Positions 1 to 64,000 of a stretch of 64,000 nt of DNA are shown piece by piece. Position numbers and translations under genes: made by a program. The stretch's first letter is position 1, and the number at the start of each line of letters is the position of its first letter. Source of the DNA: Flavobacteriaceae bacterium PS02334 (GTDB taxonomy: Bacteria; Bacteroidota; Bacteroidia; Flavobacteriales; Flavobacteriaceae); NCBI GenBank assembly GCA_029959295.1, contig JASCOH010000003.1, forward strand, positions 434,001 through 498,000. The letters run 5' to 3'. Under the pieces are notes generated by a model that had not been told where the DNA came from, searched no databases, and was given only the letters and a program-made list of their open reading frames with translations.

Positions 1-745
1 CATCCATCAATTGCTGTCTTGTGAGCAGACCTGTTGCTACCAATTCTGTATCTAAAAAGGCAAACAGCACATATCCGCTCCCATAAAGTATGGAGCCAAT
101 TTTAAGAAATGTCCAAAACAGTTTGGCATTTGTCGCTGTCCAAAAAGTTGTCTGTGTAATTTGAAGAAAGGTAAACGGAACAATACTTTGCAAAATATCA
201 TTTTGCCTGTTCTGAACCGTGTGCAATCCAAATGCTAACAAACCTGCACCAAACATTAAATAAATTTCATTAACTCCAAACACCGCTGCGAACAAAACAG
301 CAATACCAATAAGAGCTAAATTTATGGATTTGACAGATTGTTTTGCCAATGGATAAATTGCAGCCAGAATGATGGCTATTATAGCAGGTTTGATACCATA
401 GATAAAAGGTTGTACTTCGGGTAGCTGTCCGTAAAGGCTATACAAATACGCTAAAATTCCAGTTATAAATACAGCAGGCAGAATAAAACATAAACCTGCT
501 ATTATCAATCCTTTCCAACCGCCTTTATCATATCCAATATGAATAGCCATTTCCGTGCTGTTAGGTCCTGGAATAAGGTTGGTAGCACCCAGCAGATCCA
601 AAAAATGCTGTTCGTTCATCCATTTTCGTCTTACCACCACTTCATCCCGCATCATGGCAATATGTGCTGCTGGCCCTCCAAACCCTATAATACCTAAATT
701 ACCGAAAACTTTTGCTATTTCTTTTAGCTTTGTTTTATGCTCCAT
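1..745 (-). CDS. chrA: Chromate transporter (ChrA family), 3' end cut by window
   Basis: The reading frame starts at the ATG at 745 and stays open to base 1, so the C-terminal part lies outside the window. The first residues include the ChrA N-terminal signature GFGGPAAHIAMM, followed by NLIPGPNSTEMAIHIG and several hydrophobic helices. ChrA proteins are inner-membrane chromate exporters, usually about 390 residues with two homologous halves; only about 248 residues are visible. The start lies 22 bases inside the end of the DoxX gene, so the two are probably translationally coupled at the end of the arsenic operon. Chromate specificity is inferred from the family only. Confidence 0.85.
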   Translation of the reverse strand, partial: MEHKTKLKEIAKVFGNLGIIGFGGPAAHIAMMRDEVVVRRKWMNEQHFLDLLGATNLIPGPNSTEMAIHIGYDKGGWKGLIIAGLCFILPAVFITGILAYLYSLYGQLPEVQPFIYGIKPAIIAIILAAIYPLAKQSVKSINLALIGIAVLFAAVFGVNEIYLMFGAGLLAFGLHTVQNRQNDILQSIVPFTFLQITQTTFWTATNAKLFWTFLKIGSILYGSGYVLFAFLDTELVATGLLTRQQLMD

Positions 746-1167
746 TTGTTTGTCAATGTTTTGTCAGCCGACCAACGACCTCCACCTTTTATCAATAGAA
801 AGACACTCCCCAAAAGCATCGCCCAATCTGTACGGCTTCCATGCATCATTTCCCAAAATCCTTTTTCGGCTAAAAGCTCTGATTTGGTTGTTGCAATAGC
901 AGCGAACATAATAATGATAAGAGGAACGCTAGCCAATCTTGTTAGAAGTCCAACAAGAATTAGAAGTCCACAAATAATTTCAAAACTTCCAACTAAACCG
1001 CCTAAAAATTCAGGAGAAGGCAAACCAATTTTTTCAAATCGCCCGGCTCCAAGTTTGTCGGCAAATAAAAATTTCTGAATTCCTTCTGAAAGAAAAACCG
1101 CACCTACCATCAATCGAATTAAAATGGTGGTTTTGGAATGATCTGTGTGAATAGTTTTTAAATTCAT
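724..1167 (-). CDS. DoxX family membrane protein
   Basis: A 147-residue protein with about four hydrophobic helices and the DoxX-like start LIRLMVGAVFLSEGIQKFLF, followed by GAGRFEKIGLP. DoxX-family proteins are small inner-membrane proteins of unclear biochemical role, often tied to redox or thiol stress. It is the penultimate visible gene of the arsenic operon, 26 bases after the ACR3 gene and overlapping chrA. Whether it helps metalloid resistance cannot be read from sequence. Confidence 0.85.
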   Translation of the reverse strand: MNLKTIHTDHSKTTILIRLMVGAVFLSEGIQKFLFADKLGAGRFEKIGLPSPEFLGGLVGSFEIICGLLILVGLLTRLASVPLIIIMFAAIATTKSELLAEKGFWEMMHGSRTDWAMLLGSVFLLIKGGGRWSADKTLTNKWSIKQS

Positions 1168-1193
1168 CGATATAAATTATTATCGTATCAAAA

Positions 1194-2225
1194 TTAGCTA
1201 TAATACCTTTTCTTTAACCACAAACTTGCCCTAACCAAAAGTATCAGAACAGGAACCTCAACCAGTGGACCGATAACTCCAACAAATGCCTGTGGCGAAT
1301 GAATACCGAAAACCGCTATAGCTACAGCTATTGCTAATTCAAAATTGTTTCCTGTGGCAGTAAAGGCGATAGAAGCGTTTTTGTCGTAAGGCAATTTCAA
1401 AGATTTATTGATAAAAAAGCTCACGAAAAACATCAATACAAAATAGATGATTAAGGGTATGGCTACTTTTATCACATCCATTGGTAACTCTACTATTTTG
1501 TCGCCTTTCAAGCTAAACATCAATACGATAGTAAAGAGTAAAGCATACAAAGTAATAGGCGATATTTTGGGTACGAATGTTCTGTTATACCATTCAATGC
1601 CTTGTGTTTTGACTAAAAAATAACGACTTAAAAAACCTGCCAAAAACGGAATTCCTAAGTATATCAATACGCTTTCTGTTACGTCTTTCATAGATACATT
1701 TACGTTGAAATTGGCTAAACCTAATTTACTCGGTAATACATTGATGAAAAGCCAAACCAAAACACTGTAACTCAATATCTGAAAGATACTATTTAAAGCA
1801 ACCAACATAGCGGTATATTCTCTGTTGGCTTTTGCCAAATCACTCCATACAATAACCATGGCGATACACCTTGCTAAGCCTATCAGTATTAAGCCTGTCA
1901 TATAATCTGGTTCGTTGCGTAAAAACAAAACAGCTAATCCGAACATTAATACTGTACCGATTAGCCAATTCAACAATAAGGATATGCCGATTACTTTTTT
2001 GTCCTTAAAGGCTTTTGGTAGTAAGGAATAATTCACTTTTGCCAATGGTGGATACATCATCAGTATTAATCCTATTGCTAAAGGAATATTAGTAGTACCT
2101 ACTGACAAACTGTTTGTAACATTGGAAATTGTAGGAAGGAAATAACCCAATCCTACACCTAATGCCATGGCAAGAAATATCCATAAGGTCAGGTATCTGT
2201 CTAAGAATTTTAGTTTTGGTTGCAT
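1194..2225 (-). CDS. arsB: Arsenite efflux transporter, ACR3 family
   Basis: A 343-residue polytopic membrane protein, normal length for bacterial ACR3 (about ten helices). It carries the conserved ACR3 segment [16 protein letters not shown], which includes the cysteine needed for transport in characterised members, and the later [19 protein letters not shown] segment. The role is export of arsenite across the inner membrane. It starts three bases after the arsenate reductase gene, so the reduced product can be exported directly. The family is often labelled arsB although ACR3 is unrelated to classical ArsB. Confidence 0.93.
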
Positions 2226-2228
2226 AGG

Positions 2229-2843
2229 TTATCGACTGATTTTTGAAAAGACATAAAACATTTCGCTTGCTATCTGTAAACTCCTTTCTGCATATACCAT
2301 TGATTGCTCCAGTGTATTATCTGAAATTTTAGGATCTTCAAAAGTGATGGGAATTCTTTTTTCTGCTCCTGCTATAAAAGGGCAACCACCGTCTGCTTGC
2401 GAACAGGTCATAATAGCTGCGAACGCTGAAACCGGATTAAAAGGGCTATCGTATTTTTTGGAAAAACCGATTATTGGCAAAGCATTTTCACTGTACTTTA
2501 TAGCATATACAGGATTATGAGTGTCTGCAATTTTGAAGATATTAAAACCCTGATTAGTCAATGTTTCTGCCACTTTCGGAAATAGTGCTGTTTCTTCCGT
2601 TCCGCCGGAAAAGCAATATACATTTGCAATATTGAAGTACGCACTGGCTACTAGGGCCCAAACCTGTGATAAATGGCTCCTGCGCGAATTATGGGTACAA
2701 ATGAAACTTATATTTATTTGCTGCTTGCTATTTATTTTTAATTGAATAAAATCAATCAACGGCTGTAAGGTACTTTTACGCTCATCGTTATTGATTTTCT
2801 CCCATTCTAACTGTTGAATTGTCTCTAATAAAATTGGATACAT
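2229..2843 (-). CDS. arsC: Low-molecular-weight phosphatase-type arsenate reductase
   Basis: A 204-residue protein with the phosphate-binding loop CTHNSRRS (C-x4-R-S) near residue 49, in the context ISFICTHNSRRSHLSQVW. This is the LMW protein tyrosine phosphatase-like branch used for arsenate reduction, and QADGGCPFIAGAEKRIPI supplies further cysteine. It would reduce arsenate to arsenite in the cytoplasm. It lies between the DUF6428 and ACR3 genes with short gaps. A tyrosine phosphatase role is possible in principle, but the operon makes arsenate reductase much more likely. Confidence 0.9.
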   Translation of the reverse strand: MYPILLETIQQLEWEKINNDERKSTLQPLIDFIQLKINSKQQINISFICTHNSRRSHLSQVWALVASAYFNIANVYCFSGGTEETALFPKVAETLTNQGFNIFKIADTHNPVYAIKYSENALPIIGFSKKYDSPFNPVSAFAAIMTCSQADGGCPFIAGAEKRIPITFEDPKISDNTLEQSMVYAERSLQIASEMFYVFSKISR

Positions 2844-2862
2844 GAATATTTTATTTAAGGGT

Positions 2863-3336
2863 TTAGCAGCATCCTGAATTTGGAGTGCAGGAATTTGATT
2901 GATTTGCAGTTAATTCGGAAAGGCTTTTCTTTTGCTTTCCAGAAGGAATTCCGCAAGCATCCTGAGCCAAGCAGGCAGTCGTTTTATTTTTCAATACAAA
3001 TGTATTTCCAATGAAATCCAAATCGTACTTACCAATAGTGTCACTTTGATATTCCACTTCTATCTCAGCATCTTCAATTCCTAATTTTTCTTCTGAAAGT
3101 CTAATTATACTTAATAACTTTACTGGTTTCAATCTGTGCTCATAATCATTGGCATTCCACAATTGAAAATTGACTGCTTTTTCATTACGGATCACACCGC
3201 CACAATCAATAAAATTTTTAATGATTTGTCCCACTTCAGTAACGTGAAAGTGCTCAGGAACAAATGTTCCATTTTCTAATTGAAATTCAACATTTTCTAA
3301 TGTTGGTAAAATTTCTTTGATTTCTGATAATTTCAT
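2863..3336 (-). CDS. DUF6428-like arsenic operon protein
   Basis: A 157-residue soluble protein, first gene after arsR. It resembles the uncharacterised DUF6428 group common in Bacteroidota arsenic operons. The C-terminus is cysteine-rich: a Cys pair near CLAQDACG and another at NSCTPNSGCC, which could bind arsenite or another thiophilic metal (inference). An ArsR-like operator lies about 50 bases upstream of its start, so this gene probably begins its own arsenite-inducible transcript. Function unknown. Confidence 0.8.
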   Translation of the reverse strand: MKLSEIKEILPTLENVEFQLENGTFVPEHFHVTEVGQIIKNFIDCGGVIRNEKAVNFQLWNANDYEHRLKPVKLLSIIRLSEEKLGIEDAEIEVEYQSDTIGKYDLDFIGNTFVLKNKTTACLAQDACGIPSGKQKKSLSELTANQSNSCTPNSGCC

Positions 3337-3387
3337 AATACAAACTTTTAAAATGATAAAATAGATAATTAATTATAAATGGTATAT

Positions 3388-3407
3388 AGCAATATAACGA
3401 TATTAAA
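3388..3407. promoter_or_regulatory. Candidate ArsR operator before the efflux operon
   Basis: The 20 bases match the site before arsR at 3771-3790 apart from two bases (core GCAATATaACGATATTAAA). They sit between arsR and the start of the DUF6428 gene, where a repressor would block the efflux transcript. Repetition of the sequence at both promoters is the evidence; binding is inferred. Confidence 0.6.
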
Positions 3408-3422
3408 GTATAAAAAAATGCC

Positions 3423-3752
3423 TTAACAGCACTGCTTTACGTTTACATCCTGATTGAAAAAGCCATTAAATTCCTCTTGAAATTGTTTCCATGCCTTTTC
3501 GTCAATACAATAACAAACTGATTTTCCTTCAATTGAACCTTGAATAATTCCTATGGTTTTTAATTCTTTTAAATGTTGTGAAATAGTTGCCTGTGCTAAA
3601 CCTAATTCCTCAACCAGATCATTACAAATACATGCTTTTTGGTTGATAATATATTGCAGGATTGCTATTCTGGCTGGATGCCCTAAAACTTTAAGAAGCG
3701 ATGCAAGTTTATTTTGCTCGTCTTTATATATTTCTGTTTTTGTAACTCCCAT
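3423..3752 (-). CDS. arsR: ArsR-family metalloid-responsive repressor
   Basis: A 109-residue winged-helix repressor. It shows the ArsR DNA-recognition region LVEELGLAQATISQHLKELK, and a CxC-like cysteine cluster: KACICNDL near residue 40 and a terminal CC. In ArsR proteins arsenite binding to such cysteines releases the operator. It is the promoter-proximal gene of the arsenic cluster, on the same strand as the efflux genes, and very probably represses both itself and the downstream operon through the two matching sites. Confidence 0.92.
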   Translation of the reverse strand: MGVTKTEIYKDEQNKLASLLKVLGHPARIAILQYIINQKACICNDLVEELGLAQATISQHLKELKTIGIIQGSIEGKSVCYCIDEKAWKQFQEEFNGFFNQDVNVKQCC

Positions 3753-3768
3753 TTTTAAAATTATTTAC

Positions 3769-3790
3769 ATCGCAATATTACGATATTAAA
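3769..3790. promoter_or_regulatory. Candidate ArsR operator before arsR
   Basis: Near-palindrome ATCGCAATATTACGAT (one mismatched pair) followed by ATTAAA, 17 bases upstream of the arsR start. The same core recurs at 3388-3407. This fits negative autoregulation. Confidence 0.6.
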
Positions 3791-4042
3791 TTTAAATTCA
3801 AAAGATTTTTTATTTTTATTTCTGAAAGCTCACTATAAGACCCTTCAAAATCAACTAAAAAAAATTATATAAAACTTGGATCATAACACAGAATCTTTTC
3901 TTTGGTCGGAAGTGTGAAAGAAAAGAAGTTTTCCAAAACAACAAAAGGCATAAAGAACATCCCTCAAAAAAAATCACACCCTTTTTGGTAAAATACAACG
4001 CCTGCACTTTCATCAAATTGGCTGTGCATTCATTGGACAAAA

Positions 4043-4075
4043 AAAGACATTTCCTTCCTGGTGGGAAATGTCTTT
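4043..4075 (-). terminator. Rho-independent terminator, active on minus strand
   Basis: A perfect 12-bp stem (4043-4054 with 4064-4075) and a 9-base loop. On the minus strand it is followed by a run of T, placing it just after the stop of the DUF1281-like gene. It has a short T run on the plus strand too. Confidence 0.85.
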
Positions 4076-4106
4076 TCGCTGTACTTCTTTTTAAATCAGA
4101 AAAAAT

Positions 4107-4589
4107 CTAAATCTTATTTTTTGCGATTTTCCGTTCCAGCAGCGTTTCTACAATCTCGTAGTCGCTTTCAAAGGTTTCTCCTTCAAAATGGTAATGCTCC
4201 GTTTGCTCATCGAACTGGTATTGGTCAAAATCCTCCTCCTCCAGATAGACATCGTTGAGCATCCCCTCAGAATAGGTTGCCCTGCCGTATACGAGGTTGC
4301 CCATTTCTTCATACTCCTGTATGAAACTCAATTCATGCAGGTCAGCTATGCTTTGAAGCACTTCGGTATTGGGCGACCATTTTGTTTCATATTGAAATTG
4401 TCCTTCATCGCCCTCGTTCCAATAGATATTGAAGAAATATCCTCCATTGGTATCGGGAACGAAGTCGGGTAATTGCCCTTGCTCCGTCTTTTCTTCTTTT
4501 CCTTTCATTGATTGGAAAAGTTCTTGTATTGCTGTGATTGCTTCGGGAGTTCCCTCGAATACAACCGTATTACTGCACCAATTTGCCAT
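4107..4589 (-). CDS. DUF1281/YubB ferredoxin-like fold protein of mobile elements
   Basis: A 160-residue acidic protein beginning MANWCSNTVVFEGTPEAI, the typical start of the YubB/DUF1281 ferredoxin-like group found on plasmids and conjugative elements. I chose the ATG at 4589 over a TTG two codons earlier. It is the last gene of a minus-strand block with DUF932 and ssb genes, which are co-inherited in Bacteroidota conjugative elements. Biochemical function unknown. Confidence 0.75.
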   Translation of the reverse strand: MANWCSNTVVFEGTPEAITAIQELFQSMKGKEEKTEQGQLPDFVPDTNGGYFFNIYWNEGDEGQFQYETKWSPNTEVLQSIADLHELSFIQEYEEMGNLVYGRATYSEGMLNDVYLEEEDFDQYQFDEQTEHYHFEGETFESDYEIVETLLERKIAKNKI

Positions 4590-4641
4590 AGTCAATATTT
4601 TTATAAGGCTACCACCGATTAAGGCGGCAGCCTATGGTTGT

Positions 4642-5715
4642 TTAATTAAGGTTTAGTATTTCTGCACCGTCCAAGGCAAAATCGCTGCACAAGTCAAATG
4701 CTTTCTGTGATTTGAGTTGGGCAGTACCACCCAATACAATGCTTTGTAATTTGGCTTCGTCATTCTTGTAATTTCTTACGTTCTGATAGTAGCCTGTAAC
4801 AGCGTTGTACGCTCCGAACAAAGTGCCTTTTGTCGTGTCCATTTGCTGTGTATCGCTTATCATCGCATACGCAAAAGCATCTTCAACTGTGTTTTTGAAA
4901 AGGGTTGAAATTTCGTCTTCTGCACCTTTTTTAAGCAAATCAAAGGTTTCCTTGTTCGGACAAAGCGCCAATTGGATCAGCTTTTTAACCTCTCGGTCTG
5001 TTACCTTTACTTTCGCCCATTCATTGAAAATTCCCTCTAATTGCTTGCTCAATGTGTTGGCAAGTCCCATAATCTTGTGAGCGTTCTCGATACGTCCTTT
5101 TGCTCCCGATGTGTGTCTGATGCGGACAACATTTGTCATACTGCGTAATGAAGCATTTAAGGTATTTTGGCAAACGATACGGATTGGTGTAAATGCGGCT
5201 GTGATACTTCCGCTGCCATCGTGCGAAGTGGTCAGGAAAATGTACTTTTCAGTAATATCATCTCCATTGCCTACACGGATATAATCGGGCAGTTTGGCTG
5301 TGATAAATATGCGTTCTCCATTGCCTAACGCTCCTGCGGTTTCATAGAGAATGCCCTCGCCACCGCCTACAATGGCATCAAAGAAATTAAAGGCTTCACG
5401 GTTCTGTACGATATGGTAATCCTTTCCGACTACTCCCAATACGGCATTGCTGTCGGTGCGTATGTTGGCGAAATAGTTGGGCACTTTCAATTCGCTGCCG
5501 CCTATCTCTATGCCGTTGGTGGTTTCGATAATGCCTGAAACTTTCGTAAACAGTGGGGATTTTACGACTTCGTAGTCCAACCCTGCGTGTTTGATGGCTT
5601 CCTCGCTTGTTGGGTACTGTTCTACGATTTGCCCCAGACCGTGCCACGCTTTTTGCTGAACGCTGAAAAAGGAATAACATCCTGTTCCCTCGTTGAAATT
5701 GATATTATGTGCCAT
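4642..5715 (-). CDS. DUF932 family protein (mobile-element type)
   Basis: A 357-residue protein with the DUF932 hallmarks: the start FSVQQKAWHGLGQIVEQYPT, then LGVVGKDYHIVQNREAF, and RIVCQNTLNASLR in the middle. This family is common on phages, plasmids and conjugative elements and its biochemistry is unknown. It sits 44 bases after ssb, in the same orientation, so it is probably in the same transcript. Confidence 0.88.
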   Translation of the reverse strand: MAHNINFNEGTGCYSFFSVQQKAWHGLGQIVEQYPTSEEAIKHAGLDYEVVKSPLFTKVSGIIETTNGIEIGGSELKVPNYFANIRTDSNAVLGVVGKDYHIVQNREAFNFFDAIVGGGEGILYETAGALGNGERIFITAKLPDYIRVGNGDDITEKYIFLTTSHDGSGSITAAFTPIRIVCQNTLNASLRSMTNVVRIRHTSGAKGRIENAHKIMGLANTLSKQLEGIFNEWAKVKVTDREVKKLIQLALCPNKETFDLLKKGAEDEISTLFKNTVEDAFAYAMISDTQQMDTTKGTLFGAYNAVTGYYQNVRNYKNDEAKLQSIVLGGTAQLKSQKAFDLCSDFALDGAEILNLN

Positions 5716-5759
5716 AATGCTTAAAATTTGATGTTAAAAAAATGATTGAATGCTTGTTG

Positions 5760-6173
5760 TTAGAATGGGAGGTCGTTCTCTGTCCCCTGTGCAGTGACCT
5801 TGTTGTTTTCCGCTTGTGCAGCAGCCTGCACGGTTTCTGCTTTCTTGCTGCCGCTCCCGTCAGCACGGGACAGGCTGTGCAGTTTGATTTGCGAGGTATG
5901 GAAATTCAGACCTGCCCTTGGCTCTCCGTCATTGCCTGTCCACGCCCTGGTGCTTACCCTGCCCGATAATTCTACCAAAGTGCCTTTTGTAAGGAGCCTG
6001 GCTACATTCGGTGTTATCCAATAGGAGCAGTCAAAATAGGTTGCCTGCTCGATGCGTTCGCCCTGCTTGTTGCGGTAGCTGTCGTTTATCGCTACCGAAA
6101 AGTGTACTACTTGTCTGTCCTGTGACGTGGTGCGTACCTCCGCATCCCTTGTCAGTCTTCCTGTGATGTTCAT
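5760..6173 (-). CDS. ssb: Single-stranded DNA-binding protein
   Basis: A 137-residue OB-fold protein: MNITGRLTRDAEV at the start, TYFDCSYWI and LVELSGRVSTRAW in the core, and the acidic C-terminal tip ENDLPF used by SSBs to recruit repair proteins. The frame is open upstream, but the ATG at 6173 is preceded by a good ribosome site (AAAGAGG), and homologues begin here. Adjacent DUF932 and DUF1281 genes mark it as the conjugative-element SSB, protecting transferred single strands, rather than the chromosomal one. Confidence 0.92.
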   Translation of the reverse strand: MNITGRLTRDAEVRTTSQDRQVVHFSVAINDSYRNKQGERIEQATYFDCSYWITPNVARLLTKGTLVELSGRVSTRAWTGNDGEPRAGLNFHTSQIKLHSLSRADGSGSKKAETVQAAAQAENNKVTAQGTENDLPF

Positions 6174-7369
6174 AATCGTCCTCTTTAAAATTTTACATTC
6201 TCCTACGTCCACTTGCCTCCTTTCCTGCTCTCCGTTGGCGGCTTGTTCCGCTTCGCTTCTCAAATCATTTTTCCAAAAGAAAAACCGGAAAAAAGAAAGC
6301 AGATAATCCAGGCGGGCTTTGCGGAAAACCAAAAGGAAACGGAATAAGTCCCGAAGGGTGGCAAGGCGGCACACTGCAACCCGGCGAAGCCATCATCCCG
6401 CCTTGCCATTATGCCGTAGTCTTTTGGTTGGGAGGTGCGGTGGATGCCCGCCATACCTTAGCTGCCTTTTTACCGGTTGATTGTGGAAAATCAATTTCTA
6501 ATAATTTCTTTTTGAAGTACAAACTCATGCTATGAAAGCATGTGACAGGGATTTGAAAAATGAAATCAGCAAAGGGATGAGATAGGGAATTGCATTTTTT
6601 AATTTTCTGTCTAAGAAAAGATGGAAGCTCTTTTACAGCATTGGGTTCTGCAGAGGAAGGTAAATGTGCTTCGGCTTTAAAAATACAGCAGCAAAAAGAA
6701 GCAGGACTGCCAACAAGTCCTGCTAAGTGGTGTGAAGGAAGTAAAGGCCAATCAGATTGCCACAGAAAAGCTTCTTTCCTTGCCTGAAATCTTGGCCAAC
6801 CAAATCCATATCTTGAAGTGAGCCTGCTAAGAATTCCCAGGTCCTTAAAAAAGACGTTATCACATTGCGTTTGAGAACATAGAGTAGAGTGAAAATACAG
6901 GGGCAACTGACCCAAGAAGGAAAAAAATAGGATGAAAAATTACCATCACCACAAGGAATTGAAGGTGCTTTGTCAAAAGACGGAACAACAATTCAAAATA
7001 TCGGCAATGCAATGAATGATTCCGTCAAATTAGGAGAATGTGATGTAAAATATATTCTTCTAATTCCAGAAAAAACAACGAAGTAAATAAAGTTACTCCT
7101 GTTCCCATGGTCACCAACACAACACTGAAAACTATCGCAAAAGAAGAAGAAATGTCTTGGAACTGTTTTTAAAAGAAAGCAAGCTTTTTTGTATGTTTTT
7201 TTATTGGATGCAAGCATTTTTCCCCGCAATTTCAAAATGGTAGCTTTTCGCAAATTTTTGGTAGTCACATGACGCGTACAAATCTTTACTTTTACAGCGT
7301 AAATTTACAATCGCGTTAATGTCATTATAAAACCGATTTATAAAAGACAATACTAATCGTAATCTGATC
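6174..7369. other. 1.2-kb gap with little coding content
   Basis: Apart from the ssb ribosome site and one short protein-like fragment (6931-7086), I see no gene. Open frames here are short, lack family features and have no promoter of the TAnnTTTG type in the right place. The stretch joins the conjugative module to the cargo that starts with the MATE gene. Confidence 0.5.
6931..7086 (+). pseudogene. C-terminal protein fragment, family unknown
   Basis: A 51-codon stretch ending in TAA reads like natural protein (for example GIEGALSKDGTTIQNIG and CDVKYILLIPEKTTK) but has a stop just upstream and no start. It is probably the tail of a gene cut by rearrangement. No family recognised. Confidence 0.3.
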
Positions 7370-8728
7370 ATGATACATAAATACAAGTCCAATAAAGCCT
7401 ATTACCAAAGTACGATAGCACTGGCAGGTCCCGTAGTAGTTTCGCAGCTTGGGCACACCTTGGTGCTGGCGGTTGATTCTATTATCGTCGGACACTATGC
7501 TGGAACCGTATCCTTGGCTGCCGTATCACTGGTTCATTCCGTTTTTATGGTGGTATTGGTAATCGGGCTGGGAATAGCCTATGGACTGACCCCTTTAATC
7601 GCACAGGAAAACGGAAAATCAAACGATAAGGAATGTGCAAAATTGCTTTCCAACAGCCTATGGATTAACATGATAGTATCAATACTGCTCTTTTTAGCGG
7701 TATACTACGGATCCGTATTTGCCATGTACCATGTCGATCAGGACCCGCGGGTTGTTGAAACGGCTAAACCCTATTTGCTCCTTCTAGGCATCTCCATACT
7801 GCCCTTGATGGTATTTCAAGCATTCAAGCAATTTGCTGAAGGATTGGGCTTTACCAAGCAAGCCATGAACATCACCATCTGGGGAAATGTCCTCAATTTA
7901 ATATTGGCCGTTATCTTGGTCAAGGGGATGTTTGGAATCCCTCCCATGGGGGTCAAGGGAATAGGCATTGCCACCTTGATAGACCGTGTGCTGATGATGA
8001 TCGTAATGGGAGGGTACGTTTTAAGGTCAAGAAATTTCAAGGCCTATATACAGCACTTCTCGATACGGTTTATAGATGTTGCAAGATCTGCCAAGATCGT
8101 AAAAATTGGTGTACCTGTCGCAATGCAATATATTTTTGAAATTGGAGCCTTTGCAGTAGCCGCACTAATGGCGGGTAAAATTGGTGCAATGGAACAGGCC
8201 GCACATCAGACCGCAATCACCTTCGTAGCGATGACCTACATGATGGCCAGCGGGATAGCATCGGCAGCAACCATCAAGGTAGGCAATAGTTTTGGAAGCC
8301 AGAATCATTTTAGAATCCAGAAATTTGCCCTGGTTTCCTATCACCTGGTCATTATCTTTATGCTGTTCTTTGCTGTTATCTTTACGCTGTTTAATCAATA
8401 TCTGCCCCATATCATAACGAACGATCCAGCTGTTATTTCCTTGGCCGCACAATTATTGATCATCGCTGGTGTTTTCCAATTATTTGATGGAACACAGGTA
8501 GTGGGTTTGGGTACGTTAAGAGGTCTGGGAGATGTAAAAATCCCAACATTCATAACCTTCTTTGCCTATTGGATCATAGGCCTGCCTGTGGCCTATCTTT
8601 TAGGAATCAAGCTTGATATCGGTGTGGAGGGTATCTGGTACGGGTTGACACTCGGCCTGCTGGCCTCCTCCATCCTACTGTATTTCAGATCCCAATACAT
8701 CATTAGAAACAAGGTAAAAAATGCGTAA
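7370..8728 (+). CDS. MATE family efflux transporter
   Basis: A 452-residue membrane protein with about 12 helices, normal for MATE exporters. Typical segments are IALAGPVVVSQLGHTLVLAVDSIIVG at the start of the first half (residues about 16-41) and PVAMQYIFEIGAFAVAALMAGKIG at the start of the second. MATE proteins export cationic drugs or metabolites using a Na+ or H+ gradient. It stands alone, convergent with the isochorismatase gene, with a terminator in between. Substrate cannot be told from sequence. Confidence 0.93.
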   Translation: MIHKYKSNKAYYQSTIALAGPVVVSQLGHTLVLAVDSIIVGHYAGTVSLAAVSLVHSVFMVVLVIGLGIAYGLTPLIAQENGKSNDKECAKLLSNSLWINMIVSILLFLAVYYGSVFAMYHVDQDPRVVETAKPYLLLLGISILPLMVFQAFKQFAEGLGFTKQAMNITIWGNVLNLILAVILVKGMFGIPPMGVKGIGIATLIDRVLMMIVMGGYVLRSRNFKAYIQHFSIRFIDVARSAKIVKIGVPVAMQYIFEIGAFAVAALMAGKIGAMEQAAHQTAITFVAMTYMMASGIASAATIKVGNSFGSQNHFRIQKFALVSYHLVIIFMLFFAVIFTLFNQYLPHIITNDPAVISLAAQLLIIAGVFQLFDGTQVVGLGTLRGLGDVKIPTFITFFAYWIIGLPVAYLLGIKLDIGVEGIWYGLTLGLLASSILLYFRSQYIIRNKVKNA

Positions 8729-8878
8729 TGCTGCCTCTTCATTATTTTATGCAATTGACTTGTCCCCTTCCCCATCGGTAACCCTTCTTGATTAATTGGT
8801 ACATAAGAACAAACTGTCACTTGCATAAATACATAAAATATTCCACTAAAATCAGATGAAAAGTATCTGCCAACAAGA

Positions 8879-8912
8879 AGAGCCAGGTTAAACAATAGTT
8901 TCCCCTGGCTCT
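8879..8912 (+). terminator. Terminator between convergent genes
   Basis: A 9-bp stem (AGAGCCAGG with CCTGGCTCT), 16-base loop, then ATGATTTTTT. It lies between the MATE gene and the convergent isochorismatase gene; the T run favours the plus-strand direction. Confidence 0.7.
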
Positions 8913-8932
8913 ATGATTTTTTAACTCCTTTT

Positions 8933-9484
8933 TTATGCCGATAAAAATTCATCGGCACTTTTAATCTCTGCATAGAAAAACGCCAGCGCGGCTAGAAAGG
9001 CATGGTGCACATCATCTGCCTTTACCGTTTTTCCATTGATTTCCAAATCCCTTGAAGCACAGGCGTCTCCAATAACGGTACATGTATATCCAAAGTCAAA
9101 TGCGGCACGTGTGGTTGCGTCGATGCACATATGGGTCATCATTCCGGTAATTACCAATTCTGTTACGCCGTTTTCCTTTAAATAATCCAAAAGACCGGTA
9201 TCCCTAAAGCTGTTCGGATAAAATTTCTGAAAAACATTTTCTCCATCAAGCGGCTTCACATTTTCGTGGATTTTTACACCATCTGTTCCCTCAACAAAAA
9301 TAGGCATTGCTTCCGGGTCAGCCGATACGTGCTGTATGTGGGCTATTGGTAAATTATTGGCCCTAAAATGTTCCAATACCTTGCCTGCGTTCAAACTTGC
9401 TTCTATTGGGTTTGCCAATTCAATGGCTCCGTTTTCAAAATAATCATTTTGAATATCGATAATAATCAATGCTTGTTTACCCAT
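8933..9484 (-). CDS. Isochorismatase-like cysteine hydrolase
   Basis: A 183-residue protein of the isochorismatase fold: ALIIIDIQNDYF (first catalytic Asp), then VITGMMTHMCIDATTRAAFDFG with the nucleophile Cys, and a following DACASRD. Members hydrolyse amides or vinyl ethers such as nicotinamide or isochorismate. The start is 77 bases from the end of the upstream AraC gene on the same strand, suggesting that regulator controls it. The real substrate is unknown. Confidence 0.9.
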   Translation of the reverse strand: MGKQALIIIDIQNDYFENGAIELANPIEASLNAGKVLEHFRANNLPIAHIQHVSADPEAMPIFVEGTDGVKIHENVKPLDGENVFQKFYPNSFRDTGLLDYLKENGVTELVITGMMTHMCIDATTRAAFDFGYTCTVIGDACASRDLEINGKTVKADDVHHAFLAALAFFYAEIKSADEFLSA

Positions 9485-9561
9485 ATCAATTCAATCTTAT
9501 TGTTTCTAATAATTATGAAGCAAAGTTAGAGAAACACCATTCTCTCAAAAATACCAAAACA

Positions 9562-10434
9562 TTACGGATTGCTACCATTTTGATATTCGTTTAAAAAATC
9601 AGTTGTCGTGATTCCGGTCTGGTTCTTAAAAAAGCGCATCAAATGGTTGGGCTCTGAAAAGTTGAGCTGGAAAGCAATTTCACCTACAGTAAGTTTCGAG
9701 TGAATCAAGTAATCCTTGATTTCCACCAATAAACGCTGTTTGAGCAGGTGCGAAGCCGTAACATTGAACTGCTCTTTTACCGCCTTATTCAGTGCAATAC
9801 GGTTGACTTTCAATAGTTCGGTATAATCGTTGATGCGCTGTTTTTGCCTGATATGGATTTCAATCAATTTCTTGAACTGAAAAGCCTCATTGTTTTGATT
9901 TTTCTCAAGTGCCAGATGGTGTCTTTCTGTATATTCCCTGTTCAATTTCTGAAGCAGGTAATAGATTAAAGAGCGGATGATGTGCACGCTGTCAAATCTT
10001 GTCCTTACCAATTCTGATTTTATCTCGGCAAGAAGCGCATAGTACCTCTCAATGAGTTCGGCATCAATCTGCATGCTGAGCGGGTATTCCAATTGATAGA
10101 AGTACAACAAGCGGTATGCAAATAATTTATCGGAAAAGAAGTCATTCAAGAAGTCCTCCTGAAAAACCAAAACGGTAAAATCCAAACCCTCTGGATCCAG
10201 ATTCCATTCCCGTTTTTGAAAAGGTGAAATAAAGACAATGCTATTGTCGCTGATGGCAATTTTATCGTGATTTAAAATAAGTTGCCCACTGCCCTTCCTG
10301 AAAAAAGCAATCTCGAGATAATCGGTATTGTAGGTTTCCTTTTTAAGGTAGCCTTCTTTTACCTCATCAGACGGCAAAACATTTATCAGGAAATCGACCC
10401 CGCATTCTGTCTTATGAAACTTCTGGGTTCTCAT
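9562..10434 (-). CDS. AraC family transcriptional regulator
   Basis: A 290-residue regulator: N-terminal cupin-like sensor and a C-terminal double helix-turn-helix with LTVGEIAFQLNFSEPNHLMRFFKNQTG. I placed the start at the ATG at 10434 (MRTQKFHK), not at the earlier in-frame ATG at 10488, because a perfect TAnnTTTG promoter element (10450-10457) lies inside the longer version. It probably controls the following isochorismatase gene. Confidence 0.9.
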   Translation of the reverse strand: MRTQKFHKTECGVDFLINVLPSDEVKEGYLKKETYNTDYLEIAFFRKGSGQLILNHDKIAISDNSIVFISPFQKREWNLDPEGLDFTVLVFQEDFLNDFFSDKLFAYRLLYFYQLEYPLSMQIDAELIERYYALLAEIKSELVRTRFDSVHIIRSLIYYLLQKLNREYTERHHLALEKNQNNEAFQFKKLIEIHIRQKQRINDYTELLKVNRIALNKAVKEQFNVTASHLLKQRLLVEIKDYLIHSKLTVGEIAFQLNFSEPNHLMRFFKNQTGITTTDFLNEYQNGSNP

Positions 10435-10449
10435 TTTTTTTCTTTTATA

Positions 10450-10457
10450 CAAATGTA
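10450..10457 (-). promoter_or_regulatory. Bacteroidota -7 element TACATTTG
   Basis: Read on the minus strand the octamer is TACATTTG, a perfect TAnnTTTG match, 15 bases before the chosen AraC start. It decides between the two possible start codons. Confidence 0.6.
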
Positions 10458-10488
10458 CTAAAAGTTGGTCGGTGTTTTTAAAATACAT

Positions 10489-10800
10489 TTGAAAACAGAA
10501 CCTACTAATACAGCGGGTTTGTGGTTAAATTAATTCTAGAAAATCATCTCTTTTTATTGAATTATTTAAATATGTATTTAAAATATATATTCGAAAACTA
10601 ATTTTCAAATAGATTAACATTTCGGCCAAGTAAGAGTAATGGATCTCCTATTCATTCATATAAACATTTTAAATTTTATTTAATTTTCGCTCCTTTATTC
10701 TGTTCCATATGCGAGACAGATACTCAATATTCTAATTAATTCGCAGATGCCGCAAATCCGAGACTGAAATATATTTTTAGAATTGTGTTATAAATTTTAA
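10489..10800. other. AT-rich intergenic region
   Basis: No gene seen. It holds the upstream region of the minus-strand AraC gene and, at its right edge, the promoter of the small secreted protein at 10814. An imperfect inverted repeat ATTCGAAAAC / ATTTTCAAAT lies near 10589-10610. Confidence 0.5.
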
Positions 10801-10813
10801 TACTTTTACAGCA

Positions 10814-11146
10814 ATGAAATTCTTAAACTACATATTATCGATCTATTTGGTGGCGCTATCGTGCCTGCCTTGTGCCGATATTGAAACGCGTAGTGCAGAC
10901 AATATGCCTGCCGGGATTTCATACAGTCACGAGAAAGAATCCCATAGCCACGATAAAGAATCCGACATGTGTTCGCCTTTTTGCACTTGCAGCTGTTGTG
11001 GATCCTTGATAGTGGGCTATCTTAAGATCGCCGATTTTAATTTCGAGGTAGCTTCCAAAAGCATCAGGACCAAATTGACCTCCTACACCTCTAAGTTTAC
11101 TTCCAGCTTCTTCGGAAGCATATGGCAGCCGCCACAGTTGGTATAA
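10814..11146 (+). CDS. Small secreted Cys/His-rich protein, DUF6660-like (copy 1)
   Basis: A 110-residue protein with an N-terminal signal-like helix (MKFLNYILSIYLVALSCLPC), a His-rich stretch (SHEKESHSHDKE), a cysteine motif MCSPFCTCSCCG and the C-terminal tail IWQPPQLV. The same architecture recurs at 12898 and, divergently, at 28676. The Cys/His content and the metal-efflux neighbours suggest periplasmic metal binding, but this is inference. The start codon lies only five bases after a TACTTTTA -7 element, so the mRNA may be leaderless. This copy heads a decayed duplicate of the operon at 12898. Confidence 0.75.
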   Translation: MKFLNYILSIYLVALSCLPCADIETRSADNMPAGISYSHEKESHSHDKESDMCSPFCTCSCCGSLIVGYLKIADFNFEVASKSIRTKLTSYTSKFTSSFFGSIWQPPQLV

Positions 11147-11152
11147 TGAACT

Positions 11153-11167
11153 CCCGGTAATTTCGGG
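11153..11167 (+). repeat. Small hairpin after copy 1
   Basis: CCCGGTAATTTCGGG, a 4-bp stem with a 7-base loop seven bases after the stop. A longer version is at the same place after copy 2 (13233-13248). Its conservation between the two operon copies suggests a processing or attenuation role, or simply shared ancestry. Confidence 0.45.
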
Positions 11168-11240
11168 CTGATAAGTTGCATCTTTTAAGCAACTTAAAAA
11201 GACAGCTGCCAGCTGTTTGCTAATTCATTATACAATAAAA

Positions 11241-11276
11241 ATGTTACTTAGAATCATTCATTTTAGTATCCACTGA
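11241..11276 (+). pseudogene. Eleven-codon remnant of a czcA start
   Basis: ATG TTA CTT AGA then codes IIHFSIH before a TGA. The intact czcA at 13308 begins MLDKIIHFSINN. The two also share the base run ATCATTCATTTTAGTATC. The rest of the pump gene is missing here. This shows that copy 1 of the metal operon once had a czcA gene that was deleted. Confidence 0.7.
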
Positions 11277-11524
11277 CACAAGGAAAGACATTCCATTGCA
11301 AAGAACTGAACTAAAATCAAGGAACTGCCCAACTACAATACACACACCAAAAAATCAACTCAAGCTCAAAGATCGTGCTTAAACGTGCCTATTATAAAAA
11401 GTCATTTACTAAAAAGTGAAGGCCTTGTAGGTCATTCACATTAATATTTCAACCTAAACAATAATTCAAATTCAATCCACAGACGAAATCAGAGATCCAC
11501 AAGAATTTAAGAAAAATAAAAACT

Positions 11525-11830
11525 ATGAGCAAAAAAACAATTCTGCTTCTGGCTTTTGCCGCAACCGCACTTGGCGCCTCTTCTTGTAATAAGAAGGAGC
11601 AAACGGAAATAACGACGGGACAGGAAAAGCATGATCCCAAAAATGGAAAGGCTGACAATTTAGCCTATGAATGCCCAATGGATTGTGAAGAAGGCAAAAC
11701 TTATGAAATGCAGGGAACATGCCCTGTCTGTAAAATGGTATTGATAGAGGTCAAAGCAGAGAGCCACCAAGGCTACGATCATTCAGAGGAGGAAAATGAC
11801 AAAGTAAATCATGAAGCGCACAGCCATTGA
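11525..11830 (+). CDS. Heavy-metal-binding lipoprotein (copy 1)
   Basis: A 101-residue protein with a signal and a lipobox-like end GASSC, then the metal-binding core YECPMDCEEGKTY and GTCPVCKMVL (the heavy-metal-binding domain of CusB-type proteins) and a His-rich tail. It is a paralogue of the protein at 18997. It probably sits in the periplasm on a lipid anchor and passes metal to the efflux pump; this is inferred. It is left over from the decayed operon copy that lost its pump. Confidence 0.8.
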   Translation: MSKKTILLLAFAATALGASSCNKKEQTEITTGQEKHDPKNGKADNLAYECPMDCEEGKTYEMQGTCPVCKMVLIEVKAESHQGYDHSEEENDKVNHEAHSH

Positions 11831-12019
11831 TCTTAAAAATCAGTTTAAAATCTGGTCCAGTACTGGATTTGGATTAAATTTTAATAATAATTTAAAATAG
11901 ATACATGCAAGCATATAGATGCCTACGGTCAATAATATCTCCCTTAAGGGAAGATTTTCGTTTTTATACTGTCTGGATAATTCCCGGCAGGTTATCATTC
12001 ATCCTAATTCAATAAATCT

Positions 12020-12772
12020 ATGGCAATACGGGATGATCTTGAAAAACAGGGCAAATGGCTTTTAAAATACGGAAATGTCGCCCTACTGTTTATTTTATTG
12101 GTGCTTTTGATTATTTTGGTTGGATTATATGAAACTGCTCCCGACAGATTCTACTTGTGGCAGTCCGGAAGCAAAAACCTGTACCAGTATCTATGCATAC
12201 TGTGCAGCCTATTCGGATTGGCCATTAGAGTTGCAGCAGTAGGACATACTCCGATCAAGCCGCACAGTCCAGGAGTAAAAAGCCTGGCAATGGAGAAGCA
12301 CTTCACCACAGGGCTTTATTCCATAATGAGGCACCCAAAGCTTGTCGCACATTTTTTTATATTTCTTGGTCCTGTTCTAGTAAGCGGCAAGGTGTGGCAT
12401 ATCTTTTTTTATATTCTTGTTTTTTACCTTTACAATGAACGTATTATGTTTGCCAGGGAAAGTATCCTGATAAACAAATTTGGATTCAGGTACAGCAGGT
12501 GGGCAGAAAAAGTTCCGGCAATCATTCCAAATATTTATCTATACAGAAAGCCAGAGCTCTCGTTTAATCTAAAAAAAGTAGTACTCCAGGAAACCGGGCA
12601 CCTTGCCGCCATTTTCATTATCTTTTCAGCGCTAGATATCCTTATTGAGCTCTTTAACGAGAAAAAAATAGGGCATAACTGCCCCCTAATGCTCATCAGC
12701 TGCATTATGGCAGTGCTATATCTTATTCTAAAAGTTCCAGCTGTCGTAAAGCGGATGGGTTGGAAAATCTAA
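12020..12772 (+). CDS. ICMT/NnrU-like membrane protein (putative methyltransferase)
   Basis: A 250-residue integral membrane protein with about six helices. It has the motif TGLYSIMRHPKLVA, typical of the isoprenylcysteine carboxyl methyltransferase-like group, and downstream ESILINKFGFRYSRWAEKVP, which matches the second conserved part. These enzymes or enzyme-like proteins bind S-adenosylmethionine at the membrane. The target is unknown. It lies between the decayed and intact metal operons with its own upstream gap of about 190 bases. Confidence 0.65.
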   Translation: MAIRDDLEKQGKWLLKYGNVALLFILLVLLIILVGLYETAPDRFYLWQSGSKNLYQYLCILCSLFGLAIRVAAVGHTPIKPHSPGVKSLAMEKHFTTGLYSIMRHPKLVAHFFIFLGPVLVSGKVWHIFFYILVFYLYNERIMFARESILINKFGFRYSRWAEKVPAIIPNIYLYRKPELSFNLKKVVLQETGHLAAIFIIFSALDILIELFNEKKIGHNCPLMLISCIMAVLYLILKVPAVVKRMGWKI

Positions 12773-12860
12773 TCAGCTTGTCTGCTGTATGCCTGGCAAT
12801 AAAAAATTATAAGGCATTATAACAATTTTAAAATAAAGATGTTATTATTTATCCAAATAT

Positions 12861-12892
12861 TTTGTAAAGTATTTATTTTTTTTTTAATTTTA
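12861..12892 (+). promoter_or_regulatory. Promoter of the metal-resistance operon
   Basis: TTTG at 12861-12864, a 20-base spacer and TAATTTTA at 12885-12892 fit the Bacteroidota -33/-7 pattern with one mismatch in -7. The GTG start of the next gene is only five bases downstream, which predicts a leaderless transcript. Confidence 0.55.
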
Positions 12893-12897
12893 CACTC

Positions 12898-13227
12898 GTG
12901 AAATTTTACGCAGCCATATTATCGTTACTTCTTCTGGTATTGTCCGGTCTGCCTTGTGCGGATATGGGCGATAATAATGGTGCTCAGGAAATTTCCTCCT
13001 CTATTTCAGAAAATCATACCCATGGTCCCAAAGAGAAGCACGTTGATATGTGCTCGCCTTTTTGCAGCTGTAACTGTTGCGGCCTCCAGATTTTAGACCT
13101 GGCGCCCAGTACTTATTTCGATGTTGTCGCAGTGAGGGTTATTATCTCTACACCTGAAACCAAATACAAATCTAATCTAGCTTCTGTTTTCTCCGGAAGT
13201 ATTTGGCAACCGCCTCAAATAGTATAA
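12898..13227 (+). CDS. Small secreted Cys/His-rich protein, DUF6660-like (copy 2)
   Basis: A 109-residue paralogue of the protein at 10814: signal-like start MKFYAAILSLLLLVLSGLPC, His-containing linker, MCSPFCSCNCCG motif and IWQPPQIV end. The start is a GTG; no in-frame ATG fits. It is the first gene of the intact operon, before czcA. A periplasmic metal-sequestering or metal-sensing role is plausible but unproven. Confidence 0.78.
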   Translation: MKFYAAILSLLLLVLSGLPCADMGDNNGAQEISSSISENHTHGPKEKHVDMCSPFCSCNCCGLQILDLAPSTYFDVVAVRVIISTPETKYKSNLASVFSGSIWQPPQIV

Positions 13228-13232
13228 TGTTG

Positions 13233-13248
13233 CCCGGGTAATTCCGGG
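13233..13248 (+). repeat. Small hairpin after copy 2
   Basis: CCCGGGTAATTCCGGG, a 5-bp stem closed on a 6-base loop, six bases after the stop and 60 bases before czcA. It is the counterpart of 11153-11167. There is no T run, so it is not a standard terminator. Confidence 0.45.
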
Positions 13249-13307
13249 TTAAAGAGCTATGCATAACTGCCATAGTGGCCTTTTTTATTCATTCATATTA
13301 TTTTAAA

Positions 13308-16300
13308 ATGCTAGATAAAATCATTCATTTTAGTATCAATAATAAATTTATTATTGGTCTTTTTACAGTATTGTTGATTGCTGTTGGCAGCTACTCACTT
13401 TACACCCTACCTATTGACGCACTGCCGGATATCACAAATAATCAAGTGCAGATCATTACCAGTTCTCCAACATTGGCTACCCAGGAGGTTGAACAATTCA
13501 TCACCTACCCTATTGAACAATCGGTAAAACCAATTCCCGATGTAGTAGAGCTCCGCTCAATAAGCCGCTTCGGATTAAGTGTCGTAACTGTAGTCTTTGA
13601 AGAGAATGTAGACATTTATTGGGCCCGTGCCCAAATATCTGAGCGCCTCAAGGCCGCTGAGGAATTAATACCCGACGGTGTGGGCTCACCTGAAATGGCT
13701 CCGGTCAGCACCGGTCTCGGAGAGATTTATCAATATGTGGTATTTCCCAAAAAAGGATATGAGGAAAAATATGATGCTACAGAACTCAGAACAATCCAAG
13801 ATTGGATCATCAAGCCCCAGCTCATAGGAACCAAGGGAGTAGCCGAGGTCAATACCCTTGGGGGAAGCCTGAAGCAGTATGAAATTGCAGTAGAGCCAGA
13901 CAAGCTTAAAAGCATGAATACGACCATTACCGAAATATTCAGTGCACTCGAAAACAATAATGAAAATACCGGCGGTGCCTACATTGATAAAAAACCTTAC
14001 GCCTATTTTATCCGTGGGATCGGAATGGTGAATGGAATTGACGACATAAATAAAATTGTTGTTAAGACCGAGAACAATATCCCGATCCTGATACGTGACG
14101 TCGCAACGGTTCAAATCGGAAGCAGCATCAGGTATGGGGCGGTAACCAAAGATGGAAAGGGAGAAGAGGTATCAGGCATGGTGATGATGCTCAAAGGCGA
14201 AAATAGCGGCGAAGTTGTAAAACTCGTTAAGGAGAAGATGGAGCAGATCAAGAAATCGCTTCCCGAGGGTGTCTCAATCGAGCCGTTTATGGACCGGACA
14301 AAATTAGTAGACAAGGCAATCAGCACTGTTCAGACAAATCTTATCGAAGGGGCACTTATCGTAATCTTTATCCTGGTACTGCTGCTTGGCAACTGGCGTG
14401 CGGGCCTGGTTGTGGCTTCCGTAATTCCTCTGGCCCTGCTCTTTGCCATCACCATGATGAAGCTTTTTGGGGTAAGCGGGAACTTGATGAGCCTAGGGGC
14501 AATTGATTTCGGCCTGATTGTCGATGGGGCGGTCATCATTGTGGAAGCCATCATACATCGATTGCAGGTCAGCAAAAAAGGCAAGCTCAGCGTGCAGGAG
14601 ATGAATGATGAAGTCTTTGAAGCCTCGTCCAAAATCCGTAGCAGTGCCGCATTTGGCGAGATAATCATCCTTATCGTGTACCTTCCAATCTTGGCACTGG
14701 TTGGCATCGAAGGAAAAATGTTCGGCCCTATGGCGCAAACTGTATCATTCGCAATTTTGGGCGCATTCATATTATCGCTGACCTATGTGCCGATGATGTC
14801 AGCACTTGCATTAAAAAAAGAAACCGGGCACAAAAAGAACATCAGTGACAGGATCATAAACAGTATTTACAATTTCTATTCTCCACTGTTGGAAAGAGCG
14901 CTGCGGGTCAAAGGCTTGATAGTAGGTGTCGCCTTTGCATTATTTGCCGCCTCCCTACTTTTATTCAATACGCTTGGCGGTGAATTTATACCCACACTGG
15001 ATGAGGGTGATATCGCCACCCACCTGATCATTGCCTCCGGCAGCTCCTTATCCCAGGAAATTGAGTCTACTACAAAGGCAGAACAGATCTTAAAATCGAA
15101 ATTTCCTGAAATCAAGATGATTGTCACAAAAATTGGTTCGGCAGAAATTCCTACGGATCCAATGCCCGTTGAGGCAGGTGACATGATCATCCTCCTAAAA
15201 GACAAAAGCGAATGGACCTCCGCCGATACCAAAGAAGAACTTATGGAAAAGATGGAAGAGGCACTTGAGGAAATCCCGGGAGCATCTACAGAATTTTCGC
15301 AACCCATCCAAATGCGTTTCAACGAGCTGATGACAGGAGTCAGAAGTGATGTTGCGATCAAGATTTTTGGAGACGATATCGAGGTCTTGGTCAGCAAGGG
15401 TGATGAAGTTATGCAGCTAATTAAAGGCATTCCTGGCATCCAGGATGCCAAGGCAGAACGCGTTGCCGGCTTGCCACAGATTACAATTCGTTACAATAAA
15501 GATAAATTGGCCCTCTATGGCTTGAAGATCGGTGACCTGAATAGGGTTGTCCGAATGGGCTTTGCTGGAGAAGCGGCAGGTGTGGTATACGAAGGGGAAA
15601 AAAGATTTGAAATTGTGGTCAGGCTGCAAAATGAAAACCGCAGGGACATCGCCAACCTGAAATCCCTGTTTGTCACGCTTCCATCAGGCAGCCAGATTCC
15701 ATTGGAGCAGATTGCCGATATCAACTATGAAGACGGACCCATGCAGATTTCGCGTGAAAATGGCAAACGCAGGATCGTAGTGGGATTTAATGTCAGAGGC
15801 GCAGACGTTCAGTCGGTTGTTGAGAATATCCAGGAAAAATTGGATGCAAAACTAAAATTGCCTGATGGGTACTATACGACCTACGGCGGCCAATTTGAAA
15901 ATCTGATCGATGCCAATAAAAGGCTTTCCGTTGCCGTACCTGTTGCATTGGGCTTGATATTGGTGCTGCTTTACTTTACGTTTAAATCCATGAAACAATC
16001 CCTGCTGATCTTTACGGCCATTCCGCTGTCTGCAATTGGAGGCATCTTTGCATTATGGCTCAGGGGGATGCCGTTCAGTATTTCCGCGGGTGTAGGTTTC
16101 ATAGCACTTTTCGGTGTTGCCGTCCTCAATGGAATTGTACTCATAGGATATTTCAATCAATTAAAAGCAGAAGGTATGAACGATGTTTATGAAAGGATCA
16201 AAGAAGGAACCAAGGTAAGGCTGCGCCCTGTCATACTGACTGCGGCGGTCGCGTCGCTGGGATTTTTACCAATGGCAATCAGCAGCAGTGCCGGAGCAGA

Positions 16301-17663
16301 GGTTCAGAAGCCATTGGCCACGGTTGTAATTGGCGGATTGATAACCGCAACATTACTGACCCTGATTGTGCTGCCAATCCTTTATTTTTATTCTGAAAAG
16401 ATCATCAAGGTCAAGCGAAACACCAAACTTAATGCCACGGCGATCGTATTGCTTTGCATGTCCTTGTTTCCACTCGGGGCCAACGCCCAGACACACCAGA
16501 ATATTGATTTGAATGAGGCACTTTCAATGGGCATCAAGAACAATTTGAATGTGCAGGCATCCGAATTGGATGTCCGCATGCAGTCACAGTTGAAAAAATC
16601 TGCATTTGATATTCCGAAAATGGAATTTTCCGGAACTTTCGGTCAAATAAATTCAAATGCCCAGGATAAAAACCTTGCGGTTTCACAAAGCTTTAATCCT
16701 TTCCAATTCGGAGCCCGCCGAAGATTGCTGCGGGAAAACAGCAATGCCAGCCGGATAAGACTTGGAGTCACCAAGCAGGAAATTGCTTATAGCATCCGGC
16801 AGTCCTGGAACATCATCCTGTTCTATGAAAAGCAAAATAGGCTGCTGGAGCAGCACAACGTGATTTTGCAAAAATTTGTTAAGGCCGCTGAACTGAAATT
16901 GCAGACAGGTGAATCAAATTCACTTGAAAAGAATATCGCAAATGCGAAACAGCAGGAGCTGGTGCAGCGCATCAAACAGAACAAGACCGAAATCCGTGTT
17001 GAGAAAACCAGGCTCAACAGCCTGCTTAATTTGGAGGGCAATTTTACCATTAAAGATACTGCCTTTGTCCAGGTCCCTTTTGTTGTGGCCGACACGGCTA
17101 TGGTAAAGCAGAATCCTTCCGTACAGCTTGCACAGGCACAGGTTGCGATTGCAAAAGCCAATCGCAGTTTGGAACGGTCCGCCATACTTCCGGATTTCTC
17201 CGCGGGTTACTTCATGCAATCCCTGACGGGTAATCAGGATGTCAGCGGACAGACGGTCTACTATGATAATTCCCCTAGATTTAATGGCTTTTCTGTAGGA
17301 GTCTCAATACCGGTGTTCGGTCTCGGCAGTTCCCTGTCCAAGTCCAGGGCCGCCGCAATCAATATAGAGCGGGAGCAGAAATCAGCAGACTATCTCAAGG
17401 AGCAGGTTAAAAACCAGTTTACACAGTTGGGCGAACAACTCAATACTTTTCAGGAACTGATCAATTATTATCAAAATACTGCCGAGCCAAATGCGAAGAA
17501 AATTGTACAGAATGCCACCATCTCCTACCAAAACGGCGATATATCCTATGTGGAATATGTACAGGGGATCGAAACAGCACTGGACATCAGACTGAATTAT
17601 AGTAAAGCCGTCAACAACTACAACCAGGCCGTAATTAACATACAATATTTACTAAATCAATAA
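13308..17663 (+). CDS. czcA: CzcA-type heavy-metal RND pump fused to a TolC-like outer-membrane domain
   Basis: A 1451-residue protein starting MLDKIIHFSI (ATG at 13308; an in-frame GTG at 13275 gives an unlikely extension). Residues 1 to about 1035 are an HME-type RND transporter. Helix 4 carries D400, D406 and E413 in the DFGxxxDGA pattern, which marks the divalent-cation (Zn/Co/Cd) branch rather than CusA. A second hydrophobic segment at about 1040-1060 looks like a signal peptide ending GANAQ. Residues about 1061-1451 form a TolC-like outer-membrane factor with NEALSMGIKNNLNVQ. The family links proton influx to metal export. Such fusions are known in Bacteroidota. Confidence 0.92.
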   Translation: MLDKIIHFSINNKFIIGLFTVLLIAVGSYSLYTLPIDALPDITNNQVQIITSSPTLATQEVEQFITYPIEQSVKPIPDVVELRSISRFGLSVVTVVFEENVDIYWARAQISERLKAAEELIPDGVGSPEMAPVSTGLGEIYQYVVFPKKGYEEKYDATELRTIQDWIIKPQLIGTKGVAEVNTLGGSLKQYEIAVEPDKLKSMNTTITEIFSALENNNENTGGAYIDKKPYAYFIRGIGMVNGIDDINKIVVKTENNIPILIRDVATVQIGSSIRYGAVTKDGKGEEVSGMVMMLKGENSGEVVKLVKEKMEQIKKSLPEGVSIEPFMDRTKLVDKAISTVQTNLIEGALIVIFILVLLLGNWRAGLVVASVIPLALLFAITMMKLFGVSGNLMSLGAIDFGLIVDGAVIIVEAIIHRLQVSKKGKLSVQEMNDEVFEASSKIRSSAAFGEIIILIVYLPILALVGIEGKMFGPMAQTVSFAILGAFILSLTYVPMMSALALKKETGHKKNISDRIINSIYNFYSPLLERALRVKGLIVGVAFALFAASLLLFNTLGGEFIPTLDEGDIATHLIIASGSSLSQEIESTTKAEQILKSKFPEIKMIVTKIGSAEIPTDPMPVEAGDMIILLKDKSEWTSADTKEELMEKMEEALEEIPGASTEFSQPIQMRFNELMTGVRSDVAIKIFGDDIEVLVSKGDEVMQLIKGIPGIQDAKAERVAGLPQITIRYNKDKLALYGLKIGDLNRVVRMGFAGEAAGVVYEGEKRFEIVVRLQNENRRDIANLKSLFVTLPSGSQIPLEQIADINYEDGPMQISRENGKRRIVVGFNVRGADVQSVVENIQEKLDAKLKLPDGYYTTYGGQFENLIDANKRLSVAVPVALGLILVLLYFTFKSMKQSLLIFTAIPLSAIGGIFALWLRGMPFSISAGVGFIALFGVAVLNGIVLIGYFNQLKAEGMNDVYERIKEGTKVRLRPVILTAAVASLGFLPMAISSSAGAEVQKPLATVVIGGLITATLLTLIVLPILYFYSEKIIKVKRNTKLNATAIVLLCMSLFPLGANAQTHQNIDLNEALSMGIKNNLNVQASELDVRMQSQLKKSAFDIPKMEFSGTFGQINSNAQDKNLAVSQSFNPFQFGARRRLLRENSNASRIRLGVTKQEIAYSIRQSWNIILFYEKQNRLLEQHNVILQKFVKAAELKLQTGESNSLEKNIANAKQQELVQRIKQNKTEIRVEKTRLNSLLNLEGNFTIKDTAFVQVPFVVADTAMVKQNPSVQLAQAQVAIAKANRSLERSAILPDFSAGYFMQSLTGNQDVSGQTVYYDNSPRFNGFSVGVSIPVFGLGSSLSKSRAAAINIEREQKSADYLKEQVKNQFTQLGEQLNTFQELINYYQNTAEPNAKKIVQNATISYQNGDISYVEYVQGIETALDIRLNYSKAVNNYNQAVINIQYLLNQ

Positions 17664-17672
17664 TATAGAATA

Positions 17673-18977
17673 ATGAAAAAATCAAATATCATATATGTCA
17701 CGATTGCAGTAGCGGCAATAGCTTTAATACTGTACTTCTCTTTACGCCATAGCGACACAGACGGCCATGACCATTCAGAAGGTGAAAAACCGAAAACAGA
17801 AGCGGCGCATGCTGAAGGGGAAGAAGCAAATGCGGGCAGCAAGGAGGTAGAATTGAACGAGGCACAGTTTAGATCATCTGCCATTGAGCTTGGAACATTT
17901 GTTCCGAAAAACCTTAGCGAGGTCATCAATGCCAACGGCTATACGAAATTACCTCCCCAAAACCAGGCAGATGTTTCGGTATTTACCGCTGGGATTGTAA
18001 AATCAATAGCCGTTGTCGAAGGGCAGCAGATCAGTAAGGGACAAGTGCTTGCTGTTATTGAAAGCCCCGAATTTGCGAAACTTCATGAAGAATATCAGAC
18101 CTCTAAAAGCAATCTTGAATTTTTAACACTGGAGTTTGAGCGCCAGAAAACATTAAGCGAGCAGGAAGTAAATTCCAAAAAGATCTTCCAGAAAACAAAA
18201 GCAGATTATCAGGTCGAAAAAGCAAGGTTTGCTTCCTTAAAGAGACAGCTTGCATTGCTGAACATAAATCCAAATGGGACACCCACTGCAAGTGTACCCG
18301 TACTGGCCCCGATTTCAGGTTCAATCACTGAAATCAATATAAAAATAGGAAGCAATGTGGAAGCTGGAAAACCACTGCTTGGCATCGTTGATAACTCAAA
18401 GCTGCACGTGGATCTCTTAGTATACGAAAAAGACCTGAACAAGGTCAAGGCCGGGCAGAATGTCCGTTTTGTACTGACAAATCAGGACAACTCTGAAATC
18501 ATGGGCAAAATTTTTAGTGTTGGGAAATCATTTGAAACAGAGACCAAGTCAGTAGCCGTCCATGCAACGATTACAAACGACAGGCAGAAATTGATTCCCG
18601 GGCAATATGTGAATGGATTGATCGATATCGGTGCCAATACTGTAAATGCGTTGCCGGTCGAGGCCATCGTCAAGGCTGAGGGACGGGAGTTTATTTTTAT
18701 CCTGGAGGAAGGCCATAATGAAGAGGCTTCAAAAGAAACAGCGCACGATGAAAAGGAAGGCCATGATCATGAAGACGGAGACAAGCATGCTGAACAGGAA
18801 GGCAAGACCTACCATTTTCAGCGAATAGAGGTCAAGACCGGTACAGTACAGCTGGGCTTCGTGCAGGTAAATCTGCTTCAGAAAATTGATGCCGATGCTA
18901 AAATTGTATTAAAAGGGGCCTACTACATACAAAGCCACCTGCTGAAAAGCGAAGGCGGCGGTGGCCATGAACATTAA
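17673..18977 (+). CDS. Periplasmic adaptor subunit of the RND metal pump
   Basis: A 434-residue membrane fusion protein: N-terminal membrane anchor, His-rich linker (HDHSEGEKPKTEAAHAEGEE), a lipoyl/barrel region with SIAVVEGQQISKGQVLAVIE, an alpha-hairpin, then PVLAPISGSITEINIKIGSNVEAG. A second His-rich insert (HDEKEGHDHEDGDKH) lies near residue 365 and the protein ends GGGHEH. It connects the pump to the outer-membrane part and may bind metal through the histidines. Starts nine bases after czcA. Confidence 0.92.
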   Translation: MKKSNIIYVTIAVAAIALILYFSLRHSDTDGHDHSEGEKPKTEAAHAEGEEANAGSKEVELNEAQFRSSAIELGTFVPKNLSEVINANGYTKLPPQNQADVSVFTAGIVKSIAVVEGQQISKGQVLAVIESPEFAKLHEEYQTSKSNLEFLTLEFERQKTLSEQEVNSKKIFQKTKADYQVEKARFASLKRQLALLNINPNGTPTASVPVLAPISGSITEINIKIGSNVEAGKPLLGIVDNSKLHVDLLVYEKDLNKVKAGQNVRFVLTNQDNSEIMGKIFSVGKSFETETKSVAVHATITNDRQKLIPGQYVNGLIDIGANTVNALPVEAIVKAEGREFIFILEEGHNEEASKETAHDEKEGHDHEDGDKHAEQEGKTYHFQRIEVKTGTVQLGFVQVNLLQKIDADAKIVLKGAYYIQSHLLKSEGGGGHEH

Positions 18978-18996
18978 CAGTTAAAAGTGTATACAG

Positions 18997-19302
18997 ATGA
19001 AAAAAGTAATTTTTATTTTGACGGTGACAATAACACTGGCCGCAACCTATTCCTGCATGAATAAAAACAAGGATGTAAGACCGACTCCAATCCATATGAA
19101 TGAAGGCCAGGAAAGCGAAACTGCAAAAGCCTCCTACGAATGCCCTATGGATTGCGAAAAAGGAAAGGCGTACGGCGAGCAGGGAAAATGCCCGGTATGC
19201 GATATGGATTTAATTGCATCCGAAGCATTGCATGATGCCCAGGAAAGAGAAAATGGTGCTGTGAAAGACGGGCATGATGATCACGACAATCACTCACACT
19301 AA
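18997..19302 (+). CDS. Heavy-metal-binding lipoprotein (copy 2)
   Basis: A 101-residue protein with a lipobox-like TYSC, metal-binding core YECPMDCEKGKAY and GKCPVCDMDLI, and the His-rich end HDDHDNHSH. Paralogous to the protein at 11525. Lies 19 bases after the adaptor gene. Likely periplasmic metal chaperone; metal specificity inferred only from neighbours. Confidence 0.82.
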   Translation: MKKVIFILTVTITLAATYSCMNKNKDVRPTPIHMNEGQESETAKASYECPMDCEKGKAYGEQGKCPVCDMDLIASEALHDAQERENGAVKDGHDDHDNHSH

Positions 19303-19341
19303 AAGTCATGCAGATGGGCTGTGAATTAAAAAATAGAAAAC

Positions 19342-21354
19342 ATGATAGAGAAAGGTAAGAACGAATTTGAATCCCAGGAAAGTAGGCCAATCCTGGAAAA
19401 TGATTCAGTAAATCAGGAAAGCGGCTCCTCTAAAAAAGGCACGACGCATTCAGACGATGACGGCCATGACCATGGTGCGGCAATTGGCGAAGAGGATCCA
19501 GGCTGGAAAAGCCACTGGAAATTGCTTTTAGGAATCGTGATCCTGTTTATGATGCTGACCCTGGAGTTTGGATTTGAATATATTCCGCAATTCCCGATAA
19601 ACCTTGCAATTTTTGCCATTGCATACATCCTGACGGGCGGAAACGTTCTATATATGGCGTACCGCAAAGCCATCCGATTTGACTTCTTCAACGAGTTTTT
19701 CTTGATGAGCGTAGCTACGATCGGCGCATTTGCTATCGGTTCATACAGTGAGGGTGTTGCTGTTATGGCTTTCTACTCCATCGGTGAATGGTTCCAAGAT
19801 GCCGCGGTCAATCGCGCAAAAAGAAGCATCAAGGCGTTGCTTGATATCCGGCCCGACGAAGTTACCGTACTCAGGAATGGTGAAGGGGTGGTTGTAAACC
19901 CCAAGGAAGTCCTGTTGAACGAAGTCATTAGGGTAAAACCCGGTGAAAAAGTAGCACTCGATGGTACGATTGTTTCAGAGAAGGGTGCATTCAATACTGC
20001 CGCGCTCACCGGGGAAAGCAAACCCGACACCAAAATCAAAGGAGAAGCCATTTATGCGGGCATGATCAATCTGAATACTGTTGTAGACATAGAAGTGACT
20101 TCGCTCTTCCAGGACAGCAAGCTCAGCAAAATACTTGAGATGGTGCAGGACGCAACATCTAGAAAATCTCAGACACAGCTCTTCATCAGCAGATTTGCGA
20201 AGATATATACCCCAATCGTGTTCTTTTTGGCTTTGGCGGTATGCCTTGTCCCCTACTTCTTCGCAGACCCCTACATCTTCAATGTATGGTTCTACAGGGC
20301 GTTGGTGTTCCTGGTGATCAGCTGTCCGTGTGCATTGGTGGTATCCATCCCTTTGGGTTATTTCGGAGGCATTGGCCTTGCGTCAAGAAATGGAATCTTG
20401 TTCAAGGGCTCTAACTTTCTAGATGTAATGACAGGTATAAATGTAGTTGTCATGGATAAAACCGGCACATTGACCGAAGGCGTTTTCAAAGTGCAGGAAG
20501 TCGTTTCCAAGGATATTGAAGAGCCCTACCTTCTGAAGCTTACGGCGGCCATAGAAAGCCAGTCTACGCACCCTATCGGCCTGGCGATCCTGGAACATGC
20601 CGGCAAGGACAATGTAAAGGGAGTGAGTGTTGCTGCCGTGGAGGAAATTTCCGGACATGGCTTGAAGGGTGTCATCGACGGCAGGGAAGTATTGGCGGGA
20701 AATACCAAGCTGATGAAGAAATTCAACATTGCATATCCTGCAGAAATCGACAGCATCGTATACACGATTGTCGTGGTGGCGGTAGATAATAAATATGCAG
20801 GCCATATTACCATTGCCGATAAGATTAAGGAAGATGCCGCACAGGCAATAAAGGACCTCCATGCCTTAGACATACAGACCGTAATGCTCTCGGGAGACAA
20901 ACAATCTGTCGTAGATGAGGTGGCCGGACAATTAGGGATGGATAATGCCTATGGCGATCTGCTTCCTGAAGGAAAAGTTGAAAAGGTTCAGGCCTTGAAG
21001 GACCAGGGCAGACACATTGCCTTTGTCGGTGACGGAGTAAACGATGCGCCAGTGGTAGCTCTGGCCGACGCAGGCATTGCAATGGGTGGCCTGGGAAGTG
21101 ATGCGACCATCGAGACCGCAGATATCGTCATTCAGAACGACCAGCCCTCAAAGATTGTAACCGCAATCAAAATTGGCAAGATTACAAAACAGATCGTATG
21201 GCAGAATATCATCCTGGCAATGGTGGTAAAGATCATCGTACTGGGATTGGGCGCGGGCGGCATAGCGACGTTATGGGAAGCCGTTATTGCAGATGTTGGT
21301 GTGGCCCTGCTGGCCATCTTGAACGCTGTCAGGATACAGCGAATAAAATTCTAG
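19342..21354 (+). CDS. Heavy-metal P-type ATPase (Zn/Cd/Co type)
   Basis: A 670-residue P1B-type ATPase. The CPC metal-transport motif is at 328-330, the phosphorylated Asp in DKTGTLT at 372, and VGDGVNDAP near the C-terminal end. The N-terminus lacks a classical CxxC metal-binding domain and has a short His-rich stretch (SDDDGHDHG) instead. CPC with a C-terminal helix carrying D (VIADVGVALLAILNAVR) fits the ZntA/CadA group. It pumps divalent metal from cytoplasm to periplasm, where the RND pump takes over. Confidence 0.92.
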   Translation: MIEKGKNEFESQESRPILENDSVNQESGSSKKGTTHSDDDGHDHGAAIGEEDPGWKSHWKLLLGIVILFMMLTLEFGFEYIPQFPINLAIFAIAYILTGGNVLYMAYRKAIRFDFFNEFFLMSVATIGAFAIGSYSEGVAVMAFYSIGEWFQDAAVNRAKRSIKALLDIRPDEVTVLRNGEGVVVNPKEVLLNEVIRVKPGEKVALDGTIVSEKGAFNTAALTGESKPDTKIKGEAIYAGMINLNTVVDIEVTSLFQDSKLSKILEMVQDATSRKSQTQLFISRFAKIYTPIVFFLALAVCLVPYFFADPYIFNVWFYRALVFLVISCPCALVVSIPLGYFGGIGLASRNGILFKGSNFLDVMTGINVVVMDKTGTLTEGVFKVQEVVSKDIEEPYLLKLTAAIESQSTHPIGLAILEHAGKDNVKGVSVAAVEEISGHGLKGVIDGREVLAGNTKLMKKFNIAYPAEIDSIVYTIVVVAVDNKYAGHITIADKIKEDAAQAIKDLHALDIQTVMLSGDKQSVVDEVAGQLGMDNAYGDLLPEGKVEKVQALKDQGRHIAFVGDGVNDAPVVALADAGIAMGGLGSDATIETADIVIQNDQPSKIVTAIKIGKITKQIVWQNIILAMVVKIIVLGLGAGGIATLWEAVIADVGVALLAILNAVRIQRIKF

Positions 21355-21357
21355 GCC

Positions 21358-22041
21358 ATGAAAAGCAGGATGATGCAATACAACTGGGTAGTAAAGACAA
21401 GCGGCTATCAAAAACTGGGGCTTTCCATCCTGCTTTCGGCTGCCGCATTTGCCCTACTGCTGTTCTTGCACCTTGAGATATTTACCAGGGCGGCCATCGC
21501 ATGGGACATTTTCGCGCTGTCGATGATAGTGATGAGCTGGATGTTGTTTTGCACCACCAAGGCGGCCGAACAGCATGCGGTTGTAGGGAAACAGGATGAT
21601 AGGCTCAAGGTCATTTTCACCGTCGTCCTTATTTCCATATGTGCCAGTTTATTTGGCGTCCTGTTCCTGATTGCCCAGAAGAACGACGGCATGCCCAACA
21701 AAGATTTAAACACCTTTGCAACACTGCTTGCGGTTGCCCTTTCCTGGATAATGCTGCACACCATCTTTACGATACGCTATGCACACCTGTATCATGACCA
21801 TAACAGGCTGCATACGGGAAGCGATGTCGGCGGCATTGAGTTTCCCGATAAAGCAAGGCCTGACTATCTTGATTTTGCCTATTTTTCGTTTGTCATCGGA
21901 ATGACATTCCAGGTATCGGATGTTTGCGTGACCTCTCCAATGGTCAGGCGCTACGTGCTGATGCACAGTCTGCTTTCCTTTATGTTCAACACGATCATAG
22001 TTGCCTTGACAATAAATACAATTGCCGACCTCAATCAATAA
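21358..22041 (+). CDS. DUF1345 family membrane protein
   Basis: A 227-residue membrane protein with about five helices and the DUF1345 pattern DFAYFSFVIGMTFQVSDV followed by RRYVLMHSLLSFMFNTIIVA. Function unknown. The start is three bases after the P-type ATPase stop, so it belongs to the metal operon. Confidence 0.85.
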   Translation: MKSRMMQYNWVVKTSGYQKLGLSILLSAAAFALLLFLHLEIFTRAAIAWDIFALSMIVMSWMLFCTTKAAEQHAVVGKQDDRLKVIFTVVLISICASLFGVLFLIAQKNDGMPNKDLNTFATLLAVALSWIMLHTIFTIRYAHLYHDHNRLHTGSDVGGIEFPDKARPDYLDFAYFSFVIGMTFQVSDVCVTSPMVRRYVLMHSLLSFMFNTIIVALTINTIADLNQ

Positions 22042-22055
22042 AAAAAAAACATAAG

Positions 22056-22523
22056 ATGGACATAGCCACAGAATTACCAATACTATTAAAATTGATCCTT
22101 TCCTTCATACTGGGTGCCTTTATCGGCTTGGACAGGGAAATGCATGGCCGCGATGCGGGAATAAGGACCTATGCGGCGGTCTGTATCGGGGCAACATTGT
22201 TTACGGCAATTGCCGCACACCTGGTGGGCGACGCGGCGGCAACTTCAAGGGTTGTTGCAAACATCATTACGGGAGTTGGCTTTCTCGGTGCCGGGATCAT
22301 CTACAGGAACAATAGCCAAGGCACCTCCCATGGTTTGACCACGGCGGCAACCGTATGGTGTACCTCTGCCGTAGGAGTGGCTGTGGGCCTTGATATGTTC
22401 ATCATAGCCATCGTGAGTGCACTGGCATTGTATTTCCTTTTGTCATTGCATCATCAAAAGTGGTATATCAGGTGGAAGAACAAGGCAATACATAAACATG
22501 AAAAATCCAATCCGGAAGATTAA
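22056..22523 (+). CDS. MgtC/SapB family protein
   Basis: A 155-residue membrane protein: LLKLILSFILGAFIGLDREM, then GIRTYAAVCIGATLF and the conserved ITGVGFLGAGIIYR. This is the MgtC membrane domain without the C-terminal cytoplasmic domain of pathogen MgtC. MgtC proteins affect magnesium homeostasis and ATP synthase or stress survival. I take the ATG at 22056 (MDIATELP), 15 bases after the preceding stop; the frame extends further upstream over the previous gene. Confidence 0.88.
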   Translation: MDIATELPILLKLILSFILGAFIGLDREMHGRDAGIRTYAAVCIGATLFTAIAAHLVGDAAATSRVVANIITGVGFLGAGIIYRNNSQGTSHGLTTAATVWCTSAVGVAVGLDMFIIAIVSALALYFLLSLHHQKWYIRWKNKAIHKHEKSNPED

Positions 22524-22541
22524 TTTTTAAAGCAAGGATTT

Positions 22542-23429
22542 ATGCTGATCAAAAACACCACACATTCCATCCTTTATTTCCTCAAATGCATGAGGATGGA
22601 TATCATATTCATTGTCGTCTATGCTGTTATCATGGGAACGGTAGACCACAATACATTCTTAAAGAATATTGCAATACCCTTGCCGGTAACGACCATAACA
22701 GGCACCGTTGTGGCCCTGCTGCTGGCTTTCAGGACTGCACAGTCCTATGACCGTTGGTGGGAAGCACGCAAGGTATGGGGAGAGATCGTAAATGATTCGC
22801 GCACAATAACCAGGCAGTTTAAGCAGTTCTTACCGGCTGCCGATGCCTCGGCTGAACTGGCCCTATTTGCCGAAAGGCAAATTATCTGGTGCCATGCCTT
22901 GTCAGAGACGCTTCGTCTACAGCCATTCTCGGCAAAGGTGCAGTTGTACCTGGACAGCAATGCCATCCAGAGCAATAATGTACCTGCCGGACTGCTCGAT
23001 AGGCATTCTGAACAATTGGCGGCCGTCTCGCAAAAATTTGCCCTCAACGATAACAAGCAAGTGCAAATCGATACGACACTCGCCAGGCTGAACGATGCCA
23101 TGGGAAAATGTGAAAGGATAAAGAACACTGTTTTCCCAAAGTCCTACAGCTTACTGATCCACTTCCTGATCTACTGTCTGGCCTCAATCCTTCCCTTTGG
23201 TCTGGACGATACTTTTCCCCTTTTGGAAATCTTCCTTACCATGATCATACCGTTGATGCTGATTGCCGTTGAACAGACAGCGATTATCATGCAGAATCCC
23301 TTTGAGAACCAGCCTACAGATATCCCCATGACAAGGCTGTCTGATGTCATAGAAATGAATATAAATGAAATCGTCAGCGGCAAAAAAATTGTTGCGGTTT
23401 CAGGCAATGAATCCTACTATATAAATTAA
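22542..23429 (+). CDS. Bestrophin-like channel protein
   Basis: A 295-residue protein of the bacterial bestrophin family: LLLAFRTAQSYDRWWEARKVWGEIVNDSR in the N-terminal third and FENQPTDIPMTRLSDVIEMN near the end. Bacterial homologues form pentameric cation channels. It lies 18 bases after the MgtC-like gene in the metal operon. Ion specificity unknown. Confidence 0.9.
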   Translation: MLIKNTTHSILYFLKCMRMDIIFIVVYAVIMGTVDHNTFLKNIAIPLPVTTITGTVVALLLAFRTAQSYDRWWEARKVWGEIVNDSRTITRQFKQFLPAADASAELALFAERQIIWCHALSETLRLQPFSAKVQLYLDSNAIQSNNVPAGLLDRHSEQLAAVSQKFALNDNKQVQIDTTLARLNDAMGKCERIKNTVFPKSYSLLIHFLIYCLASILPFGLDDTFPLLEIFLTMIIPLMLIAVEQTAIIMQNPFENQPTDIPMTRLSDVIEMNINEIVSGKKIVAVSGNESYYIN

Positions 23430-23442
23430 CAACCCTATTCCA

Positions 23443-23808
23443 ATGGAACATCTGCAACCAAACCACCACCACTCCGGCCACAAGCACGGAGCGCTCATTG
23501 CGCAGCTTTTGGATTGCGCAGAGGCCTGTGAAACCTGCGCATCGTCCTGCCTTGATGAAATTGATGTTACGCCGATGGCACATTGCATAGAAATCGACAG
23601 GGACTGTGCAGACATATGCATACTGGCTGCAAAGTTACTTGCCCGCGACAGCGAATTCGTGCACGGATTGCTGGCAACATGTGAAAAAGCCTGCAGCCGT
23701 TGTGCCGATGAATGCAGCAAACACGATCATATGCATTGCATACGCTGCGCCGAAATAGCCGAAATGTGCGCTCAGGCATGCCACATGCATGGTGAAAACA
23801 GAAATTAG
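23443..23808 (+). CDS. Four-helix-bundle copper-binding protein (Csp-like)
   Basis: A 121-residue protein with 15 cysteines spaced along helices (for example CAEACETCASSC and CIRCAEIAEMCAQAC) and a His-rich start. This is the pattern of copper storage proteins (Csp), which hold many Cu(I) ions inside a four-helix bundle. No signal peptide is seen, so it is probably cytosolic (Csp3-like). Last gene of the metal operon, 13 bases after the bestrophin gene. Confidence 0.85.
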   Translation: MEHLQPNHHHSGHKHGALIAQLLDCAEACETCASSCLDEIDVTPMAHCIEIDRDCADICILAAKLLARDSEFVHGLLATCEKACSRCADECSKHDHMHCIRCAEIAEMCAQACHMHGENRN

Positions 23809-23862
23809 CCAGGCTGCTTTTTTCCTTGGCAATCTGTATTGAAGTCTACTTTATGCAACCGG

Positions 23863-23888
23863 TTGATAGCAGCAGCGCTGGCTATCAA
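23863..23888 (+). repeat. Inverted repeat after the metal operon
   Basis: TTGATAGC and GCTATCAA separated by ten bases. No T run follows, so a terminator is doubtful. Nothing else is seen between the Csp-like gene and the gene at 24085. Confidence 0.35.
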
Positions 23889-24084
23889 TCACAGTGCCAT
23901 AAAGCTGTCCCGGGCAAATAATGCCTCATCCGTTTATCCGCCTTGCACTTGCAACGGTTGCTTGCAGATGGAGGAATGGAAATTATGATCAAACCCTCTT
24001 TTATAAATTATGTGAAAGCGCAAAACAGGCCGTAAAGCCGTCAAGCGTTACCCCCTTTATTTATCAACCCCTAATTGAAAAGAC

Positions 24085-26040
24085 GTGAAAAAACTCTTAT
24101 CATGCCACAGGTATGCCCTGTTGGTACACTTTATTCTATTGTTTCTGGTGATCTCCCAAATATTGAGATTGGCCTTCTTCATATGGCAGTATGATGAAGT
24201 TTCATGGAACATCATTGACCTTTCAATGACACTGCTAACAGGACTGTTTTTCGATCTCGGCACCGTCCTTTTCCTTACGCTTGCCGCCTTTCTCTACTAT
24301 TCCCTTATGCCTGATCGATGGATAGGCTCAGTTATGGACAAGGTCCTGATCTGGTTATTTACATCCTTGACGGTTTTTATCATGGTCCTTGTCTTCTTTG
24401 CAGAAATAACCTTTTGGGATGAATTTAGAACGCGGTTCAATTTCATTGCCGTCGACTATCTTATTTATACCCATGAGGTCGTTGCGAACATTGAAGAATC
24501 TTATCCCCTTCCGATCCTCATAGCTGGAGCCGTGTCCATAACCCTTGGAATACTTTATTCCTTCTGGGTGGGCAAATCGTTTAAAAAGACCCTCTCAAGC
24601 AAGTGCGGCCTAAAGGCTAGGCTGCTGGTACTAGCAATTACGATGGGAACCGCCGCGCTCTTCACTGCTTTCGTTTCAAATGCCGATGCCGAGTGGTCCG
24701 ATAACCGTTACAATTCTGAAATCTCCAAAGCTGGAATCTATTCGTTCTTTGCCGCTTTCAGGAACAATCAGATGAAGTACGATGAATTCTATACGTCGGT
24801 TGAGGACAGCAGGGCGTTTCAGATCGTCAAGGAAAAACTTGATGACGCCAATGGCGGCTATACCAAAGGAGGCTTTTCCATACACCGTCCGATAAAGGAT
24901 TCGCTGCCCACCGAAGAAAGGAAAAATGTAATATTCATCCTGGTGGAAAGCTTCAGCGGGAGCTTTCTTAAAGAATTCGGAAATGCGGATGCTATCACCC
25001 CGTTCGTTGACAGCCTCGCACAAAACAGTATCTTCTTTGAAAACATGTTTGCCACCGGAACCCGCACTGTCCGGGGCATGGAGGCCGTAACGCTGTCCAT
25101 ACCGCCCACACCTGGGCAAAGCATCGTAAAGCGCCCTGAAAACCAAAATCTGTTCACGGTATCCAATGTTTTCAAGTCGAAGCAGTACGATTGCAATTTC
25201 TTCTATGGGGGCGATGGGTATTTCGACAACATGAATGCCTATTTCGGCGGTAACGGCTTTACCATCTACGACCGCGGACGCGGCAGCGTCTTAAGCGACA
25301 AGATAAAAACAGACAGGAATAATATTGAAGACAGCGAAGTTACATTCGAAAATGCCTGGGGGATCTGTGATGAAGACGTCTATGCCAAGATGCTGAAGGT
25401 GGCAGACCGGCAACATCAAGAAAAGCTTCCCTTTTTCAATTTTGTGATGACAACATCAAACCACAGGCCCTATACCTATCCATCCGGCAAAATTGATATC
25501 GAACCCGGTTCGGGCCGCAATGGAGCTGTAAAGTATACCGATTACGCCTTAAGGCAATTATTTAAGAAGGCGTCCCTGAAGCCATGGTATAAGAATACAG
25601 TCTTTGTAATCATTGCGGACCATTGCGCCAACAGCGCCGGAAAGGATGAAATAGATGTAGCCAACTACCACATACCTGCCATGATAGTCAATTTTCCTGA
25701 AATACAAAATCAAAAAATACGGAAACAATGTTCCCAGATAGATATTTTCCCCACACTGTTTTCCCTGATGCACTGGAATTATGAATCCGACTTTTTTGGA
25801 AAAAATGTGTTGCATAATTCCTTTGAAGAACGTGCATTCGTCGGCACCTACCGAAAACTCGCATTGATGAAAAAAAACAAGGTCATGGTCCTTTCGGACC
25901 AGAAGAAGCAAAATTTCTACCGTTGGGACAAAACAGACAATAGCTTAAAGCCGCTTCCAATGGACAAAGGTTTTTTAGAGGAGACCATTTCATGGTACCA
26001 GACCGCTGACTACCTGTTCACCAATAAATTATTGAAATAA
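24085..26040 (+). CDS. LTA-synthase-like sulfatase-fold membrane protein
   Basis: A 651-residue protein with five N-terminal membrane helices and a large extracytoplasmic sulfatase-type domain from about residue 270: NVIFILVESFSGSFLKEFG, ATGTRTVRGMEAV (catalytic Thr region), and FVIIADHCANSAG late in the domain. The family moves phosphoglycerol or phosphoethanolamine headgroups. In a Gram-negative, lipoteichoic acid is not expected, so modification of another glycan or lipid is likelier. GTG start at 24085. Its stop overlaps the lipid kinase start by one base. Confidence 0.88.
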   Translation: MKKLLSCHRYALLVHFILLFLVISQILRLAFFIWQYDEVSWNIIDLSMTLLTGLFFDLGTVLFLTLAAFLYYSLMPDRWIGSVMDKVLIWLFTSLTVFIMVLVFFAEITFWDEFRTRFNFIAVDYLIYTHEVVANIEESYPLPILIAGAVSITLGILYSFWVGKSFKKTLSSKCGLKARLLVLAITMGTAALFTAFVSNADAEWSDNRYNSEISKAGIYSFFAAFRNNQMKYDEFYTSVEDSRAFQIVKEKLDDANGGYTKGGFSIHRPIKDSLPTEERKNVIFILVESFSGSFLKEFGNADAITPFVDSLAQNSIFFENMFATGTRTVRGMEAVTLSIPPTPGQSIVKRPENQNLFTVSNVFKSKQYDCNFFYGGDGYFDNMNAYFGGNGFTIYDRGRGSVLSDKIKTDRNNIEDSEVTFENAWGICDEDVYAKMLKVADRQHQEKLPFFNFVMTTSNHRPYTYPSGKIDIEPGSGRNGAVKYTDYALRQLFKKASLKPWYKNTVFVIIADHCANSAGKDEIDVANYHIPAMIVNFPEIQNQKIRKQCSQIDIFPTLFSLMHWNYESDFFGKNVLHNSFEERAFVGTYRKLALMKKNKVMVLSDQKKQNFYRWDKTDNSLKPLPMDKGFLEETISWYQTADYLFTNKLLK

Positions 26041-26918
26041 TGGTCTATATCCACTTCATAGTAAACCCGATCTCCGGAAAAGGCAATCACAATATAACCA
26101 ACACACTCCTGAGTGTATATTTTCCATCGTCAAAATATAAAATCAAGGTCGATTATACGGAATACAAAGGGCATGCAATTTTGCTGGCAAGGGATGCTGT
26201 GGAGAACGGCCCTGACTGCATCGTTGCCTGTGGCGGTGATGGCACCATAAGCGAGGTCGCCGCCGTTATGGTAAACCTTAAAATTCCCTTAGGCATAGTC
26301 CCTGTAGGCTCAGGCAATGGGCTTGCGTCAAACCTTAGGATTCCAAAGGATGTCGGGCTGGCGGTAAGAATGATCAAGAACCGCCGCGAATCATTCATAG
26401 ATGTTGGAAAAGTGAACAACCAGTATTTTTTCAGCAACATGGGAATAGGAATTGACGCCGTGATCATAAGGAAATATGAGGAGAACAACCAAAGGAGCTT
26501 GTACGGCTACATAAAGGCGGCACTCTGGGCAAGCTTGAATTACAAGCCCTTTGATACGGTTGTAATTCTTAATGGAAGAACCTTGGAAATGAGACCTTTT
26601 ATGCTGTTTGTTTCAAATTCCAATGAAATGGGTTACAATATGGGCCTAACGCCCGATGCAGAATTAAATGACGGGCTCCTTGACCTTGTAATTGTGCCGG
26701 AACTTAATTTTTGGGAAAAACTGTATCTAGGGTACTGCATATTGACCAATAGCAGTACCAGATTCAACAAGGCTTCCCGCGAATCCATCCGTCATATTGA
26801 CATTGAGCTCCCCGACAAGATATTCCTAGACATACAGACAGACGGCGAATACCATAATTTCAGGACCAATAAGCTTCAGGTAGAAGTCATTAAAAATGGA
26901 CTTAGGGTCATCTGCTAA
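26040..26918 (+). CDS. Diacylglycerol kinase-type lipid kinase
   Basis: A 292-residue protein of the DagK/YegS family: HFIVNPISGKGN at the start, CIVACGGDGTISEVAAVM (nucleotide-binding GGDGT), then GIVPVGSGNGLASNL. It phosphorylates diacylglycerol or a related lipid in the cytoplasm. The ATG overlaps the stop of the preceding LTA-synthase-like gene by one base, so the two are translationally coupled. Headgroup transferases of that kind release diacylglycerol, which this kinase could recycle. Confidence 0.9.
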   Translation: MVYIHFIVNPISGKGNHNITNTLLSVYFPSSKYKIKVDYTEYKGHAILLARDAVENGPDCIVACGGDGTISEVAAVMVNLKIPLGIVPVGSGNGLASNLRIPKDVGLAVRMIKNRRESFIDVGKVNNQYFFSNMGIGIDAVIIRKYEENNQRSLYGYIKAALWASLNYKPFDTVVILNGRTLEMRPFMLFVSNSNEMGYNMGLTPDAELNDGLLDLVIVPELNFWEKLYLGYCILTNSSTRFNKASRESIRHIDIELPDKIFLDIQTDGEYHNFRTNKLQVEVIKNGLRVIC

Positions 26919-26941
26919 AGATTGGGACAACCCTATAAAAA

Positions 26942-26971
26942 AACCTCCGTTACCTGAAGTTGACGGAGGTT
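26942..26971 (-). terminator. Rho-independent terminator for the nuclease gene
   Basis: Perfect 9-bp stem AACCTCCGT / ACGGAGGTT with a 12-base loop. On the minus strand it is followed by TTTTTT. It lies between the convergent lipid kinase and endonuclease genes. Confidence 0.85.
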
Positions 26972-27079
26972 ATTACGCTGCTATCAAAAGCCTTGGCATG
27001 CCCTTGATTGCGCTTTTAATAAAATAGGTGAGAACTGCACCTGAATTATCTGACGTATGCCGCAGCTGGCCGTACGCGA

Positions 27080-28171
27080 TTACTCAACTATTATTTTTTT
27101 CGTCACCGTTTGGTTTCTCACAGAAAGTTTCAAAAGATACAAGCCCTGCTTCAGGTCGCCTATTGCATAAGTATCACCCACCGGCTTGGGCTTTTTAATT
27201 CGCTGCAGCAGCTGGCCGTTGATGGAGAACAGTTCAATTTCATCCAGTTGTGTCTGGCTCCCGATGTTCACCCTTTGGTTGCGTGATGGGTTTGGATAAA
27301 TCACCAGGCTTGAAAAGACATCAAAAGTTTCCACAAATAAAGCATTCCCCCAAATCATAGTGACATACGAATTGTCGTCGATGAACGGATTCCTGTTTCC
27401 CTGGCGGGCATATATCGCGTTGTTCCTGGCAACTTCAAACGCGCTCACTGGATCCATCTGGTTCCATGCCAAGAGGATATTCCTGAAAGTGTCCGTGAAG
27501 ACCTGGGTGGTCGTACCGTTAAACATTGGGTAGGAAACGCCCCAGCTTGTAATTTCATTTTGGTAACGGGTGGCAAAATAAAAGTACATTCGGGCAATAT
27601 CGCCCTTGAACTCATCGATAGGTTCAAAAACAATCCCACTATATCCCGCGGCATAACCGCTATTTGACGCCTGTCCTAATTTAGAGCCGTTTGAAGAGGT
27701 ATAGCTTGAAGTAGGGCCGACTTTTCCATGGGGATAGTTGTTTCGCATCCCATTTACCTTTCCGTCTGTAGGGGTTATGAAATGCGCATCACTTTTCATG
27801 GGAGCATCTTCATTAAAGACAGATTGGGGAATAATGTGCTCCCTGTTATAGCAATCACCCTCTATACTGTAACTACCGCACTGGTTATTTCCCGGGGTAT
27901 AATTATAAGGATCTGTTCCTAGCGGATTTTCCGAGTACATGTCCAATACCGAACCGTCATCTTCATAGAAATAATCACGGTCCGAATTATTGTATGTGGT
28001 ATATAATCCGGCATAGCCTTTGTCAGTATGTCCCTTTATTATGTTGTACAGCTGTGTTTTCAGGCTATATCCCGTTCCGGATGCTGAATTGTAATAGTTG
28101 GCCGGTGCCTGGGCAAAACAAGTTAGGCTCAAGAGCAAAATTGTTGAAATATAGATTTTTTTAATTTCCAT
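27080..28171 (-). CDS. Secreted endonuclease I with T9SS sorting domain
   Basis: A 363-residue protein: signal peptide (MEIKKIYISTILLLSLTCFAQ is cut near residue 20), an endonuclease I (EndA/NucM) domain with the catalytic HIIPQSVF and the following GKVNGMRNNYPHG, and a C-terminal domain of about 70 residues starting VIYPNPSRNQ and ending TKKIIVE. That end is a type A sorting signal of the type IX secretion system, so it is exported to the surface or medium. It degrades nucleic acid non-specifically, probably for phosphate or DNA scavenging. Confidence 0.93.
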   Translation of the reverse strand: MEIKKIYISTILLLSLTCFAQAPANYYNSASGTGYSLKTQLYNIIKGHTDKGYAGLYTTYNNSDRDYFYEDDGSVLDMYSENPLGTDPYNYTPGNNQCGSYSIEGDCYNREHIIPQSVFNEDAPMKSDAHFITPTDGKVNGMRNNYPHGKVGPTSSYTSSNGSKLGQASNSGYAAGYSGIVFEPIDEFKGDIARMYFYFATRYQNEITSWGVSYPMFNGTTTQVFTDTFRNILLAWNQMDPVSAFEVARNNAIYARQGNRNPFIDDNSYVTMIWGNALFVETFDVFSSLVIYPNPSRNQRVNIGSQTQLDEIELFSINGQLLQRIKKPKPVGDTYAIGDLKQGLYLLKLSVRNQTVTKKIIVE

Positions 28172-28355
28172 TCGTATTAATTTATAGATATTTTGAGAAA
28201 GATTGATCTATGTCGTGATGCCGCCTAACGGATAAATGCCTGTGCATCGATAAGTATAAGCGCATCCATTCTTGCCTTACCGCGGCAGCGATAAGGGTAA
28301 TTAGAGAATGCCTGCACGGTATTTGGCAGGATATAAGAACTGGTGATTTAGGGAA

Positions 28356-28676
28356 TCAGTCAATTTTGGGCGGCTGCCATATCTCAATTGGATAAAGCAA
28401 TAAGATGGCATCCTGATGGCTGAATTGGTGCCTTGCTGTTTTTTCAGGACTAAAAAGGCTGATGATTTTATTGGGAAGGGAAACAAAAATCACCTTATGG
28501 AAACAAATAAAATTGGAGCAACGGTGCTGGCCATGGTGCTCAGAATGATCTTCCGCCTCCCGATTCGTATTGCAAATTTTCTTTTGCTCTGACAAGTGAC
28601 CATGCAATATTTTAAATGCCGGGGCAAATGCCAGGCTTAAGATGTAGAAACCCAATAAAATTGCTGTATGTTTCAT
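28356..28676 (-). CDS. Small secreted His/Cys protein, divergent DUF6660-like (copy 3)
   Basis: A 106-residue protein with an N-terminal hydrophobic helix, a His-rich segment (EDHSEHHGQHRCSNFICF) and the C-terminal IWQPPKID. The tail and general plan match the proteins at 10814 and 12898, although the CSPFC core is reduced. A perfect -7 element TATATTTG ends four bases before the ATG, again suggesting a leaderless mRNA. Function unknown; metal binding likely. Confidence 0.65.
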   Translation of the reverse strand: MKHTAILLGFYILSLAFAPAFKILHGHLSEQKKICNTNREAEDHSEHHGQHRCSNFICFHKVIFVSLPNKIISLFSPEKTARHQFSHQDAILLLYPIEIWQPPKID

Positions 28677-29282
28677 TAAGCAAATATATAAAAAGAAGCG
28701 CTATAAATTGTATGCCCAAACTGCAAATACCCGCACTGCAAAAACTACCTACTTCCTGAAGGGCTAATAAAAATAAAACAAAATAAAAAAAGGAAACGTC
28801 AGGATATTCTGGAAATTCTGGAAACATGGCAGGTAAAAAAAAACGAATCACACCCATTATCGCTATATGCCTATTTACAGAAAAGGAGACAGGGAGGTGT
28901 ACAGACACAGCTAAGGAGTGTGTTGTCAGCAATGGACATCATCGCGCCAAGCCGAAATTACACGAGACATCGATTTTGCTGTTGTATCAATCAGAATGGA
29001 ACGCATCCGCCCAGGCTTGTCCGCATGGATGCCTTTCAAACGCTGGAGGATCCATGAGGTTGCACATTCCAATCCATGCCCCTGCCTATCGTAATTTTCC
29101 TACTTAAGATAATCATGTTGATTTTAGAGTATCGAAGGAATTCGGCCTCTTCAGTTTATATTTTCGATCCATTTAATTAGATATCCAATCCTAAATTTTG
29201 CAGTTGGAAAAAAAATAAGAAAATTTGCATTTCTGAATAGTGGGCAGGTGCTTTTAAACCTGTCTTCGATAAATCGGCGCTG
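28677..29282. other. 600-bp gap, no gene supported
   Basis: Contains the promoter of the minus-strand gene at 28676 (TATATTTG, plus-strand 28681-28688). Open frames on both strands (28826-29107 plus, 28612-28932 minus) lack signals, family features or promoters and I do not call them. Confidence 0.5.
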
Positions 29283-29290
29283 TAACTTTG
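29283..29290 (+). promoter_or_regulatory. -7 element TAACTTTG
   Basis: Perfect TAnnTTTG match, 18 bases before the ATG of the small membrane-protein gene at 29309. Confidence 0.5.
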
Positions 29291-29308
29291 TTCAGAAACC
29301 AAATCATA

Positions 29309-29529
29309 ATGAAACGCACCATGCAGGCGCTTGCCGTTGCTCTTATGGGTTTGGGGCTCGCGTACTCTGTCCTTCTGGATGCGAAAAATTAGCAGCAGGC
29401 AAGAACATAGCCGAAGCCCTTGTTCTGTCTATGTTCTTCTGCACCTTCGCATATCTGACCATGGGGCTTATAAGAGAGCGTGCAAAGGAAAATGCATGGG
29501 CCTGCGATGGAAAAGATCGCAGGAAGTAA
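29309..29529 (+). pseudogene. Small two-helix membrane protein, frameshifted
   Basis: The ATG frame codes MKRTMQALAVALMGLGLAY and stops after 27 codons at DAKN. One extra A in the A run near 29383 would join it to the second frame (LAAGKNIAEALVLSMFF through to KDRRK), giving a 73-residue protein with two membrane helices. Either a real single-base deletion or a sequence error. No family recognised. Confidence 0.45.
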
Positions 29530-29739
29530 GATTCCCTTTCTAGACGGCCAGGCCTCAAGACCAAGGATTGCCAAAAAATCAATATTTGAGATCCAATACG
29601 ACCTAGCAATTTAACTCTAAAGCTCCAACTAAAAACATTTGCAAAGATTTTCAAGCATTTAATAGCGATATTGCGCTAAATTTTAAAAAAAAATCAATAA
29701 TTTTCCTACGTATAAAAGATATAAAAAAATCTGTTTTTC

Positions 29740-32700
29740 ATGGATATAATTAGGGATGCCTCAGATAAGCATAAAGGGGTGAAATTACAAAAATTGCGTG
29801 CCATCAAATTAGCATTTGATATCATCATCGGAAATCCAAAAGCGCAATTCCATATTGCTATAGAAAGCCAGGGCGATGTATTCATATACAGCGACGGCCG
29901 AAAATTCGTCGAAGAAAACAAGAACTATGAATCTAAAAATTTTTCGTTTTTCACGCATCAGGTATTGAATACACTGGTATACTTTCTCGACTACTGGCTA
30001 AAAGAATCTGTACAGAAAAGCAGCAATGTTATCTTCAGCTTCTATTCAACCAACAGCATTTCAAAAGAATACAATACCGCAGGCACGAAGAAGCTAGGCA
30101 TCGAACTCCCTGAAAGGCCTATCTTAGAACTGCTAGGCAAAAAGGAATGGAACACTGAAAACGACCTTATTGAAATCTGCAAAAAGGCGCTGCTTTCCGA
30201 ATATGAAAGGCAATATAAGGGCAAGAACAATAATTACAGCGCGCTGGAAGCTCTAGCTGAAGAAGACTGGAAATCTTTTTTTAGCAATATCATCTGGAAT
30301 TTCGAAATGCCGGCTAATGAAAAATTAGAATCTGAAATAAGCGCGCTCATCAAACAATATGCACTGCTCAAAAAGATAAATATCGACGGTAAGGAAGCTT
30401 TTATAGAGGCAATGCTAAGAAAAAGGCTGGAGGACAAGCAAGATGAAGACGATATGACAAGCCGATACCTGACTGATGAGGCTTTAGAACTTATTTTTTA
30501 CCAGATAGCCAATAACGAAATCAGCAAGGATATTTACAGATATGTGGATTTTGACTACAGCCTGCTTATTGGAAAGATCAAAGATTTTTCTTCCGCATTT
30601 TTAAAAGATAAATATTTCTCCATAAATAACCGGGACCACCTCCCCCGCTTCCTGCATAGAAATGTGAAAAAGCACAGTCCAGAAATAAGGATAGAGGCTT
30701 CGCACTTAAGGGAGACAAGACCCGAAAACCTAAAAAGAAGTGCGACTGTAGGAAGCATCCACAGCTTTATTGACAGCTCGCAGCCAACCTTTCTCTTTGG
30801 AGAAATAGGCAGCGGAAAAAGCTCAATAATAGCGCAGTACGTAATCGACCAGAATGAGGCCGGCAGCTTATCTCTGATGGTGCCGATCAATTTTGCAAAA
30901 GGAAAAATCACTTCCGACTTTGCGTCGCTGTTTGACTGCATCAATAACTTCATAAATTCCAACATACTAATCCAGGTTCCGCACTTTGACCTCGACTTCA
31001 TATTAAGCAACAGGTCATGCGCAATAGTCTTTGACGGCCTGGACGAACTAAATTACAGCGAAGCGCGAAATCTCATAAGGCACCTGGCAAAATTGAGCAA
31101 GGAATATGATGAACTTAGCATTATAGCCACAGGAAGGCCGATAGAACTCCAAGCCCTCGTCAGATTCAACGAATGGAATTGCCTTACTACCGTAGACCTG
31201 ACAGAAAACGAAATATTTGAAATTTTGAAAAATGAGGCCATTGCTTCGGGGCAAAATGAAGAAAATGCTACCACGGATGCTAGTCGCAGGCTCAATTTCC
31301 TGAAAAGCAGGAATGAACTGTGCCTGCTTGCAAAAACTCCTCTGATTGTATGCCTGCTTCGGGATTTTTTACAAGAAGGAGTTCAGGACGAGACACTCGG
31401 AACCCTAATGTACAAGATCCTGTCCAAGAGATTGCAATGGGATGAAATTGACTTGAAGGAAAACTATTCAAATTTTTTTAGCGAATTTCCTACAGCCCGG
31501 CAGCGAGAAAGCATTATTGCCGCTATTGCAGAAGATATTTTCCTTTCAGAAACAAGGCAGATCAGGGAGGGCAAGCTCTCGCAAATCATTGCAGAAAACA
31601 TACAGAGCGCAGACAGCATTAATAAAGTCCTGAGTGAGGCAGAACTGTTCTATAAAAATTTGTTCTTGCAGCTGAACGGCGATTTTTACAGCTTCATTTC
31701 CCAGCCGCTGCTGGAAGCGGCCTATAGCCTGAAGTTATCCTCAAAAATGTGTGAAACGCCTTTCGTCTTCGACACGGTCGACCATAATTGGAGAGCTTTG
31801 TCATTTGGCATAGCGATCAACCGCCTAAAAGGGAAAAATAAAGAATTGTCCGCAAATATTGAAGCCGTGCTAAAAGATCTGCTTGTTTACGATAGCAACA
31901 TCCCGATTGCGGCGATCTTAGTAAGCGAGTCTAAAGATCCAAAATTGGCAGAAGCTTTTATCACGCAGGTCTCGATGCTGGAATTTAGGCCTATCAGGAC
32001 CTGGAGCGAAGCGGAATCCTGGGGAGAACCTGATACCTATTCGCCATTTGCCATTGCAGAATGTATATTTCTTGCTGGAGAAAGAGGCTTCCAGTGGTAC
32101 TTCGACGAATACTTGGATACGAATCATCCCGTACAAATGTTTGAAGAGCCACAGATAAAAGCCATCCTCGGAAGCTTCCTGTTTATCAGTAAATTTAAGG
32201 TCAGCGCGGCACAAAAAGTCAAGCTGGCAGGAATAATACCTTACCATCTCGCTGCCAGGACCTACAGCTGCCAAACGTTTATTCCCTTGCTGGCAGCAAT
32301 CGCTCCAGAAGAATTCGATGTAAAATATAGGTGCCTGTCGCTGGCGAAGCAGCTTCACCACCCCCTTTTCAGCTCGAGATGCAAACAGCTGCTGCTGGAG
32401 GAGATTCCGGCGGGCAACAAGAGCGAAGTACTGGAAGCATTAGAAATAGTAATAGGCAACCGTGAAGAGAGCCGGATCGAAACGCTTTTATTCTATTTGG
32501 GTATAAGTGATGATGATCAAAGCGCTATCAACAAGACGATCCTTAATAAAATTATCAGGAGCATTTCACAAGGCGCTCAGCAATCATTAGTAGATATCAA
32601 TAAAATACTGCCCAAAAAAAGACTTAAGTCGTATCTGAGGTACTGCGCACTAACCAACAATGAAATTGCGGATAGCGCCGCAATCCTGCTCCATACTTTA

Positions 32701-35085
32701 TTTAAAGAACACGACCTGTACCTGACATGCAGGCCACTGCTTTCCAAAACCGAATTTTACCAAATCAGGCAGCATGACCGCAAGAAAATACTCGATGCAC
32801 TTCTATTCGACAATCCACAAATTTCACTAGACTTCCTGCTCAGCTATATCCCGAGGAGAAATAACAACAGAGACGAAATTCAAGAAATTTATATTTACTA
32901 CCTAATTAAGATCCTGGACAATATAGAAGGTATTTACAAGCATGAGTTTTTGTACGTAATAACCAGATTACCGGATTATCCTGTACTTAGCAGATATCCT
33001 GATATCAGGAATGCTTTTAAAGCTCTTTTAGGTAACAAGCCCCAATATATAGAATTTATCAGGGAAGCTTCGCAAGGCTTGGATTCCCGCCTGCGATTCA
33101 ATGCCAACTCAATCTCAATTTCCTGCTTTCCTGAAAACTCTAAAAGCGAATTGGAAAGCGTTATATATTCAGCCTCAAACAGATTTTACGACAGGGACGA
33201 ATGGCTCCGTTTTTGCACGAAGCTAAATTATGGGGATGCCCTTTTGGAGCACCTTAAGCTGATTCTGGATGAACTCCCGGAGCTTTCAAGATACTATGCG
33301 CTATACATACTCCAGCATAATGGCGCGAATCTTACAGCCGCACAGACCGACGAGCTGCTGGACGGACTTACAGGCAATGCCTACTTTCTCGACATTGGAG
33401 AACCATTCATGCCACAAAATGAAATGAAGAGGCTCGGTCAGGACGCCTCGTTTTTTCCTAACCTGATGACAATCTTTAACGGAGAGGATGCCGACAAATC
33501 TGCAAGGGCGGCAGACCATCTAATTTCGTACCATTACAGCAGGCTTTCCAAATTTGAACTTGGGAAAGCATATGCGCTCAAGTGCGAAAGCTGGGAAAGG
33601 GAACTTTACCATTTCCACCAATATAAAAGGAACCTGATGATGGATGCCGGGTTTTTGGAAGGCTTGGATGAAGCAAATAAAAAGATCAGGGAAAACACTG
33701 GGGGCGATTCCCTGCTGCAGCTGTATAAAAATACCGTAATTGACAGAAAGGACCAATGGATTGAGTTGCTAAAAAAGCTGCTCTACAATGGACAAAGTGG
33801 TGACTACCATACTATAGAACTTTTTTACAGGTGGCTGCTGACTTTAAAAAAAGCAGAACCGGACGCAGCTTTAAAAATAGCAGAAGCGGCGGCGGACCTG
33901 AAAACCTATCCGGCTATCATCGAGAATTCCAAGTTTAGAGGCTTTTATCCGTACCTTGTTTTGATATGCATTGAATTTAGCACCGCTGGAGCAGAAGAGA
34001 TCGAAGATACCCTGGAAAATTACCAATGCGATTCTGAATTGGCAGTCGCATTGCTGCACAGGCTTGGACGCATTCCTGAAGCATTTGCTGCGGAAAAGTC
34101 CGCTAGCTCGCACCTGACGCTGTTCGCAAAAAACAGTACAGTCAGGATAGCGAAAAAGGACCGTTATGAAATAGAAAAAATCTTTTTCGATGATGCCGTA
34201 CCAAATAATCTTTCCGAATATTTGGAATCAATAATCTTATTTAATACCTATTCCAAGGAGGACCTGGCGGAAATCGAACGGCAAGGAAAAATTGCCTGCT
34301 TTATCTATTCGATTGTTAAATTCTGCTACAACGAGGATATATCGTATGCTACGATCCTAAGTGCCATAAACAAGATAGGATGGCCCTACTACCGGAACGC
34401 CCTTACTCAATCTTTCCGGGAATCGCTGTTTATCATAAAACAAAAATTGCTGAGCTCAAACGAATCGCTGGGCTACTTCGCAGCAGAACTGAAGAAGGGT
34501 GTCGACGATTCCAAAAACCAGATATCAAACTCCGTTGTGGAAAACATGAGAGAGCTTTTCGACCTGCAGGTTCCCATAGAAAACGGATATTTACAGATAT
34601 TGTTCTATGAGCTGCAAAAAACGCCGTACATGCTTTCGCTAAATCTGATGAACAGCATTTTTCACTTTATCGTCAATATTATGGAAAAGGACGACCGATT
34701 GCTGCTGGGAATCGAAATTGACAAGCATATCAAAATACTTACAAACACGTACTCCCGCCGCGGTACCGGTGCTGAGATACAGCCACTTTTTTGGATGTTT
34801 TCACTCATTTCATTCTACTTGCAAAAAGGATCAAACGAATATTCTGTACAAGCATTTTTAAAAGGCCTCGAATCTGTATTCGTACAGTCGGATGCAAGTG
34901 AGTTCTACAGCGGTGGCAATAAGGTATCGAAAATGAAAGGCAGGGACCTAATATCATACAGCAGCGTCATATACGATAAAATCCTACCTGAGATTTTTCA
35001 AAGTGCAGTTGAAAAGGGGGCGCTGGGCGGCAAACCGGAAACAAGAGCAATATGCATCATGCTCAAAAGCTTTATCAGAACATAA
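29740..35085 (+). CDS. Giant NACHT/STAND NTPase with nuclease-like N-terminus (Avs-like defence candidate)
   Basis: A 1781-residue cytosolic protein. Residues about 1-240 start with a stretch that fits a Cap4/DUF4297-like PD-(D/E)xK nuclease: E42, D46 and E59-x-K61 in strand-like surroundings. The ATPase follows: Walker A GEIGSGKS at 354-361, NACHT-type Walker B IVFDGLDEL at 429-437, and ATGRP at 463-467. Residues about 700-1781 are almost wholly helical with no motif I recognise, as in the target-sensing repeats of Avs proteins. The order effector-STAND-repeats and the size fit antiviral STAND proteins. Stands alone on its strand. The nuclease assignment is the least certain part. Confidence 0.75.
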   Translation: MDIIRDASDKHKGVKLQKLRAIKLAFDIIIGNPKAQFHIAIESQGDVFIYSDGRKFVEENKNYESKNFSFFTHQVLNTLVYFLDYWLKESVQKSSNVIFSFYSTNSISKEYNTAGTKKLGIELPERPILELLGKKEWNTENDLIEICKKALLSEYERQYKGKNNNYSALEALAEEDWKSFFSNIIWNFEMPANEKLESEISALIKQYALLKKINIDGKEAFIEAMLRKRLEDKQDEDDMTSRYLTDEALELIFYQIANNEISKDIYRYVDFDYSLLIGKIKDFSSAFLKDKYFSINNRDHLPRFLHRNVKKHSPEIRIEASHLRETRPENLKRSATVGSIHSFIDSSQPTFLFGEIGSGKSSIIAQYVIDQNEAGSLSLMVPINFAKGKITSDFASLFDCINNFINSNILIQVPHFDLDFILSNRSCAIVFDGLDELNYSEARNLIRHLAKLSKEYDELSIIATGRPIELQALVRFNEWNCLTTVDLTENEIFEILKNEAIASGQNEENATTDASRRLNFLKSRNELCLLAKTPLIVCLLRDFLQEGVQDETLGTLMYKILSKRLQWDEIDLKENYSNFFSEFPTARQRESIIAAIAEDIFLSETRQIREGKLSQIIAENIQSADSINKVLSEAELFYKNLFLQLNGDFYSFISQPLLEAAYSLKLSSKMCETPFVFDTVDHNWRALSFGIAINRLKGKNKELSANIEAVLKDLLVYDSNIPIAAILVSESKDPKLAEAFITQVSMLEFRPIRTWSEAESWGEPDTYSPFAIAECIFLAGERGFQWYFDEYLDTNHPVQMFEEPQIKAILGSFLFISKFKVSAAQKVKLAGIIPYHLAARTYSCQTFIPLLAAIAPEEFDVKYRCLSLAKQLHHPLFSSRCKQLLLEEIPAGNKSEVLEALEIVIGNREESRIETLLFYLGISDDDQSAINKTILNKIIRSISQGAQQSLVDINKILPKKRLKSYLRYCALTNNEIADSAAILLHTLFKEHDLYLTCRPLLSKTEFYQIRQHDRKKILDALLFDNPQISLDFLLSYIPRRNNNRDEIQEIYIYYLIKILDNIEGIYKHEFLYVITRLPDYPVLSRYPDIRNAFKALLGNKPQYIEFIREASQGLDSRLRFNANSISISCFPENSKSELESVIYSASNRFYDRDEWLRFCTKLNYGDALLEHLKLILDELPELSRYYALYILQHNGANLTAAQTDELLDGLTGNAYFLDIGEPFMPQNEMKRLGQDASFFPNLMTIFNGEDADKSARAADHLISYHYSRLSKFELGKAYALKCESWERELYHFHQYKRNLMMDAGFLEGLDEANKKIRENTGGDSLLQLYKNTVIDRKDQWIELLKKLLYNGQSGDYHTIELFYRWLLTLKKAEPDAALKIAEAAADLKTYPAIIENSKFRGFYPYLVLICIEFSTAGAEEIEDTLENYQCDSELAVALLHRLGRIPEAFAAEKSASSHLTLFAKNSTVRIAKKDRYEIEKIFFDDAVPNNLSEYLESIILFNTYSKEDLAEIERQGKIACFIYSIVKFCYNEDISYATILSAINKIGWPYYRNALTQSFRESLFIIKQKLLSSNESLGYFAAELKKGVDDSKNQISNSVVENMRELFDLQVPIENGYLQILFYELQKTPYMLSLNLMNSIFHFIVNIMEKDDRLLLGIEIDKHIKILTNTYSRRGTGAEIQPLFWMFSLISFYLQKGSNEYSVQAFLKGLESVFVQSDASEFYSGGNKVSKMKGRDLISYSSVIYDKILPEIFQSAVEKGALGGKPETRAICIMLKSFIRT

Positions 35086-35245
35086 TTAAATTATCAACTT
35101 GCAAACATGATCAGAGGCACCTGAACAAGTTGCGCCAAAACCAGCCAAACAGCACATGCCACGGCCCGCTAGCAGGGTGCCATTTCCTATTATACGATTT
35201 TTGCGGTTGCAATTATGCTCGATAGGAAACAAAAATAAGAATGGC

Positions 35246-35509
35246 ATGGAAAAAAATCTGACCAAGGAAGACTTAAAGCAGTTCAAGCTGGAGCTGCTCG
35301 ATGAAATCAAGACAATCCTGCGCGATTTGGGGCCTGGACAGGAAAGTCCGGATGATGGAGGCTGGATCAAGGGAAGGTCGGTAAGAAAAAGACTTGCTGT
35401 ATCGCCCGGCACTCTTCAGAACCTGAGGGTCGCTGGAAAGCTACGGTTTAAGAAAGTAATGGGTACCTATTATTACAGCGCCCAGGACGTAGACGCTTTT
35501 TTTCAATGA
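35246..35509 (+). CDS. Excisionase-like helix-turn-helix protein
   Basis: An 87-residue protein: helical N-terminus (MEKNLTKEDLKQFKLELLDE), then the winged HTH WIKGRSVRKRLAVSPGTLQN and GKLRFKKVMGTYYYSAQDVD. I use the ATG at 35246; the longer frame has no support. The next gene starts inside its stop codon (ATGA). Same family as the proteins at 60027 and 60406, which sit beside rteC; all are small DNA-binding proteins of Bacteroidota mobile elements. Confidence 0.75.
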   Translation: MEKNLTKEDLKQFKLELLDEIKTILRDLGPGQESPDDGGWIKGRSVRKRLAVSPGTLQNLRVAGKLRFKKVMGTYYYSAQDVDAFFQ

Positions 35510-35820
35510 CACCCCCTTCAGTTAATATAGCATTACAGTCAGCGATTGACCTGCTTGAAAATGACACCAGGCTCAACACTTTCCATATGGCGCTATTGCT
35601 TTCTGTTCTGCGTGTCGGAGCTCGCCAGGGATCCGTCGAAGCCGTTATAGCGACCCGGGCGACTCTGATGTCTCTTTCGCATATCCGGACGCTTCCCACC
35701 TACCACAAATATTTCAGGGAACTCCAGCAGTTTGGCTATATTTGCTACAGCCCGTCCTATCATCCGGCGGGGAAAAGCAGGATCGTCGTGAAATTATCGC
35801 AATTGAATTACAGAGAATAG
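35506..35820 (+). CDS. Conserved island protein, unknown function
   Basis: A 104-residue protein coupled to the HTH gene by an ATGA overlap. It contains TFHMALLLSVLRVGARQGSVEAV and ends with a strand-rich region (SRIVVKLSQLNYRE); the middle SLSHIRTLPTYHKYFRELQQFGYI looks like a replication or regulator-type winged helix. Similar pairs occur in Bacteroidota islands. I do not recognise a named family. Confidence 0.6.
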   Translation: MTPPSVNIALQSAIDLLENDTRLNTFHMALLLSVLRVGARQGSVEAVIATRATLMSLSHIRTLPTYHKYFRELQQFGYICYSPSYHPAGKSRIVVKLSQLNYRE

Positions 35821-35971
35821 ATGCTTTGGAGTCCACTTGAGCATTGCTAAGCGAGGGAACAAAGTTTATATTTTTTACTGCACCAGCATCGTGCTCCCAA
35901 TCATCAAACTGATGAAAAGCCGCTGGAAATAGTTCTGCGAGATATTTTATCAGACCTATAAAATTAGGGCT

Positions 35972-37531
35972 TTACCCAGGCAGTTCTGCCACAGCTTTCC
36001 CACCCATTGCTTCCTTGACCAGGTAACCGAGGAATGATGCGAAAGGCTCGATGTCCAGGTCCACGCTTGCACTTTCCAATGCTTTCATGTAGTCATTTCT
36101 CCTTTCAACAGGGATTACTGTCCAAGGATATCCTCCTGAAGCCAGCATGGCATTCATCAGAAAGCGCCCCATACGCCCGTTGCCATCCATATAGGGGTGG
36201 ATAAATACAAATATGAAATGCCCTAGCACAGTACGGACAGAGGCCTCAGGTTCGTCTTGTAATAATTCAAACAATACTGGCATTGCATCACGCATCGCAT
36301 CTACGTTCAAGGGCGTGTGTTTGGAATTTCCTATATAAACCAGGTGGTTTCTGTACCCTGCCAGATCTGCAGGTTTTAAGATACCCGCCGCCACGCTGGG
36401 ATCAAATAGTTCCCTATACCACTTGGCATGGTCAGCGTCGGCTTGCAAACCTGCATTCTTTCCATCAAGGATCATTTTTATACTTTCTTTTACAGATTGG
36501 AAAGCCTGATAATATCCTCTTGCCGCCATAGCGTCGCGCTGCTGTCTGTCGTCTTCATTTTCAGTGGCACTCCATTCTCCCGAACTGACTCTTTCGATCA
36601 GTTCAGGGGTTACGCGGTACCGTTCGATAGATAACGAATGGTAGGCATCCGTAACGTAAATGTCATCGATATCTTTTAGAAACGCATCGTGCCTTTCGGG
36701 AATTCCTGGCGGAGCGGGAAAATTTTCTATAACTACCTCTCGCATCTTGTCCCACATGAGGCGTATACGGCTGGCATAAGGTGAGCGTTCACGCCCCGAA
36801 AGCTTAAGCCCGGTCTTGTTTTCAAACGGATCTTCTTCGCGGATATCGTAATCTGCCTGCTTGAATGTAGCTATGATCTGGTCTGCTATCTTCTCCCTGC
36901 CGATATTTCTGAATGCCCCGGCCAAGCGCCCGGCTAATTTGGTATGCCCGTTCTCAAGCAATACCGGCAAGAGTTCTGATGCGTCCCTTATTAGAGAAAG
37001 TGCCGTACGCGCATCGATGGCATTGCGGACATATGTGCCTGCCGAACTGTAGATCAACGCAGCCTGGAGATTATACATCCTAATTCCGTTCCCTTGTACT
37101 GCGAGCTGGCCTGCAGGTGGAAGGTCTGCTCGAAAATTCAAAAGGGAAGTCTTGTGCGGCAAAGCCGTAGGAAGATTGTTTCCTTGGGGAGAACGAACAA
37201 GCAGCTGCTGCGGAATTACCGGATTGCCTGCATGGATTAAAAGTGACTGATCGGCTGACAGGCACCATTTCTCTCCGTATTTTCGTTCTAGGAAGACTGC
37301 TACAAAATCCCAATAGGAACTGTACCATGATGTGGTCTCACCGTCCTTTTCATTGGGATCAATAGCAATGTACCAGCCCCTTGTCACTTCCTTTATAAAC
37401 CCATTCTTGAGAAGTATTTCCCTATACCTGCGGCTAGGCATATCGTCTGTATGGATTCCTACTGTGCCTCTCTCCTGCAGCTCCTGCAGTAACTTAAGTG
37501 CTCCTACAAATCTTTCACGTGGTGTAGCCAT
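35972..37531 (-). CDS. Fic-domain protein with AbiEi-like N-terminus
   Basis: A 519-residue protein. The first 70 residues look like the winged helix of AbiEi-type regulators (YREILLKNGFIKEVTRGWYI), followed by an AbiEi-like middle. The C-terminal half is a Fic domain with the catalytic motif HPYMDGNGR at 445-453; Fic enzymes usually transfer AMP to protein side chains. The inhibitory-helix motif before it reads S299-LSI-E303-R304, so the usual Gly/Asn after Glu is Arg. The array of 24-bp repeats directly upstream may be its own operator. Confidence 0.88.
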   Translation of the reverse strand: MATPRERFVGALKLLQELQERGTVGIHTDDMPSRRYREILLKNGFIKEVTRGWYIAIDPNEKDGETTSWYSSYWDFVAVFLERKYGEKWCLSADQSLLIHAGNPVIPQQLLVRSPQGNNLPTALPHKTSLLNFRADLPPAGQLAVQGNGIRMYNLQAALIYSSAGTYVRNAIDARTALSLIRDASELLPVLLENGHTKLAGRLAGAFRNIGREKIADQIIATFKQADYDIREEDPFENKTGLKLSGRERSPYASRIRLMWDKMREVVIENFPAPPGIPERHDAFLKDIDDIYVTDAYHSLSIERYRVTPELIERVSSGEWSATENEDDRQQRDAMAARGYYQAFQSVKESIKMILDGKNAGLQADADHAKWYRELFDPSVAAGILKPADLAGYRNHLVYIGNSKHTPLNVDAMRDAMPVLFELLQDEPEASVRTVLGHFIFVFIHPYMDGNGRMGRFLMNAMLASGGYPWTVIPVERRNDYMKALESASVDLDIEPFASFLGYLVKEAMGGKAVAELPG

Positions 37532-37558
37532 ATTCTATTAATCGTTGATGTGGTAAAG

Positions 37559-37726
37559 TTAGTAAATAATACTGTGCAAAATATATTATTTAATGTAGTG
37601 ATATATATATTGTTTGATGCGGTGCAAAAAATATTGTTTGATGTAGTGATATACATATTTTTTGATGCAGTGCAAAATATATTGTTTAAAGTAATACAAG
37701 TCGTATTGTTAGCGGCATAGCAAATT
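37559..37726. repeat. 24-bp direct repeat array before the Fic gene
   Basis: Five units in strict 24-bp register at 37583, 37607, 37631, 37655 and 37679, consensus ATATTGTTTGATGYRGTG plus six A/T-rich bases, with degenerate units on both sides (37559 and 37703). Units 1 and 3 share ATGTAGTGATAT, units 2 and 4 share ATGCRGTGCAAAA, giving a 48-bp second-order period. The Fic -33 element (TTTTG on minus strand) lies in the first degenerate unit. Confidence 0.8.
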
Positions 37727-37975
37727 TTAATATTAAAAGTAATACTTATAATGCTGGAAATATCTTAGAGGATGAAATACTTGAAACCTGAACAAATTTT
37801 ACTGTTTTTTGGCTATATGACTAATTATTATTACATTCGTATCAGAATTCAGTGTTCTTAGGATCAGTAGTTTAAATAAAAGCAGGACTGCTTTTTTGCA
37901 ATTGTGGCAGAATCGTGGCATTTCAAAAAATAAACTTATAAAATTTCAGGATTATCGGGGGCTCATCGATATAAG

Positions 37976-37997
37976 TTCGAATCCCTCTTTCTCCGCA
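37976..37997 (+). other. 3' end of a serine tRNA gene (attachment-site scar)
   Basis: TTCGAATCCCTCTTTCTCCG and the following CA match the T-loop, 3' T-stem, acceptor strand and discriminator of a bacterial serine tRNA. The bases before it cannot form the 5' half of the T stem, so no tRNA gene is present. Such 3' fragments are the usual att scar of tyrosine-recombinase elements. Confidence 0.65.
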
Positions 37998-38027
37998 GAT
38001 GAAGTTTCAGAAGAAACTTTAAAAATC

Positions 38028-38061
38028 AAAACCCTTTAAATATTAGTATTTAAGGGGTTTT
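38028..38061 (+). terminator. Terminator after the tRNA fragment
   Basis: A 15-bp stem (38028-38042 with 38047-38061, one G-T pair), 4-base loop, followed by TTCCTTTTTT. It lies 30 bases after the tRNA fragment and is probably the old tRNA gene's own terminator. Confidence 0.85.
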
Positions 38062-38256
38062 TCCTTTTTTGGCAAACCTTCAAAAAAGCACATGCTTTAT
38101 CAAAGAACAGTACCCTATTGGTTACCCTAATTATTTTTTACTTTTTAAGCAAAAAAGGGTAACTAAAAAAGGGAATTCCCCGGAAATTCCCTGTCACCTC
38201 TAGGCTCTCGCAAATTTTTTAAATCAATTTGAATATTAATTTAAAAACTAGATAGT

Positions 38257-39013
38257 ATGTTAAAAGTAACTTTTTACCAAAAAATCGGACAAAGTTGATA
38301 AAACGGTGAATGACCAATCTTTGCCCGTCTGTCGTACAAGACAAAAAGAATTTCGATCAGTACTGGTAAATCGATTTCAAGGAAAGATGGTTATTTACAA
38401 ACAATCTCAGAAATGTCCTGAAACTCGAAAAAGGAAAGATTATCAAATCCTCTCTTGATACTTTTCAACTTCACACAGAAAAAAAATTACTGGAACTGTC
38501 CAAAATTGATCCTGAAGTTTCATTAGAATTATTAAAAGCAGAACTTTCAGGAAAAACAAAAATCAAAACCAAACAGATTACAATTCTGGAACTAATGGAA
38601 AATCACAATAAATTTTTTGAAAGAAAATTCATAGCCGGCGAGAGATCCAAAGCCTCTTTCCAAAAGTATTTAAGGTCTTGTGATCTGCTAAAGCAGTACG
38701 GTCTTGATGATATGCCTGCTGACGATATATCAACTGGATTTGTTTTTAATCTTGAAGAATTCCTTAAATATGAGAGTTCATTTAAAGGCCAGGTCGGTAT
38801 ATTGTGAAGTACATGAGAATGTATAAAACAGCCTGCAATTATTGTAAAAGAGTGGATTTGATAATAAAAAATCCTTTTGATGCTTATGATGGAAAAATAA
38901 GTATTAAAGATGCAATATTTCTAACCCAGCAGGAACTAAACCGTATTCAAGAAAAAACTATGTTTAAAAACAGATTACATATTATTCCTCTTGGATTACC
39001 TGTAAAGATATAA
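38257..39013 (+). pseudogene. Truncated tyrosine recombinase (integrase)
   Basis: Three pieces in different frames: an N-terminal MLKVTFYQK at 38257, a SAM-like core-binding part with ITILELMENHNKFFERKF and ERSKASFQKYLRSCDLLKQYG, and KYMRMYKTACNYCKRVDLI with KNPFDAYDGKISI ending soon after FLTQQELNRIQEK. The catalytic domain with R-H-R-Y is missing. It is a dead Bacteroidota-type integrase. Position 260 bases from the tRNA scar fits an element end. Confidence 0.8.
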
Positions 39014-39140
39014 TACTTCATAATTTCATCGTCAAATACTTTATTCAGCAGTAAATACGACCCAGCTTAAGAAATCTTGAGCTGGAACGTATTTACCTAA
39101 TTCGCTATAACTAACCTAGTAACTTTAAAATCGGCAGGCA

Positions 39141-39844
39141 CTATATTAAATCCAATAAATCTCTTGTCCCTATGTAACGCTCGCAGGTAAATCCTTCCGC
39201 GTATTTTACACCTATGGCACGTCCAAAAATCTGATTGGTGCTTTCAATCTGTTTTAAAAGATTTAGTATACCTGCGACGCTATGGTCGGATGCAGAAACG
39301 GATTGGGTATCATAAGCCTTGATTACCTCTATTTTTTGATTGAAAAAATCACTGACATCAACTACAATATCGGGCTTAATAAAATAGTCCTGGATATAAT
39401 GATAGACTGCCCTGGCTCGCCATTTATGCTGCAACTTTCCTTCATTGAAAGTTTCAATTTTTCTTAATCCAGATAAAAATGACGCCTCGCTGATAAGATC
39501 AGCTGCTTTTTTATGATCACTGTGACGGTCAAAAACTGCATTGGCCAAAATTATTTTAGGCTGGTATTTGCGAATAATCTGAATTACTTTCAGCCTGTTT
39601 TCATGCGTATTTTCAATATTGCCGTCCATTAGATTTAACTGCTCCCTTCCAAAAAGACCGAGTTTCTTTGATGCCTCCGAAGCCTCCTTATTTCTGGTGC
39701 GCTCATCACCAAAACTGCCGAGTTCTCCTTTGGTCAAATCAGCAATAACGACTTTTCCTGCATTGCTTATGGTTTTTAAAATAACTCCCGCAGCAGCTCC
39801 ACATCATCAGGATGTGCACCGAATGCTAAAATGTCAATACTCAT
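39141..39844 (-). pseudogene. PIG-L deacetylase (BshB1-like), frameshifted
   Basis: The ATG at 39844 codes MSIDILAFGAHPDDVEL, the zinc-binding AHPDD start of PIG-L deacetylases, and hits a stop after 23 codons. A small deletion near 39795 separates it from the second frame (VILKTISNAGKVVIADLTKG and on), which carries GELGSFGDERTRNKEA and FDRHSDHKKAADLI. BshB1 removes acetyl from the bacillithiol precursor. The gene is likely inactive here. It ends the minus-strand operon from 43613. Confidence 0.8.
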
Positions 39845-39848
39845 ATCC

Positions 39849-40469
39849 TTACTCTTCTTTAATTCCCAGTTTTTCTTCCAGTGCTTTTATCTTATTTTCC
39901 AGGCTTATGATGTATTCTTTCTGGGGTATCAGTGCCTCATCGATCTCCGCGGTTGTGTAGCGCGGTGTAATGTGCTGTGGACAATTCCAATCGTATGCCT
40001 GAATTTCGAATACCATCATTCTCTCGGGACGGAACTTATAGTCTTCAGGTTTCAGCATATCGTATAGTTTTTGATCGTTTTCAAGATCTACAATCTTTGC
40101 CTTGGCATAAAGTTTCAGTCTGGCACGATGCGGATAGGAAATCATAATAATAGCCACATTGTTGTTGGTGGCAATATTTCCAGTGGATATATATTGTTTA
40201 TTTCCCACAAAATCCACAAATCCAATAGTTTTATTATCAATGACCTTTATAAATCCTTTTGGTCCTCCACGATGCTGTATGTAGGGATATTCATTCTCTC
40301 CGAAGCTTGCCATATAAAAGCTGTCACGGTTCTCTATAAAATAAATTTCATTATCGGTAAGTCCGTCAACCACTGACATTTTTTCCATTCTGTCATAACC
40401 ATTTCTGCTTGCCTTTTTTTCCTGCAGATCTTTAACAGTATCTGTAAAAGCTAATTGCGCATAATTCAT
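39849..40469 (-). CDS. Pyridoxamine 5'-phosphate oxidase-like flavin protein
   Basis: A 206-residue PNPOx-like split-barrel protein: IENRDSFYMASFGENEYPYI, then HRGGPKGFIKVIDNKTIGFVDF and GNIATNNNVAIIMISYPHRAR. Family members bind FMN, heme or F420 and often reduce or detoxify small molecules. Ten bases after the TauE remnant, four before the deacetylase start. Substrate unknown. Confidence 0.85.
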   Translation of the reverse strand: MNYAQLAFTDTVKDLQEKKASRNGYDRMEKMSVVDGLTDNEIYFIENRDSFYMASFGENEYPYIQHRGGPKGFIKVIDNKTIGFVDFVGNKQYISTGNIATNNNVAIIMISYPHRARLKLYAKAKIVDLENDQKLYDMLKPEDYKFRPERMMVFEIQAYDWNCPQHITPRYTTAEIDEALIPQKEYIISLENKIKALEEKLGIKEE

Positions 40470-40479
40470 AATTAAAGAT

Positions 40480-40725
40480 TTAAGTTGTTAGAATTTTGTA
40501 GTTCAGGCAAATTGCAATACATATCTTTCTGAAATGCTTTTTTGCACTTGCAATATTGCCCGGCCAGAATGCTACCGTACTAATTGCATTTGCACTAACG
40601 GGAGAAGCACCTGCAAATACCAAACTAGGAAAAACGATAAATCCACCTCCGCCTGCAACGGCGTTGAGCACGCTTCCGGCCAATGCTGCAAAGAATAGCA
40701 GAGTCTCAAAAGCATATTGTTCCAT
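40480..40725 (-). pseudogene. TauE/SafE permease, N-terminal fragment
   Basis: 81 residues with the TauE/SafE start: LAGSVLNAVAGGGGFIVFPS and ANAISTVAFWPGNIASA. Full members have about 250 residues and eight helices; here the frame ends after FRKICIAICL. It is probably a deletion remnant kept inside the operon. Confidence 0.75.
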
Positions 40726-40728
40726 GAT

Positions 40729-41631
40729 TTAATTTTTAAAATTTAATTGCCAGAATGCGATGATTTCATTGGCTATTTCTAATCCAAATTCTTCAAGCGC
40801 AAAATGTCCTGTAGGATAAAAAATCAACTTGGAATTGGGTATATCCCTGTGTAGCAGTTCTGCACCCTCTCTTTTGAAAAATTCATCATTTTCTCCCCAT
40901 GCTATTAAAGTAGGAGGTTGCAGCTTTTTAAGTGTTTCCTGCCAAAGCGGATACAGCTCAATATTGGTTCTATAATCCCTTTTCAAATTGATTTGAATGT
41001 TCTTTACGCCTTCTCTCTCCAATAGAAATTGATCTAAAAGATACGTTTCGGGCATAATCCTATTTTTATTTGTAACACCATTCAGATATTCCCATTTGGT
41101 ATAATCCAATTCAAAAAATTTATTTAATTGTAAAGCACTTTCATTGGTATTGTCATCATACAATTTTTTTATTTCCTTTAATTTATCTCCAACTCCCTCT
41201 CCGTAAATGTTTCCATTCTGAAAAATCAGCATCTCAACCATATCGGGGTTTTTAACTATACTGCGCATCAATATAGGAGCTCCATAATCAAAAAGATAAA
41301 AGCTTGCTTTACTGATTTCCAGTTTTAGCATAAAGGCAGAAATTAATCTGGCATAATTTTCAAAAGTGTAATCAAAATTATCCGCACTTGGAACATCGCT
41401 GAATCCAAAGGCTGGCATGTCTACTGCAATAACCCTGAAATGCTTCGCCAGAATGGGAATTATCATTTTGAACATGACAGAAGAACTTGGATATCCATGA
41501 AGCAAAAACAGTACATTTTGATTTGATAAACCCGCTTCCCTATATCCAATTTGTATTCCTTCTACAGTAACGTATTGGTAGTAAACATTATAATCAATAT
41601 CCTGCGGGTTAAAATTTATAGCTGTTGTCAT
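40729..41631 (-). CDS. Alpha/beta hydrolase, DYGAP type
   Basis: A 300-residue alpha/beta hydrolase. Oxyanion motif HGYPSSS near residue 45; the nucleophile elbow reads LFDYGAPI, so the nucleophile is Asp as in haloalkane dehalogenases and epoxide hydrolases; GENDEFF gives the acid and GHFALEEFG the catalytic His. Paralogous to the protein at 42178. It probably opens epoxides or hydrolyses C-halogen or ester bonds; the substrate is unknown. Confidence 0.88.
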   Translation of the reverse strand: MTTAINFNPQDIDYNVYYQYVTVEGIQIGYREAGLSNQNVLFLLHGYPSSSVMFKMIIPILAKHFRVIAVDMPAFGFSDVPSADNFDYTFENYARLISAFMLKLEISKASFYLFDYGAPILMRSIVKNPDMVEMLIFQNGNIYGEGVGDKLKEIKKLYDDNTNESALQLNKFFELDYTKWEYLNGVTNKNRIMPETYLLDQFLLEREGVKNIQINLKRDYRTNIELYPLWQETLKKLQPPTLIAWGENDEFFKREGAELLHRDIPNSKLIFYPTGHFALEEFGLEIANEIIAFWQLNFKN

Positions 41632-41680
41632 GATAAATACTTTTAAAGATTTTTACAAATTGAAAATGATCACAAATTAG

Positions 41681-42091
41681 TTATAGTTTTCGATCTTTTT
41701 CTTCTATTTCGAGATCGTTTATACTTGCAAATCTTCTTTGCATCAAGCCATTTTCATCATACTCCCAATTCTCATTGCCATAAGCTCTGAACCATTTTCC
41801 ATCAACAGTCTGGTATTCATACTCAAAACGTACTGCAATCCTGTTTTCGTGATGCGCCCAGTATTCTTTTTTTAATTTATAATTTTTTTCCTTCTGCCAT
41901 TTTCGGGTCAAAAGTGCAATAATTTCTTCCGTGCCGTTTACAAATTCTGTTCTATTACGCCATTCGCTGTCTTTGGTATAAGCTGCTGAAACTCGTTTAG
42001 GATCCATACTATTCCATGCATCTTCTGCAAGCTGAATTTTTTCTTTGGCTGTTTCAAAGGTAAAAGGCGGTAAAGGATATTTTTTTTCCAT
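41681..42091 (-). CDS. NTF2-like protein (DUF1348)
   Basis: A 136-residue NTF2/SnoaL-fold protein, ATG at 42091 ([15 protein letters not shown]). It includes [18 protein letters not shown] and [14 protein letters not shown], typical of the DUF1348 group. Lies between two alpha/beta hydrolase genes in the same operon. Function unknown; fold often binds small hydrophobic molecules. Confidence 0.85.
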
Positions 42092-42127
42092 GATTCTTAA
42101 TTTGATGATTTTCGGGTTTCTTATGAT

Positions 42128-42171
42128 AATTTCATTCTGCAATATTCTCATGAGTATTGCAGAATGAAATT
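42128..42171. repeat. Perfect 17-bp inverted repeat
   Basis: Arms AATTTCATTCTGCAATA (42128-42144) and its exact complement (42155-42171) with a 10-base loop, in the 86-base gap between two genes of one operon. No T run on either strand. It may be a processing hairpin, a recombination scar or an operator. Confidence 0.85.
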
Positions 42172-42177
42172 TTATAC

Positions 42178-43044
42178 TTATTTGTTTACTTTTCTGTCAA
42201 GGAAATCACTGATCAGTTCTCCGATTTCTTTTCCGTAGCTCTCCAAAGCAAAGTGACCGGTTGGAAATAAATGAAATTCCAGATTTTTCAAATCTTTTTT
42301 GAATGCCTCTGCTCCTACGCCAGGAAAAATATAATCATCTTTGCCATATACTATAAGTGTTTCAGGCTGGTGGTCTCTGAAATACTGTTGCCATTTTGGA
42401 TACAATACTACATTGGTTTGATAATCATAAAACATGGCAAGCTGAATCGCTCCATTTTCAGGACGTTCCAAATGTCTTAAATCGATCTCCCAGTTATCAG
42501 GAGATATGGCACTTTCATCAGGTACGCTATGCGTATATTGCCATTTTAATCCGTCAGGAGAATGAAAAGTTTTAAGCGTAGCCTCTGCCTCCTTATCATT
42601 GCTATTTTTCCAGTAGGCTTTAATAGGATCCCAAAATGTTTCCAGACCTTCATCATAAGCACAGCCATTTTGAATTATTAAAGTATCGATTTTCTCAGGA
42701 CTTGCACTTGCAATTCTAAACCCGATCGGTGCTCCGTAATCCATTAAATAAAGACTGTATTTTTGTATGTCAAGCTCACTTAAAAGCGTAGTAACTATGC
42801 TGGCCATGTTTTCGAAAGTATAATCAAAGTCTTTCATTGGCGGCTGCTCGCTTCTTCCATACCCTGGATAATCCGGAGCAATCAGATGATATTTGTCTGA
42901 TAAATCTACGATCAGATTCCTAAACATATGAGAAGATGTTGGGTAACCGTGCAGTAATACTAAAGTTGGTTTGTTTTTATCTCCTGCTTCACGGTAAAAA
43001 ATTTCAACTCCGTTGATTTTTCTTGTGTGGTAAGTTGTTTTCAT
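42178..43044 (-). CDS. Alpha/beta hydrolase, DYGAP type (second)
   Basis: A 288-residue paralogue of the 40729 protein. [10 protein letters not shown] is the oxyanion region, [11 protein letters not shown] the nucleophile elbow with Asp, GKDDYIFPG the acid region and [10 protein letters not shown] the catalytic His. It starts 23 bases after the CMD-like gene. Same family call: epoxide hydrolase or dehalogenase-like; substrate unknown. Confidence 0.88.
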
Positions 43045-43067
43045 AATTTTATTATTTTGGTTTACTA

Positions 43068-43613
43068 TTAGTTTTGGTGAATTGGTGCCAGTTTCGGAAA
43101 ATCAATATCTGTTTTGGCTGTATTGTTAAAGTAATTTGTAAAAATGCTCAATGCAACAGCAGCTACTATTTCTGCAATCTGCTCTTCTTCATAACCTGCG
43201 GCTTTAAATTTTGCTATAGCATCATCAGAAACATTTCCTTTGGTATCAAGTACTGCTTTTGCAAATTCTAAGGCTGTGTTTGTTTTTTCATCTGATGAAA
43301 CTCCAATTCTTGCCTGAGCCAGAGCATCAGCATCAATTCCAATTTTTCCTCCAATGAAACTGTGTGCTGAATTACAATAGTCACATCCATTTTCATTTGC
43401 GACCATTAATGAAATTAGTTCTCTTGTTTTTGGTGTAAGTGAAGAACTGTTAAGTGCAGTACTCAATCCAAGATACCCGTTTAGTACCGCCGGTGAATTT
43501 CCCATCGTTCTCATCATATTGGGAACCATGCCCATTTTACCTTTTATTGAAGTAAATAATTCTTTTGATTTACCATTTGTCTGATCCGGGTCTAAAGCTG
43601 TTAATCGTGCCAT
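43068..43613 (-). CDS. Carboxymuconolactone decarboxylase/AhpD-like protein
   Basis: A 181-residue protein; I use the ATG at 43613 (MARLTALDPDQT) because the longer frame runs over the promoter. It carries the redox motif NENGCDYCNSAH (C-x2-C-x3-H), the signature of AhpD-type peroxidase partners. First gene of a seven-gene minus-strand operon controlled by a promoter with an AraC-type site (43702-43730). Confidence 0.9.
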   Translation of the reverse strand: MARLTALDPDQTNGKSKELFTSIKGKMGMVPNMMRTMGNSPAVLNGYLGLSTALNSSSLTPKTRELISLMVANENGCDYCNSAHSFIGGKIGIDADALAQARIGVSSDEKTNTALEFAKAVLDTKGNVSDDAIAKFKAAGYEEEQIAEIVAAVALSIFTNYFNNTAKTDIDFPKLAPIHQN

Positions 43614-43646
43614 GATATTAATTATTAAATTTATATTCGTTTTGAT

Positions 43647-43671
43647 TGTCGTTATTGACAGTACAAAGTTG
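43647..43671 (-). promoter_or_regulatory. Promoter of the CMD-hydrolase operon, with palindrome at the start site
   Basis: On the minus strand CAACTTTG (43664-43671) is the -7 element; directly after it the dyad TGTC-GTTATT-GACA (43647-43660) covers the expected start of transcription. Both are repeated at 47865-47889. Confidence 0.6.
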
Positions 43672-43701
43672 CAATACTTATAGTGGCAAGAGTTAGTCAA
43701 A

Positions 43702-43730
43702 TTTTCCCGATGAGTTAACCATTTTTCCCA
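43702..43730. promoter_or_regulatory. AraC-type direct-repeat site 1
   Basis: Two TTTTCCC repeats 21 bases apart with GTTAACC between them. It ends 31 bases from the -7 element. Sites 2 (47921) and 3 (50272) are near copies at nearly the same distance. Confidence 0.65.
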
Positions 43731-43843
43731 AATAGCTGAAACGAAAAGAAAATAAGATATGAAGCGTGTTTAAAATGCCTTCTTAAAAGATAAATTCAAA
43801 AAAAGCGGTATAACAACCAGGTAAAAACAGGCATAAAAAAAAA

Positions 43844-43861
43844 GTGCTCCAAGTGGAGCAC
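43844..43861 (-). terminator. Terminator after the AraC gene
   Basis: GTGCTCC / GGAGCAC stem of 7 bp, 4-base loop. On the minus strand a run of T follows. Ends the transcript of the gene at 43884. Confidence 0.85.
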
Positions 43862-43883
43862 CTTATAATTGGTTTGATGATAG

Positions 43884-44717
43884 CTAATTTAACTTTAATT
43901 TTTCGCGATATTGAATAGGTGAAACACCTTCTTTGTTTTTAAAAAACCGGCTGAACGTCTGAATATCCTCATAACCTAAATCATAGGCAATTTCTTTGAT
44001 GGATAAATTGGTATAATTGATTTGTCTTCTTGCATGCAGCATAATCCTGTCGTGAATAATACTTATTGGAGGACGATTGGAAACCTGTGCAAAAAGATTG
44101 GAAAGTGTTTTAGGAGACTTATTTAACTTAGAAGCATAAAAGGCAACATCGTGATGCTTTGAGAAATGCCCTTCAACTAAAAAGTTAAATTCCCTTATAA
44201 TATCAACCTGGCTTTTTTCCAAACGGTCAAAATTGGCAGACTTCTTTAGGGTTCGTGCGCAGAAAATCAATATTTGTTTCAATATAGACTGAAGCATATC
44301 CTTTTGCAGGCTGTCTTTAGAAGACATTTCATTGGTAAAGTTTTCCCAGTAATTTTCCAAATCCTTAATTTCATTTTCCATGATATTTACGATTGGTACG
44401 CCAGTAGCTCCAAAAAATAAAAGTCCTTTGGTGCCAACTTCGTTATCATGATTGACAGGACAGAAGAAAGGTTGGTTCCAGCGCAGCAAACGCAGTGAAT
44501 CAAAATTTAAACTATCAATTTTGTGATATTCGGTAAGGAAGACAACATCGTTCCTGTTTAAATTATATTCAACTTTATCAATCATAATTTTCATTTCCTC
44601 TCCCTTATTCCAAAGTAAAGTCATATCGGTATCACCGCTTTTATAAAGTATATCCTTATTGATATTATCCAATTCCTCCAGAATTAGTAACTCTTTGCTG
44701 TCTCCGTTATAAATCAT
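43884..44717 (-). CDS. AraC family transcriptional regulator
   Basis: A 277-residue regulator with a C-terminal AraC double HTH: KLNKSPKTLSNLFAQVSN and then LSIKEIAYDLGYEDIQTFSRFF with GVSPIQYREKLK. The N-terminal part is a cupin-like sensor. Close to the operon at 43613, so it is the leading candidate for the protein that binds the three shared direct-repeat sites. Inducer unknown; the regulon's enzymes suggest an electrophile or aromatic compound. Confidence 0.9.
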   Translation of the reverse strand: MIYNGDSKELLILEELDNINKDILYKSGDTDMTLLWNKGEEMKIMIDKVEYNLNRNDVVFLTEYHKIDSLNFDSLRLLRWNQPFFCPVNHDNEVGTKGLLFFGATGVPIVNIMENEIKDLENYWENFTNEMSSKDSLQKDMLQSILKQILIFCARTLKKSANFDRLEKSQVDIIREFNFLVEGHFSKHHDVAFYASKLNKSPKTLSNLFAQVSNRPPISIIHDRIMLHARRQINYTNLSIKEIAYDLGYEDIQTFSRFFKNKEGVSPIQYREKLKLN

Positions 44718-44757
44718 GTCTGCAAATATTTAGTTTTGGAAGTAAAATTAAGTAAAG

Positions 44758-45438
44758 TTATAATTCTATAGTGCTTCCAATTGGCGGCAAAAATAACTGT
44801 AATCCGGCTTCAGTAAAACTTTGAGTCGCTTTTTGATGATCCATTACAATAAAACCGAATGTATCATAATGAACACCTAAAATTTTATCAACCCCAACAA
44901 GTTTAGAAGCTTCAACTGCCTCTTCCACACCCATTGTGAGTGCATCTCCAATAGGTAAAACAGCAAAATCAAGTTTTGTGAATTTAGGAATAATTGCCAT
45001 ATCGTTTGTTAAAGCTGTATCACCGCTGTAGTAGAAGTTTCCATCAGGAGTGGTAAGGACAAAACCACAGGCAATTCCGCCGTAACTTCCATCACTGAAA
45101 CTGCTGGAATGCTGTGCAACTACGCACTTAACAGAACCAAAATCCAAATCTTTTTTACCGCCGGGATTGATAGGAAAAGAATTTTCAATTCCGCTTTTCA
45201 GTAGCCAGTTATAAATTTCAAAATTTCCAAGTACCATAGCGCCTGTATTTTTGGCTATTCTGACTACATCGGTAATATGATCGTAATGTGCGTGAGATAA
45301 AAAAATGTAATCTGCCTTAATCTGATCGACATCAATATCTTTTGCTAATTCATTTGGAGTGATAAAAGGGTCAAATAAAATGTTCTTTCCGCCGGCATTC
45401 ACTAAAAAACAAGAATGCCCAAAATAAGTTACCTTCAT
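44758..45438 (-). CDS. Metal-dependent hydrolase, UPF0173 (MBL fold)
   Basis: A 226-residue metallo-beta-lactamase-fold protein: MKVTYFGHSCFLV, FLSHAHYDHITDVV (HxHxDH), later SGDTALTNDM and GVHYDTFG for further metal ligands. UPF0173/UlaG-like hydrolases act on phosphodiesters or lactones; the substrate is unknown. It lies 40 bases upstream of the AraC gene on the same strand. Confidence 0.9.
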   Translation of the reverse strand: MKVTYFGHSCFLVNAGGKNILFDPFITPNELAKDIDVDQIKADYIFLSHAHYDHITDVVRIAKNTGAMVLGNFEIYNWLLKSGIENSFPINPGGKKDLDFGSVKCVVAQHSSSFSDGSYGGIACGFVLTTPDGNFYYSGDTALTNDMAIIPKFTKLDFAVLPIGDALTMGVEEAVEASKLVGVDKILGVHYDTFGFIVMDHQKATQSFTEAGLQLFLPPIGSTIEL

Positions 45439-45653
45439 ATTTATAAATTTAAGAATTAGTAATCAACTTAAAATTTAGCAGGACATACAGGGCGATTTAA
45501 AGATATAAATTTAGCATTATTATTTACATATTACTCAAAAATGTTATGGAATTAAAAAATCTGCTTCAGCCCAATTCTGTACCACAAAATATAATTTTAA
45601 TTTTCAGAATATACTTAATGCAAATATCAAATCTAAACATTGCAATAAAAATA

Positions 45654-45681
45654 AAAGCCCTGATAAAAATATCAAGGCTTT
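45654..45681 (-). terminator. Terminator after the DinB-like gene
   Basis: 12-bp stem with one mismatch (45654-45665 with 45670-45681), 4-base loop, and T-rich flank on the minus strand. A short plus-strand frame at 45546 overlaps it and is not a gene. Confidence 0.75.
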
Positions 45682-45699
45682 ATGATTTGCATAATAGTA

Positions 45700-46164
45700 C
45701 TACAAAAGAAAAGCAAGCTGCCCTAAGTGATAACACTGATGATTTACAATAGTTAGCATTGTTTTTAATTGGTGATACGATTTATCGTTCTCAATAATCC
45801 AATGCTTTTCATATATCGAGGCAAATTTCAGATTCAGGTGTTCATTTAAGGCAAACCAATGCGATTTTAACTCTTTGACGGCTGGAAAATTTTGAGCGCA
45901 TTTGTCAGGACAGCACAAGAAAATTTTCTCATACTCGGGATACATTTTTTCTCCAAAACCAAAAAGAGGCAGCAAGAGATCATTACTGGCAATCAAATGC
46001 CCCAGCAGATAAAGTCCGCTGTTTCTTCCATAAGCAACATCCTTTGCTAGGTCTTCATCATCAAGCTTGCGAACAAGATCGCTAATCTTCCTGTTCTGTA
46101 AAAGCCATGCCTGATAAATAATGCTCTTTTCCATACTTCCCTCGGCTTTTTTTGTTGTTTCCAT
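45700..46164 (-). CDS. DinB family protein
   Basis: A 154-residue four-helix protein of the DinB/YfiT group: SIIYQAWLLQNRKISDLV, LYLLGHLIASND and the C-terminal VNHQCYHLGQLA, giving the usual three His metal ligands. DinB-like proteins are often thiol transferases or of unknown role. Own terminator. Function not known. Confidence 0.82.
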   Translation of the reverse strand: METTKKAEGSMEKSIIYQAWLLQNRKISDLVRKLDDEDLAKDVAYGRNSGLYLLGHLIASNDLLLPLFGFGEKMYPEYEKIFLCCPDKCAQNFPAVKELKSHWFALNEHLNLKFASIYEKHWIIENDKSYHQLKTMLTIVNHQCYHLGQLAFLL

Positions 46165-46271
46165 TAAATTAGAATACTAGTTAAATTATTAAAGTTATCA
46201 CCTTTATGCAGTTAAGTAGTACACAAAATTAATTTCAATAACGCTGTAAACAATTGATATAAAATAAAAAA

Positions 46272-46293
46272 GCACTTGATATATATCAAGTGC
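46272..46293 (-). terminator. Terminator after the Crp/Fnr gene
   Basis: GCACTTGAT / ATCAAGTGC, 9-bp stem with a 4-base loop, T-rich on the minus strand. Serves the gene at 46320. Confidence 0.85.
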
Positions 46294-46319
46294 CTTATGA
46301 TTGGAATTGTAATTCCAGA

Positions 46320-46898
46320 TTATTTTTTAGAACTCTGTTTTCTTATTCTGCTCAGCGTTTCAGGTGTCATTCCTAAATAGGAGGCAATCATGTGCTGTGG
46401 AACCCGTAGTGCTATCTGTGGCTGTTTCTCGATAAAGCGAACATACTTTTCCTCTGCATTAAGGCTGATACTGTTATTGATACGATCTTGGCTTGCCACA
46501 AAACTTCTCTCGATTATTAAATTAACGAGATCCTGAAATTGTGGTATGCTTTTCATAAGTACGGCAAAATTTTCCTTACTGATTAATAACAAAGTACTAT
46601 CTTCGATGGCATCAATATTAAAGCGGGATGGTGTGCCATTTAGAAGACTTTCCCTGTCACCTATCCAATAGTTTTCAATAGCAAAATTCAGAACATGTTC
46701 CATTGACCGGTCGTCTATGCTATAGGTCCTCAGGCATCCTTTGGTTATAAAAGCATTAAAACGCCAAATATCACCTTCCTGTAACAGATACTGATTCCTT
46801 CTAAGTTTTCGTACCACGCAAACCTCCTCGATCATTTTTAGTTCCTGATCACTCAGTTCTATCTTGCTTTGCAAATATTGAGCAAAAATCTCAAACAT
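46320..46898 (-). CDS. Crp/Fnr family regulator
   Basis: A 192-residue regulator: cyclic-nucleotide-binding-like beta roll (NQYLLQEGDIWRFNAFITKG) and a C-terminal HTH with RVPQHMIASYLGMTPETLSRIR. It lacks the Cys cluster of oxygen-sensing Fnr. A TATCTTTA -7-like element lies upstream. Target genes unknown. Confidence 0.88.
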   Translation of the reverse strand: MFEIFAQYLQSKIELSDQELKMIEEVCVVRKLRRNQYLLQEGDIWRFNAFITKGCLRTYSIDDRSMEHVLNFAIENYWIGDRESLLNGTPSRFNIDAIEDSTLLLISKENFAVLMKSIPQFQDLVNLIIERSFVASQDRINNSISLNAEEKYVRFIEKQPQIALRVPQHMIASYLGMTPETLSRIRKQSSKK

Positions 46899-47059
46899 AT
46901 AAATCTTAATTAAAACGCAAGTTATTTACAGTGTAAAGATAGAACAATTACCAAATGGATTTACTGATCATAATTTGAATTACTTATAAAATGAATCTTA
47001 GTTTTTAAGTAATATTTCACGGCAAATCTTGCTTCTCATCCTGAAATCATTTAAAAATC

Positions 47060-47842
47060 TTATTTTTTTGTTTTTGAAGCTTTTACAATTAAATCAGCCA
47101 CTTCTGCAGGATGCGATATATAAACCACATGGCTCGATTTAATCTCAATTATGGTAGCATTTGCACGCTTATACATTTTGCGTTGCAGATCAGGATGAAT
47201 ATTTTTATCCTCTAGTGTTACAATAGCAAAACTGGATTTATTTTTCCATGCTGCACTTGAAAGCTTTGTTCCAAATGAAGCTGCCAGTATAGGAACTTGC
47301 GAAGCCTCCATAAAATCACTTTCTTTTTTACTGATATCTGCTGCAAAACCAGCATGGTATTTAGCTTTGCTGTAAAACAAGTAGCCATATTGGTCTGGGC
47401 CTGTAATTCCATTTTCCGGAGTTGCAGGATAAGTCGAAGCCCATTGCGCTACCGTCTCTCCCGAGTCCGGAACAAAAGCTGCTATAAAAACCAAACTCTC
47501 TACCTTAGGGTCTGTTCCTGCTTCAGCTATCACAGCTCCTGCCCAGGAATGTCCTGCTAATACTGTTGGCCCTTCTAATTTGTCCAATACTCTTTTTACC
47601 GCAGCAACGTCGTCAGCCAAACCAGTTAAAGGAAGCTGTGCTATACGTACGTTATAACCTTTATCGGTTAGTATTTCATAAACCTTCTTGTATCCTGATC
47701 CATCAGCAAAAGCGCCATGCACCAAAACAACGTTTTTACTGATTTGTTCCTGTGCAAACGTAGTTTGAGCAATAGCGGAACTTAAAGCTAAAACTGCAAT
47801 CGCGGCTAAGCTTTTTAATGATTTAAATTTAAATAGTTTCAT
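47060..47842 (-). CDS. Secreted alpha/beta hydrolase (EstC-like)
   Basis: A 260-residue protein with a signal peptide (hydrophobic AAIAVLALSSAIAQTTFAQ, cut near 30) and an alpha/beta hydrolase fold: VLVHGAFADGSGY, nucleophile LAGHSWAGAVIAEAG, final His in SSHVVYISHPAEV. Probably a periplasmic esterase. Its promoter carries the same AraC-type site and palindrome as the 43613 operon. Confidence 0.88.
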   Translation of the reverse strand: MKLFKFKSLKSLAAIAVLALSSAIAQTTFAQEQISKNVVLVHGAFADGSGYKKVYEILTDKGYNVRIAQLPLTGLADDVAAVKRVLDKLEGPTVLAGHSWAGAVIAEAGTDPKVESLVFIAAFVPDSGETVAQWASTYPATPENGITGPDQYGYLFYSKAKYHAGFAADISKKESDFMEASQVPILAASFGTKLSSAAWKNKSSFAIVTLEDKNIHPDLQRKMYKRANATIIEIKSSHVVYISHPAEVADLIVKASKTKK

Positions 47843-47864
47843 ATCTTTATTATTTAATTTTATT

Positions 47865-47889
47865 TGTCATTTTTGACGATACAAAGTTG
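47865..47889 (-). promoter_or_regulatory. Promoter of the secreted hydrolase, with palindrome
   Basis: CAACTTTG -7 element on the minus strand (47882-47889) followed by TGTCATTTTTGACG (47865-47878, plus strand). Layout matches 43647-43671. Confidence 0.6.
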
Positions 47890-47920
47890 CGAACCATACA
47901 TAATTAAACATTAGGCATAT

Positions 47921-47948
47921 ATTCCTGATATGTTAACCATTTTTCCCA
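47921..47948. promoter_or_regulatory. AraC-type direct-repeat site 2
   Basis: ATTCCTGATATGTTAACC then ATTTTTCCCA; the GTTAACCATTTTTCCCA part is identical to site 1. It begins 32 bases from the -7 element. Confidence 0.65.
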
Positions 47949-48007
47949 ATCTTTCTTTTTGTAGAAACAGGCTACTATTTATGGTACTTAGCTTTCCTAA
48001 ATAAAAA

Positions 48008-48030
48008 AACTCTTAAATGGTTTAAGAGTT
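48008..48030 (-). terminator. Terminator after the OYE gene
   Basis: Perfect 10-bp stem AACTCTTAAA / TTTAAGAGTT with a 3-base loop and T run on the minus strand. Confidence 0.85.
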
Positions 48031-48057
48031 TCCTTAGTTTTTAAAATATAATAATAG

Positions 48058-49151
48058 TTAATTTTCCTTGAATGTTTCGTAATCAGTATAACCTTCAGCA
48101 CCGCCAGTATAAAGAAGATCGGTATTTGGAAGAGACAGCGCAGCTCCTGTACGATACCTTTCAACTAAATCCGGGTTAGCAATAAACGGCAAACCAAACG
48201 CAATAAGATCAGCATTGCCTGAGCGTAAAAGTTTTTCTCCTTTTTCTGAATCAAGTCCACCGCCAATCATAAGAGTGCCATTATATAATGGTCGAAAATA
48301 AGAAGCGACATCCTGAAATGCTTCTGCCGGAGTACCAACAACCGATTCCATAGGTCCTAAAACATGAAGATAAGCCAGATCAAATTGATTCAGCGCCTGT
48401 GCTAAATAACGGAAAGTGGGCTCCGTATCCGCATTAGGTCTTAATGTTCCGGAATTTGTCGCAGGACTAATTTTCAATCCTACTCTTCCTTTTCCCCAAA
48501 CTCTGGTTACGGCTTCCAGAAGCTCGAGCACAAAACGGCTTCTGTTTTCTACCGATCCACCATAAGAGTCTGTTCGCTTATTGGTCTCTGAACTCAAAAA
48601 TTCAGGAAACAGATATACATGAGCTCCGTGAATTTCTACTCCGTCAAAACCTGCCTTTTTTGCACTAAGGCTTGCGGTGCGAAAATCTTCAATAATGCCT
48701 TTGATGTCCTTAACTGTCATTTCGACCGGTACAAGAGTATCTTTAAATCCGTCAGGTGTATATGTTTGCTCATTTGGATTGATAGCTGAAGGTCCAAGAG
48801 GCAGTTTCCCGTTCAGATGATCCGGATGACTAACAGAACCCACATGCGAAATCTGAAGAAATATTTTACCTCCTGCATCATGTACCGCATCAACAACATT
48901 ACTCCAGGCTTTGGTTTGGTTATCAGTGTAATACCGGGTACATTGATATATCCAATAGCATCCGGGCTTACCCAGCATCCTTCTGTAATAATTAAACCAG
49001 CTGATGCGCGTTGTTTATAATAGGTAGCCATTAGGTCAGTGGCCATAAGTTCAGGATTGGTGGCACGGCCTCTCGTCATTGGTGCCATCACTATACGATT
49101 TTTTAAAGTAAGGCCTCCCAAGTTGTATTCAGAAAATAATTTATTGTTCAT
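48058..49151 (-). pseudogene. Old-yellow-enzyme alkene reductase, one-base frameshift
   Basis: Start MNNKLFSEYNLGGLTLKNRI with the FMN-domain APMTRGRA, then ITEGCWVSPDAIGY. At about 48930 one T appears to be missing; the other frame continues YTDNQTKAWSNVVDAVHDAG, QISHVGSVSH and GFDGVEIHGAHVYL to the stop at 48058. Restored, the protein has normal OYE length of about 365 residues. OYEs reduce activated alkenes with NADPH. A real mutation or a sequencing error. Confidence 0.85.
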
Positions 49152-49233
49152 TATATTTATATATTAAAATATTTATAGAAGTGTTACGATTAATTTTACA
49201 GCAGAAAATTTACAATCCTGTAACAGGCCTCTA

Positions 49234-49659
49234 TTATTGAAGAGGCAGATGATTTGCCGCTTCCGGGAAGAAGCTTTTCGTAACTTCAGCCATGTTTAAA
49301 GCTTCGCGAAGCAGTTTAATTTTTCCGTTATCGGCCACTAGTCTGCCCATATAAGACTGATTATATGGAAGCCCCGTTATTCCATTGATACAATGAACGT
49401 CATATTCTCCAAATACCTGATCTGGCGTATCGATAAGAATTTGAACATTTTCAAATTTAAAACCAGGAAACATAGTAGGAAGATTTTGCAGAAATTCTAA
49501 TATGACATCTTTGCCTTTCATTTGCCAGGGCATCCCCAGACTTTTAAGATAGGGAAGTTCAATAGCGGCATCATCTGCAAATAATTCTATTATTGTATCT
49601 GGATTGTTGATATTTTCAAGATAACTGACTAGCAATTCTTTAGCTGTTTTAATACTCAT
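49234..49659 (-). CDS. NTF2/SnoaL-like protein
   Basis: A 141-residue NTF2-fold protein: TAKELLVSYLENINNPDTII and ELFADDAAIELPYLKSLGMP. SnoaL-like proteins include isomerases and small-molecule-binding proteins. Between the OYE and monooxygenase genes, all on the minus strand. Function unknown. Confidence 0.85.
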   Translation of the reverse strand: MSIKTAKELLVSYLENINNPDTIIELFADDAAIELPYLKSLGMPWQMKGKDVILEFLQNLPTMFPGFKFENVQILIDTPDQVFGEYDVHCINGITGLPYNQSYMGRLVADNGKIKLLREALNMAEVTKSFFPEAANHLPLQ

Positions 49660-49734
49660 TTTTTATCTAATTTAAATAGGTTGATATTGTATTTCCTTTT
49701 TGCAATTACCGTAAACTGCGAAAGTTTCTTCCAA

Positions 49735-50157
49735 TTATTTTTTAGTCCAGTGTCCAAAAGAAGTATAAGCTTCTGGAGAACGCTCAACATTCATTTGCTT
49801 TAAAACTTTCTCAAACTCGACAGCATATGTTTTTTTCATCTGAACATTGATAAAATGGGATACAGTATCGTTCCATGTTTCATACACAAGAAATTCTTCA
49901 GGTTTGCCTATAGCCTGGTGCAAATCTGCGGCTACAAAATTCTGTTCATGGCTAATTGTGTCGAAAAGTTTAATCAAAACATTTTTAAATGCTTCGGCAT
50001 TTTCTGGACTGGTTTTAAATTTTATGCACAGCACAAGCGGTGTGCTGTTTTTATTTTGAATCATTGTTGATTGTTGTGCATGCATGCTTATTTGCGTTGT
50101 GAAAATTATTATGGCTGTTAAAGCCAGTTTTTTAATTCTTTCAGAGTAAGTCTTCAT
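49735..50157 (-). CDS. Antibiotic biosynthesis monooxygenase-like protein, secreted
   Basis: A 140-residue protein: signal peptide ending near MHAQQS and an ABM ferredoxin-like domain with CIKFKTSPENAEAFKN and FLVYETWNDTVSHFIN. ABM proteins act as cofactor-free quinol monooxygenases. A perfect TAATTTTG -7 element (minus strand, 50181-50188) lies upstream. Exported location suggests action on an outside quinone or aromatic. Confidence 0.85.
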   Translation of the reverse strand: MKTYSERIKKLALTAIIIFTTQISMHAQQSTMIQNKNSTPLVLCIKFKTSPENAEAFKNVLIKLFDTISHEQNFVAADLHQAIGKPEEFLVYETWNDTVSHFINVQMKKTYAVEFEKVLKQMNVERSPEAYTSFGHWTKK

Positions 50158-50271
50158 TTATTTAAGTATTAATTGAAGTACAAAATTAAGCTGCGATATT
50201 CATATCGATATTGACATATAATAAGAAATCAATTGACAAATCTCAAGCAGATTTATCTGCTTTTTATTGCA

Positions 50272-50300
50272 TGGGAAAAATAGTTAACTATTCAGGAAAA
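50272..50300. promoter_or_regulatory. AraC-type direct-repeat site 3
   Basis: Same motif on the opposite strand: TGGGAAAAATAGTTAAC then TATTCAGGAAAA. It ends 31 bases before a CAATTTTA -7-like element (50331-50338) of the plus-strand gene at 50391. Confidence 0.6.
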
Positions 50301-50390
50301 GATGCTAAGCTTAAATTTACAGGCATATCGCAATTTTACATTCAATATTAACCGACTGTAAAAAATATTCATTTCTTAAAACCAATTACT

Positions 50391-50612
50391 ATGAAAACTA
50401 CATTTTCTTTAAGAACCAAATGCAGTTCTGTATTCCGATTTTTAACTATTAAAACTTATTTTGATGCAGTAGCAAAATTTGCCTCTGATAAAGTAGAAGT
50501 AAAATGGAAAGACAAACTCTCAGATACCGATGTATGGACATACAGCCATGCCAGAAAATTACTTTCGTTTGTTCGTGAATCAGGAGTAGCAATGCCAATT
50601 TCAAATAAATAA
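50391..50612 (+). CDS. Small orphan protein with regulon promoter
   Basis: 73 residues: MKTTFSLRTKCSSVFRF start, then KVEVKWKDKLSDTDVWTYSH. No family recognised and no clear signal peptide. It is called because it has a promoter with the AraC-type site 3 at the standard distance. Divergent from the monooxygenase gene. Confidence 0.55.
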   Translation: MKTTFSLRTKCSSVFRFLTIKTYFDAVAKFASDKVEVKWKDKLSDTDVWTYSHARKLLSFVRESGVAMPISNK

Positions 50613-50746
50613 TGTTATAAAAATAATTCAATATAATAACGACAGATTATTGTAATGAGCTTTAGAGACAACAAATTTGGACTTCTCAGCCAAGTCCCTA
50701 CTCCATATTCACTCTAATTTTGCATTGTTAAATTAAATAATACAAC

Positions 50747-52162
50747 ATGAAAACAATAGATAAAATTTACGTTGACGGTCGTTTTACAGCACCGCACGGC
50801 ACAGAAACACAAGATCTTTACAACCCTGCAACAGGAGAGAAAATTGGCATAGTTCATTTAGGCGATCAAGTTGACACCGATCAGGCAATCGAGGCCGCAA
50901 AAAAAGCTTTCTTGACATTTTCAAAATCAACCCTGAAGGAACGCGGTGAAATACTGCAGCGCCTGCACGATGCTATCCTTGCAAATGAAGAAGCGCTTAA
51001 TAATGCGGCAGTGGAAGAATACGGATCTCCAATTTCAGCAACGAAAGGAAGAACACGATATGCCGCACAAATATTTCTGGATACCAAAGCTGCCATGGAA
51101 GGATTTGAATTTGAAAAACAGCTTGAATATGCCACAATAGTAAATGAACCTTTGGGTGTAATAGCCGCTATTACGCCGTGGAATGCAGATTACACTCACA
51201 TCTGCGGAAAACTTGCTCCTGCTATTGCAGCAGGATGCACAATTGTTATTAAACCAAGTGAAATAAGCGCTATCCAAACACAAATCCTAACTGAGTGTTT
51301 TGATCAGGCTGGTGTTCCTAATGGTGTAATTAATATTATAAACGGAACCGGGCCTGTAGTCGGAGCTGTAATGACCGCGCACCCAGACATTGCAGTTGTA
51401 ACCTTTACCGGCTCTACTCAGATAGGAAGAGTTATTGGAAGCAAGGCAGCAGAAACTATGAAAAGGGTTACACTCGAGCTGGGTGGGAAATCACCTAATA
51501 TTATATTGCAAGATGCAGATCTGCAGAAAGCTGTTCCTCTAGCACTGGCAATAGGTTTTAGCAATAGCGGTCAGGCCTGCCATGCAGGAACCAGAATTAT
51601 TGTACCAGAAAGCCGATTGGAAGAAATAAAAAGCCTGATTAAAGAGGGCGTGAAAAACATTAAGATTGGTGATTTATGGAATGCAGATTCTTACATCGGT
51701 CCAATGGTAAGTCAAAAACAATATGATACCGTACAACGTTATATTCAGGCCGGTCAGGATCAAGGTGCCGAAATTCTTGTTGGAGGTCTGGGGCATCCAG
51801 AAGGTCTTGGTGGATTCTATGCAAAGCCAACTGTTTTTGTAAATGTGAATCAGGATATGATTATTGCTAAAGAAGAAATTTTTGGTCCTGTACTTTGTGT
51901 TATCACCTACAAAACAGAAGAGGAAGCCATAAAAATTGCAAACGATACAATTTATGGCCTCTCAGCCTATATAAGCTCAGGTGATGCAGAAAAGGCTAAA
52001 AAGATTGCACGCCAAATAATCGCAGGAAGAGTACTTATCAACACCGCTTTAAATAAGGAAACCAAATCTCCTTTTGGTGGATTTAAACAGTCTGGTATTG
52101 GTAGAACTTCATGGACATATGGTATCGAAGAATATGTAGAACCTAAAGTAATTACATCATAA
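50747..52162 (+). CDS. Aldehyde dehydrogenase
   Basis: A 471-residue NAD(P)-dependent aldehyde dehydrogenase: AAITPWNADY, VTFTGSTQIGRVIG, catalytic Glu in ELGGKSPNI and Cys in GFSNSGQACHAGTR, and EEIFGPVLCVI. It oxidises aldehydes to acids in the cytoplasm. It has its own TAATTTTG -7 element (50715-50722). Substrate unknown. Confidence 0.93.
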   Translation: MKTIDKIYVDGRFTAPHGTETQDLYNPATGEKIGIVHLGDQVDTDQAIEAAKKAFLTFSKSTLKERGEILQRLHDAILANEEALNNAAVEEYGSPISATKGRTRYAAQIFLDTKAAMEGFEFEKQLEYATIVNEPLGVIAAITPWNADYTHICGKLAPAIAAGCTIVIKPSEISAIQTQILTECFDQAGVPNGVINIINGTGPVVGAVMTAHPDIAVVTFTGSTQIGRVIGSKAAETMKRVTLELGGKSPNIILQDADLQKAVPLALAIGFSNSGQACHAGTRIIVPESRLEEIKSLIKEGVKNIKIGDLWNADSYIGPMVSQKQYDTVQRYIQAGQDQGAEILVGGLGHPEGLGGFYAKPTVFVNVNQDMIIAKEEIFGPVLCVITYKTEEEAIKIANDTIYGLSAYISSGDAEKAKKIARQIIAGRVLINTALNKETKSPFGGFKQSGIGRTSWTYGIEEYVEPKVITS

Positions 52163-52336
52163 CGTATAACTATAAATTCTTCTTTGCTGAAAACCAGAGC
52201 TTCTCAAATTGTTTTTTTCCCTTAAAGAAAATGCAAGGTAAAACAACAGAAGAGCAAAATTTACTGAGCAGAATTGAGACGTTTAATACGTTTGAATTCT
52301 GCTTAAATTTGTCTTACAAAATTATATCCCTTTAAA

Positions 52337-53088
52337 ATGATAAGTCCCAATATTCTGTATTCGTGTTATGTAACCCGAAATTTATCAAACGAGCAGTTTA
52401 TTTCTGAACATATTTTTCTATATCAGTTTTCAGGATCGCTGATTATCAACGATGCTGAGAAAGAATATTCAGTGCAGACAGGTGAATTTTGTCTCGCTAG
52501 AAGAAACCGCCTCGCTAAGTATATTAAATTTCCGCCACAAAATGGAGAATATAAAACCATGTCGGTACGCCTTGACCAGAACTTTTTAAAAGATTTTAGT
52601 AAAGAGTATGGATTTACAGCAGACATGCCGGCTACTAACGATGCCGTTATAAACTTACGGCCAGAAACGCTTTTACTGAACTATATTCAGTCACTCTCGC
52701 CTTACTTCAATCTTACTACAGAGGGTAAAAATGAACATATGCTGCTTATAAAACAAAAGAAGCTGTCCTATTGCTGCTTAAAACAAATCCTGAACTCAAA
52801 AATATACTGTTTGACTTCAGCGAACCCGGCAAAATAGACTTGGAGGCTTTTATGAACCGTAATTTTCAATTTAATATCTCAATGGAAAGATTTAAAAAAA
52901 TATTTAAGATATCATCGGGAAGGTGGCTTCTGCAAAAACGGTTACAGCAGGCTTATTTTCTTATTACTAAAAAAAGCCAAAAACCGTCAGAGGTATACTT
53001 GGAAGTGGGATTTGAAGATATCTCTCATTTTTCACGTTCATTTAGCAAGGAGTTTGGTGTAGTCCCATCAAAGGTATTTTCAAAATGA
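52337..53088 (+). pseudogene. AraC-type regulator, frameshifted
   Basis: The first frame carries an N-terminal sensor (MISPNILYSCYVTRNLSNE to NEHMLLIKQK), the second frame continues from about 52759 as KEAVLLLLKTNPELKN to the AraC HTH VYLEVGFEDISHFSRSFSKE. One base appears lost in the AAAAGAAG run. Follows the aldehyde dehydrogenase and may once have controlled it. Confidence 0.8.
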
Positions 53089-53178
53089 TATTTATTTATA
53101 TTTTTCTAAGTGCACCTATAAATACTCCTGCTTTCGAGATTTTTGCCATACCCCATAATAAAAAGCTTAAAATTAAGG

Positions 53179-53585
53179 TTATGGATCATACTGCTCTATC
53201 AAATTGTAAAGTTTGAGAATGTTATATCTAAATTTAGATTGGTTTCTTCGTTTATTTATTTGAATTTGAATTTTTTCTAGTTCATCATCTTTCGGCTCAT
53301 TAATAATTTTCTCAATTATTTCAATTTCATTGATAGGTTCTCTCCAGAAAATTTCCTTAGTATCAATATCATAAAAAATATTTGGATGAAGCATTACTAT
53401 TGTTGTTTGCCTTATTACACTGTTTATAAAATCAGCTTTGTAAATTCTGCCCTTTTCTTTTAATCTATTAATGGCATTTATTGCACCATATCGTCCAATT
53501 TTTGCGTAAAGTTCGGTTTCGGAAGATTGGCTGGAGAAAAAATAGAATTCTATTAATGGAAGTGATTCAAAAGCAGGACTGCTCC
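53179..53585 (-). pseudogene. Truncated unknown protein (start missing)
   Basis: From an ATG at 53394 there are 71 residues (MLHPNIFYDIDTKEIFWREP to LIEQYDP), but the frame stays open upstream to about 53585 with protein-like text such as SETELYAKIGRYGAINAI, ending at a stop with no start. The 5' part was lost at the junction with the peptidase remnant. Family unknown. Confidence 0.5.
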
Positions 53586-53664
53586 ATCATCACTTGCTTT
53601 CACAAATAAGAATAAGACAGCAATACTTACCTATACTACTTTTCCGTAAGGTTACAGATGGCTA

Positions 53665-54309
53665 CTTTAAGCAGATTCTAGATAATTCAGTAACGTATCT
53701 TATCATAGATTTAAGAAATAACAGAGGCGGCGAAAAAGGTTTTGAAGATTATATTTTTTAGTATTTAACCAGCATTCCTTGCACAAAATACAAATATGTT
53801 GAAGCAAGCGCATTCTCCTACTCTTTTTATGAGTTTACCAACAAAACACAATCGAAAAGCAGATGAAACCCTAGAGTGCCCAGAAAGCGGAACACAGCGT
53901 AGATAACGATGGCAGAATATTAAAAAAACCTTGCGTCCTGATTCCTGAGAAACCTAAAAAAAAATATTTTGTAAGAAATTTATATATGTTAACAAGTGGC
54001 TCGACCTATTCTGGATGCTCGGAATTAGCAAGTTTGATCAAGGGTCGCAGAAAATCAATTTTCATTAGACAGGAATGCGGCGGCGGTTTTTATGACAATA
54101 CAAGCGGGTTCAGTATGGAATTGGAATTGCCAAATTCAAAATTGTGCATCAAAATTCCACTTCTGAAATTTGCACTTGACGTAAATAATAAAGAAATTCT
54201 TTTTGGTCGAGGAGTAATGTCTGACTATGATGTCAGGCCTACTTACGAAGACTTTGCAACAAAATATGATACTGAAATTGAATTCACCAAAAAATTGATT
54301 ATACGATAG
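53665..54309 (+). pseudogene. S41 peptidase remnant
   Basis: YLIIDLRNNRGGEKGFEDYIF near 53700 and, in another frame, LTSGSTYSGCSELASLIKGR with QECGGGFYDNTSG from 53986 are S41 (C-terminal-processing-peptidase-like) motifs; the Ser in TYSGCSE is the nucleophile region. Several stops and frame changes break the gene. Confidence 0.75.
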
Positions 54310-54477
54310 CTGTATCGATGCTAGGTTTCGTTTTTCGCTGATCCGGAAAAATAATATCAATGGAAAGGAAACGCCCGCCATAGTATTTTTTTGTGCATAA
54401 TATTGTAACTTTACGAACGCTGCTTGTCGCCATCTATCATTTTAAATAAGCTATGTGCTATTTCACAATCCACAACC

Positions 54478-55008
54478 ATGAGAACGTTCATAAAATATGC
54501 CTTCGTCTTATTATCCACATACCTGTCTTTTGGGCAAGACAATAGTTTTTTAGAATCCAGGAATGGCTTCAGAAATATAAAGCTGGGAGCCCCAGTGGAC
54601 AACTATCCTGAATTCAAATTAAAAAATGAATCTAACACGGATCTTTTTAAATTAAGCATGAATTCAAAAACTACCCATGCGTACAAGGGATGCGATGCTG
54701 ATAAGATCAAGACTGCGAAAATTTTGTTTATCTAACTGATTGCCGAAGACAATAGAATTGCAGAAATCCGAGTAGTTACAGAAAAAGTCCTGAACGTCTA
54801 TTCAGCCTTGCAGAATGCGTATGGAGAACCAGCTTCCGTCCAGGGTACTAAATTAACATGGAGAGCTGGCAAGGTAGAATGCAGCATCGAAGGCGACAAT
54901 ACCCAGATTCCGGGCTACCATGTCCGTTATAAAAGCATCTCACCAGTGCGAGGCCAGCTTTATGAGCTAAAAACAAAAGCAAAGAGAGAAGCGCAAGCAG
55001 AACTATAG
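54478..55008 (+). pseudogene. Secreted protein with an in-frame stop
   Basis: ATG at 54478, signal peptide MRTFIKYAFVLLSTYLSFGQ, then a TAA at 54733-54735 and the same frame continues LIAEDNRIAEIRVVTEKVLN to 55008. Without the stop it would be a 176-residue protein. Family unknown; the region after the stop reads as conserved protein. Confidence 0.65.
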
Positions 55009-55181
55009 AACAGCCCCTTAACGCAATTTCGGATTTTTTTTTACCAGAAATTCTTATTCGCTGGGGAAATTTGATTTTGGCAGAGCATTCTAGGATCAGC
55101 CTGCTAAAAATGGAAATACAGTGCCAATGGCAGGCTGATTAAAAACTGCCTAAAACAAAGATAGCCCAGCAATAATATACT

Positions 55182-56216
55182 ATGAAAAAATATCTTATCT
55201 TCTTGATGCTTTCACTTTTTACGATTTCCGCTTCCGCACAGAGAAAAAAGAAACAGCAGAAAACTCCCTTGCCTCCTGAAAAAGAAGTTTTTGCACCGCC
55301 CGCCATTCAAGAATCGAACACCCAAGTCGATAGTGGTTCCCAAATTTTCATGCCTGAAAGTGCGGCATCCCAAATAGTGGCGACAAAAATGAACGGGCAG
55401 GAAATTCATATCGCCAGCTTGAAAGAATTTGAAAATATCGATTTTTCACAGCTAAAGAAAATTGCTTTCAGTACAGCGGTTTCGGGCAGTTCTCTGGATA
55501 CGGCAATTATACAAAAGATAATAGACGAAGCAGTTCAGCTGGAAGCCTTAGAAATTGACAATTTTGCCATGGAAAATTTTCCTGAAATTAAAACGCCCAA
55601 CCATCACCTGAAAAAGCTGAGCCTGTCCCAAAACGGCCTGAAGGAGCTTCCCCCAAGCATCTCAAATCTAGCCGCGCTGGAAGATTTCCGCTCCAGCAAT
55701 CCGCTGGGGGAGCTTCCAGAAACTTTTTCACAGCTCAAAAACCTGAAAGAACTTGCTTTGAGCTATGCAGAATTTTCAGAGTTTCCAAAAGCCGTCTTCG
55801 GATTGGATAAATTATCCGTCCTGTATATTTCAAGCAACCCAAAGGGGAATGCAAAAATAAAAGAACTTCCTGACCAGTTCCAGCAGTTACCGGAACTTAG
55901 AGAATTTGGGGTTACAAGCGCTTCCCTTTCAGCATTGCCGGAATCCTTTTCCGAACTGAAAAAACTGGAAAAGGCCAGCTTTTCAAGCAACCTATTTGAT
56001 GCTTTCCCGGAAGTCCTGGCGGCGAGCCCAAAGCTTCAATTTGTGCCTTTTACCGACAATCCCCTGAAGTGGGAAAAGTTCAGAGCTTCCATCAAAAAAA
56101 TAAAATGGCGGGGACTGCTCTTCCTGAACGAAACCGGATTTACCAAAAAGCAATACGAAGAGATACAGAAAATTCTAATCAGGATAGATGTATATTATGA
56201 TGGAATGAATAATTAA
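55182..56216 (+). CDS. Secreted leucine-rich-repeat protein
   Basis: A 344-residue protein: signal peptide (MKKYLIFLMLSLFTISASAQ), a basic/Pro linker and about eight LRRs from residue 140, such as LKKLSLSQNGLKELPPSISN and LKNLKELALSYAEFSEFPK. LRR proteins bind other proteins. It has its own promoter region and appears intact among broken neighbours. Partner unknown. Confidence 0.88.
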   Translation: MKKYLIFLMLSLFTISASAQRKKKQQKTPLPPEKEVFAPPAIQESNTQVDSGSQIFMPESAASQIVATKMNGQEIHIASLKEFENIDFSQLKKIAFSTAVSGSSLDTAIIQKIIDEAVQLEALEIDNFAMENFPEIKTPNHHLKKLSLSQNGLKELPPSISNLAALEDFRSSNPLGELPETFSQLKNLKELALSYAEFSEFPKAVFGLDKLSVLYISSNPKGNAKIKELPDQFQQLPELREFGVTSASLSALPESFSELKKLEKASFSSNLFDAFPEVLAASPKLQFVPFTDNPLKWEKFRASIKKIKWRGLLFLNETGFTKKQYEEIQKILIRIDVYYDGMNN

Positions 56217-56433
56217 AATAAGTAAGGGCATTCCATTTATACCAACCTCCTGCTGTTCTAGCACCAGGGTTGCTGCAATGCAGAACAAAAAAAGCTCCCA
56301 ATTGCAAAAGCATTTTTCATAAAGCAGCGATTCACTCAATTGCCATAAATCAAGAAGAGCAGCAAATTGCGGTAACGCCGAAATGGGTGCCATATTTTTT
56401 TATATTCCAGCAAACCCTATCCCCGACTGCAAT

Positions 56434-56718
56434 CTAACGCCAGCCAGCGCCGGTGCAATATGTTCCATTATGGCGGACAGGAAGTGCACATTGTAGTCGA
56501 CGGCTTACAGAAATCCTCGGCTCCCGCCAATGTCCTGCTTTTCTCCACGCTTCCTTATATAGCCTGATCTGTTCCGCCTGCTGGATGTGGAATGGCTTTA
56601 CTTCATGGTAGAACTCTGGAGGTACAACTCCATTTTCTGCAGCCCAGACATCGGTAGCATTAGAAGCAGGACGATCTCCATAAGCCGATTTTGTATTTTT
56701 AAAATCGTGAGGCATCAT
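56434..56718 (-). pseudogene. LLM-class oxidoreductase fragment
   Basis: 95 codons with an internal LLM segment: VKPFHIQQAEQIRLYKEAW and GHWREPRISVSR. Luciferase-like monooxygenases have more than 300 residues, so most of the gene is lost, and the end of the frame is no longer family-like. Confidence 0.55.
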
Positions 56719-56769
56719 CGCAGTAAATAGTAGTAGCGCATAGGGTGAATATAATTAATTAGCCATGAT

Positions 56770-56979
56770 TTGATGGCAGCATTAACCTATAATTTGAAGA
56801 AATACTTTAAGTTTATCACTAAAAAAACAAAAACAAAAACAAAAGACGGAGTAGTAAGTGAATTAGAAGCAAAAGTAACAACTTTTCTAAAAACTTTCTT
56901 TTATGGCTTTAAAAACATGTTTTTAAGCACCTCAATTTTCAAAGTCTGCAACTCAAAACCAAAAATAAACCTCGCTTAA
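56770..56979 (+). pseudogene. C-terminal remnant of an IS1182-type transposase
   Basis: LMAALTYNLKKYFKFITKK is the characteristic end region of IS1182-family DDE transposases of Bacteroidota. The rest of the insertion sequence is missing upstream. A terminator follows at 56968. Confidence 0.6.
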
Positions 56980-56997
56980 ATGTGCTTAAACGAGGTT
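56968..56997 (+). terminator. Terminator after transposase remnant
   Basis: AACCTCG / CGAGGTT stem extended by TTAA pairing, then TTGTTTTTTAT on the plus strand. Confidence 0.8.
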
Positions 56998-57045
56998 GTT
57001 TTTTATGATTTTTCGCAACAGCTACCGCTGTTGTGTGCTGCTTTT

Positions 57046-57783
57046 TTACCAAGGGCTTACTTCGCCATCATCTTCTATGTCATTGCTGAAAAATTTTCCA
57101 GTAGGTGCATTCTCCTCTGTCAATGTATGTTTAACTATGAAACTTGCTGCACTTTCCACTGTTCCTGGACCGCTATGATGGTTGAAGTCTGTGGCAGTAT
57201 AGCCTGGGTCAATTGCATTTACTTTGAATGGCAAGTCTTTCAGTTCATACGCTAAAAGAATAGTGTAAGCGTTAACAAGAGCCTTTGAAGGAACATAACT
57301 TGCAAGTTTAACATCGTAATATTTCCAATTTGGATCACTGTGCAAGCTTAAGGAACCAAGTCCTGAAGTAATATTGCTTATTCTTGGATTTTCTGACTTT
57401 TTGAGTAATTCCATAAAAGTTTGCGTCACACTAATTGTTCCAAAGTAGTTAACGTCAAATACATCTTGAATATCTTTGATAGAAGTTGTTAAAACACTTT
57501 CAGGAAATCCTTTGCTTATCCCTGCGTTATTTATCAAAATATCCAATTTACCTTGCTCGCTTTCTACATTTTTTTTGGCTTCTAAAATTGTTTCAGGCTT
57601 TGTAACATCAATTTGAATAGCTTGGATGTTTTGAAATCCATTTTCTATTAAGTCTTTTACAACTGCTTGTCCTTTTTTAAGGTCACGCGTACCTAAATAT
57701 ACAAATAAACCCTTTTTTGAGAGTTGTTTTGCAGTCTCTAACCCAATGCTTCTGTTGGCTCCTGTAATCAATACTATTTTCAT
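57046..57783 (-). CDS. Short-chain dehydrogenase/reductase
   Basis: A 245-residue SDR: LITGANRSIGLETAKQLS (nucleotide binding), ILINNAGIS, and ASYVPSKALVNAYT with the YxxSK catalytic pair shifted to Y-V-P-S-K. NAD(P)H-dependent reduction of a carbonyl is expected; substrate unknown. A TTTGCCA-TT-TGGCAAA palindrome lies 53 bases upstream, and the Crp/Fnr gene follows upstream on the same strand. Confidence 0.9.
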   Translation of the reverse strand: MKIVLITGANRSIGLETAKQLSKKGLFVYLGTRDLKKGQAVVKDLIENGFQNIQAIQIDVTKPETILEAKKNVESEQGKLDILINNAGISKGFPESVLTTSIKDIQDVFDVNYFGTISVTQTFMELLKKSENPRISNITSGLGSLSLHSDPNWKYYDVKLASYVPSKALVNAYTILLAYELKDLPFKVNAIDPGYTATDFNHHSGPGTVESAASFIVKHTLTEENAPTGKFFSNDIEDDGEVSPW

Positions 57784-57835
57784 TTTTTTGATTTAAATTA
57801 ATGATGCAAAAATGCATCTTATAGAAATGAAATCA

Positions 57836-57851
57836 TTTGCCATTTGGCAAA
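57836..57851. promoter_or_regulatory. TTTGCCA palindrome 1
   Basis: TTTGCCATTTGGCAAA: perfect 7-bp arms with a 2-base centre, upstream of the SDR gene. Crp/Fnr-like dimension. Near copies at 58462, 59838 and 59947. Confidence 0.6.
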
Positions 57852-57858
57852 AAGCAAC

Positions 57859-58428
57859 TTATCGTATATTTTTTCTGATTCTACTCAATGAAGATTGAGT
57901 AATGCCTAAGTATGAAGCTAAATAAGAAAGAGGAATCCGATTGGCAAGATTTGGGTATTTTTCCAAAAAAGTTAGATAACTTGTAGTCGCATCTTGTGCA
58001 ACAATTGAGCTAATTCTTTCTACTTTTTGAAGCAATGCTTTTGAGATAATTTTATGCACAATGGTGTCAAAGCCAACAATGGTGTTCAGCAATTCTTGCC
58101 AATCCTTTTTTGAGAATACAACAATTTTGCAATCGGTAATAGCCTGTACATAAGCAATTGAAGGGATTTGATTGTCAAAACTCTCTAAATCCACCAAAAT
58201 GTTATTTTCGTCAACAAAATATTTTGTAATTTCTTCACTTTTATTATTAAAGTATGAAACTCTGGCAATGCCTTCCACGATAAAGCCGAATTGTTTGGAA
58301 ACGTTTCCTGCTTCCAAATAATAGTCATCTTTCCGAAGCTCTAATTCAGTTGCTTTTTTTGAAATCAAGTCAATTTGCTGTTGGTTTAAGTTTCCAAACT
58401 GCAAGATGTAGTCAATAAATTCTTTCAT
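57859..58428 (-). CDS. Crp/Fnr family regulator
   Basis: A 189-residue regulator, ATG at 58428 (MKEFIDYILQFG). Beta-roll sensor with EAGNVSKQFGFIVEGIARVS and a C-terminal HTH with IPLSYLASYLGITQSSLSRIRK. Upstream on the minus strand of the SDR gene, with which it probably forms a unit. Likely binds the palindromes nearby (inference). Confidence 0.88.
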   Translation of the reverse strand: MKEFIDYILQFGNLNQQQIDLISKKATELELRKDDYYLEAGNVSKQFGFIVEGIARVSYFNNKSEEITKYFVDENNILVDLESFDNQIPSIAYVQAITDCKIVVFSKKDWQELLNTIVGFDTIVHKIISKALLQKVERISSIVAQDATTSYLTFLEKYPNLANRIPLSYLASYLGITQSSLSRIRKNIR

Positions 58429-58461
58429 TGCCACAAGGTAATCAATGTCGTTTTTATAGCA

Positions 58462-58477
58462 CTTGTCATTTGGCAAA
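58462..58477. promoter_or_regulatory. TTTGCCA palindrome 2
   Basis: CTTGTCATTTGGCAAA, 34 bases upstream of the Crp/Fnr start; two mismatches in the left arm relative to site 1. Suggests autoregulation. Confidence 0.5.
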
Positions 58478-58929
58478 AATTAGTTTGTCTGTCTTTTACA
58501 ACGGTCTGCTAAAGTTGCACACAACGTCAATCTGGGAAAAAACTTCGGTTAGCTTTCTAACAAATATAGGAATTAGCGTGTACAAAAAGAAGATTTTTTG
58601 TATTTTTAGTAAAAAAGATTAATATAGCCAAAAGTGGCTAATAAAGAGTAGTTTACAAGAACTGAAAGTGCTATCGGTAACGATTTAGTAATGGTGCTTA
58701 CTACACTAATCTTCATTTGATTACCTTGTAAATCAATAGAGCAAATTTAAGAAATAATAAGGTGAAGTATGCTAATACTTTGCCTTTTTTATGTTTTCGC
58801 ATTAAAAAAAATCCCCCCACTGTGGTAAGCCTGTGATATTGGTTTCAATAATATTTCCAAATTTTGGGTTATTCAGCAATAGTTGAAACTCCGAAACAAA
58901 TAGTGATAAATTCTAAAAAAGACTAAACT
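58478..58929. other. 450-bp AT-rich gap before rteC
   Basis: No gene seen. It holds the upstream region of the minus-strand Crp/Fnr gene and the promoter region of rteC. Confidence 0.5.
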
Positions 58930-59775
58930 ATGGAAATCGTGTTGAATAAATTATTATCCCAAATTAATCTTCAGGAAGAAAAATTGTCTTTCCTGGGAAT
59001 GGTGAAAGCTGACGAAGCCTACCAAATGACTTTATTCCTAAATGACATGTTGTTAAACATAAAAGCAAAGGTGTTAGATGGCGGCTTTGAAAATGAACAA
59101 CAGGAAATTGACTTCTTCAAAAAAATAAAACCTCAAATATTAGGTAAGCTCATTTTTTACAATAAGATATTCCGGTTTGAAACAGACTGTCCTGTAAGTA
59201 CTGGAGAAATACATCAAAGCTATTTTGAAAGTCTACTAAAAGGCCTTAAATCAGAATATAAAGAAAGTATCCGACATGAGGGTTTTTATCGTTACTACCG
59301 TGCAGGAAGAACGGATCGTGACAATATTTACTTTAGGTTGGGACAAATAAATTACCATGACGGTCTGAAAAGCGGAGTATTTGAAATTGATCTAAGTTTT
59401 TCAACATACTATGATAATAAAGTTGCTCGAATTGTTGCAAACGAATTACTGTATAGCTACATACTTGCTAAAATCAATCCAGAAACTGACCAGGACATGG
59501 CTTCAATAAATGGAGGATTCAATAAAGAAACTTCTTGGACTAATTCTCAAAATGCACTTATTGAATTAATTTACGCTCTTTACGCTTCAAACTCTATTGC
59601 TTATGGAAAAATAGGCATTAAAAAACTGGCTTTAATTTTTCAAGTATTGTTCCAAATCCCATTGAACGATATTCACCATGCATTCCATAGAATGAAAACA
59701 AGAGCAGGTTCCCGAACTGCATTCTTGGATCAGTTAAAAATATCTTTAGAAGAGTATATGGATAAAAATCTTTAG
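58930..59775 (+). CDS. rteC: RteC family regulator of conjugative-element excision
   Basis: A 281-residue RteC-domain protein: KIKPQILGKLIFYNKIFRFE, then RHEGFYRYYRAGRTDRDNIY and the C-terminal IPLNDIHHAFHRMKTRAGSR. In CTnDOT, RteC activates the excision operon. It is followed by a strong terminator and the HTH pair, as in related elements. Confidence 0.9.
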   Translation: MEIVLNKLLSQINLQEEKLSFLGMVKADEAYQMTLFLNDMLLNIKAKVLDGGFENEQQEIDFFKKIKPQILGKLIFYNKIFRFETDCPVSTGEIHQSYFESLLKGLKSEYKESIRHEGFYRYYRAGRTDRDNIYFRLGQINYHDGLKSGVFEIDLSFSTYYDNKVARIVANELLYSYILAKINPETDQDMASINGGFNKETSWTNSQNALIELIYALYASNSIAYGKIGIKKLALIFQVLFQIPLNDIHHAFHRMKTRAGSRTAFLDQLKISLEEYMDKNL

Positions 59776-59797
59776 TGACAGCAAAAAAATATTTTTA

Positions 59798-59820
59798 AGC
59801 AGTACATACATGGTACTGCT
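59798..59820 (+). terminator. Terminator after rteC
   Basis: AGCAGTAC / GTACTGCT, 8-bp stem with 7-base loop, then seven T. Confidence 0.9.
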
Positions 59821-59837
59821 TTTTTTATTTGCCAATA

Positions 59838-59853
59838 CCTGCCAATTGGCAAA
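59838..59853. promoter_or_regulatory. TTTGCCA palindrome 3
   Basis: CCTGCCAATTGGCAAA, right arm perfect. A lone TTTGCCA half-site lies at 59828-59834. Confidence 0.5.
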
Positions 59854-59946
59854 TGATCCAAATCCTTTTCTACAATCCTACTGTAAAACTTAAAAACACC
59901 TGTATATCAACTGATTAATTAATAGTCTGAAAATTGAAAAAATCGC

Positions 59947-59962
59947 TATGCCAATTGGCAAA
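59947..59962. promoter_or_regulatory. TTTGCCA palindrome 4
   Basis: TATGCCAATTGGCAAA, 65 bases upstream of the HTH gene at 60027. Confidence 0.5.
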
Positions 59963-60026
59963 ACTTGGCAGAAAACCACTGCTACCTTCAGGATTTTTGC
60001 ATAGTGAACTTTTTAAATGCTATGTA

Positions 60027-60380
60027 ATGAAAATAATAACTATTGAGGAGGAAGCATGGATACAGCTAAACAATCGTATTAATGCAATTGCCAGTTATCT
60101 GAAAAGATTAGAAGATACCAGTTATGATGACTTATGGCTTAACAACCACGAGGTATGTCAGTACCTGCACATCAGTGAAAAGACTTTGTGGCGTATGCGT
60201 ACCAAAGGTGAGATTTCATACTCAAAAATCTATGGACAATACTTCTACACCATTCGAGCAATAAAAGATATGCTTAATGCAAATGCCATACAGAGTAGTG
60301 ACGAATATGTTGCGGAGCTTATGGCAAAAGGGAAAAGCTATATCGAAAAAGGTAGAAAATTGAAGATCGTTAAAAAATAG
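60027..60380 (+). CDS. Excisionase-like HTH protein (1)
   Basis: A 117-residue protein, ATG at 60027 (MKIITIEEEAW): helical N-terminus, then WLNNHEVCQYLHISEKTLWR with a winged end GQYFYTIRAIKDML. In CTnDOT-like elements such pairs control excision with RteC. Upstream extension to a TTG at 59934 is unlikely, since it would cover palindrome 4. Confidence 0.8.
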   Translation: MKIITIEEEAWIQLNNRINAIASYLKRLEDTSYDDLWLNNHEVCQYLHISEKTLWRMRTKGEISYSKIYGQYFYTIRAIKDMLNANAIQSSDEYVAELMAKGKSYIEKGRKLKIVKK

Positions 60381-60405
60381 GTGTAACCCCTTAAAGAATA
60401 TCTCT

Positions 60406-60687
60406 ATGAACATAGATAGAATGGAGTTTTTGGCTTGGATGGAACGTATAATGGATAGGTTCGATATGCTTAGCGAACATATTAGTGATCTCCAAAAGCA
60501 ACGTAATAGTATTGACGGAGAAGAATTACTCGATAATCAGGATCTAATGCAAATGCTTAAAATAAGTAACCGCTCCCTCCAGCGTTATCGCACAATCGGT
60601 AAGTTGCCTTACTACACCATTAGTGGTAAACTATATTATAAATTGTCGGACGTACATCAATTCATAAGAGAAAGCTTTACTAAATAA
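60406..60687 (+). CDS. Excisionase-like HTH protein (2)
   Basis: A 93-residue protein: helical MERIMDRFDMLSEHISDL, then LLDNQDLMQMLKISNRSLQR and GKLYYKLSDVHQFI. Paralogue of the protein 26 bases upstream and of that at 35246. Likely DNA-binding recombination directionality or regulatory factor. Confidence 0.8.
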   Translation: MNIDRMEFLAWMERIMDRFDMLSEHISDLQKQRNSIDGEELLDNQDLMQMLKISNRSLQRYRTIGKLPYYTISGKLYYKLSDVHQFIRESFTK

Positions 60688-60785
60688 AAGCCAATGAAAG
60701 CCAAATGCTGCCTTTGACGGCCATTTGATGCAAAGCATTAGATACTTCTTATACTTTCGGTAATGAACTTCAAAATATTAAAGAT

Positions 60786-62267
60786 ATGAGTGAGCAAACA
60801 ATAGAAAAACAGACCGCTCCGGAACAGTTATCGGACATACTACTCGTGTTGGATAAAGAAAAAATGAAAATTCAGGCAGTCAAGAGTATTGATGAAAATG
60901 GAAAGATGCAAACCGTTGATCCTACCAAGAAAAATGAAAGCCAGTTTATGCGTGTGGATAAGCATGGTGATTTCATTTCAAATTTCTTCTCCAACTTTTG
61001 GAGACAATTAAAAAATCCTACCCAATTCGAATTTTTCAAAGTACCTGCTGACCAAGCTGTAGAAAAAGCAAAAGAATTTCAGAATCAGGTAGATAAACCA
61101 ACTCCCGAAGGTGAAAAACTGATGAAAGAACACGAGGTGAAAACAGAAAATAAACAGGATAATAAACAAGAAAATCAAAATGATATGGAAACAACACAAA
61201 CAACTCCGGAAACAAGCGAATACCGCTTCAAACCGGAACAGATTGATTGGGAAACCATGAACAATCTCGGATTAGGTAAAGAACGCCTTGAAAAAATGAA
61301 CCTTTTAGATCCTTTATTAAAAGGTTATAAGACTAACGAACTCGTACCCGTAAGTGTAAACCTGGATGGGGCTATTGTTCGTACGGACGCTCGTTTATCC
61401 TTACAAACTAATCAGGAAGGGAAAGTAGTAGCGGCGGTACACGGTATCCGAAAAGAGCCCAACCTCAACTTTGAATTTTTCGGGCATAAGTTTACTGAAG
61501 AGGATAAGAAAAATCTGCTTGATACTGGAAATATGGGACGTGTGGTTGATCTGAAAAACAACAAAACAGGAGAAATGATGCCCTCTATTATCAGTGTGGA
61601 CAGACTAACCAACGAATTGGTTGCCCTTCGTACCGATTTTATAAAAATCCCGGATGAAATAAAAGGAGTAAAATTGGACGATGCTCAGAAGCAAACGCTG
61701 CTGGAAGGAAAACCACTTCAATTGGAAGGAATGATTTCTAAAAAAGGAACTGAGTTTAACGCAACGGTACAGTTCAATGCAGACAAACGGTATGTTGAAT
61801 TTATGTTTGACAGAAGCAATACCAATCAGCAAGCCCAGGTAAATAAGCAGACACAAGGCAATCAACAAACGCAGGCTAAAGAACAAAATCCATCACAGGA
61901 AGCTCCAAAAACGTTCAGAGGTAAAGAACTGGATAATGAGCAATACAACAAATTTAAAGACGGTCAAACGATCTATGTTAGTGGCTTAGTTGACAAAAAA
62001 GGTAAGGAATACAACGGGTATATCACTTACAATAAAGAAAGTGGAAAAACAGGCTTTGAATTTCCTAACCAATATAAAGAGCGTACCCAACCAACCGAAG
62101 CCCATAAAACACAAACGGCTGTCAACTCGGAAGGTAAAACAAACGAGGCTACACAGAACATTAAAGAACCTTTACAAAAAGGTCAACAAACGCCGAAGGA
62201 CAAAAAACAGCAGGAACAGCAAGAAAAACCTAAAGCTCCTGCAAAATCCAAAGGCAGAAAAATGTAA
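60786..62267 (+). CDS. DUF4099/DUF3945 conjugative-element protein
   Basis: A 493-residue protein: SDILLVLDKEKMKIQAVKSI at the N-terminus, a DUF4099 region (IDWETMNNLGLGKERLEKM), then two DUF3945 parts (KLDDAQKQTLLEGKPLQLEG and ELDNEQYNKFKDGQTIYVSG), Gln-rich linkers and a basic end. Always next to topB in such elements; function unknown. Confidence 0.88.
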   Translation: MSEQTIEKQTAPEQLSDILLVLDKEKMKIQAVKSIDENGKMQTVDPTKKNESQFMRVDKHGDFISNFFSNFWRQLKNPTQFEFFKVPADQAVEKAKEFQNQVDKPTPEGEKLMKEHEVKTENKQDNKQENQNDMETTQTTPETSEYRFKPEQIDWETMNNLGLGKERLEKMNLLDPLLKGYKTNELVPVSVNLDGAIVRTDARLSLQTNQEGKVVAAVHGIRKEPNLNFEFFGHKFTEEDKKNLLDTGNMGRVVDLKNNKTGEMMPSIISVDRLTNELVALRTDFIKIPDEIKGVKLDDAQKQTLLEGKPLQLEGMISKKGTEFNATVQFNADKRYVEFMFDRSNTNQQAQVNKQTQGNQQTQAKEQNPSQEAPKTFRGKELDNEQYNKFKDGQTIYVSGLVDKKGKEYNGYITYNKESGKTGFEFPNQYKERTQPTEAHKTQTAVNSEGKTNEATQNIKEPLQKGQQTPKDKKQQEQQEKPKAPAKSKGRKM

Positions 62268-62273
62268 CAGGAT

Positions 62274-64000
62274 ATGAAAACAATCATTGCAGAAAAACCA
62301 AGCGTAGCAAGAGAAATAGCCGGCTTATTGGGAGCGTCCGAGAAAAAGGATGGTTACCTGATAGGCAACGGCTATTTTGTTACGTGGGCATTCGGTCATT
62401 TAATCGGATTGGGAATGCCCGAAGATTATGGAGTTTCAGGATTTCAAAAGGAAACTTTACCAATATTGCCCAATCCCTTTCTATTAACAGTCCGTAAAGT
62501 TAAAAAAGATAAAGGCTATTCGGTAGATGCAGGAGCATTAAAGCAATTGAAAATTATTGAGCAACTTTTTAATAAGAGCGATAGTATTATCGTTGCTACC
62601 GATGCTGGTCGTGAGGGCGAATTGATATTTCGCTATATTTATGAATATCTCAAAAGTAATAAACCATTTGAACGGCTATGGATAAGTTCACTTACCGAGA
62701 AAGCCATCAAACAAGGTTTTGACAATCTCAAAGATGGAAAAGACTTCGATGGATTGCATCAGGCTGCACAAGGCAGAAGCCGGGCCGATTGGCTTGTGGG
62801 CATAAATGCTACACAGGCACTCTCCATAGCTGCGGGTAATGGTATCTATTCGCTAGGTAGAGTTCAGACTCCCACATTGGCTTTGATTTGCAAACGCTAT
62901 CTGGAAAACAAGAACTTCTCCATAAAGAAATATTGGCAGATACAGCTATTACAACATAAAGAGCTGATAGATTTTAAAAGCCTTTCTCTAACCAAATGGG
63001 AAGATCAAGCATTAGCCAATGATACACTGAAATCTATTCAACGAAGCAGTTCAGCAACTGTTACTTCGGTAGAAACGAAAAGGCTCACTGAACAACCGCC
63101 ACTACTGTTTGATCTTACCGGATTGCAAAAAGAAGCCAATAAGAAACTGAGTTTATCTGCTGAAGAAACGCTTAATATTGCCCAAAGCCTGTACGAAAAG
63201 AAGTTTATCACCTATCCACGAACCGGAAGCAAATATATTCCTGAAGACATGTGGGCAGAAATTCCCAATCTGGTAAGATCCTTGCAAGACAGGGAAAACT
63301 GCAAACAATCTGTAACTAAAATGAAATGGGGGCGTTTCAATAAACGTATTGTAAACGATTTGCGTGTTACTGATCACCACGGGTTATTAATTACTGATAA
63401 AACACCATCCGCATTAAATGTAAAGGAAAATGCGGTTTACGATATGATTGCCTTTCGTTTGCTTGAAGCTCTTTCACAGGCCTGCATCAAAGAGATTACC
63501 GATGTTACTTTACAGGTAGTTCATTATGATTTCACATCGAAAGGCTGTAAGATTATCGAGGCTGGCTGGCGTGCCATTAAGGGAAGTTTTTCTGATGAAG
63601 ATACCGAACCAATTCAGGATTTGCCAGAATTGAGTAAAGGCGATGAGCTTAAAATAAATGAAGCTACAGTTCTTGAAAAGAAAACTAAACCGCCAGGACT
63701 TTATACCGAAGCAGGGCTTTTATCAGCTATGGAAAGTGCTGGTAAGGAAATAGAAAATGAGGACGAACGAAAAGCCCTGCAAAATATTGGTATCGGTACT
63801 CCGGCTACAAGAGCCGCGATCATCGAAACCCTGTTTACCCGTAATTATATCCAACGGGAAAAGAAATCTTTAATACCTACAGAAAAAGGATTGCAGGTAT
63901 ATGGATTGGTAAAAGACCGAAAAATAGCGGATGTGGCAATGACTGCCGAATGGGAATTGGCTTTGCAAAAAATAGAAAACAACGAAGCAGATGCAAGCAC
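62274..64000 (+). CDS. topB: DNA topoisomerase III (partial)
   Basis: ATG at 62274 (MKTIIAEKPSVAREIAGLLG), seven bases after the DUF3945 stop. TOPRIM motif with ATDAGREGELIFRYI, active-site Tyr314 in FITYPRTGSKYI, then IGIGTPATRAAIIETL. The frame runs off the window end at residue 575. Type IA topoisomerase acting on single-stranded DNA; in conjugative elements it helps transfer or replication. Confidence 0.95.
   Translation, partial: MKTIIAEKPSVAREIAGLLGASEKKDGYLIGNGYFVTWAFGHLIGLGMPEDYGVSGFQKETLPILPNPFLLTVRKVKKDKGYSVDAGALKQLKIIEQLFNKSDSIIVATDAGREGELIFRYIYEYLKSNKPFERLWISSLTEKAIKQGFDNLKDGKDFDGLHQAAQGRSRADWLVGINATQALSIAAGNGIYSLGRVQTPTLALICKRYLENKNFSIKKYWQIQLLQHKELIDFKSLSLTKWEDQALANDTLKSIQRSSSATVTSVETKRLTEQPPLLFDLTGLQKEANKKLSLSAEETLNIAQSLYEKKFITYPRTGSKYIPEDMWAEIPNLVRSLQDRENCKQSVTKMKWGRFNKRIVNDLRVTDHHGLLITDKTPSALNVKENAVYDMIAFRLLEALSQACIKEITDVTLQVVHYDFTSKGCKIIEAGWRAIKGSFSDEDTEPIQDLPELSKGDELKINEATVLEKKTKPPGLYTEAGLLSAMESAGKEIENEDERKALQNIGIGTPATRAAIIETLFTRNYIQREKKSLIPTEKGLQVYGLVKDRKIADVAMTAEWELALQKIENNEADAS

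Follow-up and report, generated by a model that had tools for sequence, protein, structure and literature searches.

The window, a 64,000-nucleotide stretch of contig JASCOH010000003.1 of Flavobacteriaceae bacterium PS02334, contains a giant reading frame whose product raises two questions: is it an immune receptor directed against phages and, if so, does it belong to a family already described? A preliminary description made from the sequence had proposed a candidate new antiviral system of Avs type, with a nuclease, a NACHT domain and an unfamiliar sensor. We saw that the frame is intact over its 1,781 codons, as described, and consider it quite likely that it encodes a single-gene bacterial STAND (NACHT) immune receptor, in which a solenoid would sense infection, the NACHT domain would oligomerize and a nuclease would cut DNA. 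Its features are as follows.

29740..35085, + strand: single-gene STAND/NACHT protein, 1,781 aa; intact frame, full-length relatives L040, L041 and L042
29740..30549, + strand: N-terminal nuclease domain, residues 1-270, predicted DUF4297/Cap4/LmuA-like PD-(D/E)xK fold
29863..29922, + strand: predicted active site (conservation, alignment with 8xav), with E42 at 29863-29865, D46 at 29875-29877, E58 and E59 at 29911-29916, K61 at 29920-29922
30721..31539, + strand: NACHT STAND NTPase domain with helical extension, about residues 328-600
30799..30822, + strand: Walker A GEIGSGKS, residues 354-361
31033..31047, + strand: Walker B DGLDE, residues 432-436
31132..31140, + strand: sensor motif GRP, residues 465-467
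31540..35082, + strand: C-terminal alpha-solenoid, presumed sensor, about residues 601-1781

Domain architecture

Predicted folds and relatives indicate a tripartite protein made of effector, NTPase and C-terminal part. The same architecture was found over the full length of L040, L041 and L042, at 60, 30 and 30% identity, respectively; the F. odoriferum protein L040, likewise of 1,781 aa, also matches the start of the window protein. Because these three relatives retain the architecture full-length, the observation is more than a chance one, and fold searches agree with the effector-NACHT-sensor order proposed earlier. Family models matched little of the protein: PADLOC gave no match at E<=0.1 and NCBIfam none at E<=1, while Pfam returned P-loop-type models only, all below their cut-offs.

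The Walker A, DGLDE and GRP motifs were all found where the preliminary description had placed them. With both Walker motifs and a NACHT-type NTPase fold present, the protein belongs to the STAND/NACHT NTPases (bNACHT-like). GRP is kept in L039-L043, L045 and L004, with ARP at this place in L044. The best Foldseek match of the predicted nuclease-plus-NACHT model was Avs3 bound to terminase (E 1.8e-9).

The C-terminus, described earlier as long, helical and free of motifs, is indeed nearly all helical in the AlphaFold2 prediction, a solenoid for which Pfam gave no match up to E 1. Structural search with the sensor model returned fold matches no better than generic; no Avs chain was listed up to E 10 when the sensor profile was compared with the PDB, and no Avs protein was among the 50 matches listed in the sensor-fold search, a list that excludes nothing. 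The sensing role of this part is inferred. The unfamiliarity of the sensor is upheld by fold searches and by the relatives: it is a very large helical sensor for which we found no close characterized relative.

An effector shared with Lamassu-like operons

The proposed DUF4297/Cap4-like nuclease gained support from fold searches of the predicted structure and from the relatives; the N-terminal domain matched no PADLOC model up to E 1 and no Pfam model. In the predicted model an alpha-beta-beta-beta-alpha-beta core has acidic residues and a lysine, seen also in the conservation, in place, supporting its assignment as a putative PD-(D/E)xK nuclease. Among the residues suggested previously for the active site, E42, D46 and K61 are invariant in the 15 rows of the N-domain alignment; E59 did not hold, being G in two of the 15 rows, and it is its neighbor E58 that is invariant. 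When the profile is aligned to 8xav, a DUF4297 chain, D46, E59 and K61 lie opposite D40, Q53 and K55. The two match weakly in sequence, with E 0.0059 over the whole chain and 0.26 for the best stretch. Q53 belongs to a set of three positions that were mutated in work on HerA-DUF4297, as given in the accessible part of PMC11291478.

Related domains occur apart from the NACHT protein. A tblastn search of the whole protein against 72,556 plasmid records gave two matches, in Peribacillus (E 4e-25) and Proteus (E 2e-16), both covering residues 3 to 260 or 269. We identified ten operons with a related gene 1 (L005, L007, L008, L054, L057, L058, L063, L068, L069 and L071), in the order gene 1 (∼380-430 aa), gene 2 (∼160-190 aa), gene 3 (∼490-660 aa; truncated in L005, where the locus ends). 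A P-loop-like NGxGK(S/T) motif stands at the start of the gene 3 product in all ten; Pfam AAA_23 was matched in gene 3 of L008 (E 6.4e-9) and not in that of L007. In L054, the sole operon scanned with PADLOC, gene 1 matched LmuA (E 9.4e-17), gene 3 matched LmuB (E 8e-57) and gene 2 gave a weak match to another model alone. Judged by homologues and fold, the N-terminal domain of the window protein is an LmuA-type effector domain. According to the accessible text of PMC10586767, Lamassu and ABC-3C form one superfamily, with the effector carried by LmuA.

The operons lie in varied settings: L007 on a plasmid next to Tn7-like transposition genes; L008 on plasmid pR997, flanked on one side by transfer genes and on the other by further genes (R997 is an ICE); L063 on plasmid pHX3; L005 in a genome; and others on viral contigs. 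L055 and L056 carry the same operon as L054, and the three contigs look like P2-type prophage, with adjoining tail genes recognized by eye.

No LmuB was found among ten window proteins scanned, the protein itself included, and no LmuB or LmuC gene was found beside the window gene.

Relatives and exchange of effectors

Scanning 84,980 species with a sequence pattern gave 519 candidate stretches that reduced to 15 loci, a lower bound. Eight loci match in the NACHT region only; the other seven extend into the sensor: (i) four in Flavobacterium (L039-L042); (ii) L043 in Moorella; (iii) L044 in a Verrucomicrobiales MAG, truncated at the contig end; (iv) L045 in Paraliomyxa. A further relative, L004, lies in genome G136 and shares the window's phylum. 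A profile search gave matches in 29 of 395 genomes: two full-length (G301 and G136), one (G053) in the C-terminal end only and 26 in the NACHT region only. Within the order, matches were confined to 3 of 395 genomes: the window's own, one with a 53-aa piece only, and one other. The F. notoginsengisoli copy (L039, 9041-14385) is divided between two frames (751 and 932 aa) and is apparently broken. At L062 (G053; 1-2145, - strand) a frame of >700 aa with another architecture has a DUF4297-like N-domain (profile E 1e-10).

All five Flavobacterium rows, the window included, carry the nuclease N-domain. Judged from their sequences, some relatives with the same NACHT and sensor bear a different effector, Metallophos in place of the nuclease: Pfam identified it in L004 (E 7e-12), L043 (E 3.5e-11) and L045 (E 4.2e-14), with L044 added by motifs alone. 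Metal-site-like motifs number five of five in three of these four rows and four of five in L044. A tree of the NACHT-plus-sensor part groups the five nuclease-bearing rows as a single clade (100/100). For the N-domain, the NACHT-fused rows, again five, also make up a clade (94/92), next to the ten operon rows; both trees have midpoint roots only.

The N-domain of the Moorella protein matched NCBIfam models DS8_antiphage (E 1.6e-24) and DS9_1 (E 1.4e-16), both below cut-off. In both plasmid records examined, of 21 and 16 matching, a standalone relative of this phosphoesterase precedes a GASH-annotated gene. This order is in line with the calcineurin-type effectors of GTPase-centered conflict systems, as described in the accessible part of PMC7159879; STAND proteins with an N-terminal domain of calcineurin type have likewise been published (PMC8195603, partial text).

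Genomic neighborhoods

The genes around the window gene (24085-37531) encode a sulfatase, a lipid kinase, endonuclease I, small ORFs, an HTH_17 protein and a Fic protein. Among the scanned neighbors only the Fic protein had a strong defense-type match in PADLOC. This 519-aa protein (35972-37531, - strand; Pfam Fic E 2e-9, PADLOC SoFic E 1.2e-18) has a long N-terminal extension and the motif HPYMDGNGR, which resembles the Fic motif. The small HTH_17-like protein (35156-35509, + strand) matched below cut-off; near L040 there are an HTH_17 protein and RteC, suggesting a conjugative-transposon setting there.

GC content is 41-48% in 4-kb steps from 12 to 36 kb of the window, where a single 1.5-kb step has 39%, and drops near 37.5 kb; the gene itself has 0.424, and nine of ten 20-kb genome samples have 0.35-0.38, the tenth 0.429. 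At 38595-39013 (+ strand) there are two short frames, the first with a match below cut-off to a phage-integrase SAM-like domain (E 0.0085); the pair may be a disrupted integrase gene bordering the high-GC block. Together, the block and the possible integrase fragment suggest acquisition.

Relatives have defense-type neighbors at five of the seven sensor-reaching loci (L039-L043, those whose surroundings were scanned), the neighbors having been chosen by hand and with no control set. L041 lies after the Gabija genes GajA (E 2.8e-242) and GajB (E 1.1e-220). L039 and L040 come after AbiEii genes, with a HEPN gene after L040; genes for a type III methyltransferase and for a Dsr1-like protein lie in the vicinity of L043; and a predicted pPIWI-associated nuclease lies <=10 kb from L042.

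Proposed mechanism and alternatives

The HEAT/ARM-like solenoid would keep the protein inactive until it binds a molecule from the phage or some other indicator of infection. Nucleotide-loaded NACHT domains could then oligomerize, as the fold they share with Avs3 and NLRC4 suggests, and would bring together the DUF4297/LmuA-type nuclease domains, which may cut dsDNA of phage and host. By analogy with HerA-DUF4297, SeAvs3 and bNACHT25, infection would be stopped by cell death or arrest. In the accessible portion of PMC11291478, SeAvs3 is described to tetramerize and DUF4297-HerA to cleave dsDNA; in that of PMC12169576, the effector of bNACHT25 is a PD-(D/E)XK DNase.

One could speculate that the protein, still a STAND receptor armed with this nuclease, responds not to a phage infection signal but to plasmids, to damaged DNA or to some disturbance of a host process. 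The helical sensor gives no hint of a ligand, sensing by bNACHT25 goes by way of DnaJ, a chaperone of the host (PMC12169576, partial text), and Lamassu systems also target plasmids (PMC10586767, partial text); nothing here separates such sensing from direct sensing of phage, and we hold this alternative to be unlikely, though with some weight.

STAND ATPases also serve as regulators, and the N-terminal domain without a Pfam match would suit a regulator of some housekeeping or developmental process outside defense. Yet relatives are few (the 3 of 395 genomes above); plasmids and viral contigs carry the effector domain too, within Lamassu-like operons; some relatives have Gabija, AbiEii or Dsr1-like genes close by; and the relative L039 is split. 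Such a role appears improbable. The broken L039 could instead be a hint that the window gene is itself a decayed or inactive immune gene, but with its frame intact and catalytic and Walker motifs kept, decay is very hard to credit. The immune receptor remains the reading we prefer.

Comparison with known systems

The resemblance to Avs is one of fold: the match to Avs3 holds for nuclease and NACHT, whereas sequence membership in Avs1-Avs5 was not borne out by PADLOC (2023 models; no match at E<=0.1), and the window protein differs in this from Avs3 and Avs4. Among five relatives scanned, four matched no Avs model and L045 matched Avs2 over the P-loop only (E 0.03). With Lamassu LmuA (ABC-3C) the protein has the LmuA-type effector domain in common; Lamassu pairs that domain with a separate ATPase, whereas here a NACHT switch is part of the same chain, without LmuB or LmuC in an operon. 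Similarly, the nuclease of HerA-DUF4297 forms its complex with HerA, an ATPase encoded as a protein of its own, while that of the window protein is tethered to NACHT. In the accessible text of PMC12169576, bNACHT25 and bNACHT32 (clade 6) have, like the window protein, a PD-(D/E)XK DNase, NACHT and a helical C-terminal part, in their case NCH1; the likeness is one of domain description, and the C-terminal part is ∼1,180 aa in the window protein. The phosphoesterase of the DS-8 and DS-9 anti-phage systems and of the GASH-GTPase systems is related to the N-domain of the Moorella protein, a place taken by the nuclease in the window protein.

Receptors that join a nuclease to STAND or NACHT are already known (PMC12169576 for NACHT), as are Cap4-type nucleases in Lamassu, CBASS and Avs3 (PMC10586767, PMC11291478); therefore the proposed ‘new system’ is at most a new variant. 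In the literature searched, mostly outside subscription papers and represented by listings and partial texts, we did not meet the sensor family, an LmuA-type effector on a NACHT protein or the phosphoesterase exchange.

A broader reading, to which we give somewhat less than even credence, is that of a distinct NLR-like receptor family with its own solenoid of ∼1,100-1,200 residues in four phyla (Bacteroidota, Bacillota, Myxococcota and Verrucomicrobiota). The solenoid would sense an unknown conserved infection signal and whole effectors would be swapped, Flavobacterium using a Lamassu-type DNase and other lineages a DS-8/GASH-like phosphoesterase of calcineurin type. The window protein would bring a receptor family with an uncharacterized sensor into the bacterial NLR-like repertoire, and it connects three defense classes by the parts they have in common, namely the effectors of Lamassu type, the phosphoesterases of GASH/DS-8 type and the NACHT switches. 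The pairing of one sensor with two weapons offers a clean test of the independence of recognition and effector, and the identity of the ligand would name another infection signal guarded by bacteria.
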